A stretch of 48,314 nucleotides of DNA, taken from Nitrospirota bacterium. Lineage in GTDB: Bacteria; Nitrospirota; Thermodesulfovibrionia; Thermodesulfovibrionales; JdFR-88. Made by a program: the position numbers and the translations under genes. The stretch lies in contig JAJYIR010000019.1 of the NCBI GenBank assembly GCA_021789935.1, positions 1-48,314 of the forward strand, given 5' to 3'. Each line of letters begins with the position of its first letter. Positions within the stretch are counted from its first letter, which is position 1. Shown here one piece after another: positions 1-48,314 of the stretch. Below the pieces are notes generated by a model. It was not told the origin of the DNA. It was given only the letters and a program-made list of their open reading frames with translations, and did no database searches.

Positions 1-126
1 ACTGCGAAATAATCGAGACCGGCAACGAAAGCTGGAGGATCAAAACAAGAAACACTAAAAACTGACCGTCTGGGGTGGGTCAAAATTGGACGCCGATAGT
101 GGGTCAAAATTCAATGCCTATTGACA
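1..126 (+). mobile_element. Right end of an IS21-family insertion sequence
   Basis: The block holds the last codons of an istB-like gene followed by two direct copies of TGGGTCAAAATT (about 77-88 and 99-110) and ends in TTGACA at 121-126. IS21-family elements carry istB at one end, repeated short motifs inside the terminus, and termini of the TG...CA type, which fits. The rest of the element lies outside the window. An insertion sequence at the very edge suggests the contig broke there, but that is inference. Confidence 0.7.
3..65 (+). CDS. IstB-like ATPase, C-terminal fragment (5' end outside window)
   Basis: Twenty codons and a TGA are readable, giving a tail that begins CEIIETGNESWRIK. 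Similar tails occur at the C terminus of IS21-family IstB helper ATPases, which assist the IstA transposase. Only the end of the gene is present, so no Walker motif can be checked. The call rests on the tail plus the IS21-like terminus directly after the stop codon. Confidence 0.6.
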   Translation, partial: CEIIETGNESWRIKTRNTKN

Positions 127-195
127 CATTGCAGCTTATGTGCACTAAAATTGCAATATATGCACACGAAATTGCAGCTTATGCGCATTCCGACA
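127..195. repeat. Three degenerate direct repeats, probable terminus of a second IS21-type element
   Basis: Three copies of a unit close to ATTGCAGCTTATGNGCA start near 128, 150 and 171, with a period of 21-22 bases, and the block ends CCGACA at 190-195. Short repeats of about 20 bases inside a terminus ending in CA are typical of IS21-family ends. The motif differs from the one at 77-110, so this looks like the remnant of a different element into which the first inserted. Only nine bases separate it from the gyrB stop codon. Confidence 0.5.
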
Positions 196-204
196 TGAAC
201 ATCT

Positions 205-2625
<2,421 letters not shown>

Positions 2626-2738
2626 TTATTCAATAAAAACTCTCCAATTCCTTTTTTTAGACCGGATTATCTTTGTATTTTAACTTTTTTTGATGATTTA
2701 ATGCCAATGAAAAAGGGGGGAAGCGCAAGGCGCGGAGT

Positions 2739-2766
2739 CTGCTGCCGCCGTTTCCGGTGGCAGCAG
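2739..2766 (-). terminator. Strong hairpin in the dnaN-gyrB gap
   Basis: CTGCTGCC and GGCAGCAG form an 8-bp perfect stem that continues through a G-T wobble and CCG/CGG, giving a 12-bp stem with a TTTC loop. It sits downstream of dnaN and upstream of gyrB on the minus strand. No U-run follows directly on that strand, so it may be an attenuator or an mRNA-stabilising structure rather than a full terminator. Confidence 0.45.
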
Positions 2767-2823
2767 TTTGATTGCAAGTTGAATTATTTAAATTTTATGA
2801 GCTTTTTTTCTGTCCGCTCCGGC

Positions 2824-3927
2824 CTATATCCTCATGGGCATGATAACGCACCTATAGGCGGGGCCGCCTTCGGGCTTTAAAAGCGTGGGCGACAGCGGAT
2901 CCTGAAGCTCAAACACCACCTTTTCGCTCTCCATCGCGTTTAAGGCATCTATCAGGTACCTGGCGTTGAAGCCCAGGGACAGGGACTCCCCGGTGTAGCT
3001 GGCCGGCACTTCGTCCCTAGCCTCGCCAAGGTCCGGGTTTGAGGAGTTCAGAGTAATAAGGTTCTCCCCGGCATCCAGGCGTATCGCGTGGCTTCTTTCC
3101 TTGCTCATTATGGAGACGCGCCTCAGGGCCTTTATGAAGGCATCCCGGGCCACGACCACCTTTTTTTCATTGGCGGCCGGTATAACCTGGGTGTAGTTGG
3201 GATAAGAGCCCTCGATAAGCCTGGTCAGGAACTCGACTTCCCCTATCTGGAAGAGCACGTGGTTTTTGCCAAGGAATATCTTCGCCTTATCAGCCCCGGC
3301 GAGGAATTTTTCCAGGTCGCTGGCCGCTTTTCTCTGGACTATGAGCTTTTTTTCCTCCACCACGGGCACGCCTGGCAGGGCCATGGAGATCACGGCCATC
3401 CTGTGGCCGTCCGTGCCCACAATCGTCAGGTCGCCGCGCGAAGGGTCCAGGTGGAACAGTATGCCGTTCAAGGTGTAGCGGGTGTCGCTTTCCCCGGAGG
3501 AATACACCGTCTTTTCAATCATCATCGCCAGCTCGGATGCGGCAAGCTCTATCTGCTCCGAAGACCCCATGTCCGGCCAGAGCGGATAGTCCTCCGCCGG
3601 CAGGCAGGCGATCCTGAAGCTGGAGGGCCCGGCCTTCACCCTTATCCACTGCGAGTCCTCGGTCTCTATCGTGATATCTCCATCGATCTCCCGGACTATC
3701 TCAAAGAGCTTCCTGGCCGGTATGCAGAGGCTTCCCTCCCCCTGCGCCGCGGCCTGCACAGGCTCCCGGATGGCTGTCTCCAGGTCCGTCGCCGTAATGG
3801 TTGAGCCCGTACTCGATACTTTCAAAAGAAAATGGCTCAGGATGGGCATGGTACTTTTTTTCTCGACCACGGACTGGATATCCGAGAGCTTCTGCTGGAA
3901 CTCCTGCTTGGCTATGGTGATCTTCAT
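2824..3927 (-). CDS. dnaN: DNA polymerase III beta subunit (sliding clamp)
   Basis: Ring-shaped clamp that tethers DNA polymerase III to DNA. At 367 residues it has the length of bacterial clamps. It starts MKITIAKQEFQQKL, contains PILSHFLLK early in domain I and ends VIMPMRI; the closing P-M-R-(L/I) is the conserved clamp C terminus. A strong AAAGGAGGG precedes the ATG. It follows dnaA on the same strand after 35 bases, so the two are probably co-transcribed in the classical dnaA-dnaN order. Confidence 0.97.
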   Translation of the reverse strand: MKITIAKQEFQQKLSDIQSVVEKKSTMPILSHFLLKVSSTGSTITATDLETAIREPVQAAAQGEGSLCIPARKLFEIVREIDGDITIETEDSQWIRVKAGPSSFRIACLPAEDYPLWPDMGSSEQIELAASELAMMIEKTVYSSGESDTRYTLNGILFHLDPSRGDLTIVGTDGHRMAVISMALPGVPVVEEKKLIVQRKAASDLEKFLAGADKAKIFLGKNHVLFQIGEVEFLTRLIEGSYPNYTQVIPAANEKKVVVARDAFIKALRRVSIMSKERSHAIRLDAGENLITLNSSNPDLGEARDEVPASYTGESLSLGFNARYLIDALNAMESEKVVFELQDPLSPTLLKPEGGPAYRCVIMPMRI

Positions 3928-3962
3928 TTTATTCCGAACCCTCCTTTAAAGCTTTCTTTCCC

Positions 3963-5288
3963 TTAAGGCTTGAGTTTCTCCGCAAGGGATTCGAGCATAC
4001 GGTCGAAATCCTCGTCGGCCGCCCGCCTTTCCGTCATCTGTTTGCATGCATATATTACCGTGGCGTGGTCCTTCCCGCCAACATTTTTCCCGATATCGCT
4101 CAGAGAGACGTCTGTAAGCTCCCTGGAAAGGTACATGGCCACCTGCCTGGGAAGCGCTATCTCCTTGGTCCTTTTTTTCGTCTTCATGTCGGCCACTTTT
4201 ATGCCGAAATGCTCGGCAACGCCCTTCACTATGGTCTCCACCGTAAGGGGTTTCGTATCATCGGCGATGATGTCCTTAAGGACGTTCTTCGTCATTTCCA
4301 CGTCTATGGGGCTGCCGGTGAGAGACGAATGGGCGGCAAGCCTTATCAGGCAGCCTTCCAGCTCCCTGATGTTGCTTTTCACCTTTCTTGCCAGAAACTC
4401 GACTACCGCCTCACTAAGGGCTATCCTCTCCATCTCCGCCTTCTTGTGGATAATGGCCATCTTCGTTTCAAGCTCCGGGGACTGGATGTCTGCTATAAGC
4501 CCCATGTTGAAGCGGGAGCGGAGCCTGTCCGTAACGTTCTTGATCTCTTTTGGCGGGCGGTCGCTCGATATGACGATCTGCTTTTGTCCCTCGTAAAGGA
4601 CGTTCAAGGTATGGAAAAGCTCTTCCTGCGTGGCCGTCTTGTTTTCTATGAACTGAACGTCATCCAGAAGCAGGAGATCCAGGTTCCTGAACTTGGCCTT
4701 CAGCTCGTCCGTCTTTCCATGGCGCACCGCGTGGACCACCTCGTTTGTGAACTGCTCCGAGGACACGTAGAGGACCCTGAAATTCTTCATCCTGTCCACA
4801 ACGACGTTTCCGATGGCGCTTATCAGATGCGTCTTCCCAAGCCCGACGCCCCCGTATATGAAAAGAGGGTTGTAAGCCCGTCCCGGGTTTGCAGCCACCG
4901 CCTCTGCCGCCGCGCTGGCGAACTTGTTTGATTCCCCAACAACGAAGTTTTCAAAGATGTATTTGGGATTAAGGTATATCCCGCGGGAAGCGAGCCTCGT
5001 CCTTCTGTTTTCAAGCTGGTTGTCCAGTTTCCTCGATTCGGGGTCCAGCTTCTCGGACATCCTGTACTTTATCTTCAGGGATTCGCCAGTCACTTCCTTC
5101 AGGACATCGGAGATAAGCCCCGGATAGCTGTCCTCCACCCATTCCTTGAAAAAACGGTTGGGGATGTCCAGCGTCGCGTGGCCGTCTTTTATCTGCGAAA
5201 GCTCCACGGGCCTGAACCAAAGATCATAAAAATGACCTCCAACCCGCTCGGATATGAGCTTCTGCGCCTTTTCCCAAATCGCCTTCAT
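3963..5288 (-). CDS. dnaA: Chromosomal replication initiator protein DnaA
   Basis: AAA+ ATPase that binds DnaA boxes and opens oriC. The 441-residue protein has an N-terminal domain with FYDLWFRPVEL, a Walker A GGVGLGKTH (146-154), a Walker B LLLLDDVQF (205-213), and a C-terminal DNA-binding signature DHATVIYACKQ (407-417). The start ATG gives the normal N terminus (MKAIWEKAQKLISER). It heads the dnaA-dnaN-gyrB set. A promoter-like TTGCAA-17-TATAAT lies about 165-190 bases upstream. No cluster of DnaA boxes was seen around the gene, so oriC is not placed by this window. Confidence 0.97.
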   Translation of the reverse strand: MKAIWEKAQKLISERVGGHFYDLWFRPVELSQIKDGHATLDIPNRFFKEWVEDSYPGLISDVLKEVTGESLKIKYRMSEKLDPESRKLDNQLENRRTRLASRGIYLNPKYIFENFVVGESNKFASAAAEAVAANPGRAYNPLFIYGGVGLGKTHLISAIGNVVVDRMKNFRVLYVSSEQFTNEVVHAVRHGKTDELKAKFRNLDLLLLDDVQFIENKTATQEELFHTLNVLYEGQKQIVISSDRPPKEIKNVTDRLRSRFNMGLIADIQSPELETKMAIIHKKAEMERIALSEAVVEFLARKVKSNIRELEGCLIRLAAHSSLTGSPIDVEMTKNVLKDIIADDTKPLTVETIVKGVAEHFGIKVADMKTKKRTKEIALPRQVAMYLSRELTDVSLSDIGKNVGGKDHATVIYACKQMTERRAADEDFDRMLESLAEKLKP

Positions 5289-5637
5289 TTAATCAAAAAC
5301 CATCCCGCCCATCCTTAAATCAAAACAAAAAATCCAATGATTTAAAGGACTTTCTTTATTTTTGGCCCGGTATATTCATAAAATAATCCTGATATAGTTA
5401 CAAACAATCTATTAACAATATGTCAGTAACTCGTCCCCCGGAAAGCGAAGTATTATAGCTTATATTCATAACCTTTGCAAAAAGCCCTTTGGAGGTTGTC
5501 AGCAACCCTGCCCGTACGTTCCGGCGGCCCTCCGGTGTTAAGAGCGGCCGCGTTTTCAAACGTGGTTTTAAAGAACAAAACTTACCGTTTTATAAGGCAA
5601 AAATAACTTTCTAACAGCTTCAACATGCTATTCTACT
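5289..5637. other. Intergenic region prfB-dnaA
   Basis: This 349-base gap contains the probable dnaA promoter and a short GC-rich patch with small inverted repeats near 5495-5550. The part next to dnaA is AT-rich, as origins often are, but no TTATNCACA boxes were found on either strand. No protein-coding gene is supported. Confidence 0.5.
5452..5480 (-). promoter_or_regulatory. Probable sigma-70 promoter of dnaA
   Basis: Read on the minus strand, TTGCAA (5475-5480) and a perfect TATAAT (5452-5457) are separated by exactly 17 bases. Transcription would begin near 5445, leaving a leader of about 155 bases before the dnaA ATG. No other gene on this strand lies between it and dnaA. Confidence 0.5.
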
Positions 5638-6757
5638 TCAACTATTACTTAATATATTCTTTTTAGAAGAAGAGGCCTTCAGGGCCTTTTCGATAAAGGA
5701 GTCTATATCGCCGTCGAGAACGGCGTCCACGTTGCCCATTTCAAGACCCGTGCGATGGTCCTTTACGAGCCTGTAAGGCTGTAGAACATAGGAGCGTATC
5801 TGGTTGCCCCAGGCGATGTCCCTCTTCTCTCCTACGATGTCCTCCATTTTCTGCTCCTGCCTGCTTATCTGGAGCTCGTAGAGCCTGGATTTAAGAATCT
5901 TCATGGCGGACTCCCTGTTTCTGTGCTGGGAGCGCTCGTTCTGGCAGGAGACGACTATTCCGCTCGGCAGATGGGTCATGCGTACGGCGGAGGAGGTCTT
6001 GTTCACATGCTGCCCCCCGGCGCCGGAGGCCCTGAAGGTGTCCACCTTCAGATCCTCATCCCGGATGTCCACGGTAACCTCATCCTCTATCTCCGGGCTC
6101 ACGAGCACCGCGGTGAAGGATGTGTGCCTTCTTTTATTGGCGTCAAAGGGGGACATCCTCACAAGGCGGTGGATGCCGGCTTCCTTTTTCAGGTATCCGT
6201 AGGCGTACATGCCCGCCACGGTGAATGTTGCACTCTTTATGCCTGCCTCATCGCCTGGCTGGAGGTCCATCATTTTGGTCTCGAACCCTCTTCGTTCGGC
6301 CCACCTCAGATACATCCTCAGAAGCATCTGGGCCCAGTCCTGGGACTCGGTCCCTCCGGCCCCCGGGTGGATGGTGACTATGGCGTTCGCGGAGTCCAGA
6401 TCGCCAGCCAGAAGGTGTTTCAGCTCCAGTTCTTTTATCTCCGCGGCCACGGAGGACAGGCCTTCCTTCACCTCGGAGATAAAGACCTCGCCTCCCTCCT
6501 CAGAGATGAGGCCCGCTGCCTCCTCCAGGTATTGCATCTTCGCCGTTATCTGCTCGAAGGGCAAAAGCTGGGCCTCCAGGCGGGATTTTTTCTTTCTTAG
6601 CTCCTTTTGCCTGGTGGGCTCCCAGGAGCTTTCCTTTGCAAGCTCCTTATCGCTCTTCTCTATTGCGGATCTCAGTGCGGCAACATCAAAGATAACCTCG
6701 AAGGTCTTCAACCTTCTTTTTGATTTCAAGAAACTCCGCTTTCAATTCTTCGCTCAT
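5638..6757 (-). CDS. prfB: Peptide chain release factor 2, made by programmed +1 frameshift
   Basis: RF2 terminates translation at UAA and UGA. Translation starts at the ATG at 6757, eight bases after AAGGAGG, and reads 23 codons (MSEELKAEFLEIKKK... ending RGYL) to an in-frame TGA at 6686-6688. The stop context is GAGGTTATCTTTGA, the classical RF2 frameshift site: an SD-like GAGG, then CTT TGA. A +1 shift at CTT continues as DVAALRSAIEK, giving about 372 residues. RF2-specific SPF (about 202-204) and the catalytic GGQ (about 247-249) are present. A continuous frame alone would wrongly start at 6729 with an unrelated N terminus. Synthesis is expected to be autoregulated by RF2 level. It follows lnt after 81 bases. 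Confidence 0.95.
6686..6697 (-). promoter_or_regulatory. RF2 programmed +1 frameshift site
   Basis: On the minus strand the sequence is GAGGT TAT CTT TGA followed by TG. The in-frame UGA is codon 24. This matches the known prfB recoding signal: an internal Shine-Dalgarno three bases before a slippery CUU and a weak UGA stop. Low RF2 lets the ribosome slip; high RF2 terminates at the UGA. Confidence 0.9.
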
Positions 6758-6838
6758 CTTCGATGCCTCCTTAAAATGTGAAAAAGCCAAACCGGATTTT
6801 TTATCAGAACAGGCCAGGATAAATCAAATCAGGCCGGG

Positions 6839-8365
6839 TCAGAAATTCTTTTTTTCGTCAGAGAAAATAAGTAAAAACAGGGCCGTAAGTATGCTCAGGT
6901 ATGCAAACAGGTCGCCAAAGCGGGTGTAGAACGTTATAGTGGAGTCCGTCATTATGGTTGCGGTCAGGTTCCTGCGCTCAAAGAGGCCGGTCCTTTTTAT
7001 TACACGTCCAGAACTCGTAAAAAAACCGGATATGCCGGAGTTTGCCGCCCTTACGACCGGCTTTCTGTTTTCCACTGCGCGCAGGGCCGCCATGCTCCAG
7101 TTCTGGTAGGGCCCCGTGCTCCTGCCAAACCAGGCGTCATTGGTGATCGTGACCATGAAATCCCCGCCGCTGGTGAAAAACTTCCTTACCAGCCCGGGAA
7201 ACACCATCTCGTAGCAGATAAGCGTGGCGAACCTGTCCTGCCCGATGCCTCCCTGCGTGTAATTGTCACCGGGCTGGAAGTCCCCTATGGCGTCGGTAAG
7301 CTTGTTTACAAAAAACAGCATGCTTTTGAGAGGCACATACTCCCCGAAGGGCACCAGGTGGATCTTGTCATAAATGTAGGCGGGTCTGCCCCCGGATATG
7401 AGAAAGGCGCTGTTTGAGAGATTGCCGGACTGCCTCTGCCTTACCGCACCGATAAGAAGCGGTATGCGGCTGGATTTCTGCATGGCTTCGAGCTCCTTTA
7501 TCCCGGGCTCCTGCTCGCTGAAGACAAAGGGCAGAGAGCTCTCCGGCCATACTATGAGATTCGGGGTCTGGTCTATGGCCCCCGCGGTGAGTTCCTTGTA
7601 AGTGTCGAAGACATGGTCCTCATACTTGCCATCCCATTTATGAGCCTGGTTTATGTCTCCCTGCACGACGGTTACCTTCAGCGGATGGCCAGGGCGGGTC
7701 TGTCCAAGCCTGTAACCTCCGTACAGAAAAGAGACGGCAAGGAGGCCGGCAAGGCATACAAAGCCGGTCACCGCGTATGAAACGGGATACAGGGGCATCC
7801 GGCGCGTCCTTCTTCTTAGGAGGAAAAAGTCCGCAACCGCGGCGTTGACCGCCACGATCAGAAAAGATATCCCGTAGACACCCGTTATGTCCGCTATCTG
7901 TATGATCCTTAAAAAGTTCCATTGGCTGTACCCGAGGGTGGACCAGGGGAACCCTGTCAGGAAATAAGAGCGCAGATATTCCAGGGAGACCCAAAGGACG
8001 GGGGCGACAAGCAGCGCCGGAAGCTTGGTATGCCTTATCTTAGCCGCATAAAGGGCGGCAAAGGCCGTTGTGTACAGGGACAGATACGCCGCCAGGGCAG
8101 TCACAATGAAAAGGCTAGTAATGAGCCCCATCCCGCCGTAATCGTGCATGGAATGATATATCCAGTAAGTGGTGCCGAAAAAGTAGAACATGCCCATCGT
8201 GAAGCCGGCCTTTGCCGCGCTGCCAACCGTCATGCCCTCTATCGAAAGGAAAAAAGGCACCAACGCAATCCAGGCCAGGCCGTACAGGTCGTACGGGGCG
8301 AATGTAAATACCAGCATCAGCCCGGAAAAAGCGGACATAACGTATTTTGTTCCGTTGCCTCTCAT
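6839..8365 (-). CDS. lnt: Apolipoprotein N-acyltransferase
   Basis: Inner-membrane enzyme that adds the third acyl chain to the N terminus of lipoproteins in Gram-negative bacteria. The 508-residue protein has about six hydrophobic segments in the first 215 residues, then a nitrilase-like domain. The catalytic triad is visible: E275 in VWPESSLPF, K334 in YDKIHLVPFGEYVP and C384 in TLICYEMVFP. The spacing matches the E. coli residues E267, K335 and C387. A final hydrophobic stretch is near residues 480-500. An AAGGCGG precedes the ATG. It probably heads a transcript with prfB. Its presence supports an outer membrane. Confidence 0.95.
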   Translation of the reverse strand: MRGNGTKYVMSAFSGLMLVFTFAPYDLYGLAWIALVPFFLSIEGMTVGSAAKAGFTMGMFYFFGTTYWIYHSMHDYGGMGLITSLFIVTALAAYLSLYTTAFAALYAAKIRHTKLPALLVAPVLWVSLEYLRSYFLTGFPWSTLGYSQWNFLRIIQIADITGVYGISFLIVAVNAAVADFFLLRRRTRRMPLYPVSYAVTGFVCLAGLLAVSFLYGGYRLGQTRPGHPLKVTVVQGDINQAHKWDGKYEDHVFDTYKELTAGAIDQTPNLIVWPESSLPFVFSEQEPGIKELEAMQKSSRIPLLIGAVRQRQSGNLSNSAFLISGGRPAYIYDKIHLVPFGEYVPLKSMLFFVNKLTDAIGDFQPGDNYTQGGIGQDRFATLICYEMVFPGLVRKFFTSGGDFMVTITNDAWFGRSTGPYQNWSMAALRAVENRKPVVRAANSGISGFFTSSGRVIKRTGLFERRNLTATIMTDSTITFYTRFGDLFAYLSILTALFLLIFSDEKKNF

Positions 8366-8374
8366 TTCACCGCC

Positions 8375-8403
8375 TTGACAATAAAAATGTTTTTCGGTAA
8401 AAC
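8375..8403 (+). promoter_or_regulatory. Probable promoter of tRNA-Phe
   Basis: A perfect TTGACA (8375-8380) is followed after 17 bases by TAAAAC (8398-8403), which fits four of six -10 positions. Transcription would begin near 8410, just before the tRNA 5' end at 8414. Confidence 0.45.
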
Positions 8404-8413
8404 TTATAATCCA

Positions 8414-8489
<76 letters not shown>

Positions 8490-8596
8490 CTTTTCTATTC
8501 TAAAAAATCCCGCCGGTTTTTTTCAGGTTTTTGTCTGCCGCGTGTTTTTTTTGGTTACGGAAGAATTGGGATAATCGGCTGATTCCTGTGCCCCTG

Positions 8597-8615
8597 GACC
8601 GGCAGTGAGCCGGTT
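8597..8615. terminator. Possible terminator hairpin between tRNA-Phe and the tonB-like gene
   Basis: GACCGGC and GCCGGTT pair over 6-7 bp around an AGTGA loop. On the plus strand a T-rich stretch follows, and the minus-strand tonB-like gene ends nearby. It could end either transcript. The stem is short, so confidence is low. Confidence 0.35.
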
Positions 8616-8648
8616 CATTTATATTTTGCCGTTGCCTGGCGGCACCTC

Positions 8649-9572
8649 TTACCAGAGCTGGGGGCCGCCGTATAGGGAATAGCGGAAGTGCCCGTCTATC
8701 GTTAGGCTCTTTTTGTGCCAGGAGGTGGGCAGGGGCCAGTAAGGCACACCGTCCCTGAGCGCCTGCACCGCGGCTTCATCCAGGATGGGATAACCGGAAC
8801 CGCGCACTACCTCCACACCGGCAAGCGTGCCATCCTTATTTATGGTAAAACTTATCTCCAGGTCTCCCTGGAGCCTGCGCTCCTGGGCTTGGCTTGGATA
8901 TTTCCAGATGCTCTCTATCTTTATCCTGAGAAGCCTCATGTAGCCGAAATACTTGGAATCCGCCGCGTCGAATGTTATGCCGTTTTTCGTTGAACCGGTT
9001 TTTTTACGGTGCAGATCGTTTTGGGCCACCTGTTCCGTGATGCCCGGATCAAAGAGGTTCGGCACTACCAATCTTGTGCCCGGCTTTTTGTTCCCGTTAA
9101 AGGAAGGGTTTCTTTTACCCGAATAACCGGGCCCCCTTGTAATTGGAAGGTTTTTTTCAATCGGCGTCTTACTGCCCCCGCCCTTTTCCCCGCGAATGGG
9201 CGATTTGGCGGCAAGTGAGACTGGCTTGCGGGCTGAAGACCGGTTTTTCACCGTTTTTTTCGTTGTCCTGGGTGGACCCTGTGCCAGGCCGCCATGGATG
9301 CGCATTTTCTTGAGCTCCTCCCGGGTAAGCCTTGGCAGGTGCATTATCCTTGAAGCAGGACTTTTTTGTTTTCTTGGTTTTACAATTTTTGGCCTTGGCT
9401 TTGCAACCAGCGGCGGGGTCAGCCGCTTCAGCTCCTGCGGCGTTACGAGGGTCGCAACCATGGGAGCCTCCGGCTTTTTTTGCCTGTTTTTCATTGTCAA
9501 AAGGGCAGCCAGCAGCATGATGTGCAGAAGAATGGAAATTATTAGAAATTTTGAAAAAGAAGAAAAATTCAA
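8649..9572 (-). CDS. TonB-family energy transducer (TonB/TolA C-terminal domain)
   Basis: A 307-residue periplasm-spanning protein. It has one N-terminal membrane anchor (about residues 8-27), a long basic Pro/Lys/Arg-rich linker (about 30-180), and a C-terminal TonB-type domain beginning near YMRLLRIKIESIWKYP, with GDLEISFTINKDG and a final beta region. TonB proteins pass proton-motive force from ExbBD to outer-membrane receptors. No exbB, exbD or receptor gene is present here, so the partner is unknown. The start is a TTG overlapping the TGA stop of the preceding reductase gene (TTGA), which points to translational coupling. A TolA-like role is the alternative. Confidence 0.8.
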   Translation of the reverse strand: MNFSSFSKFLIISILLHIMLLAALLTMKNRQKKPEAPMVATLVTPQELKRLTPPLVAKPRPKIVKPRKQKSPASRIMHLPRLTREELKKMRIHGGLAQGPPRTTKKTVKNRSSARKPVSLAAKSPIRGEKGGGSKTPIEKNLPITRGPGYSGKRNPSFNGNKKPGTRLVVPNLFDPGITEQVAQNDLHRKKTGSTKNGITFDAADSKYFGYMRLLRIKIESIWKYPSQAQERRLQGDLEISFTINKDGTLAGVEVVRGSGYPILDEAAVQALRDGVPYWPLPTSWHKKSLTIDGHFRYSLYGGPQLW

Positions 9573-10705
9573 AACAGCACGCGTTTCCTTAGCACGTTGA
9601 TGAAAGAGGCCAGAGTGCCTCTGCCCGAGGTTTTATCAAGCCAGAGTTTTATCCCCATCTGCTGCACCCGCTCATCCCTGAAAGCGGAAATAAGCGCTTC
9701 CGTGCCAGCTTCCGTTGTAAGAAATATCCTCCATAAGCCCTTCATGAGAAGAAACCTGGAGCGGAACCTCTGCCGCCATAATTTCCCGTAAAGCCCGAGG
9801 TCCCCTTCCGCGATGGCCTGGGCCGCGAGCTGTCCGGCCCGCATGGCATAATAAATACCCTCGAAGGTAAACGGCATTACAAGGCCTGCCGAATCCCCGG
9901 CGAAAAGCACCTTTTCCTTTTCCCGGACAAGCGGCTGCCCCTCCCAAAGAGGTATCCTGTAACCCCGGGGGCCAGGCGCCGCCGCCGCTTCAGGGGGCAC
10001 GCCTTTTTCCGACAGCAGCCGCTCATATGCCGGTTTCAGCTTTCTGGGGTCTGTGCTCCCGGTGCCGGCGGACACGCTTGCCCCGCCCGGGAATATCCAG
10101 GAATAGCCCCCAGTGGCGAAACGGCCGAAATAAAATTCACAACTGTTTCCCATCGTGCCTCCGGCCGGCAGTTTCGCGCCCAGGGTATAAAGGCTGGCCA
10201 TTGGCTTCATGCCAAGCGCGGTCCTTACCCTGGAGTTCACCCCGTCGGCCGCTATTACAAGTTCCGAGCGGACCTCAAGACGTTCTCCGCCGCTGACGGC
10301 CTCGCAGACAATGTGATCATCGCAGCGCCCGTTTTCCGGGGGCAGAAAGCACAAAAACTCGCCGTCCAGGAGCCGGGCCCCCTGCGCCTGTGCCATCTCC
10401 CTTAAAGCTGAGTCGAACTCCTGCCGCTCCACAATCCCTATGTATCCCGACTGGAAGCATATCTCAAAGGGGGTGCTTTTGGGCGGAGACACCCTCAGGG
10501 CGCAAACCTTCTTTTTTATGAGGTTTTCGGGCAGTTGCAGCTCTTCGAAGGCCCCGCACGGTATGCCCCCGCCGCAGGGCTTGGTGCGCCGCGGGTGCCT
10601 CTCCAGGATTATGCAGTCCACACCGCTTGCGGCCAGGAACCTGCCCGCGGTCGCACCGGCGGGCCCCCCACCGACTATGAGCACCCTTGTCTCTAAAAAG
10701 TTCAT
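9569..10705 (-). CDS. Geranylgeranyl reductase-family FAD-dependent oxidoreductase
   Basis: A flavoprotein of about 378 residues from the ATG at 10705. The N terminus has the Rossmann FAD motif VLIVGGGPAGATAG, followed by an E-R pair (LERHPRRTKPCGGGIP) with the Cys-Gly-Gly-Gly typical of this family. A second FAD motif, VLFAGDSAGLVMPFTFEGI, lies in the middle. Family members saturate isoprenoid chains of chlorophyll, archaeal lipids or menaquinone. Menaquinone side-chain reduction would suit a quinone-based respirer, but that is inference. An upstream in-frame ATG at 10798 would add 31 residues without family character. The stop codon overlaps the start of the tonB-like gene. Confidence 0.8.
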   Translation of the reverse strand: MNFLETRVLIVGGGPAGATAGRFLAASGVDCIILERHPRRTKPCGGGIPCGAFEELQLPENLIKKKVCALRVSPPKSTPFEICFQSGYIGIVERQEFDSALREMAQAQGARLLDGEFLCFLPPENGRCDDHIVCEAVSGGERLEVRSELVIAADGVNSRVRTALGMKPMASLYTLGAKLPAGGTMGNSCEFYFGRFATGGYSWIFPGGASVSAGTGSTDPRKLKPAYERLLSEKGVPPEAAAAPGPRGYRIPLWEGQPLVREKEKVLFAGDSAGLVMPFTFEGIYYAMRAGQLAAQAIAEGDLGLYGKLWRQRFRSRFLLMKGLWRIFLTTEAGTEALISAFRDERVQQMGIKLWLDKTSGRGTLASFINVLRKRVLF

Positions 10706-10759
10706 TTCTGGAAAAACAAAAAAACAAAATTTCCCACGCCAGTGAGAGTTTCGTCTTTT

Positions 10760-10765
10760 ATTATA
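10760..10765 (-). promoter_or_regulatory. Candidate -10 box for the geranylgeranyl reductase gene
   Basis: A perfect minus-strand TATAAT lies about 55 bases before the ATG. No good -35 is found at 16-18 bases, so an activator or an unusual -35 would be needed. Confidence 0.3.
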
Positions 10766-10893
10766 ACCTGTATGGCTTTCTGTGAAGCAGCAAGACAATG
10801 TAAAGAATTGTAAAGGTAGAAAAAAATCCGGTAGTTTAAAAAAATGTTATGGGAACGCGCAGCGGTCCCTCCGCGTGATACTCTCTGCCCATT

Positions 10894-11439
10894 TTATTCC
10901 ATGGCCGGGGGGAAAGGACAGTGGATGCGGGCCTTCCGCGGGTCCGATGTGCCGTTTAGGTAATAGGCGGCTATCTTGAAAAAATAGCGCCCAATGCTGC
11001 CCGATATGGTCCCGTCCTTGTTTTCCGCCCAGTTCATTGTCTTGGTGTTGTTGTTGATGGCTATGATCAGATAAACGTGATTGGTCTTCATGCTTTGTAT
11101 GTCTTCCGGGCTGGGCACTGGTCTTCCCTTGAAATCTCCATACTGGGTATGGGAGTGGTAGTCGCCAACTATGCGGAGCTTATTGAATTTTTCAAGGATC
11201 GGCTCTATTTTTTTCTGATAGATCTTTCTCAGGTCCACGGCACGGTGCCTGCGGTTGGCGCTCTGCAGATTGAAGGCATGCTCCACGATGAAGCGGTCCT
11301 CGAGGTCATAACCCAGAAGATAACCCAGGCACTCTTTTTTGTAGACCTCCGCCGAACTAAGCAGAAGGTCCATGAAAGCAGCTTCGGAAAGATAAACCCT
11401 CAAAAAAATCCAGTCGCCTCCCCAAAAAGTTTTTTGCAT
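10894..11439 (-). CDS. JAB/MPN (JAMM) domain metalloprotease-like protein
   Basis: This 181-residue protein has the elements of a JAMM zinc metallopeptidase: a Glu in KKECLGYLLG (E36), then YHSH (H95, H97) and SPED (S110, D113). In many JAMM proteins seven residues separate the second His from the Ser; here twelve do (TQYGDFKGRPVP). Bacterial JAB proteins act in sulfur-carrier processing, peptide trimming or unknown roles. No ThiS/MoaD-like or E1-like gene is adjacent, so the substrate is unknown. It is the third gene after coaX and the galT-like gene, 55 bases downstream of the latter. AGGA lies five bases before the ATG. Confidence 0.75.
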   Translation of the reverse strand: MQKTFWGGDWIFLRVYLSEAAFMDLLLSSAEVYKKECLGYLLGYDLEDRFIVEHAFNLQSANRRHRAVDLRKIYQKKIEPILEKFNKLRIVGDYHSHTQYGDFKGRPVPSPEDIQSMKTNHVYLIIAINNNTKTMNWAENKDGTISGSIGRYFFKIAAYYLNGTSDPRKARIHCPFPPAME

Positions 11440-11494
11440 TTTGTCCTGCCGCTTTTATCCTTAAAACAAAAAAACACAAAACACTTTTACGCCT

Positions 11495-12544
11495 TTACGC
11501 CTCCCTGAGGTATCTGGCCGCGTCTTCCGGGGATGTCGTGATCACGTGAAAGCCCGCTCCCAGGTCCATGGCGGACATCCTTTGCAGCCTGGGCAGGACT
11601 TCTACATGCCAGTGGTAGTCGTCCCCAAGGGTGTGCCAGAGGTTTCTGCGGGGGATCCTGTTGGGGGCGGTATGGATGTAGTAATTATAAGCGGTGCCGC
11701 CAAGCGCCCTGGACATCTTTCCTAAAAGTTCGGGAAGGAGCCCGGAGAGGTCTTCCATTTCAGGCACGCTTATCTCTTCAAACGCGCAGGAATGTCTTTT
11801 TGGGGCTATCCAGAACTCAAAAGGCATTCTCGGGGCGTACGGGCAGAAGGCCAGGAAATGCCCGGTTTCAGCCAGCACCCGGCTGCCCGCCTTCTTTTCC
11901 TCATTTATTATATCGCAGAAGATGCAGCGCTCCTTGCCTTCATAATAGTGTTTAGCGCCGTCGAGCTCCCTTTTTATGAAATCGGGTATGACGGCCGTGG
12001 CGAGTATCTCGGAGTATGGGCGGCCCGGGAAGGCTGTTTTATTTTTTTTGTCTTTTTCGGCCGAGAAAGAAAAAGGGGAAAGCCCCTTGTCCTTGAATAT
12101 GAACACATAACGTATGCGCGGGTCCCGCATAAGCGCACGGAACCTTTTCAGGTATATGTCCAGCACAGCCAGGAAATGCCTGGAATCCAGGCCTGCCGGA
12201 TCCTCCGCCCCTCCCTGGTGGTCTTCCCCGGCTTCTATCACCACCTCATGCATTCCTATGGGGTTCATCTTGTCGTAAATGCCCTCTCCTTTTCTCCCCA
12301 GGTCGCCTTCCGCGGCAAGCATGGGCATGCCCCTTATCACTTTTGTCCCGTTTTGGCCTTGTTCGATGATGGAAGAAAGGTCTTCTTTTGACGCCGGAGC
12401 GCGGTCCCCGCAAAACTCGAGGGAAGCCGGGTCTGCAACGGCGGGAAATGCGGCCAAGGGGGCATAATATTCGGCGGGTTTAAGGGACCTCTCCAGTATC
12501 ACCGCCCATCTGGACAGAAGAGGGTCTTTTCTCAGTTCGTGCAT
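11495..12544 (-). CDS. GalT-family nucleotidyltransferase-like protein with altered active site
   Basis: The 349-residue protein has the two-HIT-fold architecture of galactose-1-phosphate uridylyltransferases. CIFCDIINEE (207-216) starts the second half, and DDYHWHVEVLPRL (308-320) matches the conserved C-terminal HWH motif. The first-half nucleophile motif, normally HPHSQ, aligns to RPYSE (175-179), so the catalytic His is a Tyr. The N-terminal zinc site, normally CPFC, keeps only one Cys (EFCGDR). A Lys-rich insert (EKDKKNKTAF, 163-172) lies just before the altered motif. It may therefore be inactive or catalyse another reaction. It sits six bases after coaX, so the two are surely co-transcribed. 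Confidence 0.7.
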   Translation of the reverse strand: MHELRKDPLLSRWAVILERSLKPAEYYAPLAAFPAVADPASLEFCGDRAPASKEDLSSIIEQGQNGTKVIRGMPMLAAEGDLGRKGEGIYDKMNPIGMHEVVIEAGEDHQGGAEDPAGLDSRHFLAVLDIYLKRFRALMRDPRIRYVFIFKDKGLSPFSFSAEKDKKNKTAFPGRPYSEILATAVIPDFIKRELDGAKHYYEGKERCIFCDIINEEKKAGSRVLAETGHFLAFCPYAPRMPFEFWIAPKRHSCAFEEISVPEMEDLSGLLPELLGKMSRALGGTAYNYYIHTAPNRIPRRNLWHTLGDDYHWHVEVLPRLQRMSAMDLGAGFHVITTSPEDAARYLREA

Positions 12545-12550
12545 TTCGTC

Positions 12551-13414
12551 TTAAAGGGCTGCCAGGCAGATGCGCCTTACGCCTTTTAGCGCCAGAGCCG
12601 GCTCATGAAAGTCCAGCCTTTTTAAATATGGCGCGATAAGGCCGGCGTATCCCCCGGTCAGCGCGATTTTGAATTTTTCAAGCCGCAAGAGTTCAGCCTC
12701 CTCGATGATCCTCGATATGGCCCCCACCGTACCGTATATAATGCCGGACAGGATGGAGCCGCTGGTGTTTGTGCCTATTGCCAGCCGCGGTTTTTTTTGT
12801 TCCACGGCCAGATCCACGTAAGGAAGCGCCGCCGTTCCGCTTTGAAGGCTGTCGCGCATCAGGCCCAGCCCCGGCATTATGGCTCCGCCCAGGAAAAGCC
12901 CGTCCGCCGTTATGAAATTAAGCGTTGTGGCCGTTCCTGTGTCCACCACGCAGACCGGACCGCCGTACATCTTCCACGCCCCATAGCCTGACGCTATGCG
13001 GTCCGCCCCCAGGGCCGAGGGGTTTTCCACATCGAACCTCATGCCTGCGGCGGTTTTATGATTGATGATCACGGGTTTTTCTTCTTGCGTTGCCTTTTTT
13101 GCCTTTTCCGCTTTTTCGCCCCCGTATTTTTCAAGCATCAGCTCGATCAGCTCCAGGAAGACATCATTATGGGAGGGCACAACGGAACATAGCGCGCCCA
13201 TATGAGGGCGGGTGGCCATGCCGGCCCTTCCGTCCCGCTCAAGTTGTTCCCCGATGCCAAGCTTCTCAATCACGTCCTCCAGCTCCCGGAAGTATTCCCG
13301 CGCGCTTTCAAGCGGGTGGGTGGGGAACCGGTGAATAAAAGGCTCCTCCCCGCCGGGCTGGAAAAAAAAGCCCGCCTGGGTGGATGAATTTCCTATGTTC
13401 ACGGCCAGCAGCAT
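12551..13414 (-). CDS. coaX: Type III pantothenate kinase
   Basis: Catalyses the first step of coenzyme A synthesis. From the ATG at 13414 (after GGAAACCAGG) the protein has about 287 residues. Family motifs are the N-terminal phosphate loop MLLAVNIGNSSTQAGF, GADRIASGYGAW with the catalytic Asp, VVDTGTATTLNFI, and GGAIMPGL. The Asp usual at position 6 (DxGNT) is Asn here, and a Lys/Glu-rich insert (about residues 95-115) interrupts the region before the pantothenate-binding segment. An upstream in-frame start at 13453 would add 13 residues absent from the family. It is divergent from rdgB and leads the coaX-galT-like-JAMM set. Confidence 0.88.
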   Translation of the reverse strand: MLLAVNIGNSSTQAGFFFQPGGEEPFIHRFPTHPLESAREYFRELEDVIEKLGIGEQLERDGRAGMATRPHMGALCSVVPSHNDVFLELIELMLEKYGGEKAEKAKKATQEEKPVIINHKTAAGMRFDVENPSALGADRIASGYGAWKMYGGPVCVVDTGTATTLNFITADGLFLGGAIMPGLGLMRDSLQSGTAALPYVDLAVEQKKPRLAIGTNTSGSILSGIIYGTVGAISRIIEEAELLRLEKFKIALTGGYAGLIAPYLKRLDFHEPALALKGVRRICLAAL

Positions 13415-13564
13415 CCTGGTTTCCAATGTAACACTATGAGGGAGAGGTGTCAATTGATAAGTTAAAAAAAACTTTATATATCATTTGGTTATAGTTTAAT
13501 TTGGCAAGGGGAGGCCATCGTATTTGCGGTTTTCGCGCCATATATTTTATGCTACTGCCTTCCC

Positions 13565-14188
13565 ATGCAGGAAAAACGGACACAGCCGCTAAAAATAGTG
13601 CTTGCCACCAGGAACAAAAAGAAGCTGGGGGAGCTTAAGAGGGTTCTGGCCGGGGCGCATGTTCAGCTCCTGGGGCTTGACGCCTTTCCCGGAGCCCCGG
13701 AGGTGGAGGAAACAGGCGCCACGTTTGAGGAAAACGCGGTGCTCAAAGCTTCCCAGGTGGCAAAGTCCACCGGGCATTACGCCCTTTCTGATGACTCCGG
13801 TCTGGAGGTGGACGCCCTCGGCGGCGAGCCGGGCGTGTTTTCCGCCCGTTATGCGGGGGCAAATGCAAATGATCAGAAAAACCTCGACAAACTCCTTTTG
13901 GAGCTGAAACCCGTGCCGGAGGGCAAAAGGACTGCCCGTTTCAGGGCGGTGATCGCCCTGGCCGCCCCGGATGGAAGCGTCGTCCGCACATTTTCAGGCG
14001 CGGTGGAGGGGGCCATAGGTTTTTCTCCAGCCGGGGAAAATGGTTTTGGATACGACCCGGTTTTTTATCCCCAGGGCCACGACAGGACATTCGCACAGAT
14101 GGAGTCCGGGGAAAAAGATGCCATGAGCCACAGGGCGCGGGCCCTTCAGAAATTGAAAAAATATCTTTCCAGAGGGCAGTTGAAATGA
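13565..14188 (+). CDS. rdgB: dITP/XTP pyrophosphatase (non-canonical purine NTPase)
   Basis: Ham1-family housecleaning enzyme that hydrolyses dITP, dXTP and ITP to monophosphates and PPi, keeping deaminated purines out of DNA. The 207 residues show the family motifs in order: KIVLATRNKKKLGELK at the N terminus, TFEENAVLKA, ALSDDSGLEVDALGG with the metal-binding Asp pair, PGVFSARYAG, GFGYDPVF, and SHRARAL near the C terminus. No strong Shine-Dalgarno precedes the ATG. It is divergent from coaX and ends before a small terminator. Confidence 0.95.
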   Translation: MQEKRTQPLKIVLATRNKKKLGELKRVLAGAHVQLLGLDAFPGAPEVEETGATFEENAVLKASQVAKSTGHYALSDDSGLEVDALGGEPGVFSARYAGANANDQKNLDKLLLELKPVPEGKRTARFRAVIALAAPDGSVVRTFSGAVEGAIGFSPAGENGFGYDPVFYPQGHDRTFAQMESGEKDAMSHRARALQKLKKYLSRGQLK

Positions 14189-14264
14189 AAAGAGGGCGCA
14201 TTTCATGTTGCCTTGCCGCAGGCTTCGCGGCTCTTTATGGGCCGGTGAAAACCCCTTGCCGCAG

Positions 14265-14283
14265 GGCTGCCGCAGCCTTTTTT
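14265..14283 (+). terminator. Small rho-independent terminator after rdgB
   Basis: GGCTG and CAGCC form a 5-bp stem around CCG, followed directly by TTTTTT. The stem is short but the placement 77 bases after the rdgB stop is right. Confidence 0.5.
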
Positions 14284-14439
14284 GCAGGGCGGCCTATTGA
14301 AACTCATCGAAATTATAAAAAAATCTAATCCCGCGATTTTTTTATTTAACTGGATAAATCAGGCCATTGCCTCCTATTATTTAACTTTGAAGCCTGCCGT
14401 CTAAATACAACAGGCAAACTTGCAAGGGGGGTTTTTCAG

Positions 14440-15090
14440 ATGAGGATTGTTATGCTCGGTGCGCCCGGGGCCGGAAAAGGCACTCAGGCCAAGAAACTTA
14501 TTGATGAATATGGAATACCCCAGATATCCACTGGCGACATCCTGAGGCAGAACATCGCGCAGGGCACGGCGCTTGGAAAAGAGGCGAAGGGCTTCATGGA
14601 CAAAGGGGAGCTGGTGCCGGACAAGGTTGTGCTCGGTCTGGTGGAGGACAGGCTCAAACAGGCTGACTGCCAGAAAGGCTTCATACTTGACGGCTTTCCG
14701 CGGAACACGGCCCAGGCCGCGGCCCTGGACGAGATGCTTAAAGGCATAAACATGCCCCTTCAGCTTGCGATAAGCATCGATGTGCCTTTTGAGGACCTTA
14801 TGAAGAGGCTCACCGGCAGAAGGACCTGCCGCTCCTGCGGGCAGATGTACAATGTGCATTTCACCCCTTCCAAGACGGAGGGAAAGTGCGACAAGGATGG
14901 CGGCGAGCTTTACCAGAGGGACGACGACAAGGAAGAGACCATCAAAAAGAGGCTGCAGGTATATGAGTCCCAGACGGCGCCGCTCATAGATTATTACTCG
15001 AAGCAGGGCATCGTCAGGAAAATAGCCGGGACCGGGTCGATTTCCGACATATACGGAAAGGTCACCGCCGAGCTTGGAAAGATAAAGTAG
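14440..15090 (+). CDS. adk: Adenylate kinase (zinc-type LID)
   Basis: Converts AMP and ATP to two ADP. The 216-residue protein has the P-loop GAPGAGKGT (7-15), the AMP-binding QISTGDILR, DGFPRNTAQA, and a LID domain with four zinc ligands in CRSCG...CDKDG (Cys, Cys, Cys, Asp). It lies 47 bases before sat. Sulfate activation followed by APS reduction releases one AMP per sulfate, so co-expression with sat would recycle that AMP. The link is inferred from position; adk is also an essential general gene. Confidence 0.96.
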   Translation: MRIVMLGAPGAGKGTQAKKLIDEYGIPQISTGDILRQNIAQGTALGKEAKGFMDKGELVPDKVVLGLVEDRLKQADCQKGFILDGFPRNTAQAAALDEMLKGINMPLQLAISIDVPFEDLMKRLTGRRTCRSCGQMYNVHFTPSKTEGKCDKDGGELYQRDDDKEETIKKRLQVYESQTAPLIDYYSKQGIVRKIAGTGSISDIYGKVTAELGKIK

Positions 15091-15137
15091 ACAGAAAAAA
15101 AGGAAAAGAAAAATCTTTGGAAGGAGGCAAGTGAAAA

Positions 15138-16352
15138 ATGGCACTGGTAAATCCCCACGGCAAAGATAAAAAATTAAAACCCCTGCTACTTGAAGGGGCC
15201 GCCCTGGAGGCTGAAAAAAAGAAGGCCCAGACGCTGACCCAGGTGAGGATAACCTCCCGCGAGGCGGGTGACCTCATCATGATGGGAATAGGCGGGTTCA
15301 CCCCGCTTACCGGTTTTATGACCCATGGCGACTGGAAGGGTGTTTGCGACAAGTTCACGATGGCGGACGGAACGTTCTGGCCCATCCCGATTACGGTTTC
15401 GACCACCCAGGGGCAGGCAGATAGCATAAAGGACGGCGAAGAAGTGGCCCTTGTTTCCGAGGAGACCGGAGAGGCGATGGCTACCATGAAGGTCACCGAG
15501 AAGTACAAGATAGACAAGGAGCACGAGTGCAAGAGCGTCTATGGCACGACGGACATGGAGCACCCCGGCGTGGCGATGGTTATGAAGCAGGCTGACGTAA
15601 ACCTGGCCGGACCGGTAAAGGTGCTCTCCGAGGGCAGCTTCCCCAAGGAATATCCCGCCCTCTTCGTGAGGCCCTCCGAATCAAGAAAGATGTTCGAGGA
15701 AAAGGGCTGGTCCACGGTGGCGGCGTTCCAGACCAGGAACCCCATGCACCGTTCCCATGAGTACCTGACCAAGATTGCAATAGAGACCTGCGACGGCGTC
15801 TTCATACACATGCTGCTTGGCAAGCTGAAGCCGGGCGACATACCGTCTGATACAAGGCAGAAGGCGATTGACACCCTTATAGACAAATACTACGTGAAAG
15901 ACACGGTCGATGTCGGCGGTTATCCGCTGGACATGAGATACGCGGGCCCCAGGGAGGCCCTGCTGCACGCCCTCTTCAGGCAGAACTACGGCTGCAGCCA
16001 TCTTATAGTGGGAAGGGACCACGCGGGTGTGGGCGACTACTACGGTCCGTTTGACGCGCAGAAGATATTCGACCAGATACCTGCGGGCGCCCTTGAGACA
16101 AAGCCGCTCAAGATAGACTGGACTTTCTATTGCAAGAAGTGCGACGGCATGGCTTCCATGAAGACCTGCCCGCACGGCAAGGAAGACAGGCTCATACTCA
16201 GCGGTACCAAGCTAAGGAAGATGCTTTCCGAAGGCGACGAGGTGCCGGACCATTTCTCCAGGCCGGAAGTGCTTGAGATACTCCGCGCCTATTATGCGGG
16301 TCTTACTGAGAAGGTGGAGATAAAGACGCACAAGTATTCGGAAGGCGCATAA
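15138..16352 (+). CDS. sat: Sulfate adenylyltransferase (ATP sulfurylase)
   Basis: Activates sulfate with ATP to APS and PPi, the first step of dissimilatory sulfate reduction. The 404-residue cytoplasmic enzyme shows [10 protein letters not shown] (198-207) and [13 protein letters not shown] (292-304) of the nucleotidyltransferase fold, LSGTKLR (354-360), and a zinc-site pattern C332, C335, C344, H346. AAGGAGG precedes the ATG. The fungal/plant APS-kinase fusion is absent. It is followed by aprBA after 102 bases that contain two hairpins. The neighbourhood (apr, qmo, pyrophosphatase) shows the dissimilatory role. Confidence 0.97.
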
Positions 16353-16363
16353 AGGTTGTAAGG

Positions 16364-16385
16364 GTTTCCTTTTAAAAGCGGAAAC
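16364..16385 (+). other. Hairpin 1 in the sat-aprB gap
   Basis: GTTTCC and GGAAAC pair around a ten-base loop, and a run of eight T follows 18-20 bases later. It could attenuate transcription or mark an RNA-processing site between sat and aprBA. Confidence 0.4.
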
Positions 16386-16413
16386 AGTTTGCTGATTTGT
16401 TTTTTTTAAATTA

Positions 16414-16434
16414 TTTCCGCCCATAGGGCGGGAA
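16414..16434 (+). other. Hairpin 2 upstream of the aprB ribosome site
   Basis: CCGCCC and GGGCGG form six G-C pairs around an ATA loop, extended by T-A and T-G pairs. The stem ends about seven bases before AAGGAGG of aprB. A stable stem just upstream of an open ribosome site may stabilise the aprBA message. Confidence 0.4.
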
Positions 16435-16454
16435 CATTAAGAAGGAGGTCTGCT

Positions 16455-16895
16455 ATGCCTAGTTTCGTGATTACCGAGAAGTGCGATGGCTGCAAGGCAC
16501 AGGACAAAACCGCCTGCCAGTACATCTGCCCCAACGACCTCATGAAGCTGGATCGGGACAAGATGAAAGCTTTCAATCAGGAGCCCGAACAGTGCTGGGA
16601 GTGCTACAACTGCGTAAAGATTTGCCCCCAGCAGGCAATTGAGGTAAGGGGTTATGCCGACTTTGTGCCGCTTGGAGGCAGCGTTATCCCGATGAGGGGT
16701 TCCGACTCCATCATGTGGACGATCAAATTCCGTAACGGGAAACTGAAGAGGTTCAAGTTCCCCATCAGGACCACCCCCGAAGGCTCCGTAAACCCTTACG
16801 GCGGCGAGCCCGAGGCGAACATCGACAATATCAAGAAGCCGGGCTACTTCACCCATCACGGGGCGGGCAAATCTGTGTCCACCCTGAAGAAGTAG
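16455..16895 (+). CDS. aprB: Adenylylsulfate reductase, beta subunit
   Basis: Iron-sulfur subunit of APS reductase that passes electrons to the FAD of AprA. The 146 residues carry eight Cys for two [4Fe-4S] clusters: C10, C13, C21, C25 and C47, C50, C53, C57. The C-terminal tail (GYFTHHGAGKSVSTLKK) is the type that wraps AprA. AAGGAGG lies before the ATG, and aprA starts 18 bases after the stop. Cytoplasmic; partner QmoABC is encoded 2.3 kb downstream. Confidence 0.97.
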   Translation: MPSFVITEKCDGCKAQDKTACQYICPNDLMKLDRDKMKAFNQEPEQCWECYNCVKICPQQAIEVRGYADFVPLGGSVIPMRGSDSIMWTIKFRNGKLKRFKFPIRTTPEGSVNPYGGEPEANIDNIKKPGYFTHHGAGKSVSTLKK

Positions 16896-16913
16896 GAAAG
16901 GAGATAGGAAACA

Positions 16914-18872
16914 ATGGAAAAAGAAACCTGTACATTTTCTTATTGCCAGAGGCCTGAGGTCGTAACCATCGAAACCGACCTCCTCATCGTGGGCGGCGGC
17001 ATGTCGGCTTGCGGAGCGGCATTCGAGGCCACCAGGTGGGCGCAGGCGGCGGAGAAGGCCGGCAAAGGCAAGATAAAGATCACACTCGTTGACAAGGCCG
17101 CCATGGACCGCTCCGGCGCCGTGGCAATGGGCCTTTCGGCCATCAACACCTACATGGGCGAGCAAGACCCGGCCGATTACGTAAGAATGGTAAAGGGCGA
17201 CCTGATGGGCATCATCAGGGAGGACCTCGTTTATGACCTGGGCAGACATGTCGACGATTCAGTGGAGCACTTCGAGGAATGGGGTCTTCCCATATGGAAG
17301 AAGGACGAGTCCGGCCACACCATGGACGGCGCAGGCGGCGGCAAGAAGCTCAAGGATGGCGGTAAACCGGTCCGGTCCGGCAAATGGCAGATAATGATAA
17401 ACGGCGAGTCCTACAAGGTCATTGTGGCGGAAGCCGCGAAGAAGGCCCTTGGCCTCGAGAACATATATGAGAGGGTTTTCATAACCAAGTACGTACTTGA
17501 CGAGAAGGAAGACAACCGCATCGCGGGCGCCATCGGCTTTTCCGTCAGGGAGAACAAGGTTTATCTCTTCAAGACCAACGTTCTGCTTTCCGGCTGCGGC
17601 GGCGCGGTCAACGTCTTCAGGCCCAGGTCGGTCGCTGAAGGCCAGGGCAGGGCGTGGTACCCCGTATGGAACTCCGGTTCCGGCTACGCCACGGGCGCAA
17701 TGGTCGGCGCCGAGATGACCATGATGGAAAACAGGTTCGTGCCGGCCAGGTTCAAGGATGGTTACGGCCCGGTTGGCGCATGGTTCCTTTTCTTCAAGGC
17801 CAAGGCCACCAACGCCTTTGGTGAGGACTATTGCGCGGGCGAGAACTTCGAGGAAGCAAAGAGGCTCTACAGCCCCTATGCCGAGAAGCTTGGCACCTGC
17901 ATACGTAACCATATGATGATGATGGACATGAAGAAGGGCAAAGGGCCCATCCTCATGAACACGGACAAGGCCATGGCGGAGCTTGCCAAGACCATGGACG
18001 CAAAACAGATAAAGCACCTCGAAGCCGAGGCCTGGGAAGACTTTCTTGACATGGCAATCGGACAGGCCGGCGTATGGGCGGGCATGGACATAGAGCCCGA
18101 CAAAAAGCCTTCGGAGATCATGCCGACGGAGCCTTATCTGCTCGGTTCCCACGCGGGCTGCGCGGGCTTCTGGGTGAGCGGCCCGAATGACCTTGGCGCT
18201 CCCGCCGACTGGCACTGGGGTTACAACAGGATGTCCACCGTCCAGGGCCTTTTCATGATGGGCGACATCTGCGGCGCCTCCGGCCACAAGTTCTCTTCCG
18301 GCTCCCATGCGGAAGGGCGTATCGCCGGTAAAGAGGGTATTTCCTTCATCCTGGACCACAAGGACTTCAAGCCCACCATAAGCAAACCGGCTGACGAGAT
18401 GACGGCCGAGATGTACCTGCCGTTTGAGGTATATGAGAAATACAAGAACCACTCGACCGCGCCTGAGATAAACCCTTATTACATCAAGCCCAAGATGCTT
18501 CAGGCAAGGCTTCAGAAGATAGCGGACGAGTACTTTGGCGGCGTTTCCACCTACTATATGACCAGCAAGACCCTTCTGGAAGAGGGACTCAGGCAGCTTG
18601 CCCTCCTCAAGGAAGACGCGGCAAAGACCGGGGCCAAGGACCTCCACGAGCTCCTGAGGGCCTGGGAGAACTATCACAGGATATGGGCCCTCGAGACCCA
18701 TGCAAGGCATATCCTCTACAGAGAAGAGACCAGGTACCCCGGCTACTATTACAGGGGCGACTTCCTGGCCATCGATGACAAGAACTGGAAGTGCTTCGTC
18801 AACTCCAGGTTCGACCCGAAGACCGGCCAGTGGAGCGTCTTCAAGAGGGAACACGTACAACTCGTAGACTGA
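16914..18872 (+). CDS. aprA: Adenylylsulfate reductase, alpha subunit
   Basis: FAD-containing catalytic subunit that reduces APS to sulfite and AMP. The 652-residue protein belongs to the fumarate reductase/succinate dehydrogenase flavoprotein family. It has the FAD motif LLIVGGGMSACGAA near residue 25, DRSGAVAMGLSAINTYMG near 65, SGCGGAVNVF, SHAGCAGFWVSG near 410, and GDICGASGHKFSSGSHAEG near 450. The length is usual for AprA. It directly follows aprB and ends before a strong terminator, so sat-aprB-aprA (perhaps with adk) form one transcription unit. Confidence 0.97.
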   Translation: MEKETCTFSYCQRPEVVTIETDLLIVGGGMSACGAAFEATRWAQAAEKAGKGKIKITLVDKAAMDRSGAVAMGLSAINTYMGEQDPADYVRMVKGDLMGIIREDLVYDLGRHVDDSVEHFEEWGLPIWKKDESGHTMDGAGGGKKLKDGGKPVRSGKWQIMINGESYKVIVAEAAKKALGLENIYERVFITKYVLDEKEDNRIAGAIGFSVRENKVYLFKTNVLLSGCGGAVNVFRPRSVAEGQGRAWYPVWNSGSGYATGAMVGAEMTMMENRFVPARFKDGYGPVGAWFLFFKAKATNAFGEDYCAGENFEEAKRLYSPYAEKLGTCIRNHMMMMDMKKGKGPILMNTDKAMAELAKTMDAKQIKHLEAEAWEDFLDMAIGQAGVWAGMDIEPDKKPSEIMPTEPYLLGSHAGCAGFWVSGPNDLGAPADWHWGYNRMSTVQGLFMMGDICGASGHKFSSGSHAEGRIAGKEGISFILDHKDFKPTISKPADEMTAEMYLPFEVYEKYKNHSTAPEINPYYIKPKMLQARLQKIADEYFGGVSTYYMTSKTLLEEGLRQLALLKEDAAKTGAKDLHELLRAWENYHRIWALETHARHILYREETRYPGYYYRGDFLAIDDKNWKCFVNSRFDPKTGQWSVFKREHVQLVD

Positions 18873-18919
18873 TAAGAAAGACGCAAAGTTTTTTATAAAA
18901 AAAGGTTTTAAGAGTAAAG

Positions 18920-18958
18920 AGCGGGGGGCATAAGAAAAATGCCCCCCGCTTTATATGT
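18920..18958 (+). terminator. Strong rho-independent terminator after aprA
   Basis: A perfect 12-bp stem, AGCGGGGGGCAT with ATGCCCCCCGCT, closes a seven-base loop AAGAAAA and is followed by a T-rich tail. It separates sat-aprBA from qmoABC. Confidence 0.9.
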
Positions 18959-18968
18959 TTATAAATTA

Positions 18969-18998
18969 TTGCTATTTCCATTCCGGCCTCCATATAAG
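18969..18998 (+). promoter_or_regulatory. Candidate qmoABC promoter
   Basis: TTGCTA (18969-18974) and TATAAG (18993-18998) are separated by 18 bases and lie just after the aprA terminator. A second AT-rich hexamer, TATATT, lies at 19000-19005. Some promoter is required here because the terminator isolates qmo from apr. Confidence 0.4.
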
Positions 18999-19004
18999 TT
19001 ATAT

Positions 19005-19203
19005 TCTAGTGTTACTGTCTGAGCCAATGGCTCCTCCGGCGGATTTTGATTTGCCGGGGCGGCGCGGTCTGCCGGCGGACTGCGAGCATGAGAATGAAAA
19101 CGATTGATTTAAATAATTTTTCCTTGCTCTGCGGCCCTACCGCCGCGTCAGGGTGCTTTTGCGTGGATTTTTGACCGTTTGATTCTAAGGAGGTTCCGCA
19201 AAG
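19005..19203 (+). other. Long structured leader before qmoA
   Basis: About 200 bases between the candidate promoter and the qmoA ATG hold no supported gene. They contain a GAGCC-AAT-GGCTC hairpin (19021-19033), CCGGC/GCCGG arms (19036-19040 and 19053-19057), and a GC-rich patch to about 19085. AAGGAGG lies 11 bases before the ATG. The structure could be regulatory RNA, but no known riboswitch class was recognised. Confidence 0.4.
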
Positions 19204-20475
19204 ATGGCTGAACAATGTATCCTCGTCATAGGGGGCGGCATAAGCGGGCTTACGGCAGCGATAGAGGCCGCCGAGGCCGGCTACGATGTCTGCATCGTGG
19301 AGAAAAACCCGTATCTCGGTGGGAGGGTGGCCCAGCTTAACAAGTATTTCCCTAAACTTTGTCCCCCGGTGTGCGGTCTGGAGATCAATTACCGAAGGAT
19401 AAAGGAAAACGCCAAGGTGAAATTCTACACCATGGCCCAGGTGGAGTCGGTTACAGCCAGGGAGGGCTCATACGATGTGACCGTGAAGGTGGCCCCCCGC
19501 TATATTAATGACAGGTGCGTGTCCTGCGACGCATGCGCGCAGGCCTGCCCGGCGGAAAGACAGGACGACTTCAACTTCGGGATGAGCAAAACGACGGCAG
19601 CCTACCTGCCTTTCGACCAGGCATACCCGATGAGATACGTTATTGACGCGGCAAACTGTAAGGACGGTTGCATGCAGAAGTGCAAGGAAGCCTGCAAGTA
19701 CGGGGCGGTCGAGTTGGACATGAAGCCCGAGACGGTAAAGATAAATGCCTCGGCCATAGTGGTCGCCACCGGCTGGGACCCTTATGATATCTCGAAGGCG
19801 GACAACCTCGGGATGGGCAAGGTCAAAAACGTTATTACCAATATGATGATGGAGCGGCTGGCGGCCCCGAACGGCCCCACGGCGGGCAGGATACTGCGCC
19901 CGTCGGACGGCAAGGAGCCTAAAAAAGTCGCTTTCGTCCAGTGCGCCGGCTCCAGGGATGAAAACCATCTGTCTTATTGTTCATACATATGCTGCATGGC
20001 CTCCCTTAAGCAGACCACCTATCTGAAGGAACAGTATCCGGACGCCACGGCGGACATATTCTACATAGACATCAGGACCCCGGGCAGGTATGAGAAGTTC
20101 TACTGGAAGGTAAGGGATATGGAAGGGGTGAGTTTCACCAAGGGCAAGGTGGCCAGGGTGGAAAACACCGAGGGGGACGATGTGCTGGTGACCCTGGAGG
20201 ACGTCCTTTCAGGGAAAAAGGTCCGCATGGCATTTGATATGGTGGTTCTGGCGGCCGGAATGCAGTCCGCCACGAGGCAAAACCCCCTTCAGCTCGGCAT
20301 AAACTATACGGCCGAGGGGATGATAGTGCCTTCCAGCCTCAAGCCCGGCATATATGCGGTAGGCTCTTCCAAGAGCCCCGTGGATGTGGCAAAGTCCGTT
20401 CAGGACGCCACTGGGGCGGCCCTGAGGTCCATCCAGAGCGCGATAAAGCTTCTTCCCGCGGGAGGTATCAGGTAA
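19204..20475 (+). CDS. qmoA: QmoA, quinone-interacting oxidoreductase HdrA-like subunit
   Basis: Soluble flavoprotein subunit of the Qmo complex, which moves electrons from reduced quinone to APS reductase. The 423 residues show the FAD motif VIGGGISGLTAA (8-19), an HdrA-type segment GGRVAQLNKYFPKLCPPVCG, and a [4Fe-4S] motif C105, C108, C111, C115 (CVSCDACAQACP). A second Cys group follows near CKDGCMQKCKEAC. It is shorter than methanogen HdrA, as usual for QmoA. The qmoB ATG directly follows its stop codon, so translation is coupled. Confidence 0.94.
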   Translation: MAEQCILVIGGGISGLTAAIEAAEAGYDVCIVEKNPYLGGRVAQLNKYFPKLCPPVCGLEINYRRIKENAKVKFYTMAQVESVTAREGSYDVTVKVAPRYINDRCVSCDACAQACPAERQDDFNFGMSKTTAAYLPFDQAYPMRYVIDAANCKDGCMQKCKEACKYGAVELDMKPETVKINASAIVVATGWDPYDISKADNLGMGKVKNVITNMMMERLAAPNGPTAGRILRPSDGKEPKKVAFVQCAGSRDENHLSYCSYICCMASLKQTTYLKEQYPDATADIFYIDIRTPGRYEKFYWKVRDMEGVSFTKGKVARVENTEGDDVLVTLEDVLSGKKVRMAFDMVVLAAGMQSATRQNPLQLGINYTAEGMIVPSSLKPGIYAVGSSKSPVDVAKSVQDATGAALRSIQSAIKLLPAGGIR

Positions 20476-22713
20476 ATGGAAAAGAAATACGGCGTATACA
20501 TATGCAAGGGGTGCGGCATCGGGGAGTCCGTGGATGTGCAGAAGATGATCGACGAGACCGCCTCGGCCACAAGGCTGCCCAAAGAGAATTTCAAATCGCA
20601 TGATGCCCTGTGCAGTCCCGAGGGCATTGCCATGATAAATGCCGACATAAAGAATGACGGAATAAACGCCCTTAACATAGTGGCCTGCTCACAGCGCAGC
20701 AAGGTGGAGGAATTCGATTTTCCAGGATGCGTGATGGCCAGGTCCAACATAAGGGAACTCGTTGCCTGGTCGATGCCGGCTATGGAGGAGTCCACTCAGA
20801 TAAATGCCAGGGACTACGCCATCATGGGCGTTATCAAGATACAGAAAGGCGACCTTCCGGAACCGGGCATACTGGAAAACCTGAACAGGACCATCCTCGT
20901 GATAGGCGGCGGGATGACCGGCCTTTCGGCGGCCCTTGAGGCCGCAAGGGCGGGTTATGAAGTCGCGCTTGTGGAAAAGGAGGCCCAGCTTGGCGGGTGG
21001 GGTGCGAAGATATTCAAGTCCAGCCCCATGAGTTATCCTTTCGAGGGGCTCATTGACTCCCCCGTGCATGCCAGAATAAAGGACGTCCAGGCCGAATCCA
21101 GGATCAAAGTTTATACCGGCACTACCATACAGAAGATTGACGGACAACCCGGGCTTTACGACGTTACGCTGAACACCCCGGGCGGCGAGGAGACCATAAA
21201 GGCCGGGGCCGTTGTGCTTGCGGCCGGCTGGAAGCCGTATGACGCAACGAAGCTCACCCATCTTGGTTACGGCCTTCCTAACGTGGTGACCAGCGTGGAG
21301 TTCGAGGAGATGGCCAAAAAAGGCGGCATTACAAGGCCCTCCGACGGCAAACCCGCAAAGAAAGTTGCGTTCATCCAGTGCGCCGGCTCCAGGGACCCTG
21401 AGCACCTTCCATACTGCTCCCATTTCTGCTGCTCCACTTCCCTGAAGCAGGCAAAGTATGTAAGGGAGCTGGGCGGGGATGACGCCCTTGCGATGATCTT
21501 CTACAAGGACATAAGGACGCCCGGCCAGACGGAGCTTTTCTACAAGAACATGCAAAACGACCCAGGCGTCATGCTGACAAAGGGCGATGTAAAGGGCGTT
21601 TCGGAGGCCGGAAGCGGCAACCTGTATGTGGAGGCGGAAAACACCCTGCTTGGCCAGAATGTGAAGGCGCTGGCGGACCTGGTGGTGCTGGCCGTAGGCA
21701 TCGTGCCTGCCACTGCCGGCCATCAGCAGTATCTCGACGGGCTGGCGGCCGCCGGTTCAAAAGGCGATGAGGCGAAGGCAAAATACATAGAGGAGACCCT
21801 GAAGCCGGAATTTATCCTCAACCTGGGCTACAAGCAGGGCCCGGAGATACCCTCGATGGAGGGAGGCTTCGGGTTTGCGGACTCGAACTTCCTGTGCTTC
21901 CAGTACGAGACCAGGCGGACGGGCATATACGCCGCCGGCTGTGTCAGGCAGCCGATGACGATGGCAGAGGCGGCGGAGGACGCCGCAGGCGCGGCCATGA
22001 AGGCGGCCCAGGTGATAGAGCATGTTGCCAAGGGCATGGCAGTGCACCCCAGGGCATGGGATATCACGTTTCCAGACCCCATGATGACGCGGTGCACTTC
22101 CTGTAAAAGGTGCACCGAGGAATGCCCGTTTGGCGCGATCGACGAAGACGCCAAGGGTACGCCCTTCTACAAGATAAACCGTTGCAGAAGGTGCGGCACC
22201 TGCATGGGCGCCTGCCCTGAGAGGATAGTGTCCTTCAAGGACTATCATGTGGACATGATAGGCTCCATGATAAAGTCCGTTGAAGTCCCCGATGAAGGGC
22301 TGAGGATAATCGTCCTGGCCTGCGAGAACGACGCCTATGCGGCGCTCGATACCGTTGGCATCAGAAGGAAACAGAAGCTGAACCCGTCAGTCAGGATACT
22401 GCCTGTAAGATGCCTGGGCTCCACTAACCTGGTCTGGGTGGCTGACGCCTTCTCCAGGGGCATTGACGGCCTTCTGCTTCTGGGCTGCAAGTTCGGCGAA
22501 GACTACCAGTGCCATTTCATAAAGGGCAGCGAGCTGGCCAGCTACCGCTTCAGCAAGGTGCAGGAGACCTTAAACAGACTGCAGCTTGAAGCTGAAAGGT
22601 GCAAGATGGAGCAGGTAGGCATAGATGATTACTCCAGGCTGCCGGAGATAATCGATGATTTCGTCAAGAACGTGGAAGACCAGCTGGGCCCCAATCCGTT
22701 CAAGGGCTTTTAA
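20476..22713 (+). CDS. qmoB: QmoB, HdrA-like flavoprotein with MvhD-like domain
   Basis: Second soluble subunit of Qmo. The 745-residue protein starts KKYGVYICKGCGIGE, has an FAD motif VIGGGMTGLSAALEAA near 145, a conserved FIQCAGSRDPEHLPYCS near 300, and two C-terminal four-Cys cluster motifs (CTSCKRCTEECP from C540, then CRRCGTCMGACP). The last 150 residues resemble MvhD, the small [2Fe-2S] electron carrier of hydrogenase-heterodisulfide reductase systems, with RCLGSTNLVWVADAFSRG. This fusion is typical of QmoB. It lies flush against qmoA and 69 bases before qmoC. Confidence 0.94.
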   Translation: MEKKYGVYICKGCGIGESVDVQKMIDETASATRLPKENFKSHDALCSPEGIAMINADIKNDGINALNIVACSQRSKVEEFDFPGCVMARSNIRELVAWSMPAMEESTQINARDYAIMGVIKIQKGDLPEPGILENLNRTILVIGGGMTGLSAALEAARAGYEVALVEKEAQLGGWGAKIFKSSPMSYPFEGLIDSPVHARIKDVQAESRIKVYTGTTIQKIDGQPGLYDVTLNTPGGEETIKAGAVVLAAGWKPYDATKLTHLGYGLPNVVTSVEFEEMAKKGGITRPSDGKPAKKVAFIQCAGSRDPEHLPYCSHFCCSTSLKQAKYVRELGGDDALAMIFYKDIRTPGQTELFYKNMQNDPGVMLTKGDVKGVSEAGSGNLYVEAENTLLGQNVKALADLVVLAVGIVPATAGHQQYLDGLAAAGSKGDEAKAKYIEETLKPEFILNLGYKQGPEIPSMEGGFGFADSNFLCFQYETRRTGIYAAGCVRQPMTMAEAAEDAAGAAMKAAQVIEHVAKGMAVHPRAWDITFPDPMMTRCTSCKRCTEECPFGAIDEDAKGTPFYKINRCRRCGTCMGACPERIVSFKDYHVDMIGSMIKSVEVPDEGLRIIVLACENDAYAALDTVGIRRKQKLNPSVRILPVRCLGSTNLVWVADAFSRGIDGLLLLGCKFGEDYQCHFIKGSELASYRFSKVQETLNRLQLEAERCKMEQVGIDDYSRLPEIIDDFVKNVEDQLGPNPFKGF

Positions 22714-22782
22714 TTAATTAGTCCGAAGGATTGCGCGTAAGGAAGCCAGCTTCAGGGTTTTTAAGATAAAGGAGGACTTAAA

Positions 22783-23946
22783 ATGAGCGAAAGGATACTT
22801 AATCCGGACCTCGGGTTTGTAAAAGAGGTAATAAAATCCGGCGGCGAGTCACTCAAGAAGTGCTACCAGTGCGCTACCTGTTCGGTGGTCTGCAACGTAA
22901 CGCCGGACGAAAATCCCTTCCCCAGGAAGGAGATGATACAGGCGCAGTGGGGCCTGAAGGACGAGCTTTTCAGGAACCCCGATATCTGGCTATGCCACCA
23001 ATGCAGCGACTGCACAGCTTATTGTCCGCGCGGCGCGAAGCCCGGAGAGGTCCTTAACGCGATCCGGAAGATGAGTCTGCAGGAGTTCTCGGTGCCTGGG
23101 TTCCTTGCCAGGATGGTGAATCAGCCTGTGTTCCTTCTGCTGCTGTTGGCCGTGCCCCTGGCGGCGCTTCTGGCCTCAGGCGCGGGGCACGTTCCTGCGG
23201 GACCCGTTGAATTCGGAAAGCCGGGAGGGTTCCTTTTTTCGCTCAAATACATAGATCCCCTGTTTACCAGTGTTGCGGTGCTCGCGCTTTTGAGCCTCTT
23301 CCTCGGAATACGGAAATACTGGAGCGCGATGTCCGAGGGCCAGTCCTCGTCCGGCAAATCCCCGGCCACGGATATCTCCCTTGGTACCGCCATCAAGGAG
23401 ACCGTCAAGGAGATACTTGCGCATAAACGCTTTGACAAATGCGAGACCACAAAGGGCAGGTCCACGGCGCACAAACTTGTGTTCTACAGCTTCATTGGCC
23501 TGTTCATAACGACGGTGCTTGCCTTCGGGAAAGTGATCCTGGAGCCCAATGGCGGATATCTCGCCTATCTTGGGCATCCCGTGAACGTAAGCGCCTCACT
23601 CCTTACGGGTCTCGTGGTTGTTTACAAGATAATCGGCAACATAAGCGCGGCGGCGCTGATAATCGGCATTCTACTTGTGATGGGCAACAGGATGAAAAAC
23701 GCGAAAAAGGCGGGTTTGGGCAGTTACTACGACTGGCTGTTCATATCCCTTGTCGCGGGTCTGGGAATAACAGGCCTTCTTGCCGAGCTTTTAAGGGTCG
23801 GCAACATGCCGGCCGCTTATCCGGTTTACGTGGTTCACCTCTGCTTCGTATTCTTCCTTTTCGCCTATGCGCCATTTTCGAAGATGGCCCACATGTTCTA
23901 CCGCGCCACTGCCATGGTCTTCGAAAAGAAGTCTGGAAAGGCATAG
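22783..23946 (+). CDS. qmoC: QmoC, membrane quinone-interacting subunit
   Basis: Membrane anchor of Qmo that oxidises menaquinol. The N-terminal half carries two cluster motifs, C27, C30, C33, C37 (CYQCATCSVVC) and C71, C74, C77, C81 (CHQCSDCTAYC), like HdrC. The C-terminal half has about six hydrophobic segments (first near residue 109) with His residues suited to heme b, like HdrE/NarI. The 387-residue length matches this HdrC-HdrE fusion. GGAGG lies before the ATG. No terminator was seen between it and hppA, so read-through is possible. Confidence 0.94.
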   Translation: MSERILNPDLGFVKEVIKSGGESLKKCYQCATCSVVCNVTPDENPFPRKEMIQAQWGLKDELFRNPDIWLCHQCSDCTAYCPRGAKPGEVLNAIRKMSLQEFSVPGFLARMVNQPVFLLLLLAVPLAALLASGAGHVPAGPVEFGKPGGFLFSLKYIDPLFTSVAVLALLSLFLGIRKYWSAMSEGQSSSGKSPATDISLGTAIKETVKEILAHKRFDKCETTKGRSTAHKLVFYSFIGLFITTVLAFGKVILEPNGGYLAYLGHPVNVSASLLTGLVVVYKIIGNISAAALIIGILLVMGNRMKNAKKAGLGSYYDWLFISLVAGLGITGLLAELLRVGNMPAAYPVYVVHLCFVFFLFAYAPFSKMAHMFYRATAMVFEKKSGKA

Positions 23947-24080
23947 AATGCTTTTTTTTAGGGGGAGGGTTTAGATAAATAGATGTGTCTCAAAGGGTCT
24001 CAAAGTGCTTTCGTTCAGGTGGGTTTTGGGCTGTTTCTTTTAAAGGATTTTTAACTAAAAAATATTCAGGAGGAGGGTAA

Positions 24081-26147
24081 ATGAGCGGTATAGTATTGTT
24101 TGCGTTTTTATGCGGCATCGCGGGCGTCGTTTACGCTCTTGTCACCGCGGGCTGGGTAAGCAGGCAGAACGCCGGCAGCGACAAGATGCAATCGATATCC
24201 GGTGCCGTTAAGGAGGGCGCGGAGGCCTTCCTGAAAAGGGAATACAGGACTGTCGCCATTGTCGGCGTGATCATCTTTATTATTCTGGCCGTATTTATCG
24301 GGCCATGGACCGGCATCGGGTTTCTTGTCGGGGCGATAGGCTCCGCGCTGGCCGGCTACATCGGCATGATGGTCTCGGTCCGGGCGAACGTGAGGACGGC
24401 CCAGGCTGCATATAAGGGCCTTCAGTCCGCCCTGGGTCTTGCCTTCAAGGGTGGCTCGGTTACAGGACTCATGGTCGTCGGTCTGGGGCTTCTCGTCCTT
24501 TCGGGCTATTTTGAGATAGCTAAAACAATGGCCGGGCCCAATGTCTTCAGCGCGCTTGTAGGCTTGGGTTTCGGCTGCTCGCTCATGAGCGTCTTTGCCC
24601 GTATTGCAGGCGGTATATACACCAAGGCGGCAGACGTAGGGGCCGACCTGGTCGGAAAGGTCGAGGCCGGTATACCGGAGGACGATCCGAGGAACCCCGC
24701 GGTTATCGCGGACAACGTGGGCGACAACGTGGGCGACTGCGCAGGCATGGCGGCCGACCTTTATGAGACTTACACGGTCACCCTGGTTGCGGCGATGCTG
24801 CTCGCAAAAACGGCCTTCAATGACCCGAACACCCCCTGGATCGAGTTTCCGCTCCTTCTGGGCGGCATATCCATAATCGCTTCCATAATCGGCACTTTCT
24901 TTGTAAAACTCGGCAAGAACAACTACATCATGGGCGCCCTTTACAAGGGGCTTGCAGTATCGGGAGTGCTGGCAGCCATAGCCTTCTATATAGCAAGCGG
25001 AAAGTTCCTGGCCATGCCCGGCGTTCAGCAGGCTTTTACGCAGAACGGCGTCTTCACGATAGCGATAATAGGTCTTCTTCTTACCGGTGCGATAGTTCTT
25101 ATTACCGAATACTTCACCTCAAAGAGCTTTAACCCGGTGAAGCACATCGCCGCGGCCAGCCAGACCGGCCACGGCACAAACGTTATAGCCGGCCTCGCCG
25201 TGAGCATGAAGTCCACGGGACTTCCCGTGCTGGCCATAGTGGGCGCCATTCTCTGGTCATTCAGCATAGGCGCGGGCGGACTTACGAACCCGGTCAACCC
25301 GGTCTATGGTCTTTTCGCTATCGCCCTTGCCGCCGTTGCCATGCTCTCGATGACCGGCATCGTCGTGGCCATCGACTCCTACGGGCCGATCACCGATAAC
25401 GCGGGCGGCATAGCAGAGATGGCAGAGCTCCCGGAGGAAGTCCGTAACATAACTGACCCGCTTGACTCGGTCGGCAACACCACGAAGGCCGTGACGAAGG
25501 GTTATGCAATAGGTTCGGCGGCCCTGGCCGCACTGGTCCTTTTTGCGGAGTATTCAAGGACGGCTGCGAGCGGCAGTCTTACAGGCGGCCTGACCTTTGA
25601 CCTTTCAAACCCGAAAGTCCTTGTCGGCCTCTTCATTGGCGGCCTGCTGCCCTATTACTTCGGCGCCCTTTTAATGGAAGCCGTGGGCAAGGCGGCTGGA
25701 GGCGTAGTGGATGAGGTGAGACGCCAGTTCCGCGAGATAAAGGGTATCATGGAGGGCACGGGAAGGCCTGAATACGGAAAATGCGTTGACATCGTCACCA
25801 AGTCTGCCATCCGGCAGATGATGTTGCCCGCGCTGATTCCCGTTGTGGCACCCGTGGCAGTTGGTTTCATCCTCGGCACACAGGCACTTGGCGGTATGCT
25901 CATTGGCGCAATCATCACCGGCCTTTTCCAGGCCATCGCGATGACCAGCGGCGGCGGAGCATGGGACAATGCTAAAAAGTTCATCGAGGACGGCGCTTAC
26001 GGTGGAAAGAAATCCGATGCGCACAAGGCGGCCGTGACCGGAGACACCGTTGGCGACCCGTACAAGGACACCGCGGGCCCGGCCATAAACCCGATGATAA
26101 AGGTCGTGAACATCGTGGCCCTTCTCATAGTGCCGCTTCTTCACTAA
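24081..26147 (+). CDS. hppA: Membrane-bound proton-translocating pyrophosphatase, K+-independent type
   Basis: Hydrolyses PPi and pumps H+ across the membrane. The 688-residue protein is almost wholly hydrophobic, as expected for a 16-helix pump. The substrate site shows [11 protein letters not shown] (185-195) and DNVGDNVGD (211-219). The diagnostic segment reads [11 protein letters not shown], with K469 and T472. K+-independent H+-PPases have Lys there, while K+-dependent forms have Ala, so this one should not need K+. It stands 134 bases after qmoC, with AGGAGGAGGG before the ATG. It would remove the PPi made by Sat, pulling sulfate activation forward while saving energy. A strong terminator follows. 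Confidence 0.96.
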
Positions 26148-26177
26148 AAACAGCGGCCACTTAAAGGGTGGCAAACG

Positions 26178-26220
26178 AGGCAGGGAGGAAACAAATTTTC
26201 CTCCCTGCCTTTTCTTTTTT
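26178..26220 (+). terminator. Strong rho-independent terminator after hppA
   Basis: AGGCAGGGAGGAAA (26178-26191) and its complement (26197-26210) form a perfect 14-bp stem with a CAAAT loop, followed by TTTCTTTTTT. Confidence 0.93.
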
Positions 26221-26274
26221 GAATTAAAAAGAACAAAAAATAAAAAAGTAAAAAGGCAAAAAAATCGAAAGCCG

Positions 26275-27087
26275 CTAACGCTTGTACATCATCTCACGCT
26301 CCGGGAACAACGTCCACTTCTGCCCCGGCCCGAACGTCCACTGCCAGGCAAGATAACCAAGTATCTCATTTGGCCCGTGGATGTCCTTTCCGATAGAAAA
26401 CAGTATATGGTGCTGGCCGCTAAGGTTGTAATAGCCTCCAAAGTTTGCCAGGGTCTCATCGCTTTCTCCATCCGCCTGAGGCCCGTGGCTGAAGATCTCG
26501 GCCCCCAGGGTCAGTTTATCTGAAAGGTCCCGCTGCAGCAGCCAGCCCCCAAACAGAAAACTCTTGTTGCCGGAGCCGGGGTGGTACTCGACACCGCCTC
26601 CTCCATAAGTTGTCCAATGCCCCAAGCTCTTCTGCATCCATACCGGCAGGTAAAGGTTTGCGTTTGGCTCATCCAGTCCAGGCGAAGTATGCGTGGGCAG
26701 ATGTACAAGCGGGAAGATCCCGGCCTCCAGCCCTTTTCATCTTCGTGGATGAAGCGGTACTTAACCCCAAGCTCCAGGTTGCCCAGGCCGTATTGTGCAG
26801 AGCCGTCCTCGGGAGCATTGAAGGCAAGGGGCACAAGCAGATGCAGCTGCACATCGGGGACCACGCCGTAATTGACCTCGAAATGCGGCAGTGTGCCCAT
26901 AACGTTATGATCCCCGTCGCGGGAGGGAGGCCATGTAGAGTTCCCAATGCCCGTATGCGACAGGCTGGGGGTCGTCCGTAAAAAACGGGGGCCCGGCCCA
27001 GGCCCGCATCTGCCCGGACAAGACAAGCAGACCCAGGAAAAAGCCCATCGCGGCTATTACCGGCGCCCTTCGCAAGCCTTTACCCAT
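26275..27087 (-). pseudogene. Secreted envelope protein gene broken by two single-base indels
   Basis: The N-terminal part (27087 to about 26921) encodes a signal peptide and AGPPFFTDDPQPV. A middle part in the +1 frame encodes LPHFEVNYGVVPDVQLHLL and GLGNLELGVKYRF. The C-terminal part, back in the first frame, encodes FPLVHLPTHTSPGLDEPN and then MQKSLGHWTTYGG up to the stop at 26275. Removing one C near 26919-26928 and adding one G at the GGG run 26719-26721 restores about 270 residues resembling beta-barrel envelope proteins whose mature part begins PPFxTDDP. Function is unknown. Both sites are homopolymer runs, so sequencing error is as likely as decay. Confidence 0.7.
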
Positions 27088-27217
27088 TTTTGATAATTCT
27101 ACCCTTTTTCCCAAAATTGTCAGTGAAAAAATACAATGGGGAAAAGGACTTTATGTTTTGACTGCGGCTCTCTTCCCGCCCCCGTGATATCATAGAGGCA
27201 TGCCGGCGAAAGGGCAT

Positions 27218-28129
27218 ATGCATGACCACAGTCATGACACCGAAAAAAGGCTCGCCCTGAGCCTCGTGCTGACGCTTGCCGTCATGCTGGCAGAGGGGGC
27301 CGGGGGATATTTCGCCAACAGCCTTGCCCTGCTCAGTGATGCCGGCCACATGTTCACGGACTCCTTCGCCCTGGGCCTGAGCCTTATAGCGGCCCGCATA
27401 AGCAAATGGTCCCCGGACAGGAGGGCCACCTTCGGATACCAGAGGGTCGGTCTTCTTGCCGCCGTTATAAACGGTGGCAGCCTGTTCGTCATCTCCTTTG
27501 TTATATTCGATGAGGCCGTCAGGCGCTTCTCCGTGCCGCCCGTCATAAACACTGGGCTTATGGCCGGAATGGCCGCCCTGGGTTTTGCGGCAAACACGGC
27601 CATGGTGCTCATACTCAGGCACGGGCACAGGGACCTCAATATAAAAAGCGCATGGATGCATGTGGTGGGGGACGCCCTTTCTTCCTTTGGAGTTATTGTG
27701 GCAGCAGTTGTGATAATGTTTACGGGCTGGCGTTACGCGGACCCGCTGGCAAGCGTGGTGATCGGTGTAATCATCCTTGCGGGTGGCCTGAGGGTGGTGA
27801 GCGAGGCCGCCCACGTCTTTCTGGAGCTTGCGCCCAAGGGATTTAACGTGGAGGCGGTTGCAAAGGAGATATGCGATTTCCCGGGCGTAATGGGTGTTCA
27901 CGACGTTCACCTTTGGGCCATTACGAAAGGGCAGATTATGTTTACCGCCCACATATGGGTGCACGATGAAAGGCTGAGCCAGGTGCAGGTTCTGGGCGCC
28001 CGTCTTAAGAAGAAGCTGGCCGGCATGGGTATAGACCACGCAACCCTTGAGTTCCAGTGCAGCGAGTGCGAGGACAAGGGGATATACTGCGAGCTGAGAG
28101 AGGAAACGGAAGGGCATCAGCATGATTAG
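27218..28129 (+). CDS. Cation diffusion facilitator (CzcD/ZitB type metal exporter)
   Basis: Inner-membrane proton-coupled exporter of Zn2+, Co2+, Cd2+ or similar ions. The protein has about 303 residues, a His-rich N terminus (MHDHSHD), six predicted membrane helices, and the two metal-site motifs DAGHMFTD (helix II) and HVVGDALSSFG (helix V). The cytoplasmic C-terminal domain ends with further His and Cys (ECSECEDKG). The ATG at 27218 has AAAGGG four bases upstream; an ATG at 27200 would add six residues but has a poorly spaced site. A Fur-family regulator lies 0.7 kb downstream, so metal-responsive control is plausible. Confidence 0.92.
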   Translation: MHDHSHDTEKRLALSLVLTLAVMLAEGAGGYFANSLALLSDAGHMFTDSFALGLSLIAARISKWSPDRRATFGYQRVGLLAAVINGGSLFVISFVIFDEAVRRFSVPPVINTGLMAGMAALGFAANTAMVLILRHGHRDLNIKSAWMHVVGDALSSFGVIVAAVVIMFTGWRYADPLASVVIGVIILAGGLRVVSEAAHVFLELAPKGFNVEAVAKEICDFPGVMGVHDVHLWAITKGQIMFTAHIWVHDERLSQVQVLGARLKKKLAGMGIDHATLEFQCSECEDKGIYCELREETEGHQHD

Positions 28130-28207
28130 GCCTGTCAGGGAATGCCAGTTTTATCTTAAAAGTGTTTGTGTAAAAAATAATACTGACCGGAAGGAGGTGG
28201 TTTTTTA

Positions 28208-28672
28208 ATGTTAGTACCTTTGCTTGCGGCGCTGCATGTGGCCACCGTGGTGCTCTGGATCGGCGGGGTGGCGTTTGTTACCATAATCATCTTTCCCCTC
28301 ATAGGCAGGATGAACAGCTCCTTTGAGGCGGTCATGTTGTTTCAGGGGGTCGAACACCGGTTCGCAAGACATGCGAAAATTTATGTGGCGTTAACGGGCA
28401 TTACCGGGTTTCTTCTGCTTTATGCCAACAGGCTGCAGTCGATCATTTTCACAAAGCATGGCCTGGGGCTCACCCTTATGTTCATCGCGTGGCTTTTCTA
28501 TCTCCTTGTGCTCATTTTTGAAAAGAGGATATTCAAAAAACTCTTCGGCGCCCCGGATAAGTTCGACACCAAGAGGGTGTTCGCCATTTTAAGTATTTTC
28601 CATTGGATAGTGCTCGGACTAAGCATGCTGGCCGTGTTCGTGGGTGTCTGGTGGGCCCATGCCGGGGGGTGA
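28208..28672 (+). CDS. Four-helix membrane protein, CopD-like
   Basis: A 154-residue integral membrane protein with four hydrophobic helices (about 2-26, 58-78, 87-108 and 126-150). The first helix contains LHVATVVLWIGG, the His-Trp pattern seen in CopD and related small heme or copper membrane proteins; HemJ-like proteins share a similar start. A second conserved-looking block is EHRFARHAKIYVALTGITG. AAGGAGG lies before the ATG. It sits between a metal exporter and a Fur-family gene. The precise ligand is unknown. Confidence 0.6.
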   Translation: MLVPLLAALHVATVVLWIGGVAFVTIIIFPLIGRMNSSFEAVMLFQGVEHRFARHAKIYVALTGITGFLLLYANRLQSIIFTKHGLGLTLMFIAWLFYLLVLIFEKRIFKKLFGAPDKFDTKRVFAILSIFHWIVLGLSMLAVFVGVWWAHAGG

Positions 28673-28729
28673 TCTGTTGTGATTTCCCGGGAAGCGCTTC
28701 TTTTGATTTTGCAGGAAGGACCAATGGCA

Positions 28730-28759
28730 TTGACAGGGGGGAAGCCCGTCTTTTAAAAT
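28730..28759 (+). promoter_or_regulatory. Probable promoter of the Fur-family gene
   Basis: TTGACA (28730-28735) and TAAAAT (28754-28759) are 18 bases apart. Transcription would start near 28766. This leaves the ATG at 28769 almost leaderless and supports the downstream start at 28820. Confidence 0.5.
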
Positions 28760-28819
28760 TTCTACTCCATGGTTTCAAATATCTCTAAAAAGGTTTCGTG
28801 GGCTTCCAAAGAGGAAAAG

Positions 28820-29311
28820 ATGGAAAGTGAAGCCGCCGGGAAAAAGGCGGAAAGGCAGATATTCGAGGAGCACATAGCCGCCCGTGGGTTCAGGATGACG
28901 CGGCAGCGCGGCCTTATCCTGGACATGTTCCTCAAAAAGGAAGGCCATCTCTCTCCCGAGGAGCTCTACGGCCTTGTAAAGACCAGGGACCGGACGGTGG
29001 GCAGGGCGACTGTTTACAGGATGCTCCGGCTCATGAAGGAGGCCGACCTGGCAAGGCAGGTTAACCTCGGAGACGGGCTTGCCAGGTATGAGCACAAATA
29101 CGGCCACGCGCACCATGACCACCTGATATGCCTTCGATGCGGGAAGGCGATAGAAGTGGTGGATGCGGAGATAGAGGCCCTCCAGGAAAAACTTGCCGGG
29201 AAGCACGGCTACTCCCTCACCGGGCACCAGATGGACCTGTTCGGCTTATGTCCCGGCTGCAGGGAAAAGGGAAAAATGGATAGCGAGCGCAAAGCGAGCG
29301 AAATACGGTGA
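28820..29311 (+). CDS. Fur-family transcriptional regulator
   Basis: Metal- or peroxide-sensing repressor. From the ATG at 28820 (AGAGG five bases upstream) it has 163 residues. The N-terminal winged helix contains RMTRQRGLILDMF and GRATVYRMLRLM. The metal-sensing HAHHDH lies at 96-101, and two CxxC pairs (C104/C107, C144/C147) form a structural zinc site. Fur, Zur and PerR cannot be told apart from these motifs. The C-terminal tail from GKMDSERK overlaps a short repeated DNA segment and looks extended. Position next to a CDF exporter suggests a role in metal homeostasis. Confidence 0.88.
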   Translation: MESEAAGKKAERQIFEEHIAARGFRMTRQRGLILDMFLKKEGHLSPEELYGLVKTRDRTVGRATVYRMLRLMKEADLARQVNLGDGLARYEHKYGHAHHDHLICLRCGKAIEVVDAEIEALQEKLAGKHGYSLTGHQMDLFGLCPGCREKGKMDSERKASEIR

Positions 29312-29360
29312 ATAGTAAAGTCCCTGCATTCGATTCCCGAAAGGAATAAAATGGATAGCG
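29273..29360 (+). repeat. Short duplicated segment at the fur 3' end
   Basis: AAAATGGATAGCG occurs at 29273-29285 (inside the fur tail) and again at 29348-29360 in the gap, each followed by a GC-rich, partly matching stretch. A local duplication may have extended the fur reading frame. Confidence 0.45.
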
Positions 29361-29395
29361 GACGCAAGCCGTAGGGATTTTTCACAAAGGAAAAG

Positions 29396-29404
29396 TGATA
29401 TAAT
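29396..29404 (+). promoter_or_regulatory. Extended -10 promoter of the PfkB-family gene
   Basis: TGATATAAT combines the TGN element with a perfect TATAAT. No good -35 lies upstream, which is common for extended -10 promoters. The ATG is 61 bases downstream. Confidence 0.5.
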
Positions 29405-29465
29405 CGTACGTTCCGTTCTTGGCTTTTAAAAAACAAAAACTTCACAGGCGAGGTGTTTTTTTCAG

Positions 29466-30374
29466 ATGGGAATACTGGTAGTGGGCTCAGTGGCGCTGGA
29501 TACGGTGAAGACACCGTTTGGAAAGGTGGAGGAGGCCCTTGGCGGGTCCGCGACGTACTTTTCCACCGGGGCCAGTTATTTTACCGATGTGCGCGTAGTT
29601 GCCGTTGTGGGCCAGGACTTCCCTGAAAAGCATATAAATTTCCTCAAGACAAAGCGGGTGGACCTGAACGGGCTGTGCCGCGTTCAGGGCAAGACGTTCA
29701 GGTGGGAGGGCTTTTACGACTACGACCTGAACAAGGCCCATACACTGAGGACCGAGCTCAATGTGTTTGAGACCTTCAAACCGGAGCTGCCCGAAGAATA
29801 CCGGGACTCGGAGATCGTTTTTCTCGCCAACATAGACCCCGAGCTGCAAAAAAGCGTTCTCGGTCAGGTCAGGAAACCCAGGCTGGTTGCGGCGGACACC
29901 ATGAATTTCTGGATAGAAAGCAAAAAACCCGAGCTCATGGAAACCCTAAAGCTCGTGGACATCCTGACCATAAACGATGCCGAGACCAGGGAGCTTGCCG
30001 GAGAGCCCAATCTTGTAAAGGCCGCCAGAAAGATAATTTCGATGGGGCCAAGGACGCTCATAGTAAAGAGGGGCGAATACGGGGTGCTCATGTTCAACGG
30101 GGGCAGCATTTTTTCGGCCCCGGCATATCCACTCGATGCTGTGTTCGACCCTACGGGCGCGGGAGACACCTTCGCCGGCGGGTTCATGGGATATATCGCC
30201 AGCACCATGGACTGGTCCGATGGGAACCTGAGAAAGGCCCTGGTGATGGGCAGCTGCATGGCATCTTTCGCCGTGGAGGATTTCAGCCTTGGGGGCATCT
30301 CAAGCCTGGATTACGGGGAGATAGAGGGGCGGTTCAGGGAGTTCAAAAAGCTTTCACACTTCGAGGACATCTAG
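29466..30374 (+). CDS. PfkB-family (ribokinase-like) kinase, substrate unknown
   Basis: A 302-residue small-molecule kinase. It has an N-terminal GSVALDT and GGSATYFSTGAS (PfkB first signature region), LTINDAETRELAGE, and the second PfkB signature DPTGAGDTFAGGF with the catalytic base D234. Family members phosphorylate sugars or nucleosides such as ribose, fructose or adenosine. No nearby gene fixes the substrate. It is transcribed from its own extended -10 promoter and is convergent with the RNase gene. Confidence 0.85.
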   Translation: MGILVVGSVALDTVKTPFGKVEEALGGSATYFSTGASYFTDVRVVAVVGQDFPEKHINFLKTKRVDLNGLCRVQGKTFRWEGFYDYDLNKAHTLRTELNVFETFKPELPEEYRDSEIVFLANIDPELQKSVLGQVRKPRLVAADTMNFWIESKKPELMETLKLVDILTINDAETRELAGEPNLVKAARKIISMGPRTLIVKRGEYGVLMFNGGSIFSAPAYPLDAVFDPTGAGDTFAGGFMGYIASTMDWSDGNLRKALVMGSCMASFAVEDFSLGGISSLDYGEIEGRFREFKKLSHFEDI

Positions 30375-30402
30375 CGGGTTTTCTGTTTTTTCGAGACCGC
30401 CA

Positions 30403-30437
30403 CCGGAAGGACGTGTTTTTGTTTTTTTCTCTTCCGG
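30403..30437. terminator. Possible bidirectional terminator between convergent genes
   Basis: CCGGAAG and CTTCCGG enclose a 21-base T-rich loop containing GTTTTTGTTTTTTT. It lies between the convergent PfkB-family and RNase II-type genes. The large loop makes it a weak candidate. Confidence 0.3.
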
Positions 30438-30463
30438 AAAGCGTGCAGCAAGCGGGCCCTTTC

Positions 30464-32002
30464 CTAAACCCTTGCGAAATCGATGAAGCCCGCCTCCGCA
30501 TCCACATGGACCAGCCGGACTTGCAACCTCTGCCCGACATCGAGCCCCAGATAGCCCGAAACCACCTTCCCTTCAACAGGAGGATGAAGCAGGCGCACCC
30601 AGGTGCCTTTTTGGCCGGCCCCCGTAACGATGGAGTCGAACCTCTGGCCTATTCGGGATTCAAACAGGAGTGCGGCGGCAGACTTTCCAACCCGCCTTTC
30701 AACTTTTTTGACCGCGTCCTCCTGCCTGGTGCAATGCGTGGCCAGCTCTTCCAGGGCGGAGGTGGAATAAGGCCCCGGTGTTTCCGGAGAGGCCGCTTTC
30801 AGGAAAGCAGCCTTCAGGAGCCGTTGGGTTACAAGGTCCGGGAAACGGCGGTTAGGGGCGGTTGAATGGCTGTACCCCCTTACGGCTAGGCTGAAATGCC
30901 CATCCGGGTTTTTTTGCTCCCCCGGGAATTCAGCCACGTATTGGCCGGGCCCAAGCAGTTTTATGATGCTAAGGGAAAGATCTGGGAACCTGACGGCGTC
31001 TTTGGCTTGGGCCACCCTCAAAAAATGTTCCAGTGCGACCGCATCAGGGGATTGGGGCAGCGACTGCCCGTATTCCGTTGCAAGCTCAACGATCCTGTCC
31101 CAGCGCTGCGGCCTGCGCACTACCCGCCTCAGGGAGGGGAGCCCCTTTGACTCCAAGAACCGGGAGGTCATGCTGTTTGCAGCGATCATGAAATCCTCTA
31201 TCAGGTCATTGGCCCTGTTTTTCGCTTTTATATCCAGGTCTATGATAATGTCCTCTTCAAAGAGGGGGCTCGCCTCAACGGTTTCAAGGCTGAGCGCGCC
31301 ATGCTCATGACGCCGCCTCTTCATTTTTCGGGCCGTCTCGTCCTGGATGCGAAGGTTTTCTTCCAGTCCGCTCACGGTCGCAGCAGGTGCCGGAACGGGC
31401 CCCGTGCCATCAAGCCAGGCGGCCAAGCTGTTATAGGCGAGCTTGGCGCGGTTTCGGACAACCGCTTCATAAATATCGTGGCTCCGTACCGAGCCGTCTG
31501 CGCCCACTATCATTTCTACTACGATGGCAAGCCGGTCTTCATCAGGGTTCAGGGATGTCAGGCCAGCCGAAAGTTTCTCGGGCAGCATGGGGAAGATTAC
31601 GGCAGGCGTATAGACGGAAGTTGTATTATGCCCGGCGTGCCGGTCCAGGGGAGAATCCTCTTTTACGAGGGCATCCACATCGGACACGGCAACAAGGACC
31701 TTTACATCCCCGCCGTCAAGCATTTGAGCGGCTGTCAGCTGGTCCAAGTCCCGTGAATCGTCGTTGTCGATGGATGCCCAGGGTAGCCCCCGCAAGTCAA
31801 TGGCCTCATCCCCGCGGGCCCTTGCGGGCTGATCAATCGTGTCCAATTGGGTGATGGCCTCGGCGGAGAAGTCCGGCAGCAGGCCGCGGTCCAGCATCGC
31901 ATGCCGGGCAATCCTCTTCAGTATCGCCCTGTGGTCCCCTTTGTGCCAGTGGTTGATTTGCCCGTCGTTTGTATGATTGTTCCGCACCCGGATATTATGC
32001 AT
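30464..32002 (-). CDS. RNB-domain (RNase II family) exoribonuclease
   Basis: A 512-residue protein with a central RNB catalytic domain. The active-site motif SIDNDDSRDLDQL aligns D79, D85 and D87 with E. coli RNase II D201, D207 and D209; the position of D210 is Gln (Q88). It lacks long N-terminal cold-shock domains. A probable S1-like domain is at the C terminus (about 445-512, VEGKVVSGYLGLDVGQRLQVRLV). A central GYSHSTAPNRRFPDLVTQRLL matches the RNB segment that normally reads Y-x-H-F-T-S-P-I-R-R-Y-x-D. Such single-RNB proteins degrade RNA 3' to 5'. There is no clear Shine-Dalgarno, so the exact start is uncertain. Confidence 0.85.
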   Translation of the reverse strand: MHNIRVRNNHTNDGQINHWHKGDHRAILKRIARHAMLDRGLLPDFSAEAITQLDTIDQPARARGDEAIDLRGLPWASIDNDDSRDLDQLTAAQMLDGGDVKVLVAVSDVDALVKEDSPLDRHAGHNTTSVYTPAVIFPMLPEKLSAGLTSLNPDEDRLAIVVEMIVGADGSVRSHDIYEAVVRNRAKLAYNSLAAWLDGTGPVPAPAATVSGLEENLRIQDETARKMKRRRHEHGALSLETVEASPLFEEDIIIDLDIKAKNRANDLIEDFMIAANSMTSRFLESKGLPSLRRVVRRPQRWDRIVELATEYGQSLPQSPDAVALEHFLRVAQAKDAVRFPDLSLSIIKLLGPGQYVAEFPGEQKNPDGHFSLAVRGYSHSTAPNRRFPDLVTQRLLKAAFLKAASPETPGPYSTSALEELATHCTRQEDAVKKVERRVGKSAAALLFESRIGQRFDSIVTGAGQKGTWVRLLHPPVEGKVVSGYLGLDVGQRLQVRLVHVDAEAGFIDFARV

Positions 32003-32216
32003 TTTTTAGCAGTGTTCTCCAAGTCCGCGGGCAATATCATGATAGGTCCAGTTAATTTCAGCGTCGAAGATAATATGTTTCATGGAAAGATCGAAGGCAT
32101 AAACGATACTTATTGAAAACATCAGAAAGGTAAGAGTGGCAATGGGTTTTTTTCCTCTTTTTTGGCTTTTTTGGCTTTTTGCCTGGTTGCCGGATAGCGT
32201 GGAAGGTCTTTTTTAA

Positions 32217-32924
32217 TCAGCTCCCGAGCTGATCTTCTACCTGCTGCTTCTCGTCCAGAAGCCTCCGTTTTTCATCTTTAAGGGGCGGCAGGATGTTGGT
32301 CTCCATGTCCTTTATCTTTTCTTCCAGGTCCTGCTTACTGAGGAAGTTCAACTGCACCATCTGGCGCTGCTCCGGGGTCAGAAATTGTATGTACTGCTGG
32401 TTTGCGACAAGCGGGCTTTTTCCCGCGGCGATGGCGTTCTGCCTTCCCTGGTTGAAGAGGTTCTGTATGCGGAGCATGACTTCCTGGTACTGGTCTTTGA
32501 GTTTCTTGTACTCGTCTTCCTTGAGCTTTATCTTTGCCAGCCGCCTGTTGATCTGCGCAAGCCTGTCTTCGAGCAGTTTTTTCTGCCCGGCCGAGAGGCC
32601 TGACGAAGGGCCGGATGTTCCGGCTTTCGGGGCGGTATTTTCCTTGGGGGGTGTGTATGACGGCAGTTGGACGGAGCCGCCTTCTTCCCCGTACTTCTGT
32701 ATTTTGGAGATATCTTTCAGAGGTATGCCTACCGTCCCTCCCTCCAGGATGAACTCAATGCGGCCATCCGTGCGTGTGTAAGAGCCAATGCCTTCGATAA
32801 CGGAGCCGTTTTTGAGGATTATCCGGTATTCCGCGTGAGCGGCGGAGGTAAAAAGAAAAAGAAACAGAGATGAAAAGACAGGCAGGGCTATGAGCAAAAA
32901 CAAAAAACGTTTCATCGGAGTCAT
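32217..32924 (-). CDS. Secreted or periplasmic coiled-coil protein, function unknown
   Basis: A 235-residue protein that starts with a hydrophobic signal sequence ending near AAHA (residues 26-31). A short beta-rich segment follows (YRIILKNGSVIEGIGSY and GGTVGIPLKDISKI), then a Pro/Ser-rich linker. The long C-terminal part is charged and heptad-like (about 115-235: QKKLLEDRLAQINRRLAKIK and DEKRRLLDEKQQVEDQL), predicting a coiled coil. The ATG overlaps the uvrC stop codon (ATGA), with a second possible ATG three codons later. I recognise no function. Co-transcription with uvrC may be only positional. Confidence 0.7.
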   Translation of the reverse strand: MTPMKRFLFLLIALPVFSSLFLFLFTSAAHAEYRIILKNGSVIEGIGSYTRTDGRIEFILEGGTVGIPLKDISKIQKYGEEGGSVQLPSYTPPKENTAPKAGTSGPSSGLSAGQKKLLEDRLAQINRRLAKIKLKEDEYKKLKDQYQEVMLRIQNLFNQGRQNAIAAGKSPLVANQQYIQFLTPEQRQMVQLNFLSKQDLEEKIKDMETNILPPLKDEKRRLLDEKQQVEDQLGS

Positions 32925-34765
32925 TCTAGCATATTTTTCTCTGGGGCGAGGGTGTTTTTTATCACCCTGGCCAGCTCCGGACCTATGCCGGTGACCCGCG
33001 CTATCTCCTGCTCGTCCGCCTGCCTGATGGCTTCCAGGCTCCCGAAGTGCTTTAAAAGTTCAAACCGCTTTTGCCTGCCTATGCCTTTCACCGATTCAAG
33101 CGGGGAGGAAAGGAAATTTTTGCCGCGGAGTCTCTTGTGGAACCCGATGGAGAAGCGGTGCACCTCATCCCGTATCCGTTTTAAAAGGAGAGATGAGGGG
33201 CTTCCGTCTTCTATGTTGACTGGAAGCTCCGTTTGTGTGGTAAACACCCTGTCAGGGCTCTTGGCCACGGCCACTACCCCTGCCGCAGGCCGGAAAGGCA
33301 GACCATAGATCGCTTTCATGGCCGATTCGAGCTGCCCCTTTCCTCCGTCTATCACGACGAGCTCAGGCCCCGTTTCCGCCATGCCGCCGGATGAAAAAAA
33401 CTCCGAAAGCACCCTGGAGACGGTCTCCTCCATCATCGCGTAATCGTCCATCTTTCCGCCCTGGACGGTCTTTATCTTCACATGGCGGTAAAAGTCCTTC
33501 CTGAACTCGCCGTCCGCCCAATATATGAATCCGCCCACGGGCTGCGCACCGTGCGTAGTGGATATATCGAAAGCCCCGATGCTTGCGGGTGTCTTCTTAA
33601 GGTAAAACCGCTCCTTCAGGGCCTCAAGCGTTTTTTGTTCGGGCGAAGCTGCCTTTACCCTCAAGACCTCCCCTGCGTTCCTTTCGGCCATCCGCAGGAG
33701 GTCTTCCTTCTTTCCGCGCATGGGCACGATTATCTTCACCCTGCCCTGCCTTTTGCCGGAAAGCCAGGCCTCCAGGGCGCCGGAGTCCTCCGGTTTTGCC
33801 GCGACGAGCACCTCTGCCGGGGGGATTATCTCCTTGGCGTAGAAAGTTCCCATAAACCCGCCCAGAAGTTCTTTCCCTTCCGGGGGAATATGGGCACCAT
33901 CCGGGGCATAATGCGGGAGGTAAAAATCTTTTGCGCCTATCATAAGCCCCCTCCGTATGAAAAACACCTGGAAGGCCAGGCGTGCGCCTTCCGCTGCGTA
34001 ACCGATAACATCCATGTCGCCAAAAAACCCAGGCAGGAAGACCTTTTGCTGCTCAAGCGCCCTTTTCAGGGCCTCTATCCGGTCCCTGAGCTTTGCCGCG
34101 TCCTCGTAAAGTTCCTCCTCGGCAAGTTTTTTCATCTTGCTCTCAAGCTCTTTCAGGAGCCCCTGCTTTTTCCCCTCAAGAAAAAGCCTGACCTCATTTA
34201 CAGTTTTTGCGTATTCCTCCTGTGAGACACTGCCGTCGCAGGGTGCGGGACACCTGCCCATCTGGTATTGGATGCAGGGGCGAATTTTCTTGTCCAGCCG
34301 GTAACGGCAGGGCCTGAGGCCAAAATGCCTGCGCACGAAGGCCAGCGTCTCCCACATCGCGCTGGCCGGAATGAACGGCCCGTAGTAGAGCGCTCCGTCC
34401 CGCGCAATCCGCCTCACCACCTCCAGCCTTGGCCACGGCTCGTTGACCGTAAGCTTCAGATAGGGATAATTCTTGTCGTCACGCAGGATAACGTTAAAGG
34501 GGGGCTTGTACTGTTTTATCAGGTTGGATTCAAGGATGAGGGCCTCCAGCTCGCTGTCGGTCACGATGTAGGAGAAGTCGCGTACCCTCCTCACCATGCC
34601 CTGTTTGCGCTCGTCCAGGGCCGCGCCGCTCTGAAAATAGCTCCGCAGGCGGTTTCTCAGGCTCTTGGCCTTCCCCACATAGAGGACCTTCTCCGATTCG
34701 TCCTTGAATATGTAAACGCCGCTTTGCCGGGGGGTTTTTTTGAGTTTTTCCTCTATCGCGTCCAT
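32921..34765 (-). CDS. uvrC: Excinuclease ABC subunit C
   Basis: Makes both incisions in nucleotide excision repair with UvrAB. From the ATG at 34765 the protein has 614 residues, close to the usual 610. The N-terminal GIY-YIG nuclease shows SGVYIFKD and LYVGKAKSLRNRLRSYF. A Cys group follows (CRYRLDKKIRPCIQYQMGRC), then a UvrB-binding UVR motif near 195-230. The C-terminal RNase H-like domain has LVVIDGGKGQ, and the protein ends with tandem helix-hairpin-helix motifs (VKGIGRQKR, VTGIGPELA). An upstream ATG at 34822 would add 19 residues that the family lacks. Confidence 0.95.
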   Translation of the reverse strand: MDAIEEKLKKTPRQSGVYIFKDESEKVLYVGKAKSLRNRLRSYFQSGAALDERKQGMVRRVRDFSYIVTDSELEALILESNLIKQYKPPFNVILRDDKNYPYLKLTVNEPWPRLEVVRRIARDGALYYGPFIPASAMWETLAFVRRHFGLRPCRYRLDKKIRPCIQYQMGRCPAPCDGSVSQEEYAKTVNEVRLFLEGKKQGLLKELESKMKKLAEEELYEDAAKLRDRIEALKRALEQQKVFLPGFFGDMDVIGYAAEGARLAFQVFFIRRGLMIGAKDFYLPHYAPDGAHIPPEGKELLGGFMGTFYAKEIIPPAEVLVAAKPEDSGALEAWLSGKRQGRVKIIVPMRGKKEDLLRMAERNAGEVLRVKAASPEQKTLEALKERFYLKKTPASIGAFDISTTHGAQPVGGFIYWADGEFRKDFYRHVKIKTVQGGKMDDYAMMEETVSRVLSEFFSSGGMAETGPELVVIDGGKGQLESAMKAIYGLPFRPAAGVVAVAKSPDRVFTTQTELPVNIEDGSPSSLLLKRIRDEVHRFSIGFHKRLRGKNFLSSPLESVKGIGRQKRFELLKHFGSLEAIRQADEQEIARVTGIGPELARVIKNTLAPEKNMLE

Positions 34766-34906
34766 TTCATTAGAACCTATCTCAAAATCGCCTCCGTCTG
34801 CAAGAGGCTGAAGTAGCGGCATGCGGCGTCATAAAGGGAAAATAGTTCTGAAAAATAAAAAACTTTTTCTTTTTGATTTGACACGGGCAGATCTTTATTT
34901 TTTCTG

Positions 34907-36157
34907 TCAGCTTATCCTTTGCACATCAGCGCCCAGGGCCAGGAGCTTTTTCTCCATATGCTCATAGCCTCTGTCCAGGTGGTATATCCTGTGTACCACG
35001 CTTTCGCCTTTGGCCGCAAGCGCGGCAAGCACCAGTGAAGCGCTGGCCCTCAGGTCGGTTGCCATGACCTCGGCCCCCTTAAGGGCCGGCACACCTTTGA
35101 CTGTGGCGATGCCGCCCTGCAGTTCGATCTCCGCCCCCATCCTTTGCAGCTCGGATGCGTGCATGAAGCGGTTTTCAAAGACCGTCTCGTTTATGGTGCT
35201 GGCGCCCCTGGCGATGCACATGAGCGCCATGAACTGGGCCTGCACGTCCGTGGGAAAACCGGGATAAGGCATGGTGGTGATGTTTACGGACTCCGGCCTG
35301 CCGCTGCCCTGAACCTTGAGCCCATTGGATGTCTTTTTGACCTGTGCCCCGGTTTCACGCAGCTTTATCGAGACGGCATCCAAGTGCTCGGGAAGAACAT
35401 TTTTCATCAATATGTCGCCGCCGGTTATGGCCGCGCCGACAGCAAAGGTGGCAGCCTCTATCCTGTCCGGTATCACGTCATGGTTGTACGGTCTCAGCTC
35501 ATCCACTCCTTCTATCTCTATCAGGCTGCCGCCCGCGCCCTCTATCTTGGCCCCCATCGACGCAAGCGCATTGGCCAAGTCCAGGATCTCGGGCTCCCGC
35601 GCGGCGTTTTCCAAAACGGTCACCCCTTTGGCCAGGGCCGCAGCCATCATCAGGTTCTCGGTGCCGGTGACGGTCGGGACATCGAAATATATGGAGGCCC
35701 CCTTCAGCCTTTTTGCCTTCAGAAGCACATAACCGTCCTCAAGTTCCACGGATGCACCCATCTTCTCAAGCCCGGCAAGGTGCATGTTTATGGGCCTCGC
35801 CCCTATTGCACATCCTCCGGGAAGAGAGACCTTGGCCCTGCCGTACCTGGCAGCAAGCGGCCCAAGCACCAGGACAGAGGCGCGCATCGTTTTCACAAGC
35901 TCATACAAGGCAACCGGATTTTTGAGGCCGGAGGTGTCTGTCTCCGCACGGGAGCCTTCGAAGGAAAAACGCGCGCCCATATCAGCCAGAAGCGCGCCCA
36001 TGGTTTTGACGTCCCTCAGGGCGGGCACTCCGCGCAGAACGCTTTTGCCCTCCGCCAAAATGGCCGCCGCCATAATGGGAAGGCTCGCGTTTTTTGAGCC
36101 GCTTACCGTGACGGTGCCCTTAAGGGGTTCTCCGCCTTTGATACGCAGTTTTTCCAT
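34907..36157 (-). CDS. murA: UDP-N-acetylglucosamine 1-carboxyvinyltransferase
   Basis: First committed step of peptidoglycan synthesis: adds enolpyruvate to UDP-GlcNAc. From the ATG at 36157 it has 416 residues and starts [23 protein letters not shown], the usual MurA N terminus. The PEP-binding Cys is C116 in [16 protein letters not shown], so the enzyme should be sensitive to fosfomycin-type inhibitors. [11 protein letters not shown] and the C-terminal [14 protein letters not shown] are also typical. A longer frame from 36229 adds 24 residues not seen in the family. Confidence 0.95.
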
Positions 36158-36477
36158 CGTTCTATTAGGATAACATATCGGTTTTTTTATCTGCGGGCCG
36201 CACCAGGGCGCGATCTGAAGGGGAATCAATTTATCCGGACTTCCGCCGACAGGTACGGATAAAAGGCGTCCCGGGGAACGTAAAACTGCTTCATCTCCGC
36301 AGGCGGCCGGGATGCAAGCCCGAAGTTAAACCGGCATCCGGAAGCTTGAGCTCGCCACCTTTTTCCCTATTAGTTTACTGTGTATTTTTTCACTCCGTAA
36401 CGGAAATTCTGGTTTATAATGGAATTGCCGGACTCCTCTGAGCTGGAAGGAAGTAAAAAACCTGAAGGAGAGGAAAG
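36158..36477. other. Divergent intergenic region murA-glgP
   Basis: This 320-base gap has a perfect plus-strand TATAAT at 36415-36420, 58 bases before the glgP ATG, but no good -35 at 16-18 bases. A GGAGAGG lies before the ATG. No strong hairpin or coding sequence was supported. Confidence 0.45.
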
Positions 36478-39063
36478 ATGGATAAGAAGCAAAAGGGAAG
36501 TAAAAGCGGGCTCCCCCTGTGTAAAGATTGCCAGCAGCAGGTGGAGGGGTTTGATTCACTGGCCCAGCTTGCCCTGGACATGCGCTGGTCCTTTAGCCAT
36601 TCGGATTACGAAGTCTGGAGACAGATAGATCCGGTGCTTTGGGACCTTACCGGAAATCCCTGGGTCGTATTGCAGACCGCCTCCCGGCAGCGGCTGGAGA
36701 GCGTGCTTTCGGACCCTGCTTTCCGCAGGAAGATAGATCACCGTTTAAAAGCGAGGCGAAAGGCCCTTGAAACCGGGGAAACCTGGTTTGAGCGTGTGCA
36801 CCCGCGCTCTCCGCTCACCTCTGCCGCCTACTTCAGCATGGAATTCATGTTGAGCGAGGCCCTGCCCATATATTCGGGAGGACTTGGCAACGTGGCCGGC
36901 GACCAGATGAAGGCGGCAAGCGACCTGGGCGTGCCGGTGGTAGCCATCGGGCTTCTGTATCAGCAGGGTTATTTCCGGCAGGTCATAGATAAAAGCGGGG
37001 CACAGCAGGCCTTCTTTCCGTACAATGACCCCAGCCAACTGCCCATTACGCCGCTTCGCGAGCCAAACGGGGAATGGCTCAGGCTGAAGATAGCCTTCCC
37101 GGGCTGCCTGGTATGGCTGCGTACCTGGCAGGTGCAGGTGGGCAGGGTGAAGCTTTACCTGATGGACAGCAACGACCCGGCGAATTTCCCGCCCCATAGG
37201 GGCATCACGGGCGAGCTTTATGCGGGCGGCCCGGAACAGCGCCTTATGCAGGAGATGGTGCTTGGGATGGCCGGGTGGCGGCTCCTGAAGAAATTGGACA
37301 TCAGGCCCGAAGTCTGCCACCTGAACGAAGGTCATGCGGCCTTTGCGGTGCTGGAGAGGGCGCGGTCCTTCATGAAAGAGACGGGGCTGCCTTTCGATGC
37401 CGCCCTGGCCTGCACCAGGGCCGGAAACGTCTTCACCACCCATACGCCCGTGGCTGCGGGATTCGACAGGTTCCATCCGTCGCTGATCAAACAATACCTG
37501 TCCGGCTATGCCACAAACAGGCTAGGCATCACGCTTAAGGAGCTGATGGCGCTTGGCCGCGAGAACCCGGAAGACGACGGGGAATTTTTCAATATGGCTT
37601 ATCTTGCCGTGCGCGGAAGCCGGGCCGTGGGCGGGGTGAGCAGGCTTCACGGCGAGGTGAGCAGGCGCATCTTTCAACCTCTTTTCCCCCGCTGGCCGCA
37701 TGACGAGGTGCCGGTAGGGTCCGTGACAAACGGGGTGCACATGCCCACCTGGGATTCTGCGGAGGCCGACCAGCTCTGGACAAAAACCTGCGGGAAAAAA
37801 CGCTGGGAGGGCGAGGCTGAAATCCTCGAACAGAAAATGGGCAGTGTCTCCGATGCAAGTCTGTGGCAGTTTCGAAATGCCGCCCGGACATCCTTGATCA
37901 AATATCTGCGCCAACGCCTGATTCAGCAGCTTGCTGTCTCCGGCGCGCCGCCGGATGAGGTGGAAAAAGCTAAAAGCTTCTTTGACCCGGACATACTGAC
38001 GATCGGGTTTGCCCGCCGCTTTGCCGCCTATAAAAGGCCAACACTCCTTCTTGAGGACCAGGAGAGGCTCCTTCGCCTTCTGATGGACCCGGACAGGCCC
38101 GTGCAGCTCATAATGGCCGGGAAAGCGCACCCGGCGGACGGGCAGGGACAGGACATGATCCGGCAGTGGACGCAGTTTGTCAGAAGGCCCGATATCATGG
38201 GACGCGCGGTCTTCCTCAGTGACTATGACATGCTCCTGACCTCGCGCCTGGTGCAGGGCGTGGATGTCTGGATAAATACCCCAAGGCGGCCATGGGAGGC
38301 CTGCGGGACGAGCGGAATGAAGGTGCTCGTCAACGGCGGGCTCAATCTGTCGGAGCTGGACGGCTGGTGGGCCGAAGCCTATACGCCTGATGCAGGGTGG
38401 GCCATGGGCGACGGAAAGGAACACGGAGACGACCCGGCGTGGGACGCCGCGGAGGCCCAGGCCCTTTATGAGCTTTTGGAGCGTAAGGTGGTGCCTTGTT
38501 TTTATACCCGGGAAAAAGGCATCCCCGTGGAATGGGTATCCATGATGAGGGAGAGCATGGCCCGGCTCACGACCCGTTTTTCGGCCGATCGCGCGGTCTC
38601 CGAATATACCGGGAAGTATTATGTCCCGGCGGCAGCGGCCTACCGGCAGCGGGCCGCGGGGAAGGGCGCACAGGCGGCGGAGGCGGCGCAGAGGCTGCGG
38701 CGCCTGAAGGGCGAATGGCCAAAACTCCGATTCGGACAGGTAGAGGCAAGTGCGTCCGAAAATGGCAAGGAGCACGTCTTTGAAGTCCAGGTTTTTCCGG
38801 GGGGGCTGGACCCCGAAATGCTCAAGGTGGAGCTTTATGCCGAAGGGACAAACGGCGGCGGCCCCGTACGCCAGGAAATGGAGCGCCATGAGACGCGGCA
38901 GGGGGCACTTCCGGCCGGAGCGGGAAACGGTCCCTTTCAGCTTTACAGCGCGCGCGTGTCCGCGAAACGCCCCGCACAGGACTACACCGTGAGGATCGTT
39001 CCGGCAGAGATTGACGGCATCGCGGTCCCTCTTGAGGCTCCCCATATCCTTTGGCAAAAATAA
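36478..39063 (+). CDS. glgP: Alpha-glucan (glycogen) phosphorylase
   Basis: Releases glucose 1-phosphate from glycogen or other alpha-1,4 glucans. The 861-residue protein belongs to the GT35 phosphorylases, in the bacterial type with a leading DSLAQLALDMRWSF segment. YSGGLGNVAGDQMKAASDLG (about 130-150) binds substrate, and EVCHLNEGHAAF follows. The PLP-binding Lys is about K615 in GTSGMKVLVNGGLNLSELDG. The C-terminal 140 residues are a less conserved, beta-rich extension. It leads xfp by 39 bases and ackA after that, suggesting glucan catabolism through phosphoketolase. Confidence 0.93.
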   Translation: MDKKQKGSKSGLPLCKDCQQQVEGFDSLAQLALDMRWSFSHSDYEVWRQIDPVLWDLTGNPWVVLQTASRQRLESVLSDPAFRRKIDHRLKARRKALETGETWFERVHPRSPLTSAAYFSMEFMLSEALPIYSGGLGNVAGDQMKAASDLGVPVVAIGLLYQQGYFRQVIDKSGAQQAFFPYNDPSQLPITPLREPNGEWLRLKIAFPGCLVWLRTWQVQVGRVKLYLMDSNDPANFPPHRGITGELYAGGPEQRLMQEMVLGMAGWRLLKKLDIRPEVCHLNEGHAAFAVLERARSFMKETGLPFDAALACTRAGNVFTTHTPVAAGFDRFHPSLIKQYLSGYATNRLGITLKELMALGRENPEDDGEFFNMAYLAVRGSRAVGGVSRLHGEVSRRIFQPLFPRWPHDEVPVGSVTNGVHMPTWDSAEADQLWTKTCGKKRWEGEAEILEQKMGSVSDASLWQFRNAARTSLIKYLRQRLIQQLAVSGAPPDEVEKAKSFFDPDILTIGFARRFAAYKRPTLLLEDQERLLRLLMDPDRPVQLIMAGKAHPADGQGQDMIRQWTQFVRRPDIMGRAVFLSDYDMLLTSRLVQGVDVWINTPRRPWEACGTSGMKVLVNGGLNLSELDGWWAEAYTPDAGWAMGDGKEHGDDPAWDAAEAQALYELLERKVVPCFYTREKGIPVEWVSMMRESMARLTTRFSADRAVSEYTGKYYVPAAAAYRQRAAGKGAQAAEAAQRLRRLKGEWPKLRFGQVEASASENGKEHVFEVQVFPGGLDPEMLKVELYAEGTNGGGPVRQEMERHETRQGALPAGAGNGPFQLYSARVSAKRPAQDYTVRIVPAEIDGIAVPLEAPHILWQK

Positions 39064-39102
39064 AAAAAAATTTTTTGGCGGAAACGGAGGGTTTTTTATT
39101 CG

Positions 39103-41559
39103 ATGAAAGTCCTTAGCCAGACGAATACAAATACAGAAAAGGGAAAAGAAAAAATTTCCCAGGAAGAGATTGGCCTGATGAACGCCTACTGGCGCGCGGC
39201 CAATTACCTGTCTGTGGGCCAGATATACCTGTACGACAACCCGCTTTTGAAAGAACCGCTTTCCCTGATGCATGTCAAGCCCAGGCTCCTTGGCCACTGG
39301 GGGACTACACCCGGCCTTAATTTCATATATGTGCATCTGAACCGTGTGATTAAGGCCAGAGACCTTAACATCATCTACATTTGCGGGCCCGGGCACGGCG
39401 GCCCCGGGATGGTGGCAAACACATATCTGGAGGGCACCTACAGCGAGATATATACGGAAATCTCCCAGGACGAGGCGGGGATGAAAAAACTATTCAAACA
39501 GTTTTCATTTCCGGGCGGCATACCCAGCCACGACGCTCCTGAGACGCCTGGCTCCATCCACGAAGGGGGAGAGCTGGGCTACTCACTCTCCCATGCTTTC
39601 GGGGCGGTGTTCGACAACCCCGGTCTCATAGCGGCCTGCGTGGTGGGTGACGGCGAGGCGGAGACAGGTCCGCTTGCAACCGCCTGGCACTCGAATAAAT
39701 TTTTGAACCCCGCCAGCGACGGGACGGTGCTGCCCATCCTGCATTTAAACGGGTATAAGATAGCCAATCCCACAGTGCTGGCAAGGATAAGCCGCGAGGA
39801 CCTGGAAAACCTCTTTAAGGGCTACGGCTACAAACCGTATTTTGTGGAAGGCTCAGACCCTGAGGCCATGCACGAACTTATGGCGGAGACGCTGGATATG
39901 GTTTTTGATGAGATAAAAGAGATCCAACTGGAGGCACGCAAAGGCGGGCAATCTGAAGCGCGAAGCGGCGGCGGGGCGCAAAAACAAAAAAAGCAAAAAA
40001 ACAAAAACCCTCGCTGGCCGATGATCGTCCTGCGCACGCCGAAGGGCTGGACCGGTCCAAAGGAAGTCGATGGCCTGAAGACGGAGGGTTTCTGGAGGTC
40101 CCACCAGGTCCCTATCGCCGATATGCAGAAGCCTGGCCACTTAAAGCTCCTTGAGGAGTGGATGAAGAGCTACAGGCCGGAGGAGCTTTTCGGCGGGAAC
40201 GGAAGACTGGCACCGGAGCTGGCGGAGCTTGCCCCAAAAGGGGACAGGCGCATGGGGGCCAATCCGCATGCCAACGGCGGCCTTCTGCTTAAGGACCTGC
40301 GGATGCCGGATTTCAGGGACTATGCTGTCAGCGTTCCCGGGCCTGGCCAGGCCATGGCCGAGGCGACCAGGGTTATGGGCCGTTTTTTGCGGGACATAAT
40401 GCGCATGAACAAGGAGGAACGCAACTTCAGGGTGGTGGGGCCGGACGAGACGGCCTCTAACAGGCTGGATGCGTTATTCGAGGCCACTGACCGCGCCTGG
40501 ATGGCTGAAATGCTTCCTGAAGACGAGCACCTCTCCCCAAACGGCAGGGTGATGGAAATACTCAGCGAACACACTTGCCAAGGCTGGCTGGAAGGGTATC
40601 TTCTTACGGGCCGTCACGGGTTGTTCTCCTGTTACGAGGCCTTTATCCACATCGTGGACTCCATGTTCAACCAGCACGCGAAATGGCTTAAGGTGACGAC
40701 GGAGGATATCCCATGGAGACGCCCCATCGCGTCGCTGAATTATCTTCTTACATCCCATGTCTGGCGGCAGGACCACAATGGTTTTTCCCATCAGGACCCC
40801 GGGTTCATAGACCATGTGATAAACAAGAAGGCGGAAGTTGTGCGAGTCTACTTCCCTCCCGACGCCAACACCCTGCTTTCCGTGACTAACCACTGCCTGA
40901 AGAGCCGCAACATGGTGAACGTTATCGTCGCGGGCAAGCAGCCCCAGCAGCAATGGCTGGACATGGAGGCCGCCGTCAGGCACTGCACCGCGGGTATCGG
41001 CATCTGGGAATGGGCGAGCAACGACAAAGGGCCGGGGCCGGATGTGGTCATGGCGTGCGCCGGGGATGTGCCCACTTTGGAAACGCTGGCGGCGGTGGAG
41101 CTGCTGCGCAGATACGCTCCTGATTTGAGGGTGAGGGTCATAAACGTGGTGGACCTGATGACGCTCCAGCCCAGTGAGGAGCATCCTCACGGCCTCTCCG
41201 GGCAGGATTTCGACGTCCTGTTCACAACGGACAAGCCTGTCATATTCGCCTATCACGGCTACCCGTGGCTCATACACCGGCTCACGTACCGGAGAACGAA
41301 CCACAAGAACATCCACGTGCGAGGATACAAGGAGGAGGGCACAACGACCACGCCCTTCGACATGGCCGTAAGAAACGACCTGGACCGTTTCCACCTGGTG
41401 TCCGACGTGATAGACCGCGTGCCCAAGCTGGGGCATATGGCGGCTTACTTTAAGCAGGCCATACGGGACAAGCTCATAGAGCACAAGGAATACATATCCA
41501 GGTATGGCGAGGACATGCCCGAGATAAGGGAATGGACTTGGACGGGCAATCAGTCCTAG
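39103..41559 (+). CDS. xfp: Phosphoketolase (xylulose 5-phosphate/fructose 6-phosphate)
   Basis: Thiamine-diphosphate enzyme that splits xylulose 5-phosphate or fructose 6-phosphate with phosphate to acetyl phosphate and an aldose phosphate. The 818 residues show [40 protein letters not shown], the TPP motif [11 protein letters not shown] (about 184) and [17 protein letters not shown] basic low-complexity insert (about 278-303, KQKKQKNKN) sits between the PP and Pyr domains. It is flanked by glgP and by ackA, which starts inside its last codons. The product acetyl phosphate can feed AckA directly. Confidence 0.94.
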
Positions 41560-42731
41560 TTTTTAATCTGGGATCCTCTTCCCTGAAGTTTTCCATGTAT
41601 TTAATGGGGCACGGAAAGGAAGAGCTGCTTGTTTCCGGGGAAGCGGAGCGCATCGGCATAGAAGGCGGCCGCCTGCGGGTCCGCGGGGAAAATTCCGCGG
41701 TCCTGGAAGATGTAAAGGCCAGCTTCGCCGGCCACGAGGCGGCCGTCCGCTCCATCTTTGAAGCGATAGACCGCCTGGGCAAAAATAAAAATAAGGAAAT
41801 CCAAAAACCCTCGGCGGTGGGGCACAGGATAGTCCACGGCGGAGCGGAGCACACGGCCCCGGCAGTAGTGGATTTTCATCTCATAAATGAGCTTAAAGGC
41901 AAAGTCCCGTTTGCTCCGCTGCACCTGCCATATGAGATCCGTTGCATGGAGGCGGTGGCCCTGCACTATCCGGGGCTCCCGCAGGTTGCATGTTTTGACA
42001 CCGCCTTTCACCGGGATATGCCGGAGGCCGCCAGACACTTGCCGTTGCCGGCATCTTTATGGAAGGCAGGCATACTGCGATACGGGTTCCACGGGCTGTC
42101 GTATGAATACGTCATCAGCGTCCTGGGGGCGGAGGCGGAAGGGCGGGTTGTCATCGCGCACCTGGGCAACGGGGCCAGCATGGCGGCTGTCAGAAACAGG
42201 CGGCCTGTCGACACTACCATGGGATTCACACCGGCAGGCGGCTTCATGATGGGCACAAGGAGCGGAGACCTGGACCCCGGCGTCCTGCTTTATCTGATGA
42301 CCCAAAAGGGTTTTGACGCGGGCATGCTGGACGACCTGGTAAACCATCAGGCGGGGCTTTTAGGCGTCTCCGGCATAAGCTCCGACATGAAAACACTCCT
42401 GGAGAACAGGGGAGAAAACCCGCGGGCGGCCCTTGCCGTGGATATGTTCTGCTACCAGCTCAGAAAAAATATCGGTGCCCTTGCCGCCGCCCTTGAAGGC
42501 CTGGACACCCTCGTTTTCACGGGAGGCATAGGGGAGAAGGCCGCCCCCGTGCGCCGGCAGGCCTGCCTTGGCCTGGGGCATCTGGGCATTCTGCTTGACG
42601 AGCAGAAAAATGACCTCGGCGAGACCATCATCTCCATGCCGGATTCCAGGTGCAGGGTAAGAGTGATCCGGGCCAATGAGGACCTGGTTATAGCCAGGCA
42701 TACGGCAAGACTCACCGTCCCCGTCCGATAA
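41532..42731 (+). CDS. ackA: Acetate kinase
   Basis: Transfers phosphate from acetyl phosphate to ADP, making ATP and acetate. The 399-residue protein has NLGSSSLKF (12-20), [26 protein letters not shown] with the catalytic His, [10 protein letters not shown] with the active-site Arg, [10 protein letters not shown], and a final [10 protein letters not shown] Glu. All expected catalytic residues are present. A short Lys/Asn-rich insert ([10 protein letters not shown], about 83-92) precedes HRIVHGG. Its ATG lies 28 bases before the end of xfp, so the two are translationally linked. Confidence 0.94.
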
Positions 42732-42834
42732 GTCCCACCGCAAAAACAAAAAGATCCTGATTACCCTGGCTGAAAGGAGGAGCTTGCGGGCAAGAGGTTT
42801 TTTTTGAAAACAGTTTTTCAGCACTCCCCCTAAT
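42732..42834. other. Gap between convergent ackA and the receiver gene
   Basis: The 103 bases hold a weak hairpin (CTTG-CGGG-CAAG, 42783-42794) followed by TTTTTTTT, and an AT-rich inverted repeat (TGAAAA/TTTTCA, 42805-42820). Either may end transcription, but both stems are short. Confidence 0.3.
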
Positions 42835-43260
42835 CTAGACCATTTCTTCTATTTTTGCTCTGAGGCTGGAGATGTCGATGGGCTTGTTGAAAAAAAAGGC
42901 GGGATTGATCGCGTCAATCCTTTCTTTCATGTCCTCATATGGGTACCCTGAGATGAATATGATGGGGACCTTGTGTTTTTCGTGTATTTTTATTGCGGTT
43001 TCTATGCCGTCGAGCTGCCCTTTTATTCCTATGTCCATAATAATGAGGTCCGGCTTTTTTTCTTCCGCAGCCTTTATTGCGGCCTCCGCGGACAAAACCG
43101 GCTTTAAAACTTCATAGTCCCACATCTCCAGAAGGTCGGTCAGATTCAGGGTGAATATAACCTCGTCTTCCACCACCAGAATCTTTTTCCGTAGCGGCTT
43201 TCCGTGGTCCTTACTCTCTCTCAAGCTTTTCCTCTCAAAGACGGGCGTTGCGCTGACCAA
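42835..43260 (-). CDS. Stand-alone receiver (CheY-like) response regulator
   Basis: A single phosphoreceiver domain of about 115 residues after a 25-residue charged N terminus. The acidic pair is E31-D32 (LVVEDE), the phosphoacceptor D76 lies in LIIMDIGIKG, the switch Ser is in IFISGYP, and the conserved Lys is in FFNKPID. No output domain follows. The start is uncertain: the reading begins at a TTG, and the true start may be later. It is divergent from a LuxR-type regulator. A PAS histidine kinase is encoded 3.2 kb away and could be its partner, but that is inference. Confidence 0.85.
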   Translation of the reverse strand: MVSATPVFERKSLRESKDHGKPLRKKILVVEDEVIFTLNLTDLLEMWDYEVLKPVLSAEAAIKAAEEKKPDLIIMDIGIKGQLDGIETAIKIHEKHKVPIIFISGYPYEDMKERIDAINPAFFFNKPIDISSLRAKIEEMV

Positions 43261-43469
43261 AAGTTTTCCAAGATTACCACTTTGCCTTTATTAATTCCAT
43301 ACGTTATTTGGGGTATAGGAATAAAACGCATTCAAAAATTATAATTTTCCAGCCTGGTGATAGAATTTAGGCAGGGAGAGGGAAAGCAAGAAATTCTTAT
43401 TTTTATCAAGGAGGCCTTTTGTAATGTAAAGGATGTCCACCGTAATTTTTGGTTATGCAGGGGGAAAAA
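43261..43469. other. Divergent regulatory region between the receiver and LuxR-type genes
   Basis: The 209 bases are AT-rich around 43320-43360. A strong AAGGAGG at 43408-43414 is followed nine bases later by ATG TAA (43424-43429), a start immediately followed by a stop. No clear sigma-70 promoter pair was found. Confidence 0.35.
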
Positions 43470-43976
43470 ATGGACCGCGTAATTACGGAAAGGATAAAGG
43501 ATTTCCTCAAAGAGATCGAAAAGCTCCAAAGCGAGGCCCCCTGCATCTTTATTGACGATGCCGGCAATTATTGGCTGAACACCAAAGCCAAAGAATTCAT
43601 CGCGTCAAAAGAGACGTCTCTCAAGGATTTCATGGAATGGCTCAAGATAGGCATATCGCATCTTAAAAACCTTTCATTCGAAGATATTAAACTTGACATG
43701 ATACATCTGCCGGACAATAACACGATGGTATTTCTGCAGCAGATGAAAGATATTGGGAAAAACGCCAAAATGCCGCTCACCCTCAAAGAAAGAGAGGTCC
43801 TTAGCCTTGTGAGCAAAGGGTTCACCAACAAGCAGATCGCGGAATCTTTGAAGATAAGCCCCTCCACCGTAAATGTGCACCTGGACCATATTTACCGGAA
43901 ACTGGGATGCTCAAACAGGGTGGCGGCCTGCTTCATAGGGCTGAAAAAAGGCCTCTTTCCGCCTATGGAGCATTGA
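43470..43976 (+). CDS. LuxR-type helix-turn-helix regulator with short sensory N terminus
   Basis: A DNA-binding regulator of 168 residues. The N-terminal 95 residues resemble a small PAS-like fold (IFIDDAGNYWLNTKAKEFI) but have no receiver motif. The C-terminal GerE/LuxR domain (about 103-158) shows LTLKEREVLSLVSKGFTNKQ and IAESLKISPSTVNVHLDHIY with the usual spacing. The ATG at 43470 follows AGGGGG by five bases; other starts at 43449 (TTG) and 43455 (ATG) are possible. It probably responds to a small ligand or partner protein. Its divergent neighbour is a lone receiver. Confidence 0.8.
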   Translation: MDRVITERIKDFLKEIEKLQSEAPCIFIDDAGNYWLNTKAKEFIASKETSLKDFMEWLKIGISHLKNLSFEDIKLDMIHLPDNNTMVFLQQMKDIGKNAKMPLTLKEREVLSLVSKGFTNKQIAESLKISPSTVNVHLDHIYRKLGCSNRVAACFIGLKKGLFPPMEH

Positions 43977-43989
43977 AAAAACCTTCCTT

Positions 43990-46077
43990 TTAGTCGCCCA
44001 TCATCTCCCGCATCCTTGCAAAAAAAGCCTTCACCTTTACTTCCTGCTGTTCAGGGTCTTCGGGCTCCATATCATCGATCTTTCTGATAACATCGCCGGG
44101 GACCTCCTCCAGAAACCTCGAAGGGGTCAACGGCGTCACCTTGCCATATTTGGTCCGGCAGCGCGCGCATGTCAGGTAAAGCTCCTTCATCGCCCTTGTT
44201 ATGCCCACGTAAAAAAGGCGCCTTTCCTCTTCCATGTCCTCTCCGGGGAGGGCCGATTTCTTGTGTGGAAGAACACCTTCCTCAAGACATGCGATGAACA
44301 CCACCGGGAACTCAAGCCCCTTGGCCGAATGGAACGTGGTAAGCACCACACCGAAGGGCTTCTCCTCCTTTTCCCCGGGGCTGCTGTCAAGCGCAAGGTC
44401 CTCAAGGAAGCTCTGAATCGTCGGGGCCTTTTCCGGGTTTTCCAAGAGCGTCTTCTCCTCATAATGGTGAAGAGACTGGATGAAGTTTTCCGCATTTTCC
44501 ATCCGCTTGAACGCCATCTCCTGAGACTTGTAAAGCTCGCCGATATAATCGTTAAAGCGGATCTCTTCCGCCAGGGCCTTAAAGGACTTGCCCATCTCTC
44601 CGCTTTTTTTAAACAGCTCTCCGTAACGTTCTATCATCAGGGCGAAAGACTTTGCCGTGTCGGCCTGCCTGGCGGGTACGCCAGCCTCCCCGGCCCTCTT
44701 GAACGCCTCCAGGAGGGTTTGCATGGATTGCTCTTTGGCGAACTCCGCCAGCCTGCCTGTTGTCGCGGAGCCCAAGCCCCTCTTGGGAGCGCTTGAAGCT
44801 CTGAGCAGGCTGAGGTTGTCGGAATTGTTGGCTATCACCTTCAGGTAGGCCGAGAGGTCCCTGATCTCCTTGCGGTCGAAATAGCTGGTTCCGCCAACGA
44901 CCGTATAAGGGATCCTCTGGGTCCGTAAAGCCTCCTCGAAGGGCCTGGAAAGCGTGTTAGCCCTGTATATTACCGCGAAGTCTTCGTAATGCAGGTCCCT
45001 TTCGAATTTTATCTGCGCGATCTGGCTGGCTATCCATTGCGCCTCGTCCTCGCCGTTTTCCGCCCTGTACAGGCGGACTTTCGGTCCGTCTCCCCTGTCG
45101 GTGCGAAGGGATTTTTCCATCCGTTTGGAGTTATTTTTTATGACGCCGTTGGCGGCCTTGAGGATATTGCCGAAAGAGCGGTAATTTTGCTCCAGGCGCA
45201 CGATTTTGGTCCCCGGGAAGTGCCTTTCGAAATCAAGAATGTTGTGCAGGCTCGCCCCCCGCCATCCGTAAATTGACTGGTCGTCGTCGCCCACCACGCA
45301 TATATTTTTTCGCTCCCCCGCCAAAAGCTTCAAAATGTCGTACTGGACTTTGTTGGTGTCCTGGTATTCGTCCACCATTACGTACTGGAACCGCTTCTGG
45401 TATTTTTCAAGCGCCTCCGGGTGCTCCCTGAACAGCCGCAAGGTTAAAAGGAGCAGGTCGTCAAAGTCCACAACGTTTAATGACTGCATCGTCTCCTGGT
45501 ACCTGGGGAAAAGGTTTTCGGAAAGCGCCTCCACATCGAACTCGTCCTGCCCGCCCTTGATCTGTTTTGTCTTTTGGCTGTCGTTAAAACCGTTTTTGAA
45601 CCTGCTTATCTTCTCAAGCACGTCCTCCGGCTTGAAGCTTTTCTCAAACACCCTTATATCGCTCAGCAGATGCCTGAGGAGCGACACCTGCTCCCCGGTG
45701 TCATAGATGGTAAAGTCCCTGCGGTAGCCAAGGGCCTCTATCTCCCGTTTAAGTATGTTGAGGCAAAGTGAATGGAAGGTGGATATCACGGGCCGGCCCC
45801 CGCCGCCCCTGCCGCCGGTCTTCGCGCCCTCCGGCCTGCCGCCGGCAAGCAGCGCCCGTACCCTTTCCTTCATTTCCTTCGCGGCCTTGTTCGTGAAGGT
45901 TACGGCCAGGATGGATGAGGGCGGCACCCCTAAATGAGTGAGATACGCCACCCGCATGGTTATCACCCTCGTTTTGCCGGAGCCCGCCCCCGCAAGCACG
46001 AGCAGCGGTCCTTCCGTGCTGGTGACGGCCTCTTTCTGGGCCGGGTTAAGCCGTTCAAGTTCAGTGTTAATTTGCAT
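43990..46077 (-). CDS. UvrD/PcrA-type DNA helicase
   Basis: Superfamily 1A 3' to 5' helicase used in repair and replication-fork maintenance. From the ATG at 46077 it has 695 residues, a usual length for UvrD/PcrA. It starts LNPAQKEAVTSTEGPLLV (Q motif) with Walker A LAGAGSGKT, VTFTNKAAKEM (Ia), VDEYQDTN (II), GDDDQSIYGWRGA (III), LEQNYRS (IV), TFHSAKGLEF (V) and EERRLFYVGITRA (VI). UvrD, PcrA and Rep cannot be separated by these motifs. It is convergent with the LuxR-type gene (13 bases) and divergent from the histidine kinase. Confidence 0.93.
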   Translation of the reverse strand: MQINTELERLNPAQKEAVTSTEGPLLVLAGAGSGKTRVITMRVAYLTHLGVPPSSILAVTFTNKAAKEMKERVRALLAGGRPEGAKTGGRGGGGRPVISTFHSLCLNILKREIEALGYRRDFTIYDTGEQVSLLRHLLSDIRVFEKSFKPEDVLEKISRFKNGFNDSQKTKQIKGGQDEFDVEALSENLFPRYQETMQSLNVVDFDDLLLLTLRLFREHPEALEKYQKRFQYVMVDEYQDTNKVQYDILKLLAGERKNICVVGDDDQSIYGWRGASLHNILDFERHFPGTKIVRLEQNYRSFGNILKAANGVIKNNSKRMEKSLRTDRGDGPKVRLYRAENGEDEAQWIASQIAQIKFERDLHYEDFAVIYRANTLSRPFEEALRTQRIPYTVVGGTSYFDRKEIRDLSAYLKVIANNSDNLSLLRASSAPKRGLGSATTGRLAEFAKEQSMQTLLEAFKRAGEAGVPARQADTAKSFALMIERYGELFKKSGEMGKSFKALAEEIRFNDYIGELYKSQEMAFKRMENAENFIQSLHHYEEKTLLENPEKAPTIQSFLEDLALDSSPGEKEEKPFGVVLTTFHSAKGLEFPVVFIACLEEGVLPHKKSALPGEDMEEERRLFYVGITRAMKELYLTCARCRTKYGKVTPLTPSRFLEEVPGDVIRKIDDMEPEDPEQQEVKVKAFFARMREMMGD

Positions 46078-46457
46078 GGTCAAAAATAAAAAACAAAAAA
46101 ATTCTCCTTATGAGGTACGGCCGCTCTCAGTGGCGAAAGCCGGTCTTTGAATGATCCCGGGATGCAGGCAGATATTGTTGCACGAAGGGTAAGGTATAAT
46201 CAAATTTATTGAAGGAGGGGAGATAGCCGTCAGCGGCGGGTCTTTCTGACCTTGAATTTCCGCCGTCATTCCCGCGAAGGCGGGAATCCAAATTGAAAAC
46301 AATAAAATGGATGCCCGTTTATGGCGCTCGGTCATGACGCATTGGGATTAACCCCCTGCATTAGTGGCGCAGTCCTTTTAGCAAGAAACCAGGTTATAAA
46401 TTAGGTTATACTTGTAAAGTACACATCTTGAACCATAAAAACACAAGAGAGCAACGG
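46078..46457. other. Divergent gap between the helicase and histidine kinase genes
   Basis: The 380 bases contain an A-rich stretch next to the helicase, a TATAAT at about 46194-46199, an AAGGAGG near 46213 with no usable start codon after it, and one copy of a palindromic dispersed repeat (46263-46292). AGGTTATA is repeated at 46391 and 46403, overlapping a possible -10 (TATACT) for the kinase. No coding gene is supported. Confidence 0.45.
46263..46292 (+). repeat. Palindromic dispersed repeat, copy 1
   Basis: CCGTCATTCCCGCGAAG continues to GCGGGAATCCAAA. ATTCCCGC (46268-46275) and GCGGGAAT (46280-46287) form a perfect 8-bp stem around GAAG. Elements of this form are common between genes in many Proteobacteria and relatives and behave like REP or MITE remnants. 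Confidence 0.7.
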
Positions 46458-48011
46458 ATGATACAGCATTTGTTCGATAATTCTGAATTCCTGCACAGCG
46501 TTTTTGATGCTGTTCCCTCTTTTCTGTTCATCGTGGACTCCGACGCCCGCATTCAACATCTGAACGCCGCCTCCCTGTCTCTTCTGGAGACGGACAGGAA
46601 GCACGTTTTATTTAACAGATGGGGGGAAGCCCTCCATTGCGTTCACGCTTCCGAGGCCCCCGGAGGATGCGGGCACGCGGCTGCCTGCAAGGATTGCGTC
46701 ATCAGGAATGCCGTGGGGAAGGTGTTTAAGGGAGAGCATATCCACCGCGAGACGGCAAAAATGGGGCTGCTTGCGGGCTCCGGGGTGGAGGAAAGGTATT
46801 TTTCGTTGACCGCGGCCCCTTTCCAATATCTGGAAGAGGTCTTTGCCCTTATCGTGCTGGAGGACGTCACCAGGGAGAAGAAGCTGGAAGAGGCGCTGGA
46901 GAGGCGGGTTGCGGAGAGGACGGCCGAACTGGCCGAAAGCGAAGAGCGCTACAGGAAGGTGCTGGAGACCGCCCAGGAGGGCATATTGTTTCTGGACCCT
47001 GAGGCCCGGATCACTTTTGTAAACGGTAGCATGGCGCTGATGCTGGGTTACAGTGAAGAGGAGTTGCTGGGGCGTTCCGCTTATGATTTCATAGAAGAAT
47101 CAAGTCTTCCGGGGTTCCGCGCGAGGTTTTTCGAGAGGCAAACAGGGATGGCGGAGCAGTCCGACTTCAGGCTCAAGGGCAGGGACGGCTCCACCATATT
47201 TGCGATAATGTCCGTAAACTCCCGCCTGGACGGAGAGGGGCGGTTCATCGGTTATGTAAGCATGGTACTGGACGTTACGGAGCGCAGAAGGCTGGAGTCT
47301 GTCGCCCAGGCGGCCAGTCTTATGGACAACCTGGGGTATGTGTTCAGCGGGGTAAGGCATGAGATAGGCAATCCAATAAACACGCTTAAAATAACGCTGG
47401 CGGTCCTCAGGAAGAATTTCGACATTTTCCCTGCCGAAAAAACAAAAAGCTTCCTTGACCAGGCGGCAGCCGAGATAGGCAAGATGGAGTTCCTGCTTAA
47501 GTCCTTGAAGAATTTCAACATGCATGAGCACCTGGAGCCTGAAAAAATAGCTCTATCCGCGTTTCTTGAGAAGTTCCTTGACCTTGCGGAAGAGGACTTC
47601 AGTCGCAAGGGAATAAGGGTGGAATACGGGTTGACGGACAATTTACCGGGAAAGGGTATTACAGTCCATGCTGATCCGAGGGCCCTCCAGCAGGTGCTTT
47701 TGAATCTTATGACCAATGCTGCCGATGCGCTTGAGGGAACACCTCAGCCGGTCATAGGGCTCCATATTAGGCAGATTGCCAAACATACAGGACAGATGGT
47801 CCTTATAGAGGTGGAAGACAACGGCCGCGGGATAACGGAGAAGGATTTTAAAAACCTCTTCAAGCCGTTCTATACGACAAAGCCAAAGGGCACGGGTCTG
47901 GGCCTTGCGATAGTAAAAAAGATGATGATAAAAATGAATGGCGATGTGGAAATCTCCAGCCGGGAGGGCCGGGGCACAACCGTAAGGCTCTCTCTTCCCG
48001 CAGGCGCATAA
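46458..48011 (+). CDS. PAS-PAS sensor histidine kinase with Cys4 motif
   Basis: A soluble sensor kinase of about 517 residues from the ATG at 46458; no membrane segment is seen. PAS domain 1 (about 1-125) holds four Cys, C61, C71, C77 and C80 (PGGCG and CKDC). A short coiled coil (EALERRVAERTAELAE) leads to PAS domain 2 (about 155-275). HisKA has the phosphorylated His at about H301 (VRHEIGNPINTL). HATPase_c shows N (LLNLMTNAADAL), G1 (VEDNGRGI) and G2 (GTGLGLAIV) boxes. A TTG start at 46428 would add ten residues. The nearest possible partner is the lone receiver at 42835-43260. Confidence 0.92.
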   Translation: MIQHLFDNSEFLHSVFDAVPSFLFIVDSDARIQHLNAASLSLLETDRKHVLFNRWGEALHCVHASEAPGGCGHAAACKDCVIRNAVGKVFKGEHIHRETAKMGLLAGSGVEERYFSLTAAPFQYLEEVFALIVLEDVTREKKLEEALERRVAERTAELAESEERYRKVLETAQEGILFLDPEARITFVNGSMALMLGYSEEELLGRSAYDFIEESSLPGFRARFFERQTGMAEQSDFRLKGRDGSTIFAIMSVNSRLDGEGRFIGYVSMVLDVTERRRLESVAQAASLMDNLGYVFSGVRHEIGNPINTLKITLAVLRKNFDIFPAEKTKSFLDQAAAEIGKMEFLLKSLKNFNMHEHLEPEKIALSAFLEKFLDLAEEDFSRKGIRVEYGLTDNLPGKGITVHADPRALQQVLLNLMTNAADALEGTPQPVIGLHIRQIAKHTGQMVLIEVEDNGRGITEKDFKNLFKPFYTTKPKGTGLGLAIVKKMMIKMNGDVEISSREGRGTTVRLSLPAGA

Positions 48012-48314
48012 AAAATCAAAAAAATCCTGCTCGCAGCCGCAGTCCAGTCCTGGCAGAGGGCTGAAAAGTATATCAAAAAAACCTTTTTCCGTCATTGCCT
48101 GGGAGGCTGGAATCCAAATTTTTCAATGACTTATGTTTTAATGTAAATTCAAGCCCTATTCATTCTTAATAAAAGAAACTCCGGGCCGGGTATGACGAAT
48201 TTTGGCCTTTCCCAGAGACCTGTCAGAGGTTTCTGTTTGCATGGTGCGATGCTCCTGAAAGGACTTCGGAATCCGCTTTACAGTTTGTCGAATTATTTTA
48301 CAATTCTTTTGCCC
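48012..48314. other. Terminal non-coding stretch
   Basis: The last 303 bases contain no supported gene. They hold a second, degenerate dispersed repeat copy (48089-48118) and a 9-bp hairpin with one wobble (48213-48221 with 48227-48235, loop GTCAG). The next gene may begin beyond the window. Confidence 0.5.
48089..48118 (+). repeat. Palindromic dispersed repeat, degenerate copy 2
   Basis: CCGTCATTGCCTGGGAG continues to GCTGGAATCCAAA. It matches the ends of the copy at 46263-46292 in the same orientation, but its central stem has decayed. The two copies flank the histidine kinase gene. Confidence 0.6.

Follow-up and report, generated by a model that had tools for sequence, protein, structure and literature searches.

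The uridylyltransferase GalT is the textbook case of ping-pong catalysis and depends on a single nucleophile, as its double displacement needs His166 as acceptor of UMP (PMC5081055). In the E. coli enzyme, the residues matching the C-terminal His/Glu set hold a structural metal (iron), and human GALT has lost the N-terminal zinc site, yet is active (PMC5081055). Changes at the nucleophile that leave the fold intact have been made in the laboratory, as in 6k9z (HPF at the motif) and 2h39 (HSG), both recognised by sequence, and in the H112N mutant of Hint1; 2h39 contains bound ADP-glucose, and Hint1 H112N binds AMP approximately 150-fold tighter (PMC12375108). The change described here is of the same type, but is natural, recurrent and long-lived. 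Neither a coaX-galT linkage nor a nucleophile-less GalT was found described in the open-access literature, a scope outside which most subscription journals fall.

A GalT-like gene with an altered catalytic motif

The window analysed, a stretch of 48,314 nt, originates from a 2.47 Mb draft genome in 60 contigs (G000) of the order Thermodesulfovibrionales (Nitrospirota). It contains the following gene, with its features given in the order of the protein:

11495–12544, minus strand: GalT2, a GalT/ADP-glucose-phosphorylase-like gene that lost its nucleophile (349-aa ORF; match to 1z84, E 3e-38, and fold match, Z 31.8)
12410–12421, minus strand: LEFC, residues 42-45, remnant of the CxxC zinc site with Cys42 replaced by Leu and C45 retained (alignment)
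12029–12079, minus strand: residues 156-172, a charged low-confidence loop replacing the short G-x-x-AGAS substrate loop (alignment; pLDDT <50 at 156-165)
12014–12022, minus strand: Arg175-Pro176-Tyr177 (CGC CCA TAC), where the family has His-x-His (codons and alignments)
11915–11926, minus strand: C207-I-F-C210, predicted C-terminal HIT-like metal site, invariant in GalT2 and canonical GalT
11786–11794, minus strand: H251 (in PKRH) and C253, the latter a GalT2-specific invariant (sequence conservation)
11672–11674, minus strand: H291, counterpart of the E. coli GalT iron ligand His281 (alignment; PMC5081055)
11627–11638, minus strand: W303-H304-T305-L306, a GalT2-specific insert adjoining the HWH motif (W/H/T in 100% of GalT2 and in no canonical GalT)
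11600–11614, minus strand: H311-W-H313-V-E315, the C-terminal HIT-type motif, invariant across GalT2

The initial annotation had read RPYSE in place of HPHSQ, which was confirmed by the codons (CGC CCA TAC, followed by TCC GAG for Ser-Glu, versus HxHSQ in the family) and by alignment, as RPYSE aligned unaided with HSHSQ of Arabidopsis ADP-glucose phosphorylase (1z84) and HPHSQ of 6k5z, and a profile of 52 relatives reproduced this register for RPY, against E. coli GalT as well as 1z84 and 6k5z. The HxH motif with its second His as UMP acceptor, which defines the uridylyltransferases, is therefore RPY at residues 175-177; no other His aligned at the nucleophile position, the C-terminal HWH being a separate and equally old motif. 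A single transition for each His, as first suggested, fits the codons of the same genus (CAC CCC CAT in G001 and CAT CCG CAC in G002), and the frame was indeed open throughout, with HWHVEV retained at the C-terminal end and the CPFC zinc site reduced to one Cys. The N-terminal zinc ligands (Cys/Cys/His/His) read L42, C45, H99 and R175, and here the earlier reasoning needs refinement, as the loss of this site is by itself weak evidence and not decisive, given that human GALT stays active without it (PMC5081055).

Similarity over the whole length in both sequence and fold places the protein in the GalT/ADP-glucose phosphorylase family of tandem HIT-like proteins, with 1z84/1zwj as closest solved folds, followed by GalT; curated cut-offs were missed for GalP_UDP_tr_C (27 bits vs 29.2), PRK11720 (63.4 vs 448) and galT_1 (48.5 vs 102.1). 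ADP-glucose phosphorylase At5g18200 (1z84, 2h39) matches over its full length (E as above; rmsd 2.7 over 287 residues) and likewise has a CxxC in both halves, but it has the HSH nucleophile motif, reads HWF at the C-terminal motif and has no counterpart of the GalT2 insert. GalT (E. coli 1hxp/1gup, human 5in3) shares the fold, the counterparts of Glu182 and His281 and the HWH, whereas its nucleophile His166 is Tyr in the window protein, and its zinc ligands Cys52 and His164 are replaced. The candidate C-terminal metal ligands (Glu/His/His/His) are present as E193, H291, H311 and H313; in the alignment E193 and H291 correspond to the iron ligands Glu182 and His281 of E. coli GalT, and HWH matches its remaining two His ligands.

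The AlphaFold2 model of the window protein had a mean pLDDT of 81, with the C-terminal half mostly >90, and the low-confidence loops (39-55, 77-94 and 156-165; N-terminal loops <50) carry the zinc site and the substrate loops. The model of a relative from family f13 (L062, HPA at the motif) had a mean pLDDT of 90 and no segment <50. Proteins of families f10 and f13 thus resemble complete GalT folds carrying a substitution at the reactive residue, whereas the window genus has eroded further.

Conserved gene neighbourhood of GalT2

The start codon of GalT2 lies six bases (12545-12550) from the coaX stop, as reported initially, and the flanking genes were as follows:

12551–13414, minus strand: coaX, encoding a type III pantothenate kinase, immediately upstream, with the start set at MLLAVNIGNSS (Pan_kinase, E 1.6e-41)
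10894–11439, minus strand: JAB/MPN metalloprotease-like protein, next downstream (Prok-JAB, E 4.7e-9; conserved neighbour)
9569–10798, minus strand: FAD-dependent oxidoreductase, geranylgeranyl-reductase-like (conserved neighbour)
8649–9572, minus strand: TonB-like protein (conserved neighbour; TonB_C on the L055 homologue)

The usual order in 44 loci of Thermodesulfovibrionales is nth, birA, coaX, GalT2, universal stress protein, JAB, FAD reductase and TonB-like protein, and coaX adjoins GalT2 in 39/44. In the window genus, the universal stress protein gene usually found between GalT2 and JAB is missing (11440-11494 in the window). This gene order shows GalT2 to be inherited in place, and is no evidence on its function. 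Long open frames suggestive of a CoaX-GalT2 fusion in G009 and G048 were rejected as such, since coaX uses another frame. A sulfate-reduction cluster (sat, aprBA and qmo-like, with ORFs read by eye) is located at 15135-23943, a few kb from GalT2.

Distribution of nucleophile loss

GalT2 forms a separate paralogue group (60 rows, 100/100 support), and the window genome has a second copy, the canonical GalT1, on another contig (C14:125370-126344). GalT1 has ~37-38% identity to GalT2 and retains HWHIE, but differs in having HSHSQ intact, in a N-terminal half at least as conserved as the C-terminal half, and in lacking the WHT insert; HxH is kept in GalT1 of 30/30 genomes checked among those whose GalT2 has lost the nucleophile. 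In a census of 107 genomes of Thermodesulfovibrionales, the nucleophile was missing in 43/106 readable GalT2 genes, so the change first noted in the window gene stands but is not unique to it, recurring across the coaX-linked paralogue group. The second His was gone in all 25 GalT2 of family f13 (replaced by V, I, L or A), in 15/17 of f10 (V, L, I or T), in 2/6 of f1 (the RPY/GPY pair) and in 1/6 with a readable motif in f4 (HPY), and it was kept in all GalT2 of f2, f6, f7, f8, f11 and f12. Since HxH is kept in more than half of the GalT2 genes, the group may originally have had a catalytic role. GalT2 is missing from many genomes of the order, including all of several families and half of f1, and the gene is therefore dispensable. 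A search for viral GalT2 copies found none.

Within the window genus, G001 and G002 have HPH, G000 has RPY and the sister species G003 has GPY (GGG CCG TAC), the Tyr thus being common to two independent assemblies. Trees built without the motif columns place the losses in f10/f13 and in the window genus as separate lineages. An independent HPY was seen in a different family, f4 (L121, G037:C31), in a fragment at a contig end that was excluded from the trees and is counted as third loss from its motif. Two sequences of genus g66 (L150 and L161, from G117 and G118) read HPHSL inside the nucleophile-less f10 clade, with HPVSL in their relative L020. Monophyly of the nucleophile-less f10/f13 sequences was rejected (AU test, p = 0.004), as g66 nests within f10, although the test is weakened by the f12 row L113, whose long branch was also placed between those two families in that tree. 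The g66 pattern suggests that the catalytic His was either regained once or lost several times.

Other variants were also detected. GalT2 of G009 (L005/L034) reads RLHSE, with the first His and the CxxC lost and the second His retained; this region seems disrupted, perhaps with frameshifts that compensate each other. The 98% complete genome G050 (L117) has a GalT2 with HPL and no detectable GalT1, leaving a strict obligate pairing of GalT2 with GalT1 unsupported, with the proviso that drafts may miss genes.

Selection and location of constraint

GalT2 is under purifying selection, with dN/dS of 0.125 (G000 vs G003) and 0.23 (G000 vs G002), similar to the values in the same pairs for coaX (0.15 and 0.18) and the FAD reductase (0.17 and 0.16) and above that of GalT1 (0.043, against G003 only), all of these being rough because some pairs approach saturation at synonymous sites. 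With the fold under selection and an essential catalytic residue lost, GalT2 of the window would qualify as a pseudoenzyme. The C-terminal half is under tighter constraint (dN/dS 0.07-0.12) than the N-terminal half (0.18-0.34). In a paired control of 28 genomes that combine GalT1 with a GalT2 lacking the nucleophile, mean identity in the N- and C-terminal halves was 0.856 and 0.845, respectively, for GalT1, and 0.672 and 0.768 for GalT2, with C-half identity above N-half identity in 373/378 GalT2 pairs, which share ancestry and are not independent.

The residues C207, C210, H251, H291, H311, H313 and E315 are conserved in all GalT2 sequences long enough to include them, and E193 in all but one fragment. 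Residues gained in GalT2 and absent from the canonical proteins (C253, E262, W303-H304-T305 and D309, in 100%, rounded, of 102 sequences) are mainly located in the C-terminal half, and lost canonical residues mainly in the N-terminal half; the window genus has also lost the family-invariant C42, W65, H175, P184, G325, F326 and E327. Judged from these comparisons, constraint in GalT2 is shifted from the N-terminal to the C-terminal half.

Possible function of GalT2

On balance, we favour the view that the ancestral N-terminal site of GalT2 has become dispensable, and that the protein is maintained in a non-covalent role, binding via its C-terminal HIT-like metal domain. GalT2 would then be a vertically inherited paralogue of GalT/ADP-glucose-phosphorylase type. 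The GalT double displacement cannot run because the nucleotide-accepting His is gone; no nucleotidyl-His intermediate would be formed, and hence no GalT-type ping-pong transfer would take place. With the catalytic His lost here and, by separate events, in many relatives of the same order, and with the other half intact and carrying new fixed residues, the window protein has probably ceased to act as a transferase. Given that selection continues and constraint lies on the C-terminal domain, a non-covalent mode is most likely, and the missing chemistry makes binding the most likely way of working: a dimeric, metal-bound C-terminal domain may bind a nucleotide-type ligand or else a partner protein, which would serve the birA-coaX-JAB neighbourhood. 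Hint1 H112N and the ADP-glucose-bound 2h39 are precedents for binding by a protein with a changed nucleophile. In the f10/f13 clade (42 sequences), most of the remaining pocket is preserved, and the old site could still accommodate a ligand, whereas in the window genus the N-terminal pocket is eroded as well. The initial suggestion, of a protein repurposed for binding or transfer and not acting as a uridylyltransferase, is supported as a broad reading, since the nucleophile and its partner His have been lost together with some of the nucleotide face and selection continues.

More tentatively, GalT2 may represent an unrecognised tandem-HIT group whose working site left the N-terminal HIT domain for the C-terminal one, where C253, W303-H304-T305 and D309 would form a new Cys/His/Asp signature beside the old metal site. 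It would serve either the linked JAB protein or, with birA and coaX, cofactor metabolism, and the ancestral nucleophile would then have been lost in several separate lineages.

It is also conceivable, but rather doubtful, that catalysis itself has moved, with H313 of HWHVE performing HIT-type nucleotide chemistry together with H304, C253 and D309, and the N-terminal site a relic. H313 is at the HIT nucleophile position, HWHVE (versus the HxHxH-type motif of HIT proteins) is invariant with new invariants beside it, residues 208-349 match FHIT (Z 8.6), and the C-terminal half matches HIT proteins of the order (hhalign probability 96%, E 1.8e-9), but that alignment stops before HWH. Furthermore, the same motif is invariant in GalT1, which works through its N-terminal site, and the corresponding residues of E. 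coli GalT hold a structural metal (PMC5081055).

We consider it unlikely that GalT2 is redundant with GalT1 and decaying under relaxed selection, the loss of the nucleophile being a step towards gene loss. The absences from several families and half of f1, the faster evolving N-terminal half and the family-invariant residues lost in the window genus would fit such decay, but the frame is intact in nearly all copies, dN/dS is like that of coaX, the C-terminal half is strongly constrained, and f10/f13 retain the nucleophile-less gene in 40 sequences from >20 genera.

Tyrosine can carry nucleotides in other enzymes, and HPY recurs independently in G037, yet survival of the transferase with another acceptor, such as Tyr177 or Glu179, is very improbable: the f10/f13 residue is V, I, L, A or T, unable to act like His, E179 is G in G002 and variable elsewhere, and the nucleotide face is predicted to be disordered in the window protein. 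A sequencing or assembly error in this 60-contig draft, raised initially together with HPH relatives, hardly merits consideration, as such relatives do exist but G003 independently has PY at the same site, neighbouring divergence is ordinary and the loss recurs in orthologues, which refutes an error at Tyr177.

GalT2 constitutes a natural group that has lost its nucleophile in several lineages, in a fixed neighbourhood and under selection, and its close pairs with and without the His provide test cases for the transition from enzyme to binding protein. Genes labelled galT in Nitrospirota genomes may not encode uridylyltransferases. Nucleophile-less copies also occur outside GalT2, as one of the 47 canonical sequences examined from outside the order, a canonical-type GalT in a Nitrospinota MAG (L084:5001-5990), reads HSNSQ.
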